Source: Candidatus Saelkia tenebricola (GTDB lineage Bacteria; Omnitrophota; Gorgyraeia; Kaelpiales; Kaelpiaceae). Taken from it: 37,915 nt of DNA. The first letter of the stretch is position 1, and every line of letters begins with the position of its first letter. Below the pieces are notes generated by a model, which had not been told where the DNA came from, did not search any database, and saw nothing but the letters and a program-made list of their open reading frames with translations. Shown here piece by piece: positions 1 through 37,915 of this stretch. The position numbers were made by a program, and so were the translations under genes. The stretch lies in the NCBI GenBank assembly GCA_030765145.1, contig JAVCDA010000084.1, positions 1 to 37,915 on the forward strand. Direction: 5' to 3'.

Positions 1-152
1 GAACTTTCAGCAATTTGCTCATCTTCGATTGCCTGCGCTAAAACCTCTTGTTCTTCAGCCAGTCCTTCTTCTAGTTCCTCATCAACACCTTCAAGTGAAC
101 TTTCAGCAATTTGCTCATCTTCGATTGTCTGCGCTAAAACCTCTTGTTCTTC
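1..152. repeat. Coding tandem repeat, period 96 bp (32 aa)
   Basis: Bases 1-56 and 97-152 are identical except for one base (C/T at the position after GATTG). The 96-bp period keeps the reading frame, so the protein carries EEQEVLAQ-(A/T)-IEDEQIAESS twice, separated by a Glu-rich linker. The left copy is cut by the window edge, so there may be more copies. Near identity at DNA level suggests recent duplication. Confidence 0.85.
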
Positions 153-2120
153 TATCGACTCATCTACAAATTCATCTCTCTCACCAATGATTTCTTCTTC
201 AGGCAACTCCTCTTTAAGAATCTCATCTTGAATAATTTCCCCTTCCTCAATAGCCATCTCATCTTTAACCTCTTTTTTAGAGATAACATCTTCTTCAAAA
301 AACTCTTTCCCAAAAGCCATTTCTTCCTGAGTAGTCTTTTCAGAATTTAGTTCCTTTCGAAAAAAATATTCTTCAGGAAGAAGCTCATTTTCAGGAACAC
401 CTTCTTCTATGACCTCTTCTCCTTTGCCACTCCCCTCATCCTCTGCTTCTTGAGATTTTCCCGGCAATTCTTCTGCCGTAGATTGCTCGATAGAAGCCCC
501 CTCATCAGGCTTAAGAACCATTACCTTGGGAATATCCGCCCACTGCTTCTGATAAACATCCCCAGGTCCAGGTGCCACATCACAAGGCAACCAACCTATA
601 TTAGGGAAAAAAACTTCTATCCAAGCATGTGCATTTTTGGCATAAACCAAGCTTGTTCTTTTCTGAGCATCAAACTCTCCTCCAGAAAATCCTATTACAA
701 ACCTGGTAGGGATATTTCTAATCCTCAACATTAACGCTAAAGCAGTTGCAAAATACTCACAATCGCCCTCCTTCTTCCCAAACAGAAACTCTGATAAATC
801 TGGCCTATTAGACCTGTTTATTAAACCGTATTGACAGTTTTTCTTCAAATATTCTCTTAATATCACAAGTTCATCATAAATATTCTGCGGAGCATTTTTT
901 AAAACCTTTTTTGTCAAATCTAAAATTCTTTTATCTAAATCAACCGGCAATTTCAAATAAAGATTAATTATTTCCTCGGGATACATACGGGACAATGACC
1001 TTAAATAATCAGAAGAATATCTTTTGTCAATAGATATCACTTCGTATTCATTTCCAAATCTAATTTTATTTTCTAAATAAATATTTTCAAAATGGTCAAT
1101 ACTGATATTAGAACCTGATATATTCTCAATCTCTATCAGCGGATATGAGCTGATTAGTAAATTTTGGGCATAATTTTTTATATAAAATTTTTGATGGTGA
1201 AACTGCCCCGGATTCATTTGAACAAACAATGCGTCTTTAAAATAAAGCGGCCTAAGATGGACTTGTTTATCCTTTATATCTATTCTAACTGGCTTACTTC
1301 CAACTAAGGACCATTCTCCATCTTCATAATTATTAAACGCTTTAACTCTCCAAAGAAAAGGCTTTGTTGTTTCTACAACCATAATAAGAACATCGTCATT
1401 CTTGATGTCTGAAAAATTACCTAAAATTGGTTTCTCCGGAAATTTCATTTCAAAATTTTCCTTCACCATCTTTTCTGCCAACATATCCCCTTCTTTTAAT
1501 TTGTCAACAAGATGCATCTGTTTTTTTAGCTCAAACAATGGGCTCTTAGTCCTGGGTAGAACAAAAAACATTGCAATTGTAATGAAAAAAACATGGGCTG
1601 TTGTGATGGCTCCCCATTTCATAAGAGCAATTTTTGACTTTAGAAATTCCAGAGGTTTTTCTTTTATTTCAGTCTTTAAAAGCAATAAAATAAAATTAAA
1701 TACTGTTAAAACAAGACAAAATGGAAACAGAATTAAAAAGAATCCTCTCTCTGTAAATACACCTGCTATTGCAATCTGAGATAAACTTATTAAATATGAA
1801 AAAATCCAGCCTCTTTTATCTTTTACTCTAAAAATACTTGTTATCTGTATTGAAAGCATAACATGCCATGAGAACCAAATTATTTCCCATTCCCCTAATT
1901 TACCGATAATTAATAAAGCAATAGAACCTAAAGCAACCGCAATAATTAAAAGAACAGCACATGCTCCTTTAGAAAGACGGGATTTATTGTATGCTTGCGT
2001 ATATATGTATCCAAAAGTGAAAAGCAAAAAAGACAAAGAAGATACCGAATCTATCCCCTCTACCAAAGGTAGGCAGAGAATCCCTAAAAGTATTAACAAA
2101 TACGATGTTATGTGAAACAT
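1..2120 (-). CDS. Membrane protein with transglutaminase-like domain and acidic repeat tail (3' end beyond window)
   Basis: I translated this frame from the ATG at 2118-2120; it stays open to base 1, about 706 residues, so the C-terminus is missing. The N-terminal third has several hydrophobic segments (about residues 1-190). A transglutaminase/protease fold follows with the expected triad: Cys in GDCEYFATAL (about residue 453), His in NAHAWIEVF (about 497) and Asp in LPCDVAPG (about 512). After it comes a long Glu/Asp-rich tail with a 32-residue repeat. It starts 5 bases after the DUF58 stop, so it is co-transcribed with DUF58 and moxR. This architecture (membrane helices, external transglutaminase core) is common beside MoxR/DUF58 genes; the substrate is unknown, and the fold could act as a peptidase or crosslinker. 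The family call is firm, the function is not. Confidence 0.88.
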   Translation of the reverse strand, partial: MFHITSYLLILLGILCLPLVEGIDSVSSLSFLLFTFGYIYTQAYNKSRLSKGACAVLLIIAVALGSIALLIIGKLGEWEIIWFSWHVMLSIQITSIFRVKDKRGWIFSYLISLSQIAIAGVFTERGFFLILFPFCLVLTVFNFILLLLKTEIKEKPLEFLKSKIALMKWGAITTAHVFFITIAMFFVLPRTKSPLFELKKQMHLVDKLKEGDMLAEKMVKENFEMKFPEKPILGNFSDIKNDDVLIMVVETTKPFLWRVKAFNNYEDGEWSLVGSKPVRIDIKDKQVHLRPLYFKDALFVQMNPGQFHHQKFYIKNYAQNLLISSYPLIEIENISGSNISIDHFENIYLENKIRFGNEYEVISIDKRYSSDYLRSLSRMYPEEIINLYLKLPVDLDKRILDLTKKVLKNAPQNIYDELVILREYLKKNCQYGLINRSNRPDLSEFLFGKKEGDCEYFATALALMLRIRNIPTRFVIGFSGGEFDAQKRTSLVYAKNAHAWIEVFFPNIGWLPCDVAPGPGDVYQKQWADIPKVMVLKPDEGASIEQSTAEELPGKSQEAEDEGSGKGEEVIEEGVPENELLPEEYFFRKELNSEKTTQEEMAFGKEFFEEDVISKKEVKDEMAIEEGEIIQDEILKEELPEEEIIGERDEFVDESIEEQEVLAQTIEDEQIAESSLEGVDEELEEGLAEEQEVLAQAIEDEQIAES

Positions 2121-2125
2121 AATAA

Positions 2126-3415
2126 TCACGCAGTAACAAACATTCTAGGCCTGCTTAAAGCATCAGAAATATAATCACCTTGCCTAACGACATAAACCCT
2201 GACACCTTCACCGGCAAGGTAAAATATTTCTCCGCTCATTAGTTTTGAAAATACACTGTAAAAATCTCCTATTTTTTGATCTACCACCTCAGCAAAAGAT
2301 TTTGGATCAAATACCACCAGAACAGATTCAATCCCCTGCTCAGCTAAACGCATAATTATTCTGGTCACATCTGATGTTAAAGACAGTAATACAAATACTG
2401 CAACACTTTCCCTCTCAATTTCCGGAATAGATGCTTCAACTAAATCTTTGACTTTAATCTTGTCTGTAATATCTATCATAGAAAGATGGTTTAAAATTGG
2501 AGTCATTCTGCCATATGCTTTGACAAACTTTATTTTGCTTTTTATTTGATCATAATAAATAAATTTTACATGATATCTTGTACTTAATGCCTTATTTGCA
2601 ATCGTTGCTGCGGCTCTAATAGCGTATTCAAAGTTTGATTCTTCACCCAATCCTAAAATTAGATTTGATGAGCTATCTAAAACAATAGACAAATTTGAAA
2701 GCGTAAACTTCTCCAGCTCTCTAACCATAAGCTTACCAGTCCTGGCAGTTGCACGCCAATGAATGTTCTTAAGGCTATCTCCAGTCTGGAATTCTCTGAT
2801 TTGCAAAAAATTCCCGCCTGTTCCAGGCCTGTTGGAAGCCGTATTAGCAAATTCTGCTCTCATTCCGCGAAAAGATACTGCAAATTGCGGAATTTCGTAA
2901 AACTCAGGATAAACCGTGAGTTTGGATTTAGAAGGATAATTTTTCTGAATTTTCCATAACCCAAGAGGAAAACTACTTTCAATTACTACATAATTAAGAT
3001 AATATTCCCCTCTTGCTTTTACCTGTTTTATATAACTTAAAACAACTGATTCTCCTTTCTTAAGTTCGGCAATTGCAGGGAATTTTACTCCAGGAATATT
3101 TTCGGTAAAGCTGCAATCGCTTATCTTTAATAGAAATTTTGTGAAAAGTGTATTTTCTATTTTTAATTTAATTTTAAACTCTTCGTCTCTTAAAGCATGT
3201 GTGGGACAAAACCTGGATATTTTTACTCCTTTTAAAGAGAAAAAAGACAAAATTAAATCAGTTATAAGAAGCGCTATAAGACCTGAAGCAACTAAATAAA
3301 CCAGATTGGATTGAATAATAAAACCAACTACTGTTAATATTAGAACCAAACCCAAGGTATAAACCCCAGATTCTGTAATCCTTATTTTATTATTGGATAG
3401 GAACTGATACTTCAT
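2126..3415 (-). CDS. DUF58 domain protein
   Basis: A 429-residue protein with two N-terminal hydrophobic segments (about residues 19-60) and a soluble region. The DUF58 signature sits at about residues 207-224: REFQTGDSLKNIHWRATA, followed by a vWA-like beginning, IVLDSSSNLILG. DUF58 proteins are almost always encoded next to MoxR AAA+ ATPases and are thought to be partners or targets in assembly of surface or periplasmic complexes. Here the ATG lies inside the end of moxR (26-base overlap, different frame), which indicates translational coupling. The transglutaminase gene follows 5 bases later. Length is normal for the family. Confidence 0.92.
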   Translation of the reverse strand: MKYQFLSNNKIRITESGVYTLGLVLILTVVGFIIQSNLVYLVASGLIALLITDLILSFFSLKGVKISRFCPTHALRDEEFKIKLKIENTLFTKFLLKISDCSFTENIPGVKFPAIAELKKGESVVLSYIKQVKARGEYYLNYVVIESSFPLGLWKIQKNYPSKSKLTVYPEFYEIPQFAVSFRGMRAEFANTASNRPGTGGNFLQIREFQTGDSLKNIHWRATARTGKLMVRELEKFTLSNLSIVLDSSSNLILGLGEESNFEYAIRAAATIANKALSTRYHVKFIYYDQIKSKIKFVKAYGRMTPILNHLSMIDITDKIKVKDLVEASIPEIERESVAVFVLLSLTSDVTRIIMRLAEQGIESVLVVFDPKSFAEVVDQKIGDFYSVFSKLMSGEIFYLAGEGVRVYVVRQGDYISDALSRPRMFVTA

Positions 3416-4334
3416 CTACCAGTTTTTTAATTATTTCCTGAGGGTTACCCAATTCTGTTTTTGCAGGAGATGCAGGTATAACTCTATGGGCAAGAACCAA
3501 AGGAGCAGCTGTTTTTATATCATCAGGGATACAATAATTTCTCTCCTCAAGCATCGCTAAAGCCTGAGAGAAACGAAATAAATCAAGAGAAGCCCTCGGA
3601 CTCACACCAATAATCAACTTATCACTAATCCGAGTTAACTGGGTTATTTCTATAATATACTCATAAAGGCGCGTATCTACTTTTATTGTCTGCACAAATT
3701 TTTGAATTTCTACTATCTCATCAGCAGCAACTACAGGCTCTATCTCATCCAAAGGATTTTTCCCCTTACGGTCCCTAAGGATTTGTATTTCCTGACTTTT
3801 TTCGGGATACCCTATCTTCATTTTTGTCAAAAATCTATCTAACTGAGAAACTGGTAAAAAATATGTCCCTTCTCTTTCTACTGGATTTTGTGTAGCTATT
3901 AAGAAAAATGGCTTCTCCAATTGAAATGTATTACCATCAGCCGTAACTTGAAACTCTTCCATAGGCTCTAAGAGACTACTTTGTGTCCTAGGAGTACCGC
4001 GATTAATTTCATCCGCAATTACAATATTTGCAAAAATAGGTCCGGGGCGAAATTCAAATTCTGCATTTTTCTGATTGTAAATATAGCTACCTGAAACATC
4101 AGAAGGCAAAAGATCAGGTGTAAACTGTATTCGTCTAAATGATCCGGAAAAAGACTTGGATAATGTTTTGGCAAGCATTGTTTTACCCATTCCAGGAACA
4201 TCTTCCATTAGAAGATGGCCCTCTGATAAGAACACAGCAACCGCCAATTTTACAGCTTCGTGTTTACCTAAAATAACCTTTTCAATATTTTGGATAAGAC
4301 CGTTAACTTTTTCAAAAATCTGTTTTTCATCCAT
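3390..4334 (-). CDS. moxR: MoxR-family AAA+ ATPase
   Basis: A 314-residue AAA+ ATPase. Walker A is DVPGMGKT (residues 45-52) and Walker B is IVIADEINR (D108, E109), followed by the MoxR-typical run GTPRTQSSLLEPMEE; sensor-type IATQNP and ISPRA-like GVSPRASLDL motifs are also present. MoxR proteins act as chaperone-like ATPases for maturation of von Willebrand or metal-containing partner proteins. A strong ribosome site, AAAGGAGG, lies 6 bases before the ATG. The 100 bases upstream (4335-4434) hold no gene, so a new transcription unit may start here, although I could not settle on a promoter. Confidence 0.94.
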   Translation of the reverse strand: MDEKQIFEKVNGLIQNIEKVILGKHEAVKLAVAVFLSEGHLLMEDVPGMGKTMLAKTLSKSFSGSFRRIQFTPDLLPSDVSGSYIYNQKNAEFEFRPGPIFANIVIADEINRGTPRTQSSLLEPMEEFQVTADGNTFQLEKPFFLIATQNPVEREGTYFLPVSQLDRFLTKMKIGYPEKSQEIQILRDRKGKNPLDEIEPVVAADEIVEIQKFVQTIKVDTRLYEYIIEITQLTRISDKLIIGVSPRASLDLFRFSQALAMLEERNYCIPDDIKTAAPLVLAHRVIPASPAKTELGNPQEIIKKLVDEVSVPIQ

Positions 4335-4434
4335 TTCTACCTCCTTTATTTGTATTAATTCTCTCCTATTTCTGCTTGTTTGAAAAGAATAATATTAAAA
4401 AACATTCTAAAATAATTTGAAATACAAAGAATTT

Positions 4435-4971
4435 CTAATCTTTCTTGTATCTATTCTTAAGATTTTCCAAAAAACTTTTAATATCATTGGAAACAGATTT
4501 TTCTGTTAAAGCCGCTACATAGATAAGAAGCGAAAGATGCCAGCAATCATCAGCCCCGACTATAAGTGCTGTTTTCAAATCCTCGAGCCTTTCTAATTCC
4601 TGTTTATATTTTTTTATTGTATCGCTTAAACTCCCTCGTTCCATATCAAGTGAATAAACAGTATTAGAATATTTAAGCGACGGCAAATTAATACCTCTTA
4701 AGAGAAAAAACGTCAAAACAGAATTTTCTGAAATATTATCTTTTGAAAATTCAAAACCTTCAAAAACCGGATTATGCTCAGGCAAATAAATTATCGGTTT
4801 AGTTACCTCTATTTTACCTTTCCTTATCACAGTATCGGAATTATCCAAGAGAGATTCACAAAGCATAAGATACGGTAACATAGTAGTAGAAGTGTTTTTT
4901 AGATACCCTATCCAGCTTCTTTCAATCTCTGTTATTCCTATTGCTCGTTCCCAGTTTTTTTCAAAATCCAT
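4435..4971 (-). CDS. Conserved-looking protein of unknown function, 178 aa
   Basis: I do not recognise this family. The protein is soluble: no signal peptide and no convincing membrane segment. Several features stand out: an N-terminal ERAIGITEIERSWIGYL region, a central stretch rich in beta-forming residues, a short coiled-coil-like segment (DTIKKYKQELERLEDLKTA, about residues 117-135) and a small hydrophobic C-terminal helix. It starts 19 bases after the radical SAM stop, with an AGGAAA ribosome site, so it belongs to the same transcript as the glycan/radical SAM genes. It ends with TAG, and reading on past this TAG gives nothing protein-like. It could be an accessory factor or substrate-handling partner of the radical SAM enzyme; that is guesswork from position only. 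Confidence 0.75.
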   Translation of the reverse strand: MDFEKNWERAIGITEIERSWIGYLKNTSTTMLPYLMLCESLLDNSDTVIRKGKIEVTKPIIYLPEHNPVFEGFEFSKDNISENSVLTFFLLRGINLPSLKYSNTVYSLDMERGSLSDTIKKYKQELERLEDLKTALIVGADDCWHLSLLIYVAALTEKSVSNDIKSFLENLKNRYKKD

Positions 4972-4990
4972 AATTTCCTGCCTTAAACCT

Positions 4991-6043
4991 TTATTTACAA
5001 CAACGTTTACAAATACTTAAATCTGCTCTGCGAATAATTTGCCTTAAGTCGCTATAGCGATTCGAATGCCAGAGGTATTTTACATCATCTTGGTTAATTT
5101 TGCCAAGCTTAGAGTTTTTTAAGAATTGGCAAGGTAAAATGTCTCCAGACGAAGACACGAATATGGAATGTTTTATAAAATGGCATTCCCTTTTAGTATT
5201 TCCACCCGAATACCAATTGAAAAACTCTTCCTTTCTAAGATTGGGTTTTAAAAATAATTTTCCTTTATATTTCTTAAGCAATTTAGAGATAGTTGCCCAA
5301 AAAAGCTCTATATCACTGGATGTAAAATCATTCTTCCTGATTAATGTGCATGGCGTAAAGGCAGATTCTCCTCTCAAATGAGATGATTTCTTATATTCCT
5401 CAAAAGTAATATAATTAAGATTCTCAATCTTAATGGTATTTATTCCTATTGAGATAACTTCCTTTATTAAATAATCTAAATACAGAATATTTTCAGGCAT
5501 CAAAACAACCGAAACTATAATTCTGTTTGGGGAAGTTTTCTTTAACAATTGCTTAATCTTATTTATCACTGTCTGATAAGCATCCGGAATTTGAACAATT
5601 TTATTATGAACTTCAGGAGGACCATAAAGAGATACGATTAAACAATCTAAATTCAGCCTGCTAAGCTTATCAACATCTAACAAATAGCCATTAGTTGAAA
5701 TAATACATTTAAGGTAATTTTTATTGATTTCTCCAATTATTTTGTATATATCTTTTCTTACAAAAGGCTCCCCACCTCCTAAAAATATTATAGGTTTATA
5801 TCTAGAGATTTTCTCAATAATTTTTTTAATTTCCTTAAATTCTAATTCTTCTTCATCCACCTGCTCAGAAGCGTAAAAACTACACATATTGCATTTAAAA
5901 TTACACCGGGATGTAATAAAAAAATTAACTGAAACAGGATAACTACTAATTTTATTTATAGGATAAGAGATGAATTTTATAATAGTATTATAATCTAAAA
6001 ATTCAGAGTATAACTTAGAATAAGAAAAAAAACTTTTTATCAT
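4991..6043 (-). CDS. Radical SAM protein with SPASM-like C-terminus
   Basis: A 350-residue protein. The [4Fe-4S]-SAM motif is C47-x3-C51-x2-C54 in SRCNFKCNMCSF, followed by the glycine-rich SAM-binding motif FLGGGEPFVRKD. The C-terminal third has further cysteines: one near FSSSGDILPCQF-like sequence and ICKRCCK at the very end (C345, C348, C349), which fits an auxiliary cluster of the SPASM/twitch type. These enzymes modify peptides, sugars or other small substrates; the actual substrate cannot be read from the sequence. It follows the FAD-dependent protein by 58 bases and precedes the unrecognised 178-aa gene. The ribosome site is weak (AAGG). Confidence 0.88.
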   Translation of the reverse strand: MIKSFFSYSKLYSEFLDYNTIIKFISYPINKISSYPVSVNFFITSRCNFKCNMCSFYASEQVDEEELEFKEIKKIIEKISRYKPIIFLGGGEPFVRKDIYKIIGEINKNYLKCIISTNGYLLDVDKLSRLNLDCLIVSLYGPPEVHNKIVQIPDAYQTVINKIKQLLKKTSPNRIIVSVVLMPENILYLDYLIKEVISIGINTIKIENLNYITFEEYKKSSHLRGESAFTPCTLIRKNDFTSSDIELFWATISKLLKKYKGKLFLKPNLRKEEFFNWYSGGNTKRECHFIKHSIFVSSSGDILPCQFLKNSKLGKINQDDVKYLWHSNRYSDLRQIIRRADLSICKRCCK

Positions 6044-6101
6044 CTATAGCCTTATAAAATATATTCTTTACAAAATTCAGAGATATTAACTTCTAATTAT
6101 T

Positions 6102-7439
6102 TTATCCTGAAATCAAATGCTCCGCCACTCGCTTCCCTTCTAAGAAACATCCTTCCATGGAAAGATATTTCCAAGCTCCGAATCGACCTGCTGGATAAAT
6201 AGATTTCTTGTTTAAATAACCTACGATATCACCTCGGGATTGAGCCCATTTTTTATCATATACAATATAAGCATATTTGATATCATTTATATCTACAATC
6301 GGAATTTCATCTACATCGTCTATTATGCCTATTTTAATCAAATCTGCCCTTACTATTTCTATTAAATCCTCTTTATTATATTCCAAAAATTTCCAATCTG
6401 AGTATGAGATATCAATGTAAATAGAACTGAATTCCCGAGGAGTTGAAGTAGGAGCAAAGTTCATGGGAAAACCAATACGATAAAAAATGTAATTATCTTC
6501 GGGGAAATAAATCCAATCTTTATTCGAGATTGATTTTCTCTTAACACCTAAATTAACATTAATAACTGAAATATGACGTAATTTAAGAAACTCTCCTTTA
6601 ATCTGGCGACTCATATCAACAATCAGATCCTTTAATTGAACAAGAGGAACTGTAGAAATAAGATTTTTGTAATAAAATTTTTTACCTTTTTTAGTTTCAG
6701 CCCATTTCTCCTCGATATTTATGGCTACAACATCCTCATCCAGCATTATATTACGACAGAAACTTGCTAATTTCTTAACAAAAACCTCAACCCCTCCTTT
6801 ACGAGGATAAAAAAACTTGCTATGATAACCAAATTCCTTATGTCCGTACTCGAAAGTACCATCTAAAACGTCTCGAATTGCTGGTTGTGGAATAAATTCG
6901 TCAATCCATTCATCACTCAACTTCTTTGTATCTAAAGTCCAGAATTTCCTATTGTAAGGCAACATAAAATGTTTTGAAATCCCGGAACCAAATTTTTCAT
7001 AACACCATCTTTCAAAACTGTTTTTTTCGTATTTTTTTAATCTATCTGGATTTAAAAGGCCTTCTAAACATTCTTTCACTACATTTTTAGGAAGACCATA
7101 GAGGTTTGCCTGAAACGGATATTTTGTAAAAACGCCGTGAGAATATATCCAAGCATTTCTTTTATGTAAAACAATTTCACTACCTAGATTCTCTTTTAAC
7201 CAATTATAAAAATAGCTACTTTTGCAGTGAAGGAGATGTGCACTATAATCAAAAATAAAACCACCAATTTCCTTAGACCGAGCTAACCCACCAATTTCTC
7301 TTCCATTATTAAGGATAAGATAATTGCATCTTGATGAATGTTTGTTTCTTTTCTCATATTTTTTTGAGAGTTTTTCTAAATGATACGCACAACTTAATCC
7401 GGTTATACCGGCACCAATAATTAAATTTTCAACTCTCAC
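6102..7439 (-). CDS. FAD-dependent amine oxidase / UDP-galactopyranose mutase-like protein
   Basis: A 445-residue flavoprotein. The FAD dinucleotide motif is GAGITG (residues 9-14), then GGLARSKEIGGF and FDYSAHLLH. The segment KYPFQANLYGLP resembles the sugar-nucleotide end of UDP-galactopyranose mutases. The C-terminal FAD motif is YPAGRFGAWKYLSMEG. Related proteins are annotated variously as protoporphyrinogen-oxidase-like, amine oxidase or UGM-like, and many sit in surface-polysaccharide loci, as here. It starts with GTG, whose last two bases overlap the TGA of the upstream phosphoglycosyl transferase. A sugar-modifying role is more likely than heme synthesis because of the neighbours. Confidence 0.87.
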   Translation of the reverse strand: MRVENLIIGAGITGLSCAYHLEKLSKKYEKRNKHSSRCNYLILNNGREIGGLARSKEIGGFIFDYSAHLLHCKSSYFYNWLKENLGSEIVLHKRNAWIYSHGVFTKYPFQANLYGLPKNVVKECLEGLLNPDRLKKYEKNSFERWCYEKFGSGISKHFMLPYNRKFWTLDTKKLSDEWIDEFIPQPAIRDVLDGTFEYGHKEFGYHSKFFYPRKGGVEVFVKKLASFCRNIMLDEDVVAINIEEKWAETKKGKKFYYKNLISTVPLVQLKDLIVDMSRQIKGEFLKLRHISVINVNLGVKRKSISNKDWIYFPEDNYIFYRIGFPMNFAPTSTPREFSSIYIDISYSDWKFLEYNKEDLIEIVRADLIKIGIIDDVDEIPIVDINDIKYAYIVYDKKWAQSRGDIVGYLNKKSIYPAGRFGAWKYLSMEGCFLEGKRVAEHLISG

Positions 7440-8392
7440 CTGTAATACTTAAGAACCATTGCAAAAAAAAGTGATATCACCAAGATGAGTGTAAAAATAC
7501 CGGATACACATGAACCAAATTGCAAAACTAAGGCTGCAGCAGCAAAACCGAAAGAAATAAAACAAAATTTATATGTAATTCTTGTCTGAGAAATCCCGTT
7601 TCTCTCCATTAAAATAGCCAGATGATCAGGGCTCTTTTGAAAAATTGATTTTCCCTGCAATAACCTTCTTATAGTTACATATGCAAAATCAAACATAGGC
7701 AATCCTAAAATAATAACAGGAGTAAGCAAAGCTATAGGATTAGTCTCCCTGGCATAACTAAAAGATATTGCAATAATACTAAGAAGAAATCCTAAAGAAA
7801 GGCTACCGCTATCTCCTAAATAAGCATGGGCTTTTTTATAATTAAATGGTAAAAACCCTAAACAAGAACTAAAAATCACTATTGAATAAAAAACATTGAA
7901 AGGATAAAATTTTATAAAACCAATAATAGAAAAAGTTAAAGATACAAAAAGAAGGTTACCTAAACAGAGTCCATCCATAATATCTAAAAAATTAAATGCA
8001 TTTATAATTACCAGCATCCAAATAGCTGTGATCAGGTAATTTAAATATACAGGAATATAAATAATCTCTGTTCTAAAACCAAAAAATAACGCTAAAATAA
8101 CTATAATAACTTGAAAAAATAGTTTTCTAAAAGGAGAAAGTTCCTTGTAATCATCCCATAAACCTAATAGAAACATAAAAGAAAAAAGAATAAATATTTT
8201 CCAAATGTAAACATCAAACCGATATACTGAAACTAAAATTCCTATTAGAACTGTTAAAAATATTACCAAACCTCCAAACGTAGATTCTTCTTTACTCCCA
8301 ATCTTAAGATTTTTTTTATAGAAATATTTAGAAAGAAAGAATGAGAAAACAAAACAAATTAAAGCAACCTTAATAATTTCTATCCGATTCAT
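7436..8392 (-). CDS. WecA/MraY-type polyprenyl-phosphate sugar-1-phosphate transferase
   Basis: A 318-residue polytopic membrane protein of glycosyltransferase family 4 in the old sense (PNPT superfamily). Diagnostic motifs are LLGLWDDYKE (D80, D81), NAFNFLDIMDGL (N131, D137, D140), AYLGDSGSLSLG (D194) and SPDHLAILMERNG. These place a sugar-1-phosphate from a UDP-sugar onto undecaprenyl phosphate, at the cytoplasmic face. The proper MraY is elsewhere (18001-19086) with its HHHF motif, so this one more likely starts a second glycan, as WecA/TagO do. It begins inside the end of the GT4 gene (23-base overlap). Confidence 0.92.
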   Translation of the reverse strand: MNRIEIIKVALICFVFSFFLSKYFYKKNLKIGSKEESTFGGLVIFLTVLIGILVSVYRFDVYIWKIFILFSFMFLLGLWDDYKELSPFRKLFFQVIIVILALFFGFRTEIIYIPVYLNYLITAIWMLVIINAFNFLDIMDGLCLGNLLFVSLTFSIIGFIKFYPFNVFYSIVIFSSCLGFLPFNYKKAHAYLGDSGSLSLGFLLSIIAISFSYARETNPIALLTPVIILGLPMFDFAYVTIRRLLQGKSIFQKSPDHLAILMERNGISQTRITYKFCFISFGFAAAALVLQFGSCVSGIFTLILVISLFFAMVLKYYR

Positions 8393-9518
8393 AAACTATC
8401 TCCTGATATATTTTCTCTATTTTACCCAAATTCAGAATATAATCCATCTTTTTTTCATTTTTAAAATAATTCCAGGCAGCCATAGAAATATTATTTCTTA
8501 CTTCAGTATTATCAAGAATATTCTCTACGCATCGAACAGCTGCATGCGGATTCCTAGGAGGAAAGAGAAAACCATTCTCACCATTCTTTATCAAATCTTT
8601 AACCCCATCAACTTCTGTTGCAACTATTGGAATACCCAAAGACATAGCCTCTATAATAACATGCGGCTGACCTTCGAAAAGACTGGTTAAAATTAAAACA
8701 TCAAAGCTTTCCATCAAAGCATAAGCATCCTCTCTCCAACCTAATATCTTAAAATTTTCTTCGATATTATACATCTTAATCATTTTATTTAGCTTGTTCC
8801 TTAATACACCATCTCCTATTAATAAAAATTCCAAATCCTTCCTCTTTTTTAACAAAATAGAAGCGATCTTAATAAAATCCCCGGGATTTTTTTGTTGTTT
8901 TAATGCTGCAATCATTCCTATTTTATACGATGCTCTTCGATTATGTTCTCTTGATTCCAATGTTAATCTATCATTATTGCTACCTGTATTTACTAATTCA
9001 TATACAACAGAATATTTTTTCTCGCTGCCAATTCCATATTTAAGTCCTTTATCTTTAACACTCTTTGATACTGCAATTATTTTATTTGTTATAATTGCGG
9101 TAATTTTTTCTACAATGATAAAGATATGTTTTAGTATCAAATTTTGAAAATCATGAAAAGCAAAACCATGTACTGTATGTACGCTTTTTGTTCTTAAGGT
9201 AAACAAAACCGCCCAACGACCTAAGATTCCGGCTTTTGAAGTATGCGTATGGACTACGTCGAACTTATTTTCAAGAATAAAAATAAGTAAAGAAAAAAAA
9301 CCTATCAAATCATACACAGGATTAATCTCACGTCTTAAAAACTTGCTTTCTTTAAATCTTTTTCCAAACTCCTTCTTCACGCTCTTATATAAAAACCCCC
9401 GGGAAGAAGAAATGATAACAACATCATATCCTTTACGTAATAACCATCGTGATAAATCAAGTGTAGCTTTTTGTGCTCCCCCGAGCTCCAAATGAGTAAT
9501 AACTTGAAGAACCTTCAT
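8370..9518 (-). CDS. GT4-family glycosyltransferase
   Basis: A 382-residue GT-B glycosyltransferase. The N-terminus, VITHLELGGAQKATLDL, is the usual acceptor-domain start. The C-terminal nucleotide-sugar site has GLLIGDG-like FLLIGDGVLR and the E-x7-E motif EGQPHVIIE (E282, E290), then GIPIVATEVDGVKDLI. No membrane segments, so it acts at the cytoplasmic face, probably on a polyprenyl-linked acceptor made by the next gene. It stands where ftsZ is usually found, only 5 bases after the ftsA stop, and its ATG would be coupled to ftsA translation. Confidence 0.92.
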   Translation of the reverse strand: MKVLQVITHLELGGAQKATLDLSRWLLRKGYDVVIISSSRGFLYKSVKKEFGKRFKESKFLRREINPVYDLIGFFSLLIFILENKFDVVHTHTSKAGILGRWAVLFTLRTKSVHTVHGFAFHDFQNLILKHIFIIVEKITAIITNKIIAVSKSVKDKGLKYGIGSEKKYSVVYELVNTGSNNDRLTLESREHNRRASYKIGMIAALKQQKNPGDFIKIASILLKKRKDLEFLLIGDGVLRNKLNKMIKMYNIEENFKILGWREDAYALMESFDVLILTSLFEGQPHVIIEAMSLGIPIVATEVDGVKDLIKNGENGFLFPPRNPHAAVRCVENILDNTEVRNNISMAAWNYFKNEKKMDYILNLGKIEKIYQEIVYESDRNY

Positions 9519-9523
9519 AAAAA

Positions 9524-10696
9524 CTAAAAATATCGCTCAATTACTCCAGATAATTTTTGACCCACTTTTCTTGTTAAACCAAGCTTAAAATTCCTCTGCA
9601 GATAATCACACTCTTTTTTAAAAGCGTATTCTAACATACCTAAAGAAGTGCTATATTCGTTACTTAAAGAATAATTTTTATTTTTTTCAACCCTTACCGG
9701 CTGCCGTAAAATTTCTGAGGCAATGTTTTCTAAATCTGGATATTCTAGTATATTACCTCCTGTAATAACAATACCTCCTACAAAAGAATGTGGAATATTC
9801 TCCACTTCCATAGATTTTCTAATCTGATACAGGATTTTCTTCAAACTCTTTTCCATAGCATTCTTTATGTTGTAAACCGAAACATTACCTAACGCAGTTT
9901 GAGACTGCACTAATAATTCATCTTCTTTTGCTATGAAACTGCTTTCTAAAACCCTTTCTAAATTTGCTTGATCCAAATGATAAATCGACTGAAACAACTC
10001 ATGTGCAGATTTCAAATTACTGTTAAAGACATCCATATTTTTCAAAACACCATCCTTAAAAACTGCAAATTTTACTTTACCCCATCCAATATCTATTAAC
10101 ATTACACCTGCTTTTTTATCATCTGGAGTCAAAAATAAATTTGCTTTTGCAAATATCTCTGGTATTAAATCTTCGATTTCTAAACTAATTTCTGAAAAAA
10201 GCGAAAAAATAGTATTATAAACATTGGCTGGAATTGTAATAGCATTAACCGCTAATTCTATACTCTGGGCTAACATTTTTTCCGGATTTACAATACCACT
10301 CTGTTTATCTATTGTATATTCTTCAACTTGAACAAAAATTTCTTTCTCATCCAAACTAATTCTGTCTTGCAAAATTTGTTTTTTCAACTTCCCTATTTCC
10401 TGAATACTTATCGGACATTGCGAATTGTTTCTTTGAAAACATTCCTTTATATGATAAAGATTACCGAACGAGGAATTAAGCAAAACTTTTTTAGGTTTTA
10501 TGGAATATTTTTTTTCAAAACTACTAAGGATCTCCAAAATATTAAAAAACAATTTCCTATAGTTAGTAATCACACCACTAAAGTAACCGTCTGTAGGAAG
10601 AGAAACTGCCCCCTTTACTTCGAAACTATCTTTAGTAAATTCTCCGCTTACGAGCCTTACGCTATAGGAACCTATATCAAGAGCATATTTAAGCAT
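9524..10696 (-). CDS. ftsA: Cell division protein FtsA
   Basis: A 390-residue actin-like ATPase. Phosphate-1 motif ALDIGSYSVRL (residues 5-15), phosphate-2 motif LIDIGWGKVKF (200-210) and adenosine motif GIVITGGNILEYP (308-320) are all visible; residues about 85-165 correspond to the SHS2 (1C) domain. The last 13 residues, VGQKLSGVIERYF, can form the amphipathic helix that tethers FtsA to the membrane. FtsA anchors FtsZ and recruits later division proteins. It lies right after ftsQ as in most dcw clusters, which supports FtsA over the related PilM. It ends with TAG. No ftsZ follows. Confidence 0.9.
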   Translation of the reverse strand: MLKYALDIGSYSVRLVSGEFTKDSFEVKGAVSLPTDGYFSGVITNYRKLFFNILEILSSFEKKYSIKPKKVLLNSSFGNLYHIKECFQRNNSQCPISIQEIGKLKKQILQDRISLDEKEIFVQVEEYTIDKQSGIVNPEKMLAQSIELAVNAITIPANVYNTIFSLFSEISLEIEDLIPEIFAKANLFLTPDDKKAGVMLIDIGWGKVKFAVFKDGVLKNMDVFNSNLKSAHELFQSIYHLDQANLERVLESSFIAKEDELLVQSQTALGNVSVYNIKNAMEKSLKKILYQIRKSMEVENIPHSFVGGIVITGGNILEYPDLENIASEILRQPVRVEKNKNYSLSNEYSTSLGMLEYAFKKECDYLQRNFKLGLTRKVGQKLSGVIERYF

Positions 10697-10702
10697 ATTA
10701 TT

Positions 10703-11470
10703 TCATCTCGGTATTAAAACAGCATTTTCAAATCTTAAATCAATAGCTAATGGATTTAATTTTTTATCTTTAATATCCTCAAGAACTAATTTTAAACGCG
10801 CCAGTTTTTCCTCCAATCCTCCTTCACCCAGTTTCACTTTAATACCCTCCGGTAATAAAAGAATTGTATTTTGAGAATCGGAAACATCAACATTAGTCTT
10901 GCTATAAAGATCTTTTATTGCGTCTTTTAAAAAATTTAGAATTTTAAGACCTAAAAATATTTTTATAGTAGAATTATCTTCTCCGATTCTAACTTCTGTA
11001 AGGCTTAACCCCTCGATACAGGCTAAGTTTTCAATCCTAAAATTGCTCGGGAAAGGCAATACAAAACCACTTGCATCCAAAGGATAGAACTGCCCTAAAT
11101 GAATCTGCGCAACAGACTTCCTGTTTTTAACATTTAATTTTAAAGATATAGGCATTTTTTTATATATATCAATTTCCAGTATTTCAGGATGTTTTTTTAA
11201 AACTCTCGCTCTTAAACTGATTGGATTTATCTTAAAAATAGATTCACCTTTTTCTAATCCTAAATAATCAAATGCTTTATCACTAATCATTGTTTTACCA
11301 TCATCAAATTGAATTTCTATATCACTCAATACAAATCTAGGAGAATCAAATGCATAATTTTTAATATATCTGATAAAAACCGTCAAAAAAACAACTATAA
11401 ATAACCCAAAAAAAATAGTGGTTACTAATTGAATCTTTTCTAAATTAAACCTTCTAAGTATTCCTCTCAT
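10703..11470 (-). CDS. ftsQ: Cell division protein FtsQ
   Basis: A 255-residue bitopic protein: short basic cytoplasmic start, one membrane helix (about residues 16-34), then a POTRA domain (about 42-110; VLSDIEIQF ... GESIFKINP ... KMPISLKLNV) and a FtsQ beta domain (YPLDASGFVLPF). FtsQ links early and late divisome parts in the periplasm. Sequence is divergent, but size, topology and place between ddl and ftsA make the call firm. Its ATGA start overlaps the ddl stop. Confidence 0.9.
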   Translation of the reverse strand: MRGILRRFNLEKIQLVTTIFFGLFIVVFLTVFIRYIKNYAFDSPRFVLSDIEIQFDDGKTMISDKAFDYLGLEKGESIFKINPISLRARVLKKHPEILEIDIYKKMPISLKLNVKNRKSVAQIHLGQFYPLDASGFVLPFPSNFRIENLACIEGLSLTEVRIGEDNSTIKIFLGLKILNFLKDAIKDLYSKTNVDVSDSQNTILLLPEGIKVKLGEGGLEEKLARLKLVLEDIKDKKLNPLAIDLRFENAVLIPR

Positions 11471-12408
11471 TTAAGAGCAGATTTTAACATTTTCAATACC
11501 AACTCGTCAAATTCAATCCCAGCTGCTCCTGCAGCACGAGGTAACAGACTCCCACGAGTGAGACCCGGAATTGTATTAACTTCTAAAACATATACCTCAT
11601 CCTTAGCATATGAATAAAGCATATCCACTCTGGAAAAGGAATGACACCCTAATGCATTATGGGCTTTTAATGCTAAAGCCTTAGACCTTTTAGCTATATT
11701 TTTATCAATATCCGCCGGAACCACATATTTGGATACACCTTTTGTGTATTTAGACTGGTAATTATAAATATCCAAAGGATAATTAATTTTTATAACAGGT
11801 AAAGGTTGATTCGCTAAAATACCTACTGTAAGCTCATTTGCCTTTAAAAACTCCTCGATGATAACTCTCCCATCATAGGAAAACACCTCTTTCAATACAG
11901 ACTTTAAATCTTTTTTCTTATCAACCTTAAAAACACCTATACTGGAACCCTGTGCAGAAGGTTTTATAACCAAGGGATAATTAAAATCATTTAAGTCAAA
12001 ACCAGAGTTGTTTTCTAAAACTTTATACTTTGGAGTTGGAATACCACTATCTTCAAACAGGGATTTAGAGATCATCTTACTCATGGCATATTCAGAGGCA
12101 CAAGAATTAGATCCTGTATAAAGATAGCCTTCCTTTTCTAAAATATTTTGCAATTGCCCGTCTTCTCCAAACCAACCGTGAAGAGCTATAAAACAAATAT
12201 CTACTTTCTCTTGATCCAATCTTGTCAAAATCCAGTTCTTTAAATAATTCAAGTCTTTGGCGATAGGAACAATTAAATCGCAAACATTTAATTGCCATCT
12301 TTTCAAAGATTTAAATACTTCTCTTCCGGAAAAAAGAGAAATTTTTCGCTCAGAGGAAGGTCCACCCCGCAATAAAGCAATTTTATGATTTTTAAAAGTT
12401 TTTACCAT
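11467..12408 (-). CDS. ddl: D-alanine--D-alanine ligase
   Basis: A 313-residue ATP-grasp ligase that joins two D-alanines for the peptidoglycan stem peptide. Visible motifs: RGGPSSERKISLFSG at the N-terminus (14-28), HGWFGEDGQLQ (77-87), YTGS, ATP-grasp loop KPSAQGSSIGVF (149-160), EEFLKANELTVG and the metal/product end EVNTIPGLTRGSL (from 276). Length is normal for the short Ddl type. The ATG overlaps the murB stop by 7 bases. Confidence 0.96.
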   Translation of the reverse strand: MVKTFKNHKIALLRGGPSSERKISLFSGREVFKSLKRWQLNVCDLIVPIAKDLNYLKNWILTRLDQEKVDICFIALHGWFGEDGQLQNILEKEGYLYTGSNSCASEYAMSKMISKSLFEDSGIPTPKYKVLENNSGFDLNDFNYPLVIKPSAQGSSIGVFKVDKKKDLKSVLKEVFSYDGRVIIEEFLKANELTVGILANQPLPVIKINYPLDIYNYQSKYTKGVSKYVVPADIDKNIAKRSKALALKAHNALGCHSFSRVDMLYSYAKDEVYVLEVNTIPGLTRGSLLPRAAGAAGIEFDELVLKMLKSALK

Positions 12409-13244
12409 AGAATATTCACTTCCGGCTCAAGCCATACCTTTTTATCCCGCCAAATCCTGCGCTGAAGAACATCTTTTAAAGATAAAATGTCTTCTGAATT
12501 TGTATTTTCAGTATTAATTAAAAAATTAGCATGTTTATCTGACACACACACATCCCCTCGCTTTTTTCCTGCCAAACCTATAGCATCAATAATTTTACCA
12601 ACTTGAAATTCCTTAGGATTTTTAAAAAAACAACCACAAGAAGAATATTGAAAATCTTGAGAAAAAAATCTTTTGTTAATAAAATAATTCATTTTCTTTT
12701 TGATTTCAGATTGTGAAATTTTAGTAATCTTTAACAATACTGAAATTACAACAAAATGTTTTAAACTTGAATTTCTATAATTAAAATCTACCCCTTTTCT
12801 CCCTAAAGTTTTAAAACTTCCTTCGTGATCTAAACAATCTACATTTAATATAAAATCTGCAATTTCATTTCCATAAGCACCGGCATTACCGATAAGAGCT
12901 CCCCCTATTGTTCCCGGTATACCTACTAAAAATTCTAATCCCCCAAGACCATTTTTAACACAATAATTCATAAGTTGGGATATATCTGTACCCGCACCAA
13001 CTTTAAGAACTTCATCCTTACGCCTGATATCCTTAAAAACACCTTTTTTAAGTTTAATTATAACAAGAGACGATTTTTTAGATATAAGGACAGTATTACT
13101 TAAACCGCCAATCACTCTGAACCTAGACCCTGTTTTATTTAAATTCTTAACAATACTTTTCAATTCTTCAATATCCAAAGGAGAGTATATAAATTTCATA
13201 CTAGACTTATATCCATAATTATCGATTATATGTTTATCAGACAT
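12402..13244 (-). CDS. murB: UDP-N-acetylenolpyruvoylglucosamine reductase
   Basis: A 280-residue FAD enzyme that reduces UDP-GlcNAc-enolpyruvate to UDP-MurNAc. FAD-binding segment GIPGTIGGALIGNAGAYG (108-125), substrate-site FNYRNSS with R157, and the short type-II layout are clear. The catalytic proton-donor position, usually Ser in GS-x-FKNP, is Cys here (C205 in CGCFFKNP), a substitution seen in part of the family. The second acid is E275 in EPEVNILW. Overlaps murC by 8 bases and ddl by 7. Confidence 0.95.
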   Translation of the reverse strand: MSDKHIIDNYGYKSSMKFIYSPLDIEELKSIVKNLNKTGSRFRVIGGLSNTVLISKKSSLVIIKLKKGVFKDIRRKDEVLKVGAGTDISQLMNYCVKNGLGGLEFLVGIPGTIGGALIGNAGAYGNEIADFILNVDCLDHEGSFKTLGRKGVDFNYRNSSLKHFVVISVLLKITKISQSEIKKKMNYFINKRFFSQDFQYSSCGCFFKNPKEFQVGKIIDAIGLAGKKRGDVCVSDKHANFLINTENTNSEDILSLKDVLQRRIWRDKKVWLEPEVNILW

Positions 13245-14589
13245 TTGACAGATCTTCTATAAGTAATTGAGAAATTTTATTAACGTCTCCGGCACCCAAT
13301 ATTAAAATGATATCATCTCCTGTTACTTCATTCAATATGCCTTCTCTGATTCCATTCACGGATACATAAACAGTTCTAACACCTGATATCTCACTTGCCA
13401 AAGCATGAGAACTTATACCGGATATTTCTTCTTCAAAAGCCGGATAAATATCCGTAAGAAAAAGTAAATCTGCATTTTTAAAACATTCTCTAAATTCATC
13501 CCAGAGGTATTTTGTTCTACTATATCTATGGGGCTGAAAAACTACAATCAACCTTTTAGGATTAAGGTAATCCTTTATTGTTGCAATAACCTCCTTAATC
13601 TCTCGAGGATGATGCGCATAATCCTCAATGATACAAATTCCTGAAGATGAAAATTTAACTTCATATCTTCTTTTTACACCTTTTAAATTCCTAAATGAAT
13701 CTGCTACTTTTAATAAATTTATATTTAAAAGATCTGCTAATGCAAAAACTGCTAAACTATTAACTGCTGTTTTATACCCAATAAGAGGTATTTTAACATC
13801 AGTTACAAAAACATCGTTTTTAAACACTTTAAGACTTGTACCATCAACTCCTACTTCAATTATACTCCCTCTAAAGACAGCATCCTTGTGTAAACCAAAA
13901 CTGATATAATCACACCCTGATTCTTTTGCGGTTTTTCTTAAAAGATCATCATCATAAGATATTAAATTTAAACCACTTTTTTTCAAGAAATTACTAAATT
14001 CTTTTTTCAAAACAGAAACATCTTCTTGATAAAATTCCAAATGATCTGAGTCTATAGAAGTAACAATTTTTATATCAGAGTCAAAATCAATAAAACTACC
14101 ATCGCTTTCATCCAGTTCAACAACATATCGATATTTACTCTCAATGAAATTATTTTTCTCATCTTGAGATATTCCTCCTAAAAGCATCCCGATATCAAAA
14201 CCAGTGTTTTTTAAGACTTCCCCGAGAAGGTAGGTAGTAGTAGTCTTACCATGAGTACCTGTAACAGAAATTACATTGGTTGTTTTCAAGAATTCATTTA
14301 AAGCCTTTGTTCTATGAATTAAAGGTAAATTCATTTTTTCCGCCTGTTTATACTCTGGATTATTAATAACTGCCGTAGAATAAACAACCTGATCTTTTTC
14401 CCTTAACCTGCTAGCCTCATGCCCTTTATAAACCTCAATCCCCTTTGATTTAAGAATAGCCAAAACCTCCTCATCAGGATTTAAATCTGAACCTCTAACA
14501 CTATACCCAGAAGAACGAATAAGCTGAGCTAAAGAACTCATTCCGATTCCACATATTCCTATTAGATAATAAGAAGGTTTTTTATTCAT
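13237..14589 (-). CDS. murC: UDP-N-acetylmuramate--L-alanine ligase
   Basis: A 450-residue Mur ligase adding the first amino acid to UDP-MurNAc. The N-terminal UDP-binding motif is GICGIGMSSLAQLI (11-24), the ATP P-loop GTHGKTTTT (111-119), the central ligase motif DESDGSFI, and the C-terminal domain starts near EDYAHHPREI and FQPHRYSRT, both MurC hallmarks. The GTHGKT and AHHPREI motifs separate it from MurD/E/F. Its ATG overlaps the end of murG. Confidence 0.97.
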   Translation of the reverse strand: MNKKPSYYLIGICGIGMSSLAQLIRSSGYSVRGSDLNPDEEVLAILKSKGIEVYKGHEASRLREKDQVVYSTAVINNPEYKQAEKMNLPLIHRTKALNEFLKTTNVISVTGTHGKTTTTYLLGEVLKNTGFDIGMLLGGISQDEKNNFIESKYRYVVELDESDGSFIDFDSDIKIVTSIDSDHLEFYQEDVSVLKKEFSNFLKKSGLNLISYDDDLLRKTAKESGCDYISFGLHKDAVFRGSIIEVGVDGTSLKVFKNDVFVTDVKIPLIGYKTAVNSLAVFALADLLNINLLKVADSFRNLKGVKRRYEVKFSSSGICIIEDYAHHPREIKEVIATIKDYLNPKRLIVVFQPHRYSRTKYLWDEFRECFKNADLLFLTDIYPAFEEEISGISSHALASEISGVRTVYVSVNGIREGILNEVTGDDIILILGAGDVNKISQLLIEDLSNV

Positions 14590-15637
14590 TTACGATAATA
14601 GATTCCGCATCTTTTGCAGTTAACAATTGCTTTTTTACTGTTTCAAGCCGGGATTTAACCTGAACCAATAAATGCGGGTTCTCGTTTAAACAATCAATCA
14701 AAGCCCCAACAATTCTATAATCTAAAAATTCTTGTTCCAAAAGATAACAAGCTCCGATTCTATAAAGATATTTTGCATTCTCCAGCTGATGTTGATACGC
14801 ATATGGATAAGGGATAAAAACAGCAGGCAAATTATAGTAAATCGATTCTAAGACAGTTTGCGCTCCTGATCTTGAAATAAGTAAATCAGTTTCTTGATAC
14901 AGTTTATTTATATCCATTCGATAATCAAACAATTTCATATCCAATCTCTTATGTTTTAAAAGCTCATTCATTCTGTCTTTAACTATCGAATAAAATTTCC
15001 TTCCCGAAATGAGAGTAATCTTAATTTCTTTCTTTTTAAAATTATAATATCTTATTAAATCAATCGTAAGTTTATTTAAAAAAAATGAACCATGACTTCC
15101 TCCTGTAATTAACACAGAAAACACCTTGCTTTTATTTTGAATATTATATTTCGATTTCTCAATTTTAACTAAAGGTTTAATCACTACTATTTTTTTTCTT
15201 ATCTTAGTAGAAAAATGCTCTCTTATATCAGGCCAAATAACAAATATAGAATCCGCTTTTTTACTCAACCAGCTATTTGCTCTACCCCAAATCAAATTAG
15301 GCTCATAAATAATAGTCTTAGCTCTTAAAATATTTCCAGCTAAAATCCCTGGGATAGAATAATGACCACCGAAACCTATAAAAACATCTGCTTTTTTGAT
15401 TAACCCAATAATTAAAAAATACAAAAAAACATAAGGAAATTGCAAGATAGCTTTAAATTTATTTTTGCAAATTATAACTTTTTTAACATTTTTAATATCC
15501 GAAATAAGATAATTACTGGTGAGATATAACAAAACATTTTGATCTTTTTCTTGGAGTTTTGTTCTTAACACTAGAGCCGGCTCAATATGTCCACCACTAC
15601 CGCCAGCAAACAAAAATACCCTTCTTTTTCTTTTCAA
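14582..15637 (-). CDS. murG: MurG N-acetylglucosaminyl transferase
   Basis: A 351-residue GT28 enzyme that adds GlcNAc to lipid I to make lipid II at the inner membrane face. Motifs: FAGGSGGHIEPAL (10-22), GFGGHYSIPGILAG, YEPNLIWGRANSWLS, VLITGGSHGS, and the UDP-GlcNAc site ISRSGAQTVLE with PYPYAYQHQLENA. The start is TTG at 15637; an AGGAGG ribosome site 4 bases before it and the alignment of FAGGSGG near the N-terminus decide this start. Confidence 0.95.
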   Translation of the reverse strand: MKRKRRVFLFAGGSGGHIEPALVLRTKLQEKDQNVLLYLTSNYLISDIKNVKKVIICKNKFKAILQFPYVFLYFLIIGLIKKADVFIGFGGHYSIPGILAGNILRAKTIIYEPNLIWGRANSWLSKKADSIFVIWPDIREHFSTKIRKKIVVIKPLVKIEKSKYNIQNKSKVFSVLITGGSHGSFFLNKLTIDLIRYYNFKKKEIKITLISGRKFYSIVKDRMNELLKHKRLDMKLFDYRMDINKLYQETDLLISRSGAQTVLESIYYNLPAVFIPYPYAYQHQLENAKYLYRIGACYLLEQEFLDYRIVGALIDCLNENPHLLVQVKSRLETVKKQLLTAKDAESIIVNE

Positions 15638-15659
15638 TCAGCCTCCTGAAATAAAATGA

Positions 15660-16757
15660 CTATAATTCTACCTCGTTTATAGCAGAATCTTTACTTAAAT
15701 TCAGAATTAAAGCAATCACAATCATATTAGATATCAAAGAAGATCCCCCATAACTGATAAAAGGCAAAGGTAAACCTTTTGTAGGCAACAATCCTAAACA
15801 AACACCTATATTAATAACTATTTGATATGAAAACGATAATGTTAATCCTAAAAGCAACATTTTTTCAAATAATCTTTTTATTTTACTTAAGATTTTAAAA
15901 AAATTCCAAATTAAAATAATATATGTCAAAAGCAATAATGATGCCCCTAAAAATCCAAGTTCCTCGGCTATAATCGAAAAAATAAAATCATTATGTGCCT
16001 GAGGCAAGTAAAATAATTTCTGTCTTGATAACCCTAACCCCTGTCCCAAGAACTTTCCTGAGCCTATTGCTATAAAAGATTGAATAAGCTGAAATCCTAC
16101 ACCCCTATGATACTGCCAAGGAGATATAAAACCTAAAAGACGAAACCTTAAATACGGTAGTCTCCAAAAAGCAAAAACAATAAAAGGAACTACTCCTAAA
16201 ATTGTACAAAACAAAAACTTAAAAGGCACATTTGCAAAGTACAGCATAGATGCTGTTAAAATTGCTATAAACATAGCATTGCCAAAATCCGGCTGTAAAA
16301 GAAGTAAACTCATTAAAACTGCTGCAATAATATAGATCGGTAAACAAATCATTTTAAAATTTTTAAAATAAAACTTCTTCCTGGTTAAAAACCCTGCTAA
16401 ATATATAATGTAAACAATTTTTATAAACTCTATGGGCTGAATACCAAATTCTAAAATCCTAAACCACCTTTTAGCACCACCTGCTCTAACTCCAAATATT
16501 AAAACAGCAATAAGAGCAAATATAGATAAAGACAAAAACAATCTGCTTTTTTGAAAAACTTTGTTTAAATCTAACTTATATACCAATAAGGAAAGGAGAA
16601 AACCTATAGATATAAATAAAATCTGTTTTTTAACAAAATAAAAACTATCTTGATACACTAAATCGGAATATACTCCGGATGCACTGTAGAGAAACAAAAC
16701 TCCGGCTGAAATAAGCACTACCACCAAGGTAATGATATTCCATCTCAACTGCTGCAT
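15660..16757 (-). CDS. ftsW: FtsW, SEDS-family lipid II polymerase
   Basis: A 365-residue polytopic protein of the SEDS family, the glycosyltransferase that polymerises lipid II at the septum with its class B PBP (ftsI, here 21946-23664). SEDS motifs: LLLQPDFGNAMFIA, GQGLGLSRQKLFYLPQAHNDFIF split over the large loop (key Asp in HNDFIFS), EELGFLG, and PLPFISYGGSSLI near the end. Position between murD and murG is canonical. Ends with TAG. Confidence 0.95.
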   Translation of the reverse strand: MQQLRWNIITLVVVLISAGVLFLYSASGVYSDLVYQDSFYFVKKQILFISIGFLLSLLVYKLDLNKVFQKSRLFLSLSIFALIAVLIFGVRAGGAKRWFRILEFGIQPIEFIKIVYIIYLAGFLTRKKFYFKNFKMICLPIYIIAAVLMSLLLLQPDFGNAMFIAILTASMLYFANVPFKFLFCTILGVVPFIVFAFWRLPYLRFRLLGFISPWQYHRGVGFQLIQSFIAIGSGKFLGQGLGLSRQKLFYLPQAHNDFIFSIIAEELGFLGASLLLLTYIILIWNFFKILSKIKRLFEKMLLLGLTLSFSYQIVINIGVCLGLLPTKGLPLPFISYGGSSLISNMIVIALILNLSKDSAINEVEL

Positions 16758-18004
16758 TTTTTAAGACCCTGTACTATTTTTTTGAACTTATTACCTCTAT
16801 CCTCGTAATCCTTAAACATATCAAAACTCGCACACATCGGAGATAAAAGCACAGTATCACGAGGATCTGCGATATCAAATGCAATCTTAACTGCTTCTTC
16901 TAAATCATTTGCCAATTTTACCACTTCAACAAAACCACCCAAAGAAATTAAAATCTTCTCTTTCGCTTCCCCTATTAATACCATTGCTTTTACTTTTTCT
17001 GAAAACTCATCTTGTAAAAGTTTAAAATCAGTTTTTTTATCTCTTCCTCCAGCAATTAATACCACCTCTTTGCTTATACTGTTTAACGCCCACTTAGTAG
17101 AATGAGGATTGGTAGCTTTGGAATCATTGATAAATTCAACACCTTGAATGGCTCCTAAATTCTCCATTCGATGTTTCAACTTCTTCAATTTCTGAATCTC
17201 AAAAATAAGATATTCTTCTTCCAACCCCATTACTCGACCTATTGAATAAACAAATTTTTCATTTAAATCCATATTCAAATTGCGCAGATCATTAACATCC
17301 AAGATGTTAGAAGAGATGGATTCTACTCTTTTTTTAACGATATTTTGAGATAAATTTAAAATCGCTATATCATCCTGAATCTGATTTCTAAAAACATTAA
17401 ATTTTATATCAACATATTCTTCTATTTTTCGATAGCGATCCAGATGATCAGGGGCAATATTGAGCAAAACTGCTATGTATGGATGAAAATACACAATGTT
17501 CTCAAGTTGAAAAGAACTGATTTCTAAAATAATCAAATCTTTAAATTTAAGACTCGAGACTATTTGAGAAAACGGCAATCCAATATTACCGGCAAGGTAC
17601 ACAGAAAACCCAGATTTTTTTAATATCTGATATGTATAAGTAGAAACTGACGTTTTCCCATTAGTTCCCGTAATTGCGATAATTCTAGACGGACAATACA
17701 TCCAAGCAAGTTCAATCTCTGAAATCAAAGGCAAGTTTTCTTTTTTTGCATACTCAACTACAGGATTATTTTTATCAACTCCAGGAGATACAACATATAA
17801 AGAAGCTCCTTTATAGAAATCTTTCCTATGATTACCAAGCTCCACTTCAACACCGATTTTCTTAAGAGAAGAGGCTTTTTTTCTTAAGGACGGGGGATTT
17901 TTAAGATCAGTAACCTTAACTTTGATTCCTTTTTTAACAAGTAACTCCGCAGCAGAAAAACCACTTTTACCTAAACCTATAATACAAAAAAACTCTTCTC
18001 TCAT
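16745..18004 (-). CDS. murD: UDP-N-acetylmuramoylalanine--D-glutamate ligase
   Basis: A Mur ligase adding D-Glu to UDP-MurNAc-L-Ala. The frame is open from 18058, but I choose the ATG at 18002-18004 (419 residues): it forms an ATGA overlap with the mraY stop and puts the UDP-binding motif CIIGLGKSGFSAAELL at the very N-terminus as in other MurD proteins. P-loop ITGTNGKTSVST (about 111-122), FINDSKATNPHST (MurD signature) and LIAGGRDKKTDF are present. It overlaps ftsW by 13 bases. Confidence 0.95.
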   Translation of the reverse strand: MREEFFCIIGLGKSGFSAAELLVKKGIKVKVTDLKNPPSLRKKASSLKKIGVEVELGNHRKDFYKGASLYVVSPGVDKNNPVVEYAKKENLPLISEIELAWMYCPSRIIAITGTNGKTSVSTYTYQILKKSGFSVYLAGNIGLPFSQIVSSLKFKDLIILEISSFQLENIVYFHPYIAVLLNIAPDHLDRYRKIEEYVDIKFNVFRNQIQDDIAILNLSQNIVKKRVESISSNILDVNDLRNLNMDLNEKFVYSIGRVMGLEEEYLIFEIQKLKKLKHRMENLGAIQGVEFINDSKATNPHSTKWALNSISKEVVLIAGGRDKKTDFKLLQDEFSEKVKAMVLIGEAKEKILISLGGFVEVVKLANDLEEAVKIAFDIADPRDTVLLSPMCASFDMFKDYEDRGNKFKKIVQGLKKCSS

Positions 18005-19086
18005 CTCAATTTCAAAGTTAATAGACTCAGCAGTGCAAAAAGGATAGAAATAATCCAAAAACGCACTATGATTTTAGGCTCAGACCAGCCTTTTATTTGA
18101 AAATGATGATGAATTGGTGCTAAGTAAAAAACTCTTTTCCCTCGCGTTTTGAAACTAAATACTTGAATTAAAACAGAAATAGTCTCCATTACGAACAACC
18201 CTCCTATAACAAGCAAGAGAAGTTCCTTTTTGATTATTACAGCTGTTGTCGCAATAACACCGCCCAAAGCTAAAGAGCCACTATCGCCCATAAATATTTC
18301 AGCCGGATAAGAGTTATACCAAAGAAATCCTACTCCGGCACCTATAAGAGCACAGAGAAAAACCATTAACTCTCCACTACCCGGAACATATGAAATAAAC
18401 AAATACGAACTTAATTTAATATTACCTACTAAATAAGACATGCCCGCAAAAGCAGCAGCCGCAACTATGACAGCACCTATAGCCAGCCCATCTAAACCAT
18501 CTGTAAGATTGACCGCATTAGTAGTTGCAATCACAACTACCATTACAAAAACAATATAAAATATCCCCCAATGTAAAATAAGATTTTTAAAAAATGGTAT
18601 TTCAACTGTTGATGCATAATCCGGATTACAAAACAAGTAAACTCCTAATACCAACCCCCATAATGATTGAAACAAAAGCTTATACCTTTTTTTCAATCCT
18701 TTTTTATTAGTCTTGATTTTTAGAATATCGTCCCAGCAACCAACGAGTCCAAAGAAAACCATAGCAACCCCTAGAAGTATAATATAAGGATTTAACGGAT
18801 CAGCAAAAAGCAAGGTAGTAATTAAAGTTATACATATAACAAGTAAACCGCCGGAAGTAGGAACTCCTTCTTTATGAGAATGGTATTGATACAATTTTTC
18901 ACAATCCTCCCTTTTAACATTTTCCACCAACCCCTTATTTTTTAAAAACTGAAGGAATCTTGGGTAAAACAATATGAAAAGGAAAAACGCACATCCACAA
19001 GCAGTTATTGCCCGAAAAGTTATATATTTAAAAAGATTGAAACCAAAAAATATATCTTTCAGCGGATAAAGAATTCTATACAGCAT
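18001..19086 (-). CDS. mraY: Phospho-N-acetylmuramoyl-pentapeptide-transferase
   Basis: A 361-residue polytopic enzyme that moves phospho-MurNAc-pentapeptide onto undecaprenyl phosphate (lipid I). Motifs: GVPTSGGLLV, GCWDDILKIK, NAVNLTDGLDGLAIG, IFMGDSGSLALGG and the MraY-specific LAPIHHHFQIKGWSEPKIIVR split here by family: HHHF is what distinguishes it from the WecA-like gene at 7436-8392. Its ATG overlaps the end of murF by 11 bases. Confidence 0.97.
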   Translation of the reverse strand: MLYRILYPLKDIFFGFNLFKYITFRAITACGCAFFLFILFYPRFLQFLKNKGLVENVKREDCEKLYQYHSHKEGVPTSGGLLVICITLITTLLFADPLNPYIILLGVAMVFFGLVGCWDDILKIKTNKKGLKKRYKLLFQSLWGLVLGVYLFCNPDYASTVEIPFFKNLILHWGIFYIVFVMVVVIATTNAVNLTDGLDGLAIGAVIVAAAAFAGMSYLVGNIKLSSYLFISYVPGSGELMVFLCALIGAGVGFLWYNSYPAEIFMGDSGSLALGGVIATTAVIIKKELLLLVIGGLFVMETISVLIQVFSFKTRGKRVFYLAPIHHHFQIKGWSEPKIIVRFWIISILFALLSLLTLKLR

Positions 19087-20494
19087 TTTTCTTGGATATG
19101 TTTTCTTTAAACTGTTCCAAAACTAAATCAATTCTCATACTGCGAGAAGCTTTAAAAAGCAAAAGCGCTTTTTTAATATCAGGACCAAGCAGTTTATACA
19201 AAACATCCGTTACAATATCTGCCGTTAAATAATGTACTTTATTCTTCAAGACACCATTTGCCAACAATGCTTCAATAAAAAATCCCATTTTATCACCGTA
19301 ACATATGAAACAATCTATATCTAACCCCGAAGCAAACACACCGGCATCAAAATGCGCTTTTTGTGCAAATATGCCCAGTTCCAACATATCTCCAAGAACA
19401 GCTATTTTAAGCTTATTGGCACCACATGACGAAAGAAACTCTAAAGCCAAGCGTAAAGCTACAGGATTAGAATTATAACTATCATCTATAATATCAACAT
19501 CACCAAAGGAATAATAGTCCATTCTCCCTTTTATAGGTTTAAATTCAGAAAGCACATTTTTACAATTTTCTAAATCAATCCCAAATTCAATTGCTACAGA
19601 AATTGCTGCGATAATATTGTAGGCATTATGTTTACCCAAAAGAGATGTAGAAATTTCAAACTTGCCCCAAAAATCTAATTCGGTAAAAAAACATCCAACT
19701 TTTTTAATATTGGCCCAATAATCATTTTTATTAAGCAATCCAAATGTTTTTAAACTTAAAGATTTTGAATATTCTTTTTTTACATTTCCAGCATAAATAT
19801 TATCTAATGAATAAAATGCCATTGCATTGCTATCTAAACTTTTAAAAAGCTTGATTTTTTCCTGAAAAACACTACTTTCTTGCTTTAAATATTCAATATG
19901 CGTAAACCCTATATTAGTTATTAAACCATGGTCTGGTTTTAGAATGTCTAAAAGAACATCCATCTCTGCAAATTTTGAAATACCTAACTCAAAAACAGCA
20001 AACTCATATTCACAAGAACAATTTAATATGTTAAGACTTAAACCCAAAACATTATTCTGATTGAGATAACTTTTATAGATAGAATATCTACTGCTTAGGA
20101 ATTCAGCTACTAGTTCTTTCACTGTTGTTTTACCGCTACTGCCTGTAATAGCTAAAACAGGAAAATTCATTTTTTTTCTTTTATATCTTGCAAGCTGAGC
20201 TATAGCTTTATAAGCATCAGACACTTTGATAAAAAAAACATTTTTATTTATAGAAAAAACATCAGAAGGAATATCTTCATCATATATTATACCGACAGCA
20301 CCTTTCCTAAGAGCATTCGAAATAAAATCATGCCCATTAAAATTAGTTCCTTTAAGAGCAATAAAACAATCTCCTTTTTTAAAAGTTCTGGTATCTATAG
20401 AAAAACTCTCTACAGATGAATCCTCATCAGCTGTTCTTAACAGTTCTCCTTCTGTATTTTTTGATATTTCTAAGATAGACAGTTCAAACGACAT
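19076..20494 (-). CDS. murF: UDP-MurNAc-tripeptide--D-Ala-D-Ala ligase
   Basis: A 472-residue Mur ligase adding the D-Ala-D-Ala made by Ddl. N-terminal MurF/MurE fold with FSIDTRTFKKGDCFIALKG, P-loop ITGSSGKTTVKE (115-126), FELGISKFAEMD and the MurF motif DDSYNSNPVALRLAL; C-terminal VLGDMLELG is also typical. It overlaps the murE stop by 11 bases and ends with TAG. Confidence 0.95.
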   Translation of the reverse strand: MSFELSILEISKNTEGELLRTADEDSSVESFSIDTRTFKKGDCFIALKGTNFNGHDFISNALRKGAVGIIYDEDIPSDVFSINKNVFFIKVSDAYKAIAQLARYKRKKMNFPVLAITGSSGKTTVKELVAEFLSSRYSIYKSYLNQNNVLGLSLNILNCSCEYEFAVFELGISKFAEMDVLLDILKPDHGLITNIGFTHIEYLKQESSVFQEKIKLFKSLDSNAMAFYSLDNIYAGNVKKEYSKSLSLKTFGLLNKNDYWANIKKVGCFFTELDFWGKFEISTSLLGKHNAYNIIAAISVAIEFGIDLENCKNVLSEFKPIKGRMDYYSFGDVDIIDDSYNSNPVALRLALEFLSSCGANKLKIAVLGDMLELGIFAQKAHFDAGVFASGLDIDCFICYGDKMGFFIEALLANGVLKNKVHYLTADIVTDVLYKLLGPDIKKALLLFKASRSMRIDLVLEQFKENISKKNAV

Positions 20495-21977
20495 TTGCCA
20501 TCTCTTCCATAGTTCTTTTTACCAATGCTCTAGATGCAACTTCTTTATCATCAAAGGGAATAATCAAATTACCTATAACTTGATATCGCTCATGCCCCTT
20601 ACCTGCTATTAATATTAAATCGCCTTTCTCTGCCCGGACAATAGTTTTCTCAATTGCTTCTTTTCTGTCAGCAATAATACAGCATTTTTCTTTTAAATCC
20701 CCAATATCCTTTATGATATCATCAATAATCTGCGCTGGGTTTTCATCGCGAGAATTATCTGAAGTAATGACCACTTTATCTGCTAATTCTGCTGCAACTA
20801 CACCCATAACAGATCTTTTTTCTTTATACCTATTACCTCCACATCCAAACACAACCCAAAGTTTGCCCTCCTTAAGATTTTTTAAAGTAAATAAAACTTC
20901 TTTTAATGCTTCCGGAGTATGCGCATAATCTATAAAAACTTTAACTTGAGAAGAACCAAAAATATGCTCCAAACGTCCTTTAACACCTGTAAAATTTTCT
21001 AAAGCATTTAAAATATAATCTTTTTTAACACCAAACCTTAAAGCTAAGGCAATTGCAGCAAGAATATTATAGATGTTATGTTTGCCAAATATAGATGTAT
21101 AAATCTCAAACTCTTCTTTAAAAGCTTTGATTTTAAGCTGCATTCCTTTAATACTGATATCATATTCCATTATTCGTACATCCGCATTACTACTAAAACC
21201 ATAGCTGATTTTTTCTCCATCTACTTCTTTTAAAAGCCTCTTCCCGTATTCATCATCAATATTGACAACAATAAAAGCTTCATTTTTCAGCAACTGAGTA
21301 AATAAAATCTTTTTCGCCTGATAATAACTCTCCATATCCAAATGATAGTCCAAATGATCCTTGCCCAGATTAGTAAAAACAGCTGCATCAAAAGCTACCC
21401 CATCCAATCTCCCTTGGTAAAGGCCATGGGAAGAAGCCTCCATTAAAAGAACATCTCCTGAAGCATCTATGGTTTCCCTGATATATTTTTGAATACTGAT
21501 AGCATCCGGAGTAGTATTAAAAGCAGGAATTTCTCTATTGCCTATTTTATAGCAAACTGTTCCGATAAGCCCACTAGAGATTTCTGCTGTTTTAAAAATT
21601 TCTTCTAAAATAAAACTCACAGTAGTTTTACCGTTAGTGCCTGTAATACCTATAACATCAAGATAGTGCGATGGATGCTTGTAATAATTAGCAGCTATTT
21701 TATGAACGATTTTTTTGCTGTCTTCAACCTTTATCAAAACAACATTATCGCTGAACAAAGGTTCTTTAAGTTTGTTTTCTTCTACTATAACTACACATGC
21801 ACCACGTTCAATAGCTTGATATATAAAATTATGTCCATCGTAATGAGCACCTTTTACAGCAATAAATATAAAATCTTTCTGAACCCGGTTAGAATCAATA
21901 CTTATACCTCTTATTTCTAAATCGTTAAGATTTCTGGAATCAAATTTAATTCCAGATAAAATTTCTATTAATTTCAT
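20484..21977 (-). CDS. murE: UDP-MurNAc-L-Ala-D-Glu ligase for the third residue
   Basis: A Mur ligase adding the diamino acid. The frame is open from 22007; I prefer the ATG at 21977 (497 residues), since the next residues KLIEILSGI match the usual MurE N-terminus and the longer version would only extend into ftsI. Motifs: GISIDSNRVQKDFIFIAVKG, P-loop ITGTNGKTTVS (about 111-121), NLGKDHLDYH, FIDYAHTPEAL. The specificity motif that reads DNPR in meso-diaminopimelate-adding enzymes is DNSR here (SDNSRDENP), so meso-DAP is likely but not certain. Overlaps ftsI by 32 bases. Confidence 0.94.
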   Translation of the reverse strand: MKLIEILSGIKFDSRNLNDLEIRGISIDSNRVQKDFIFIAVKGAHYDGHNFIYQAIERGACVVIVEENKLKEPLFSDNVVLIKVEDSKKIVHKIAANYYKHPSHYLDVIGITGTNGKTTVSFILEEIFKTAEISSGLIGTVCYKIGNREIPAFNTTPDAISIQKYIRETIDASGDVLLMEASSHGLYQGRLDGVAFDAAVFTNLGKDHLDYHLDMESYYQAKKILFTQLLKNEAFIVVNIDDEYGKRLLKEVDGEKISYGFSSNADVRIMEYDISIKGMQLKIKAFKEEFEIYTSIFGKHNIYNILAAIALALRFGVKKDYILNALENFTGVKGRLEHIFGSSQVKVFIDYAHTPEALKEVLFTLKNLKEGKLWVVFGCGGNRYKEKRSVMGVVAAELADKVVITSDNSRDENPAQIIDDIIKDIGDLKEKCCIIADRKEAIEKTIVRAEKGDLILIAGKGHERYQVIGNLIIPFDDKEVASRALVKRTMEEMANVV

Positions 21978-23664
21978 ATTCTGCTCTTTGGTCTCTTTCT
22001 GAAACACTCAAATACAACAATGCTTTTTCAGCGATATTTTTAAATGCAGGAGCACATACAACGCCGCCTAAATGAACCGGCTGAGGCTCATCAACAGTAA
22101 CAACTATCACAATTTTGGGGTTTTCAACAGGCAAAAACCCCATAAAAGAAGCCACATATTTATCTTTACAATAACCTCCTTTAATTAAATCTGCCTTCTG
22201 AGCAGTGCCAGTTTTCCCAGCCGCAGAATATAAAGAACTTTTAGCATATTTTCCTGTCCCATCATCAACAACTTCTCTTAAAACCATCTTTAATTTTTCA
22301 ACTGTTTTAGCACTTAATACCCGTTCTAAAGCTTCTGCCTTCATTTCTTTAATTCTAACACCATTTTCATCCCTTATTTCACTTACTACATGAGGCCTGA
22401 TAGAATAACCTCCATTCGCTATTACACTCATAATTTTCGCAAGGCCTATAGTGGTAACAGCTACTTCTTGGCCCATAGCAATAGACACTTGACTATAGGA
22501 ACTCCAACTATTAGGGTTTCTTAAGATTCCAGGCTCCTCACCCGGCAGATCAACACCTGTTTCCTCGCCAACTCCAAAATTCTTTAAATAATCATAAAAT
22601 AAATTTTTACTGAGTGGTGCTATGCATTTAGCAATCCCGATATTGCTTGAATTGACTACAACAGATTTAAAATCCAACCATTGATGCTTGCGATAATCAC
22701 GTAAGATACGTTTGCCCATCCTATATGCTCCATTTTCACAATACACCATATCTGTCAATTTTACAAGTTCCTCCTCTAAAAGAGTTGCTGTTGAAACAAC
22801 CTTAAACACACTTCCCGGCTCAAAAATAGAAGATATAGCAAAATTTTTCATATTTTCTAAATCATTTTGCTTGATTGCATTGGGATTATATCCGGGACGA
22901 TTAACTAAAGCCAGAATCTCTCCGCTAAATGGTGCCATTATTACAATGGAAACTCTTTTAGCTTTATACTGATTGTATAATCTTTCCGATTCTTCTTCGG
23001 CATAATGCTGCAAAACCTGATCAATGGTAAGAATTAATGTGTTCCCATCTTTAGGCTCCATATATGTTTTACCAAATCCATCCAAATGTAAATTTTTACC
23101 ATCCCCTAAAGTAAGCATATACCCAGAAACTCCTTTTAAAATATCGTTGTAATATAATTCCACCCCCCCTATACCGCAATTATCAATATCCACTGCCCCT
23201 AAAACATGGGCAGCCAATCCTTCCTGAGGGTAAATTCTGCGCCTTTCAACCTTTACTCCCACTCCCTTTATGTTAAGAGATTTCAAAATATCCACAATCG
23301 ATTTATCTTTAAATCCTCTCCTCAACCAAACAAAGTAAGAATCGTTTTGTAGTTTTTCAAAAATATTTTCGTAATCTAAATTCAAAACCCGACTAATTTT
23401 TCTACCAACTGCTTCTTTATTAACCACTTGCCTGGGATTAATAAAGACCGAATAAACATTCCTATCCATAGATAACACCCTGCCCTTCCGATCTAATATC
23501 TCACCTCTTTTACCATAAACAACCAAATATTTTTCCTGCTGCTTAATAGCAGTTCTAGAAAAATATTCTCCTTTAACTATTTGCAAATAAATAAGCTTTA
23601 GAAACAGTACGGAAAAAAGGAAAATTATTAAAATCTTTAATTTTACAACTTTTATTTCGAGCAA
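21946..23664 (-). CDS. ftsI: Class B penicillin-binding protein FtsI (PBP3-like)
   Basis: A 572-residue septal transpeptidase: one N-terminal membrane helix (about 10-30), a PBP dimerisation domain containing RGEILDRKG (53-61) and a transpeptidase domain with all three motifs, S285-VF-K288 in FEPGSVFKVV, S339-S-N341 in NSSNIG and K484-T-G in GKTGTAQK. It partners FtsW. The start is a TTG at 23664, 18 bases after the ftsL stop; no ATG or clear ribosome site lies nearby, so the exact start is uncertain. A PASTA domain is absent. Confidence 0.94.
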   Translation of the reverse strand: MLEIKVVKLKILIIFLFSVLFLKLIYLQIVKGEYFSRTAIKQQEKYLVVYGKRGEILDRKGRVLSMDRNVYSVFINPRQVVNKEAVGRKISRVLNLDYENIFEKLQNDSYFVWLRRGFKDKSIVDILKSLNIKGVGVKVERRRIYPQEGLAAHVLGAVDIDNCGIGGVELYYNDILKGVSGYMLTLGDGKNLHLDGFGKTYMEPKDGNTLILTIDQVLQHYAEEESERLYNQYKAKRVSIVIMAPFSGEILALVNRPGYNPNAIKQNDLENMKNFAISSIFEPGSVFKVVSTATLLEEELVKLTDMVYCENGAYRMGKRILRDYRKHQWLDFKSVVVNSSNIGIAKCIAPLSKNLFYDYLKNFGVGEETGVDLPGEEPGILRNPNSWSSYSQVSIAMGQEVAVTTIGLAKIMSVIANGGYSIRPHVVSEIRDENGVRIKEMKAEALERVLSAKTVEKLKMVLREVVDDGTGKYAKSSLYSAAGKTGTAQKADLIKGGYCKDKYVASFMGFLPVENPKIVIVVTVDEPQPVHLGGVVCAPAFKNIAEKALLYLSVSERDQRAEYEINRNFIWN

Positions 23665-23682
23665 TTTGGTCTCAGAAGTTAT

Positions 23683-24033
23683 TTAAGGAATTTCTACAGC
23701 AAACGAAACCTTGCCAGAATAAGAAACTTTTTCTTCGCTTTTAGCAGGATTAGCATATGGTATTTTCACTACTCGTGCTGATTTTGCAAAATCAAACCCC
23801 GGATTAAAAGCAAGAAACTTATTCTGCAATAAAACGGGCGCCTCTAAATGTGCAATTTTATAAACCAATTCTTCTTTTTTCAATAACTCTTTTTTAAAAC
23901 ATTTTTTTAACATAGCTTGGTGATAATTCTGTTTTATCAAAAACATTCTCTGCTCTAAATATATGAAAGATAAAACTGTTAGAAAAATTACACTAAAAAT
24001 ATTTCTAAGATAAACAAAATCCGCTTTTCTCAT
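23683..24033 (-). CDS. ftsL: FtsL-like division protein
   Basis: A 116-residue protein with a short basic start, one membrane helix (about residues 10-27, NIFSVIFLTVLSFIYL) and a following helical, coiled-coil-prone stretch to about residue 66. The C-terminus ends in a short beta-rich segment. FtsL proteins share little sequence; the call rests on size, topology and location between rsmH and ftsI. Its ATGA start overlaps the rsmH stop. Slightly longer than many FtsL because of the C-terminal extension. Confidence 0.75.
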   Translation of the reverse strand: MRKADFVYLRNIFSVIFLTVLSFIYLEQRMFLIKQNYHQAMLKKCFKKELLKKEELVYKIAHLEAPVLLQNKFLAFNPGFDFAKSARVVKIPYANPAKSEEKVSYSGKVSFAVEIP

Positions 24034-24971
24034 AGCATGAATATTTTCAGCAATAAATTTGTATGTCCATTTTTAAGTTTTTTACCCACGCGCAATTTCC
24101 CGCTACGTGCTTTAGGATTAACTTTTACCTCCAACTCAGCAGGGCCAACAGGCTTAGGAGTCAAAATTTCAAAATGTCCTGTTTGCTTATAATCCCGAAA
24201 AGTTCTTTTAACTATTCTATCTTCTAATGAATGAAAACTTATAACCGCAATCTTGCCATTAGGCAATAACACATCAATTGCATCTCCCAAAACTGTTTTT
24301 AGATTTTCTAGTTCTCTGTTAACAGCAATACGTAAAGCTTGAAATGTTCTAGTTGCCGGATGAATTCTTTGCCTCAAATACGAATATGGTATTGCTCTAA
24401 GAATTACTTCTACTAACTCTTTTGTTGTTTCAATAACTTTTTCCCGTCTTTGATTTGCTATTGCATGTGCAATGCGAAAATGATATCTCTCTTCTCCGAA
24501 ATCCCTGATAATTTTGGAAAGTTCTTTTTCAGAATAGTAATTCACTATATCGTATGCAGTTAATTTTTCACGCTCATCCATTCTCATATCAAGAAAGCAA
24601 TCCTCTTGAAAACTAAACCCCCGTCCACTCCCCAATTGATATGAAGACATACCTAAATCAAAAAGAATAGCATCTACTTTTGTGATGCTTAAAGAACTTA
24701 AGATTTTTTTCAAATTAACAAAATTATCCTGAAATAAATAAAACCCATCTTTAAAACGAGAGAAGTTTCTTTGTGCTTCCTGGATACTTTTTTCGTCTCT
24801 ATCTATCCCTATTAACTTCCCACCCGGAAGTATAGCTTCTAAAATTCTCTCAGAATGGCCTCCCATTCCCATGGTACAATCTAAAACTACATCTCCCTCT
24901 TTAAGCGCAAGATACTCCATAACTTCATCAAGCATAACCGGAAGATGTACTCTTTTATTGTTAGATTCCAT
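24030..24971 (-). CDS. rsmH: 16S rRNA (cytosine1402-N4)-methyltransferase
   Basis: A class I methyltransferase (MraW) of about 313 residues that methylates C1402 in the decoding site. Motifs: HLPVMLDEVMEYL at the start, VVLDCTMGMGGHSERIL (SAM-binding motif I), AILFDLGMSSYQLG, FSFQEDCFLDMRMD, and HPATRTFQALRIAVNREL. The frame is open from 24998, but I choose the ATG at 24969-24971 because AGAGGT sits about 6 bases before it and because HLPVML is normally near the N-terminus. Confidence 0.95.
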   Translation of the reverse strand: MESNNKRVHLPVMLDEVMEYLALKEGDVVLDCTMGMGGHSERILEAILPGGKLIGIDRDEKSIQEAQRNFSRFKDGFYLFQDNFVNLKKILSSLSITKVDAILFDLGMSSYQLGSGRGFSFQEDCFLDMRMDEREKLTAYDIVNYYSEKELSKIIRDFGEERYHFRIAHAIANQRREKVIETTKELVEVILRAIPYSYLRQRIHPATRTFQALRIAVNRELENLKTVLGDAIDVLLPNGKIAVISFHSLEDRIVKRTFRDYKQTGHFEILTPKPVGPAELEVKVNPKARSGKLRVGKKLKNGHTNLLLKIFML

Positions 24972-24985
24972 AATTACCTCTTTTA
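24972..24985 (-). promoter_or_regulatory. Ribosome binding site deciding the rsmH start
   Basis: On the minus strand the sequence AAAGAGGTAATT immediately precedes the ATG at 24971. The alternative ATG at 24998 overlaps the mraZ stop (ATGA) but has no comparable ribosome site. Confidence 0.6.
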
Positions 24986-24994
24986 CTAAAGCAT

Positions 24995-25432
24995 TCATTC
25001 TTCAATAAGTTTTTCTGCTATTTCTTCAAAATTTTTAAGTTGTGTTTTACAGAACTCATTCCATCTATCTCTACTCCAAACTTCAATTCTGCTGGAAACT
25101 CCAATAACCACGATTTCTTTTCTTATATCGGCATAATCTTTAAGATACGATGGTATTAAGAACCTACCTTGGGAATCAGGCATAATTTCAGTAGCACCTG
25201 AGAAATAAATTCTGTTAAAACTCCTGGCATCTTTCTTCATTATCGAAAGCGCTTTAAACCTTTCCTCCTGCCCCTTCCATTCTTGCTCTGAAAACAAGAA
25301 CAGACATTTCTCCATTCCCCTAGTTAAATAGAATTTCTTAATTATTTTAGATTTGGCTAACTGTCTGAATTTAGCAGGCAGGACTATTCTTCCTTTTTCG
25401 TCTAAATTATGTAAGTATTCTCCGTAAAACAT
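24995..25432 (-). CDS. mraZ: Transcriptional regulator MraZ
   Basis: A 145-residue protein with two AbrB/MraZ-type swapped-hairpin repeats: the first around residues 5-25 (GEYLHNLDEKGRIVLPAKFR) and the second around 80-97 (TEIMPDSQGRFLIPSYLK). The D-x-(K/Q)-GR-(I/F)-x-(L/I)-P core appears in both. MraZ is the DNA-binding autoregulator at the head of dcw operons and binds tandem GTGG repeats, which are found just before its own start (25431-25460). First gene of the cluster. Confidence 0.96.
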   Translation of the reverse strand: MFYGEYLHNLDEKGRIVLPAKFRQLAKSKIIKKFYLTRGMEKCLFLFSEQEWKGQEERFKALSIMKKDARSFNRIYFSGATEIMPDSQGRFLIPSYLKDYADIRKEIVVIGVSSRIEVWSRDRWNEFCKTQLKNFEEIAEKLIEE

Positions 25433-25460
25433 ATTCCACTTTGCTCCACTTTATTCCACA
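25431..25460 (-). promoter_or_regulatory. MraZ box: three 10-bp GTGG repeats
   Basis: Read on the minus strand, three consecutive 10-base units are TGTGGAATAA, AGTGGAGCAA and AGTGGAATAT, giving GTGGA every 10 bases, one helical turn. Known MraZ operators are GTGG-type direct repeats with the same 10-base period. The last unit runs into the mraZ start codon and the repeats also contain the only purine-rich ribosome site, so binding could block both transcription and translation. Confidence 0.88.
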
Positions 25461-25466
25461 ATGTGT

Positions 25467-25495
25467 ATTTTATAGAGTTAAAACATTCCTGTCAA
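25467..25495 (-). promoter_or_regulatory. dcw operon promoter
   Basis: On the minus strand TTGACA (25490-25495), a 17-base spacer, and TAAAAT (25467-25472). A start point about 7 bases on would fall at about 25459-25460, exactly where the MraZ box begins. This is a near-consensus sigma-70 type promoter. Confidence 0.8.
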
Positions 25496-25564
25496 GAGAA
25501 AATTTTTTTTAAAAAACAAATAAAAGAGATTAAAAAAGAGTGATTTTATCCAAAAAAGAAATTA

Positions 25565-26896
25565 TTAGAACCTACTGAATACAAATAGATATCGCAAAAT
25601 AAATAGAACAGTAAAAATTGAAATTAAGGGATTTAACTCCTTAACTTTTCCTGAGAAAAGTTTGAGCAAAAAGTAGGAAATAAATCCAAAGGAAATACCT
25701 TCTGTAATACTGAAAGTCAAAGGCATAATTATAAGAGTTAAAAATGCCGGTATTGCTTCGGTCGGATCTTCCCAGTCAATTAGCTTCACATTCTTAAGCA
25801 TAAAACTTCCTACTAAAATCAGTGCTGGTGCAATAACAGGGTGAAATACATCGTTCCCTATTGTAACTCCTCCTCCAATCATTTTAATTAATGGATAAAA
25901 AAATATAGAAAGCAAAAAACAAATTCCGCAAACAACAGCTGCTAAACCGGTCCTTGCCCCGGCAACAATACCGGCTGTCGATTCTATATAACTGGTAACA
26001 GTAGAGGTTCCCATGGCCGTGCCAAAAATAGTTCCTAAAGCATCTGAAAACAAAGATCTTCTTGCTTTAGTAAGCTTGCCACCTTTTATAAACCCCGCCT
26101 GCTGCCCTATACCTATAAGAGTTCCAACTGTATCAAATATGTCCAAAAAGAAAAATACAAATATTATCATTAAAAGATTTTCTTTCCAGGCGCCATAAGG
26201 CTGCATTTTAAGAAAAGTTGGTATAATACTCGGCGGCAAAGAGACAACCCCCTGATATTTAATTAATCCCATGAATACACCTAAAACCGCATTTAGTATG
26301 ATACCTATTAAAAGCGCACCTCTAATGCGAAAAGCAAGCAGTATAGAAGTTGTAATGATTCCGATAAGCGTAAGCAAGGTATAAGATTTATTCAACTCTC
26401 CCAATCCTATCATAGTACCTTGCTTTGCTATAACCACCCCGCCCCACTGTAAACCTACCAATGCAATTAACAATCCTATACCAACTGCAATTGCATTTTT
26501 AATGGAGAGAGGCACCATATCTACAAAACAACGTGCAAAAGGGAAAAGACACAATAATGCAAATAGTATCCCCGATATAAAATTAGCTCCTAGTGCTATT
26601 TGCCAACTTATTCCCATACCGATACAAATGGTATACGCAAAGAAAAAGTTATGCCCCATAGCAGGAGCTAAAGCTATTGGATGATTTGTCAGAAGCCCCA
26701 TTAAAACGGTAGCAAAAAACTAAGATAAAGCAGTTGCCACCATAACAGCACCAAAATCCATCCCCGTAACAGATAAAACCGCAGGTTGTACAAAAAGGAT
26801 GTAGGCACATGTCATATAAGTCGTAACTCCACCTACTATCTCACGCGTAATAGTAGAACCTGATTCATCCAGCTTAAAGAATTTTCTTAAAAACAT
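25565..26896 (-). pseudogene. AzgA-type purine permease interrupted by an in-frame TAG
   Basis: From the ATG at 26894-26896 (AAAGGA ribosome site) the frame encodes a 443-residue member of the NCS2/AzgA nucleobase transporter family. It starts MFLRKFFKLDESG and continues ITREIVGGVTTYMTCAYIL, then FGAVMVATALS, but codon 59 (26720-26722) is TAG. After it the sequence resumes without a frame change as FFATVLMGLLTNHPIALAPAMG, so only one codon is affected. Later motifs are intact: FLDIFDTVGTLIGIG and GTSTVTSYIESTAGI. Either this is a recent nonsense mutation, a sequencing error, or the TAG is suppressed. A truncated version from the ATG at 26701 would lack the first membrane helix. It follows trxA by 38 bases. 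Confidence 0.85.
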
Positions 26897-26934
26897 CTCA
26901 AATCCTTTTTGCTATCACAGTATGCCTATAAATT

Positions 26935-27249
26935 TTAAATATTACTTGTGATAAAACTGGCTATCTCATCTTTTCCTTTAACTCCAATGCTTTGGGCAAC
27001 AGGCTTACCTTCTTTAAACAATATTAAAGCAGGTATACTCATTATTCCATAATCGGAAGCTATCTTCTGATTTTCATCAACATTGAGCTTTAGAAACTTA
27101 ACCGTGCCTTCAAAATCCTTAGAAACTTCTTCGAGAATAGGGGTGATCATATGGCAAGGTCCACACCACTGGGCCCAAAAATCCACAACTACAGGAATCC
27201 CAGATGAAAGAACTTCCTCCTGAAAATTATCAACCTTCACTTCATGCAT
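26935..27249 (-). CDS. trxA: Thioredoxin
   Basis: A 104-residue thioredoxin with the active site WCGPC (C29, C32) in FWAQWCGPCHM and the cis-proline motif SIPALILFKEG. It reduces cytoplasmic protein disulfides and is itself reduced by the TrxB encoded just upstream. A strong ribosome site, AAAGGAGG, lies 7 bases before the ATG. It is in one run with nuclease, trxB and the permease. Confidence 0.97.
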   Translation of the reverse strand: MHEVKVDNFQEEVLSSGIPVVVDFWAQWCGPCHMITPILEEVSKDFEGTVKFLKLNVDENQKIASDYGIMSIPALILFKEGKPVAQSIGVKGKDEIASFITSNI

Positions 27250-27267
27250 CTTAAACCTCCTTTCATT

Positions 27268-28200
27268 TCAATCATAAGATGTTCCTTTTAATTTTTCAAC
27301 ATACTTCATGCACCCAACAGCTGTTTGTGCACCTTCACCGCAAGAAGAAACAACCTGCTTTAAAGAACCACTTCTTACATCGCCACAAGCAAAAACTCCT
27401 TCCACATTAGTTATTAAATTTTCCTTTGTGATTATATAGCCTCCTTTATCTAATTGCAAAAAATCTTTTAAAAATTCCGTATTAGGAGTATATCCTGCAA
27501 AAATAAATACTCCATCAAGAATAATCTCTTTAGCAGTTTGTGCATTTAAATTATTAACCAATATAGATTCCACCTTCTTTTCACCTCTAATCTCTTCAAC
27601 CGTACTACTGAACACAAATTCTACATTGTTAAGAACCTTTAATCTTTCCTGAAAAATTTTATCCGCTCTAAGTCTGTCTCTTCTATGTATAAGATAAATT
27701 TTTTTAACAAATTTAGACAGGTATATTGCCTCCTCAATCGCACTATTCCCGCCTCCGATTACGGCTATAATTTTATCCTTAAAAAACATCGCATCACATA
27801 TCGCACAGTAAGAAACACCTCGACCTGTAAAAACCTCTTCGCCTTTAATATTCAATCTCTTAGGATATGCTCCAGTCGCAATTATAATTGAGCGAGTTTT
27901 AAATTCTGAAGAAGACACTTTAACCGTTAAAATACCTTCTTTATCTTTTTCAACTCCAAGAACTTTTTCGCTTATTATCTGAGGAGAAAATTCATCTAAC
28001 TGTTTTTTAAACAACTGTGCAAGTTCAAACCCCGATATGCCATTCGGAAAACCAGGATAATTTTCTATTTTATCGGTAAGATTAATCTGCCCACCAAAAA
28101 CCATTTTTTCAAAACATAAGATATCCGCTTTAGCACGAAGCAGATAAAGTGCAGCCGTTATACCAGCAGGGCCCAGACCAATAATTACAGCATCCTTCAT
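27268..28200 (-). CDS. trxB: Thioredoxin reductase
   Basis: A 310-residue flavoprotein. FAD motif IIGLGPAGITAALYL (6-20), GGQINLTDKIENYPG, redox pair C132-AI-C135 in SYCAICDAMFF, NAD(P)H motif IAVIGGGNSAIEEA and the C-terminal FAD motif FACGDVRSGSLKQVVSS. Reduces the neighbouring thioredoxin. The ATGA start overlaps the nuclease stop. Confidence 0.96.
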   Translation of the reverse strand: MKDAVIIGLGPAGITAALYLLRAKADILCFEKMVFGGQINLTDKIENYPGFPNGISGFELAQLFKKQLDEFSPQIISEKVLGVEKDKEGILTVKVSSSEFKTRSIIIATGAYPKRLNIKGEEVFTGRGVSYCAICDAMFFKDKIIAVIGGGNSAIEEAIYLSKFVKKIYLIHRRDRLRADKIFQERLKVLNNVEFVFSSTVEEIRGEKKVESILVNNLNAQTAKEIILDGVFIFAGYTPNTEFLKDFLQLDKGGYIITKENLITNVEGVFACGDVRSGSLKQVVSSCGEGAQTAVGCMKYVEKLKGTSYD

Positions 28201-28964
28201 TCTATTACCTCCAACTGATAAGGGTGGTGAATAACTATCTCAAAAGATTTTCTATACTTTCTTATCATACCATAAACTTTAACTTTTGCCCCTTTAAGTT
28301 TCATACAATCCATACCCTTTAAGAATAAATCATTGTTCTTAAATACTGCTAATTTAAAACCTGAAGGCATTAAAAAAACATATACTCTTTTCCCTTCATA
28401 AACATCTAATATCTTTCCTTCAACAGCAACAACTTCGCCTTTAAACAAGTGGGCTTCTTTTAAATCCACATTCCTTACATCACTCCAAATACCTCTTTTT
28501 TTATCCAAAGCATTTTTAAAGCTTTTTGCAAACAAATCTGAATATTTAAGATTCGGACTACGTATATCTATTACCGCAAGACCATTTTGAATAATATTTT
28601 TATTAACAAAATCATCTCCTACAAAAACATACCCCAAGAGTCTTTTGTATTTATCTTTTTTTTCTCTATCATATTCAATCCTTATCTCTTTATTAAAAAC
28701 AAGTTTCTTATTCATTAAATAAGCCTTTTCACCCCAATAACTTTCCTTATCAACCCAACTACCTGAAGTCATCTCTTTGGTCTCAGGTGAATTTAACCCT
28801 AGATAACGGAGCAACACTCCGCTTCTAAGTTTAATTGTATCTCCGTCTATTACTTCCACAACAAAACCAGAACAAGGGAGTTTGGGGTAAAAAATAAAAA
28901 CCGCTACCCCCATAAGTACTAAAAGTGCTGGTATCAAACAGCCGAGATATCTCTTGATAATCAT
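28197..28964 (-). CDS. Exported thermonuclease-like (SNase) protein with second OB-fold
   Basis: A staphylococcal-nuclease homologue. I use the ATG at 28962-28964 (255 residues), which puts a signal-anchor helix (LGCLIPALLVLMGVAVFIF) at the N-terminus; the frame is open to a GTG at 29015, so the start is uncertain. Nuclease motifs: EVIDGDTIKL, RYLGLNSPETKE (Arg and Glu of the active site), and YDREKKDKYKRLLGYVF. The C-terminal about 80 residues (GEVVAVEGKILDVYEG onward) look like a second OB-fold, which may bind nucleic acid. It would act outside the inner membrane. First gene of the trxB-trxA run, an odd pairing. Confidence 0.85.
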   Translation of the reverse strand: MIIKRYLGCLIPALLVLMGVAVFIFYPKLPCSGFVVEVIDGDTIKLRSGVLLRYLGLNSPETKEMTSGSWVDKESYWGEKAYLMNKKLVFNKEIRIEYDREKKDKYKRLLGYVFVGDDFVNKNIIQNGLAVIDIRSPNLKYSDLFAKSFKNALDKKRGIWSDVRNVDLKEAHLFKGEVVAVEGKILDVYEGKRVYVFLMPSGFKLAVFKNNDLFLKGMDCMKLKGAKVKVYGMIRKYRKSFEIVIHHPYQLEVIE

Positions 28965-29030
28965 AGCACTAGATTTTAAACCACATTGTTTATAACTTTC
29001 AAGCGGAAAGCACACCTTTTAAGAAATACA

Positions 29031-29060
29031 TTGACCATGTATTTAAAACCTGGTTATAAT
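29031..29060 (+). promoter_or_regulatory. Promoter giving a leaderless mRNA for the oxidoreductase-lpxB pair
   Basis: TTGACC (29031-29036), an 18-base spacer and a perfect TATAAT (29055-29060). The ATG begins 7 bases after the -10 box, just where transcription should start, and there is no ribosome site before it. Confidence 0.75.
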
Positions 29061-29067
29061 TCTAAAC

Positions 29068-29988
29068 ATGAAAAAACTAAATGTAGGTGTTATTGGCACA
29101 GGTCATGTCGGTTCTTTTCACGCAAAAATTTATTCTCAAATGCCTGATGTAAAAGTCACATTTCTCTGCGACGTAATAGAAGCAAGGGCAAAACAACTGG
29201 GGAATCAATTAAAATCCAACTATTCTAACAATTACAAAGATGGATTCTCATTAGTAGATGCTGTAAGCATAGCTGCACCAACACCTTTTCACTATGAAAT
29301 AGCTAAAGATTTTTTAAAACACGGTAAAGATGTATTAATTGAAAAACCAATTACTATCAACCTAAAACAAGCCCAACATTTAATTCAAATTGCAGATAAA
29401 AACTCATGCATACTTCAAGTAGGACATGTGGAAAGATTTAACAAAGCATTTTCTGCGATAAGAGATGTCCCCGGAGAAATAAAATTTATCGAATGCCATA
29501 GAATAGGACCTTTTACCCAAAGATGCATAGATGTAAGCGTAGTGCTGGATTTAATGATACACGATTTGGATATAATACTTGAGTTATTACCTTGCAAAAT
29601 TAAAAGCATTAACGCCACAGGATTAAAAGTAATGACAGATTTCCCCGATATTGCTAATGCACGTATTGCATTTGAAAACGGAGCTGTTTGTAATATTACA
29701 TCCTCTCGTGTATCAGACGATGCTTTAAGAAAAATAAGAATATTTAAAGAAAACTCTTACATTTCCCTAGACTATAAACTCCAAGAAGTAAAAATCTATC
29801 AAAAACTTAACAAAAAAATAATTAAAAAACAAATTCCTATAAAAAAAGAACAACCATTGCAATTAGAACTTAAGAGTTTCATAAACTCCGTAAAAAAAAG
29901 AATTCCTCCTCTAGTCAGCGGTAAAACTGCCAAAAAAGCATTGGAAACAGCACTGAAAATAGAAAAAATAATCTCCCGCACCTCTTAA
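29068..29988 (+). CDS. Gfo/Idh/MocA-family oxidoreductase next to lpxB
   Basis: A 306-residue NAD(P)-dependent oxidoreductase. Rossmann motif GVIGTGHVGSFHA (7-19), the family EKP motif in LIEKPITINL, and the substrate-side GHVERFNKAF and HDLDIILELL. Members of this family beside lipid A genes include GnnA, the UDP-GlcNAc 3-dehydrogenase used to make amide-linked lipid A. The lpxB gene starts 3 bases after this stop, so a role in lipid A or another UDP-sugar is likely, but the partner aminotransferase (GnnB) and lpxA are not in the window. Specificity is therefore inference. Confidence 0.85.
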   Translation: MKKLNVGVIGTGHVGSFHAKIYSQMPDVKVTFLCDVIEARAKQLGNQLKSNYSNNYKDGFSLVDAVSIAAPTPFHYEIAKDFLKHGKDVLIEKPITINLKQAQHLIQIADKNSCILQVGHVERFNKAFSAIRDVPGEIKFIECHRIGPFTQRCIDVSVVLDLMIHDLDIILELLPCKIKSINATGLKVMTDFPDIANARIAFENGAVCNITSSRVSDDALRKIRIFKENSYISLDYKLQEVKIYQKLNKKIIKKQIPIKKEQPLQLELKSFINSVKKRIPPLVSGKTAKKALETALKIEKIISRTS

Positions 29989-29991
29989 AAT

Positions 29992-31107
29992 ATGAAAAAA
30001 CTATTTTTAATTGCTGGAGAGCCATCAGGGGACCTTCAGGGCAGCCTTTTAATTAAAGAGATTAAAACACTCACAACTAATATAGAATTTTATGGATTAG
30101 GAGGACGCCTTATGCAGAATGAGGGGGTTCATATTTATTATGACTTAGCAAGCGAAGCAGTAGTTGGTTTTGTCGAAGTAATAAAAAAAATAAAATTCTT
30201 CAAAAAGATATTTAAAGAAACTCTTGATAAAATCCGCAAACAAAAACCAGACGCAGTAATATTCATAGATTATCCCGGATTCAATCTCAGATTAGTTAAA
30301 GCAGTAAAAAAAATGGGCATAAAAACCATATACTACATCAGCCCGCAAATTTGGGCATGGGGGCAGAAAAGGGTTGAAATCATAAAACAATACGTTGACG
30401 AAATGATTGTCTTCTTCAGATTCGAAGAAGATTTTTATAAACAATACGAGATAAAAACAAAATTCATAGGTCATCCGCTATTAGACCTGATAAAGCCAAC
30501 TTTAACGGAGCAAGAATTCATAAAAAAATATAATTTACGGGAAAATACAAAAAGAATATTTATCATGCCAGGATCCCGTGATAATGAAGTTAAAAAACAT
30601 TTGCCTGTAATTATTAAAGCAATTAAAACTCTTCCTGATAACAATATTTATGAATTTCTTCTTTTAAGCTCTCCTTATCTAAAGAAAAACACACTTGAAG
30701 CAAAAACACCTTTTTTAAAAATCATATCACATGACAATTACAATGCTATTTATCATTCTTATGCCGGGATTGTAGCATCGGGGACAGCAACATTGGAATC
30801 TGCTTTATTAACAAAACCATTTATAACAATATACAAAACTTCACTCCTAAATTATCTTATTCTAAAACCCCAAATAAAAGTTCCTTGCATTGGAATAGCA
30901 AATCTAATTCTTAAAGAAAAAGCCATACCGGAGCTTGTTCAATATAATTACACATCTTCTAATTTGGCCAAAGAACTCAACAAACTATTAGACGATTCCA
31001 AACATTATAAAACATTGCAAGAAAAACTTTTAAATTTTAAAAAAATCTTGGGTGAGGGAGGAGCCGCCAAAAGAGCTGCAGAATATATCTTAGAAGTGTT
31101 GAATTAA
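29992..31107 (+). CDS. lpxB: Lipid-A-disaccharide synthase
   Basis: A 371-residue GT19 enzyme that joins UDP-2,3-diacyl-GlcN and lipid X into the lipid A disaccharide at the inner membrane. Motifs: [11 protein letters not shown] (7-17), [47 protein letters not shown] and [13 protein letters not shown]. It implies an outer membrane with lipid A. Separated by 3 bases from the preceding stop and has no visible ribosome site, so it is probably translated by coupling. Its TAA shares bases with the hisF stop on the other strand. Confidence 0.96.
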
Positions 31108-31871
31108 GCCTTTCTTACAGTTATCCCTTTATTAGTGAGATATTCTTTTGCTTCTTTAATGGTATACTCGCCATAATGAAAAATAGACGCAGCAAGAACC
31201 GCATCCGCACACCCCTCGTTAAAAGCCTGATAAAGATGCTCTAAATCACCAGCTCCTCCAGATGCAATTACTGGAATATTCACTGAAGTCGAAACACTTT
31301 TTGTTAAATCCAAATCATATCCTGCTTTTGTCCCATCCCTGTCCATACTGGTTAATAAAATCTCACCAGCTCCTAATTCTTCAACCTTCTTCGCCCATTC
31401 CACTACATCCAACCCGGTAGCATCTCTTCCTCCGGTAATATAAACTTCCCACTTATCTAAATTAAATGAGTTCCTCTTTACATCTATCGCAACAACTATG
31501 CATTGACTCCCAAACTCATATGATGCTTCCTTAATTAAATTCGGATCTTTAACAGCAACTGTATTAATAGAAACCTTATCAGCACCTGCTTTTAGAAGCT
31601 TCCTAATATCTTCAAGATTTTCAACTCCTCCTCCAACAGTTAACGGAATAAACACCTTCTCAGCTGTTTTAGTAATTACATCCATTATCGGTTTTCTCTC
31701 TTCAAATGAAGCTGTGATATCCAAAAAAACAAGCTCATCTGCCCCTTGAGAATTATACGCCTCGGCTTGGGTTACAGGATCTCCTGCATCTTGCAAGTTT
31801 AGAAAATTTATCCCTTTTACAACTCGCCCGTCTTTCACATCTAAACAAGGTATGATTCTTTTAGCCAGCAT
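31104..31871 (-). CDS. hisF: Imidazole glycerol phosphate synthase, cyclase subunit
   Basis: A 255-residue (beta-alpha)8 barrel. Catalytic D11 in [16 protein letters not shown] and D130 in CIVVAIDVK; phosphate loops [11 protein letters not shown] and [11 protein letters not shown]. With HisH it forms IGP and AICAR from PRFAR in histidine synthesis. ATG is preceded by GAGAGGTG. It follows hisH by 12 bases; no other his genes are in the window. Confidence 0.97.
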
Positions 31872-31883
31872 TTTACACCTCTC

Positions 31884-32516
31884 TTAAATTATAAGTTTTA
31901 TAAAATTACTAAACACATCCAAACCTAAAGAACTACTTTTTTCAGGGTGAAACTGAACACCATAAATATTATCTTTTTTTACTACCGAAGCAAATTCCAC
32001 ACCATAATTCGTTGTTGATAAAATAACTTTTTCATCAACCGGACTCACATAATAAGAATGAACAAAATAAAAATATTCCTCATTTCTCATATTCTTAAAA
32101 AGTGTATCCCCTGCTTCTTTGGTTCTATAAAACACCTGATTCCATCCCATATGCGGTATTTTAACACCTGCAGAAAAACGAACAACCTTACCTTCTATTA
32201 AACCAAGACCTTGAAAATTGCCATGTTCTTGACTTTCTGTAAACAAAAGCTGTAACCCTAAGCATATCCCTAAAAAAGGAACTCCCTCGGTGATTCTTTT
32301 TTTCAAAACATCAAAAATCCTAATCTTCTTAAGATTCTCAACCCCTTTTCCAAAAGCACCTACACCAGGAAGTACAATAGCATCAGCACTTAAAATTAAA
32401 TCCACCTCATTGGTAACACAGATTTTAAAACCAAAAGGTAAAGAAACATATTCTAAAGCCTTTGCAACACTATGTAGATTACCCATATGATAATCAATTA
32501 CAGCAATAACTTTCAT
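31884..32516 (-). CDS. hisH: Imidazole glycerol phosphate synthase, glutamine amidotransferase subunit
   Basis: A 210-residue class I glutamine amidotransferase giving ammonia to HisF. Nucleophile C85 in FLGICLGLQLL, His190 and Glu192 in YGVQFHPEKSS, oxyanion region LPGVGAFGKG. The ATG at 32516 lies only 11 bases from a TATAAT and has no ribosome site, so the leader is very short. Its promoter is back to back with that of the next plus-strand gene. Confidence 0.96.
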   Translation of the reverse strand: MKVIAVIDYHMGNLHSVAKALEYVSLPFGFKICVTNEVDLILSADAIVLPGVGAFGKGVENLKKIRIFDVLKKRITEGVPFLGICLGLQLLFTESQEHGNFQGLGLIEGKVVRFSAGVKIPHMGWNQVFYRTKEAGDTLFKNMRNEEYFYFVHSYYVSPVDEKVILSTTNYGVEFASVVKKDNIYGVQFHPEKSSSLGLDVFSNFIKLII

Positions 32517-32527
32517 GATTCAAGAAT

Positions 32528-32576
32528 ATTATAAGATAAAATGCATATTGACAAGAAGAAATAATATTCTTAAAAT
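32528..32576. promoter_or_regulatory. Divergent promoters with overlapping -35 boxes (hisH / small membrane protein)
   Basis: Plus strand: TTGACA (32548-32553), 17-base spacer, TAAAAT (32571-32576), then 7 bases to the ATG at 32584. Minus strand: TTGTCA (32549-32554), 15-base spacer, TATAAT (32528-32533), then 11 bases to the hisH ATG. The two -35 boxes share five bases, so polymerase cannot occupy both. The minus spacer is shorter than ideal. Confidence 0.65.
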
Positions 32577-32583
32577 AAACTTT

Positions 32584-33069
32584 ATGAAAAAAAACTATAA
32601 TATTTTCTCAATAGCATTTCTTCTTTTAATATACCTAGTTCTTTTAAACTTCATACAACTTATCAGCCGAGAAAATAAAAAAATCAATGCAATCTTAGCT
32701 CAGTTAGCTGGGAATCAAATATCAATAGTAAAAAATACATTCTCAACGGTTACTCTAAGCCCTCTATCTGAAATTAAAGTAAATTTCTGGAAAATGGATC
32801 CAGAAACTTCCGAAAAGGGAGAGTATTTAGGTTCTGCAACTTTTATTACTCAAGGAAAACTTTCTACAGATGTTAAAAACCCCGAATTACTAAAAATTCT
32901 TGAGAATACCTATGTTCCAATAGGAGAATTAAGCGAGGAAGGAACCGCCCGAGATTGGCAGATAAATTATAAACCAGGTTCTTTTTCTCATTTAAAAGCA
33001 ATCACACAGGAAGCCTGGCGCTGGAATTACATAGCAGAGACAGAAGTGTTATCGGAAAAAGAACAATAA
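32584..33069 (+). CDS. Small membrane-anchored protein of unknown function, 161 aa
   Basis: I do not recognise the family. The frame is open from 32515, but the ATG at 32584 fits the promoter and places a single membrane helix at residues about 7-27 (NIFSIAFLLLIYLVLLNFI). The rest (about 130 residues) is predicted soluble and outside: short helix QLISRENKKINAILAQLAG, then a beta-rich domain with NFWKMDPETSEKGEYLGSA and a Trp-rich end, QEAWRWNYIAETEV. No cysteines. It has no ribosome site and sits 7 bases after a -10 box. Confidence 0.75.
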   Translation: MKKNYNIFSIAFLLLIYLVLLNFIQLISRENKKINAILAQLAGNQISIVKNTFSTVTLSPLSEIKVNFWKMDPETSEKGEYLGSATFITQGKLSTDVKNPELLKILENTYVPIGELSEEGTARDWQINYKPGSFSHLKAITQEAWRWNYIAETEVLSEKEQ

Positions 33070-33089
33070 TTCTTATTCTTAACAAAACA

Positions 33090-33161
33090 GCCCGCGAGAG
33101 GATTTGAACCCCCGACCTAGGCATTACGAATGCCTTGCTCTACCAACTGAGCTACACGGGC
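33090..33161 (-). tRNA. tRNA-Thr (anticodon CGU)
   Basis: A 72-base cloverleaf on the minus strand. Acceptor GCCCGTG pairs with CGCGGGC (one G-U); D arm GCTC/GAGC; anticodon stem AGGCA/TGCCT with loop TTCGTAA, anticodon CGT at 33126-33128; T arm GGGGG/CCTCT with loop TTCAAAT. No CCA is encoded. It reads ACG codons. It stands between the core genes and the accessory island, though its 3' end faces away from the island. Confidence 0.95.
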
Positions 33162-33179
33162 AATCTGATTTAATAGTTT

Positions 33180-33208
33180 AGAATAACCTTACGCGTTTTA
33201 CAAGGCAA
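33180..33208 (-). promoter_or_regulatory. Likely tRNA-Thr promoter
   Basis: Minus strand TTGCCT (33203-33208), 17-base spacer, TATTCT (33180-33185), 18 bases before the tRNA 5' end. Confidence 0.45.
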
Positions 33209-33219
33209 GAAACTTAAGA

Positions 33220-33237
33220 AAAAGGGCGCCCCCTCTT
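33220..33237 (-). terminator. Intrinsic terminator after the small membrane protein gene
   Basis: Minus strand AAGAGGG - loop GGCG - CCCTTTT (one G-U pair), running into a T-rich stretch. It lies 36 bases after the stop of the gene at 33274. Confidence 0.6.
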
Positions 33238-33273
33238 GGCAACCCCAGTATTAACATTAAAAAATATGACAAC

Positions 33274-33567
33274 TTAGAATTTTAATTCGTATAAAGTAAT
33301 GGGATTATTATCTACATTTACATCCGAATCTACCGACGGATAATTTGCAGCATTAATTTGAATTTCATTAAGTATTTTTACAACCCTTCCTTCATCATCA
33401 ATGTGGGTATTAAACACAGGCATTTCATCTGCTTTGCTATTACCGTATAACTTTTCCGCCATTGCTAAAGATGAAATGCTGCAAATAAGAAATATCACAC
33501 CAAGACCTAAAAGTATTTTTCTCTCTTTTATCTCTCCTGTCTCCTTTTCTTTATTTTTCCTATTCAT
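33274..33567 (-). CDS. Small membrane or exported protein of unknown function, 97 aa
   Basis: Not recognised. The frame is open from 33603; the ATG at 33565-33567 is preferred because GAGGA lies 8 bases before it. A highly charged start (NRKNKEKETGEIKERK) is followed by one hydrophobic segment (ILLGLGVIFLICSISSLAMA, about 17-36), which ends like a signal-peptidase site. The outer part, about 60 residues, has no cysteines and no clear motif. A terminator follows, so it is a single-gene unit. Confidence 0.6.
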   Translation of the reverse strand: MNRKNKEKETGEIKERKILLGLGVIFLICSISSLAMAEKLYGNSKADEMPVFNTHIDDEGRVVKILNEIQINAANYPSVDSDVNVDNNPITLYELKF

Positions 33568-33740
33568 ATTGCTTTCCTCATCTCCTCTTGATACAAATTC
33601 CATGCCAAATATCCCAATAAAAATATAAACATAAGTAATTACGAATAAAAATGTTACAAATCCAATTAAATAGCAATAATATGATGACTAAAAAGTGTAA
33701 ACACATATTGACAATCGAGAAAGGAATTACATACGCAGAT

Positions 33741-33975
33741 AAAATAAAAAATGCCGAGACCCAGAATCCCTCCCCCACATTTTGTAACTGATTATATTAT
33801 CATAGGGTTTGAACATCTTCGACCTCCTTTTGTGACATTAGCGTGACGTTGGTCTTTTACCTTAGGAATAAAACTCGCTCTAAAATACTCATATCTAATA
33901 ATATTTTCGGGCGGATTATTGTATGTTTCCTCCATCACTTGTTTACTACTCCATCCGCCTATTTCTTGTTTCGTC
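33741..33975. repeat. Long direct repeat, left copy
   Basis: Aligns without gaps to 37681-37915 with 18 mismatches (217/235 identical). It covers the end of the integrase gene and about 108 bases after it, starting AAAATAAAAAATGCCGAGAC. Most differences are transitions. Confidence 0.95.
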
Positions 33976-34241
33976 TTACTTGATAACTCTGGTCCACTTG
34001 CAAAAGTATGCCGTAAATCGTGAACTGTAGCCTTGAGGATACCAACTTTCTTACATATCTTGTGCATCTTATCCCTCATTCTATTTCGCTGGAGAAGATT
34101 ACCTTTGGAATCAGAGAATACTAGCTTACCTTTAGCTTGCTTTATCGCCTACCGTAATATAGATTTTAGCTCTGGATGAATTATATAAATTTTTTGAGGA
34201 CGCAAGGTAAAAAGTAAGGAAATAAATTGATATGGAATATA
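33849..34241 (-). pseudogene. Tyrosine recombinase (integrase), decayed C-terminal half
   Basis: Reading the minus strand from 34241 gives YIPYQFISLLFTLRPQK then IYIIHPELKSILR, a TAG (34149-34151), then AIKQAKGKLVFSDSKGN and the catalytic HDLRHTFAS, GGWSSKQVMEETY (Tyr nucleophile) and FIPKVKD. The catalytic-domain region normally found between SLLF-T and PQKI is missing, showing an internal deletion. The stop codon seen in the right copy (TAA, 37789-37791) is CAA here (33849-33851), so the frame runs on to 33792. With a deletion, an internal TAG and a lost stop it cannot be active. Confidence 0.85.
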
Positions 34242-34250
34242 TTAGACTTT

Positions 34251-34494
34251 GCACATCTGCAATTTCAGAAAGAATAAAATTATGCACAAGAAAAATTGGC
34301 TGAATTATCTAAAATTGACTATGAGTATAAATAAAAAATTAATCTATACCAAAATATTCTTTTATGATTTAACGACTCTAAGAGTAAACGGTCTATTGGC
34401 TGGAGATATTTAGGTAGTTAGTTTATAAAGCCTGACTATTATTTTTAGCCAAGCTTTTTGTTTTAAAGATATTTAATTAGATTAGATGATATGA
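34251..34494. other. Intergenic stretch with a possible gene remnant
   Basis: No intact gene. On the plus strand around 34240-34340 a short frame reads LDFAHLQFQKE, a TAA, then NYAQEKLAELSKIDYEYK, which looks protein-like but cannot be assigned. The rest is AT-rich and includes the hairpin at 34428-34456. Confidence 0.35.
34428..34456. terminator. Hairpin, probable bidirectional terminator
   Basis: AAGCCTGACTA (34428-34438), 7-base loop, TAGCCAAGCTT (34446-34456): an 11-pair stem with two wobble-type pairs, followed on the plus strand by TTTGTTTT. It lies 38 bases after the stop of the 810-aa gene and would end that minus-strand transcript too, though its U-tract is weaker on that strand. 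Confidence 0.55.
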
Positions 34495-36927
34495 TTAATG
34501 ATAAATGGGGCTATTACCTTTGTTACTGATATCGATGGCTATATAATTATAAGCAATGTCTCCTTCTCTGAAAGAATATCTCATAGGATAGATACCTACA
34601 CCTCTACTGGTCGGCCTTAAAATTATTGGCATATTTGTAGAGAGGGTTGTACTTACAGGAAAGTCTGTTGCTGCAAGCCCTGCTATACCCATATCTCTTA
34701 ATACACCTATAAAATGTGCTGTTAATCCGCCTCTATCGCATATTACACCTGCAGCCTTTGTTAGATTGTAGATATTTATCATCCTGGTATCAGGAGTACT
34801 ATTTATAATAAATCTACCGCTGGCATCTATTTCACCTCTATTATACTGAGTATATTGAGTTACCAGTACAGGTCCTTGCGAGAACATCTCTCCATTCCAA
34901 TTACTAGCTGTCATCAATGGTTCTCTGTCTACCGGAAGTCCTCGCCAACTATCTTTAGCAGTCAATATATAATACATTTTCATCCTTCTGCTCTCTGTTT
35001 TACGTGCCGTTACGATGATATCATGGGTTTGGTTATAATCAATAACGCTTAGTACTATAAGCCCGTCAGCTTCAGAGGCTATATCCTGCGATACCTTTTC
35101 TAATTGCCATGGTTTTGGAACTTCACTCAATAAATAATTATTGGCGATATCTTGTATAGACCGAATTGTCTCTTCATCGCTATAGAATAGTTCAGGTTTA
35201 TCTACCTGTAATACCTCTTTTAGTTGATCGACTAAAGCCTCTATCTGCCTTAAACAGGATAGGGCAATATTGGTATCTTCTACATGCGCACGTAGAAAAC
35301 CAAGAGTTGGGAATGTAGATGTTCTTCTATCAACAATGCTCTGGTAGATCTCTTGGAAAGCCTGGAATTTTGCATTTACAAACTCTACGTAAGGTGTACT
35401 TGGAAGACTACCATCTTTCGGTTCTCCCCTTAAGGAATCTTTAATCTCAGTTATCGCTGCTGTTAAATAGTTTATCTCATATAGTAAGATCTCTGCTTCT
35501 GTAAGGCTTAGATCCCTTAATACCAGCTGTCCGCTTGAGATATCTATCGTTGGTCCGTAAGTACGCTGGGGATCTATATGCATAAGGGTTAGATTGTCCA
35601 GATAAGATTGGTCATCTGCAGGAAGCCAGAAACGGTGCGATATGTAACGGTCTAAGATGAGTGATGTAAGGGAGGCGTTTATAGCCGATACAAGTCTTTC
35701 ATAAGTATAAGGGGTTATGCCCTGCATCTCTCCTGTTGCTTGATTGAAGCTAATGCTACTGTCTGAAAAGGTTATCATAATATTTTTAGCAAAGCTCGAT
35801 AATACTCTATCAAAAGCCATGGTCTCTATTCTTGTATTTAAACTTATCTCTGGGTTATTTATTATCTGATGTAGCTTTTGTCTAATTTCGACTGCTGTTG
35901 TAGTGCCTTCTAAGCTTCTGAAATCGGTATAAATCGACTTTAGTATTTCATCAAACGGAAATTCTATCTCATCTTCAACTTGCGATCTCCAGTAATTGCA
36001 GCAGTGCTCCAATTGCCCTGTATTACCTACATTATAGGGTCTCTGTAATAGATTTAGCATTATTTCTGTCTCGTTCCCTCTCCAATCGTTTTCTTCAGGT
36101 AGGCTACTTACATCGGGTAAATAATCTGTTTCTACTATGCGTATATGGAAGTCCATCTCTCTTAGCTGTTCTATTGTAGCTTGGGCCTCTGGTCCGGTTC
36201 CGGGGTTAAATATAGTTATCCCCCGCGGAACAAAACAGTTGTCGTCTTCTAACCTTCTAAACTCTTCTATTGCTTCAGCAACACTGACTAATCGTGATAG
36301 ATATGTAACCCCGTGCTTTTGGTCTAAAGCTCCACGCTCATCTACATATTGAAACTCTGCTAATCCATTTGCAATTAAAGCTTCATATCTGGACTTAAAT
36401 CTATCAACATCTATTTTTGCAGGAAATAATTTACATAAGGACACAACCAGATAGCGTGTAAAATAATCAGAACCTTCGTTTCTCTGGTCAAGGTTCAATA
36501 TAAACTCTTGGAATGAATTCTCTATCTCCCAGAGTTGGACTATCTTATCTATGTTATTATATGCTGTCTCTAGGTCAACAGCTATGGAAGGAGTTACACC
36601 TGTTCTTATATCGGTAATTATAGATGTTAAAAACGCATACAATATAGCTGGTTGCTCTTGGTATAGTTGTTCGATGTTTGCAGCTACATATTCAAGGCTG
36701 GGTATTATCTCATCCCAGGATTGCCAGAGATGATTAATCAAAGCTGATGATATCTGTTCATCAGTTAGACCTGATTTTAAAAGAGTCTCTGTATTTAAGG
36801 TTTTTTCTTTTGATCTGCGAAGGGTTGGGTTATCTATTTCTAGGATATTGATATTAGAAGATGTAAAACATAAAACAGATAGCAATATAGAGATAACAAT
36901 TTTATTAAATATATTTCTAGTTATCAA
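34495..36927 (-). CDS. 810-aa exported protein with C-terminal phosphohistidine (PEP-utiliser swivel) domain
   Basis: An N-terminal hydrophobic segment (residues about 8-24, NKIVISILLSVLCFTSS) acts as a signal peptide or anchor. Residues about 45-230 are helical with no known family. Residues 236-270 hold ITIFNPGTGPEA and HIRIVETDY, which resembles motif I/II of a class I methyltransferase or another Rossmann fold. Residues about 690-780 align in order with the mobile domain of PEP-utilising enzymes: a P-D-x-R-M turn, AAGVICDRGGLTAH (His738 at the phospho-acceptor position), then VLRDMGIAGLA and RGVGIYP. The usual ATP-grasp and TIM-barrel partner domains are missing. Start is TTG at 36927, fixed by GGGAGG 8 bases upstream. 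GC is clearly higher than the core genes. Confidence 0.8.
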   Translation of the reverse strand: MITRNIFNKIVISILLSVLCFTSSNINILEIDNPTLRRSKEKTLNTETLLKSGLTDEQISSALINHLWQSWDEIIPSLEYVAANIEQLYQEQPAILYAFLTSIITDIRTGVTPSIAVDLETAYNNIDKIVQLWEIENSFQEFILNLDQRNEGSDYFTRYLVVSLCKLFPAKIDVDRFKSRYEALIANGLAEFQYVDERGALDQKHGVTYLSRLVSVAEAIEEFRRLEDDNCFVPRGITIFNPGTGPEAQATIEQLREMDFHIRIVETDYLPDVSSLPEENDWRGNETEIMLNLLQRPYNVGNTGQLEHCCNYWRSQVEDEIEFPFDEILKSIYTDFRSLEGTTTAVEIRQKLHQIINNPEISLNTRIETMAFDRVLSSFAKNIMITFSDSSISFNQATGEMQGITPYTYERLVSAINASLTSLILDRYISHRFWLPADDQSYLDNLTLMHIDPQRTYGPTIDISSGQLVLRDLSLTEAEILLYEINYLTAAITEIKDSLRGEPKDGSLPSTPYVEFVNAKFQAFQEIYQSIVDRRTSTFPTLGFLRAHVEDTNIALSCLRQIEALVDQLKEVLQVDKPELFYSDEETIRSIQDIANNYLLSEVPKPWQLEKVSQDIASEADGLIVLSVIDYNQTHDIIVTARKTESRRMKMYYILTAKDSWRGLPVDREPLMTASNWNGEMFSQGPVLVTQYTQYNRGEIDASGRFIINSTPDTRMINIYNLTKAAGVICDRGGLTAHFIGVLRDMGIAGLAATDFPVSTTLSTNMPIILRPTSRGVGIYPMRYSFREGDIAYNYIAIDISNKGNSPIYH

Positions 36928-36930
36928 TTT

Positions 36931-37389
36931 TTGCCTCCCAGTGTAGTTATACCGTATATTTATTTAGAATACAAATCAGTTTTTCTAGAATTTACAGTAG
37001 AACAACCCAAAATGAATCCTTTCGAAAAAACGGTAGAACCTATTTTAGGAAAGGTTGTATTTGTTAAAAAAGGAATTTACGGTAGTGAAAATATGTATTT
37101 ACGTGGAACAGTGAAAAATATTACCGATAAACCGTATAAGAATGTGATTGTAGCGTGGACTTTTTGGAATGCAAACAATGAATTGTTTAGTGGATAGAGC
37201 AGTGGAGTCGAAGGAGAAACTAGCTCCGTCTTTATAGATTCTATTGAATACCTAGATAGTAAATGCGAAGCAAATTTTTCAATAGCTGTTAAAACGTATA
37301 GTGGATTAGGGTCAAGATTTGAATCGAAAGTTAGGAGTGCATATGGGACTAGGCGATACGAGATATTCATTTATCTCTTAAAAGACTAA
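36931..37389 (+). pseudogene. FxLYD-domain protein gene with in-frame TAG
   Basis: The frame reads through VVFVKKGIYGSENMYLRG and TVKNITDKPYKNVIVAW to a TAG at 37195-37197, then continues in the same frame as SSGVEGETSSVFIDSIEY, NFSIAVKTYSGLGSRF and ends at TAA 37387-37389. Together both halves make the FxLYD beta-sandwich pattern (G-x-VKN-s-d...V-x-fwna...pG-e...F-i). There is no convincing start: 36931 is a TTG without ribosome site and the ATG at 37012 is internal. The 5' end is probably lost at the junction with the 810-aa gene, whose promoter lies in this stretch. Confidence 0.65.
36946..36974 (-). promoter_or_regulatory. Promoter of the 810-aa gene
   Basis: Minus strand TTGTAT (36969-36974), 17-base spacer, TATAAC (36946-36951), then the GGGAGG ribosome site and the TTG start at 36927. 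Confidence 0.6.
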
Positions 37390-37788
37390 AAATATTGATA
37401 TTTGAAATAAATGCTACCTCACATCCTTAGTTGATACAAACAATGGTCTAATTTTATCAAAATCCCACTTTTGGTCTAAACCCCTTACTATTTGTGCCCA
37501 AATAGTGCCCAGAATAAAGCAAAATCTTGTGACGTTAGCGTGACGTTAAGAAACTAAGTTATACAAAACTCTACAAATTTATACAAGGATATACCAAGAA
37601 ATAATAAAGACGTAACCGTATAAAGTTTCTACAATTATGCCCTAATCTATATAGAAAATACGAGTTACGAGAATCCCCTAAAAATAAAAAATGCCGAGAC
37701 CCAGAATCCATTCCCAACATTTTGTAAGTGGTTATATTATCATAGGGTTTGAACATCTTCGATCTTCCTTTGTGACGTTAGCGTGACA
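37390..37788. other. Gene-free stretch with integrase-tail debris and short direct repeats
   Basis: No intact gene. On the minus strand, bases about 37490-37548 read NVTLTSQDFALFWALFGHK and a stop; it shares the 20-base GTGACGTTA pair with the integrase ends and may be the tail of another lost integrase. From 37681 the long direct repeat begins. Confidence 0.5.
37529..37548. repeat. Paired 9-bp direct repeat GTGACGTTA-GC-GTGACGTTA
   Basis: Two perfect 9-base units with an 11-base period. Near-identical pairs occur at 33832-33851 (GTGACATTA, GTGACGTTG) and 37772-37791 (GTGACGTTA, GTGACATTA), both across the integrase stop-codon position. Confidence 0.7.
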
Positions 37789-37915
37789 TTAGTCTTTTAC
37801 CTTAGGAATAAAACTCACTTTAAAATACTCATCTTTAATAATGTTTTCGGGCGGATTATTGTATGTTTCCTCCATCACTTGCTTGCTACTCCATCCGCCT
37901 ATTTCTTGTTTCGTC
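37681..37915. repeat. Long direct repeat, right copy
   Basis: Partner of 33741-33975 at a constant offset of 3,940 bases; the match continues to the last base of the window, so the full repeat is longer. Confidence 0.95.
37789..37915 (-). CDS. Tyrosine recombinase (integrase), C-terminal end only; 5' part outside window
   Basis: The visible 41 codons read TKQEIGGWSSKQVMEETY, NNPPENIIKDEYF and KVSFIPKVKD before TAA. The EETY tyrosine is the catalytic nucleophile of the family. Unlike the left copy the stop is intact and nothing breaks the frame, so this may be the functional source element. The HxxR and upstream Arg motifs are outside the window. Confidence 0.75.
   Translation of the reverse strand, partial: TKQEIGGWSSKQVMEETYNNPPENIIKDEYFKVSFIPKVKD

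Follow-up and report, generated by a model that had tools for sequence, protein, structure and literature searches.

The window, which is the whole stretch of 37,915 nucleotides that was analysed, carries a reverse-strand gene for a protein of 810 residues with a TTG start and a strong ribosome-binding site (GGGAGG, 6-nt spacing) (Table 1). A 235-bp direct repeat flanks the gene, with a copy on each side. One copy overlaps the remnant of a tyrosine recombinase (HDLRHTFAS), with the tRNA-Thr gene about 0.6 kb beyond it, and the contig ends inside the other. The repeat copies, the recombinase remnant and the nearby tRNA suggest that the gene sits in an integrated island.

Table 1. Positions in the window of the gene, of its parts and of the flanking elements
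Feature	Position	Strand	Basis
tRNA-Thr(CGT), closest tRNA flanking the island-like stretch on one side	33089..33161	-	
235-bp direct repeat flanking the gene, copy 1 (integrase remnant)	33741..33975	.	
Whole gene, 810 aa, TTG start	34495..36927	-	Homologue loci L007, L008/L009
Residues 685-810, divergent PEP-utiliser swivel (phosphohistidine) domain	34498..34875	-	Profile, hhalign, shuffle and model evidence
Residues 787-790, REGD, which matches the EGD turn of PPDK-type swivels	34558..34569	-	Invariant in 3/3; aligned with KEGD/EGD of other swivels
His738 codon, phospho-carrier position (GGLTAH)	34714..34716	-	Kept in 3/3 homologues
Residues 624-657, predicted three-stranded beta meander ahead of the swivel domain	34957..35058	-	Low-confidence model
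Residues 45-600, predicted mostly helical, without known family	35128..36795	-	Pfam and PDB searches; model pLDDT <65
Residues 241-248, NPGTGPEA, in an insertion seen only in the window protein	36184..36207	-	Homologue alignment
Residues 36-41, LRRSKE, RR[VSTAI][KQHR] motif downstream of the hydrophobic segment	36805..36822	-	Common to 28 proteins, RR enriched
Residues 1-28, basic start and hydrophobic segment (signal sequence or signal anchor)	36844..36927	-	Hydropathy; helix 2-26 in weak model
Ribosome-binding site GGGAGG, 6 nt upstream of TTG	36934..36939	-	Read from sequence
235-bp repeat copy 2, 92% identical, at contig end	37681..37915	.	

Swivel domains are the moving phosphate arms of cytoplasmic PEP enzymes. 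Judged by profile and alignment evidence, the C-terminal part of the protein (residues ~685-810) is a divergent domain of this PEP-utiliser type, in agreement with an earlier note that had recognised there the mobile domain of PEP synthase, PPDK and EI. PF00391 was the only Pfam match with E below 0.1 in the protein (residues 718-753, E = 0.0013), and its single-protein score of 18.7 bits falls below the curated cut-off of 23.1 bits. In a whole-genome search the score with neighbours was 23.3 bits, just above this cut-off, and the domain was matched by all three members of the family. A profile of the three C-termini retrieved from the PDB, as its top matches, swivel-bearing chains of PPDK, PEP synthase, pyruvate kinase and EI (E from 0.0007 to 0.03). 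Comparison with seven PEPS/PPDK/EI swivels by hhalign gave a probability of 96%, and the alignment with the swivel of the genome's own PPDK scored 5.4 standard deviations above 1000 shuffles, none of which reached the real score. A full-length AlphaFold model built on a two-row alignment (pLDDT 38) left the C-terminus unresolved and showed no swivel, which made a fold search meaningless. A model of residues 676-810 guided by an alignment with 28 swivel homologues from viral contigs (pLDDT 57) put His738 close to where a helix begins, the place it has in known swivels. The best PDB match of this guided model, the phosphoryl-carrier domain of PPDK (probability 0.97, E = 0.02), does not count as independent evidence, since swivels were part of the alignment itself. 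The single-sequence score below the cut-off and the low-confidence models would fit a chance resemblance of GGLTAH in a protein without any swivel domain, but this reading is strongly disfavoured, to the point of being extremely improbable, by the PDB profile, which finds swivel enzymes first, and by the hhalign and shuffling results. In the IMG/VR viral contigs (L160-L238), many proteins of ~570-890 residues carry a PPDK-type swivel domain and form a phage family.

The partner domains were missing from the protein: neither ATP-grasp (PPDK_N) nor PEP barrel (PEP-utilizers_C) was matched in it by Pfam and PDB searches, which bears out the orphan state of the swivel, and no whole-protein relative was found in the PDB. 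The long helical region was considered as a degenerate ATP-grasp. This was rejected, since hhalign against an ATP-grasp+swivel protein of exported type from genome G003 of the same family paired only the swivel end, with negligible probability. The segment NPGTGPEA in the middle of the protein, previously called Rossmann-like, did not hold up. It falls within a 24-column gap of both homologues, had no family match in the Pfam search of the protein and is modelled there with pLDDT <50, so that a SAM-methyltransferase or Rossmann glycine loop at this position was dropped.

Close relatives of the protein were confined to the same Omnitrophota family, of which five genomes were searched (G000, its own genome, and G001 to G004). 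Homologues with 29-36% identity were present in G002 (full, 773 residues) and G004 (split over two contigs), and none was found in G001 and G003. No further homologue appeared among 384 sampled genomes of the phylum, where the weak matches were a chance match to ClpB and genuine PEP synthases. A wider search of genome contigs returned nothing with the single protein and, with the alignment, only the contig of G004 itself. The homologue of G004 (L051 1-3417, G004:C94) is followed, as judged by eye, by a gene for a TpsB/FhaC-like outer-membrane transporter and by a large exported-type partner.

Conservation was assessed on these three homologous proteins (window, G002 and G004), which are ~30% identical. 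All three keep T736, A737, H738, G727-V-I, V742-L-R and REGD 787-790. Within the C-terminal third (residues 600-810), conservation is highest around the His loop: 10 of the 18 positions of block 727-744 are invariant, against 24 of 173 elsewhere in this third (Fisher test; P = 1.4e-4). The GG-x-T-x-H pattern suggested earlier is kept in its T-x-H part by all three proteins, but its GG is found in only two of them, since G002 reads RGSGTAH. The canonical His loop of swivels is T[SCT]H[AT], a form partly drawn from the sequences compared here, while the three proteins read TAH[FL]. These data also bear on the possibility that the gene is a decaying or purely structural leftover, with a swivel devoid of function, in an island between integrase remnants. 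Its position between two repeat copies next to a tRNA, its narrow distribution and a 90-bp stop-containing fragment in G002 resembling the swivel end would agree with such decay. We consider this very unlikely, given a full-length ORF free of stops in two genera at 29-36% identity, the block-like conservation around His738 and the strong ribosome-binding site. The G002 fragment (G002:C18:217-306) resembles the C-terminal end of the swivel protein and is perhaps a pseudogene remnant.

At the other end, the protein has a single N-terminal hydrophobic segment (mean hydropathy of 1.93 from residue 10), flanked by basic residues on both sides and followed ~10 residues later by LRRSKE. Many proteins of the same family share this arrangement, i.e., a hydrophobic segment and then [ACLST]RR[VSTAI][KQHR]. 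Among 103 proteins with a single N-terminal hydrophobic segment from loci of this Omnitrophota family, which were partly chosen as relatives of exported-type enzymes, RR occurred 31 times at distances of 10-39 residues, counted from where the segment starts, versus 13 times over 40-199 residues (~13-fold enrichment). We selected 28 motif proteins by requiring V/S/T/A/I after RR. The next position was K/Q/H/R in 25 of them, even though the selection ignored it. In mixed controls, other Omnitrophota families and viral contigs each yielded 2 matches. The homologues carry LRRTK (G004) and SRRTL (G002), the latter without K/Q/H/R. In our survey of the protein's own genome, which covered the searched families and sampled stretches, 20 contig stretches chosen regardless of content contained one cluster of motif proteins (L081) and single ones (L072 and L084). 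The N-termini of L243 and L244, from other Omnitrophota families, show LRP or LRT where the family of the window has LRR.

These features make it probable that the protein leaves the cytoplasm, and we infer from its N-terminus that it would be exported by Sec and located in the envelope. The absence of a clean Ala-x-Ala site means that it could be a membrane anchor, in either orientation. The earlier note had proposed an exported or membrane-anchored protein. Its export-like start stands, and a bulk kept in the cytoplasm and anchored at the membrane appears less likely, since several sister proteins have a signal-peptidase-like Ala site immediately before RR (SEA|RRVK, YA|RRIKE), which would place the motif outside. 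Were the bulk cytoplasmic, His738 could be phosphorylated by the cytoplasmic EI or PPDK, which would make the protein an arm of the PTS or dikinase pathways tethered to the membrane. The genome has a PPDK and two EI genes, and the basic residues on both sides of the hydrophobic segment would suit this topology, but the sister proteins and the basic region before the hydrophobic stretch, which favours an inside N-terminus, make it quite improbable. The two PTS enzyme I genes (G000:C65, L003, and G000:C74, L004) are highly similar, each with a similar 256-aa ORF upstream, reflecting either duplication or strain mixture in the assembly.

The motif N-terminus is also found on proteins with domains of central carbon enzymes. 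Contig C30 of G000 encodes a PFK and a GAPDH of this type, with a methyltransferase-like protein alongside; G002 has an aldolase+PFK fusion and a GAPDH; G003 has a class II aldolase and an FBPase (glpX); and G004 has a 6-phosphogluconate dehydrogenase. One cluster of G003 combines a class III FBPase, NUDIX, DUF218 and an ATP-grasp+swivel protein with the motif N-terminus. The loci for exported or anchored PFK, GAPDH, aldolase, FBPase and 6PGDH are L069 7368-14801 (G000:C30), L070 330-3440 (G003:C43), L152 10481-13107 (G002:C26), L153 (G003:C14), L155 1-546 (G004:C146) and L245 964-2901 (G003:C34). The exported-type GAPDHs keep SCTTN, TIH and DNE[WF]GY, with the Cys and His retained, and the exported-type PFKs keep GGGD, GG[ND]D, K-S-[IM]-D-x-D and RG-x-x-P. 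The swivel gene of G002 is the next one downstream of the exported-type aldolase-PFK gene, on the same strand and ~110 bp away. A complete exported glycolysis is not supported: the PGK frames of the family were all of normal cytoplasmic length, no exported-length copy being found, and exported-type GAPDH occurred only in G000 and G002 among 59 genomes of the class.

Other Omnitrophota families encode giants with starts resembling signal peptides and with domains of PPDK/PEPS, of transketolase+transaldolase+PFK, of PGM+PFK+PGI, or of PPDK+PEPCK. They include L239 (3221 aa), L240 (3714 aa), L243 (>3000 aa), L044-L047 and L052, some with whole PEP-synthase-like domain sets. Large exported proteins are typical of the phylum, and its giant ORFs have been described as having few annotated domains, mainly of adhesion types (Seymour et al. 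2023, PMC10066038). Several of the giants examined here carry PPDK, PEPCK, PFK, transketolase or PGI, central-carbon domains that do not figure in the passages of that account cited here. The literature that we searched did not describe exported central-carbon enzymes in Omnitrophota, an absence that is no proof of novelty. The protein of the window seems to be part of a wider, apparently undescribed group of exported look-alikes of central-sugar-metabolism enzymes in this phylum.

The domain can be compared with several known systems. Like the PF00391 swivels of PPDK, PEP synthase and PTS enzyme I, with which it shares domain homology, it has T-x-H at the phospho-carrier position and the EGD turn. 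Unlike these enzymes, the protein lacks ATP-grasp and PEP barrel, reads TAH[FL] in the loop and has an export-like N-terminus. The DhaM subunit of PTS-dependent dihydroxyacetone kinase has an EI-type swivel without PEP barrel, which is phosphorylated in trans. DhaM is cytoplasmic and carries EIIA and HPr domains, whereas the Pfam search found no such domains in the protein of the window. The swivel of rifampin phosphotransferase (RPH) is C-terminal. It lies, as here, behind a large other region, and RPH chains were among the best fold matches of the guided model. RPH consists of an ATP-grasp, a substrate and a swivel domain (PMC4844700). In contrast to this cytoplasmic enzyme, the protein has no detected ATP-grasp, and no homology was found for its helical region. 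The extra C-terminal swivel domain (ECTS) of pyruvate kinases such as those of G. stearothermophilus and S. aureus (PDB 2e28 and 3t05) is also a swivel-type domain without an ATP-grasp of its own, matched here by profile and fold, with 2e28 among the matches of the three-C-termini profile. It differs in being fused to pyruvate kinase and cytoplasmic. The role of the ECTS is still unsettled in the literature (PMC12428139), and it offers a precedent for a swivel domain without a settled role.

The main rival to a repurposed binding domain is phosphotransfer in trans, in which the swivel would be a working phosphocarrier: an exported ATP-grasp or PEP-barrel enzyme would phosphorylate His738, and the phosphate would pass to a substrate bound either by the helical region or by the exported PFK/aldolase neighbour. 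The invariance of T-x-H and REGD in all three proteins could equally mean that phosphotransfer is retained, and the conserved block is centred on His. Possible donors of exported type are seen in the ATP-grasp+swivel protein of G003 and in the PPDK giants of other Omnitrophota families. Yet G003 lacks the orphan swivel gene, and no exported ATP-grasp was found in G000 and G002, the two best-assembled carriers of it, so that the data lend no support to an exported ATP-grasp as an obligate partner. The search of G000 returned no PPDK_N, which is partly an assembly effect because the PPDK is cut there by a contig end, and the PPDK_N frames listed for G002 have the length usual for the enzyme. As the loop also departs from the canonical form and neither ATP nor PEP is expected outside the cytoplasm, we regard phosphotransfer in trans as rather unlikely.

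Considering the computed domain homology, the invariant His738, the missing partner domains, the shared N-terminal motif and the G002 linkage to the aldolase-PFK fusion, we favour a reading that has, in our estimate, about an even chance of being right: an exported envelope protein, one of a lineage-specific set of exported enzymes, whose swivel would be repurposed for binding a phospho-ligand or a partner and would not run a full dikinase cycle. The protein would leave by Sec for the Omnitrophota cell envelope and begin with its hydrophobic signal or anchor and the RR[S/T]-type motif. These would be followed by ~550 mostly helical residues and then a diverged swivel domain cut loose from its usual ATP-grasp and PEP-barrel domains. 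Its companions would be the exported PFK, aldolase, FBPase, GAPDH, 6PGDH and ATP-grasp+swivel proteins, and the His738 loop would be kept as a putative site that binds either a phosphorylated ligand or one of these enzymes as its partner.

A conserved stand-alone swivel that appears exported would represent a novel role for this fold. More importantly, it leads to an apparently undescribed group of exported central-carbon paralogues, of which some have kept their active-site residues intact; the phylum that encodes them is regarded as host-dependent or predatory. A bolder and unlikely proposal is that Omnitrophota run or tap sugar-phosphate metabolism outside the cytoplasm. A dedicated export route marked by RR (or LR) would deliver catalytically intact glycolysis and pentose-phosphate paralogues, together with the orphan swivel protein, to the periplasm, the cell surface or a prey cell, and the swivel protein would handle phospho-intermediates there. 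If true, glycolytic chemistry, or scaffolds made of glycolytic enzymes, would be at work within the envelope or where the cell meets its host.

The L081 cluster (G000:C20, 372-8598 and 14214-16886) encodes about eight exported-type proteins whose mature start is mostly ARR[VIA]K/Q and which mostly belong to no known family.
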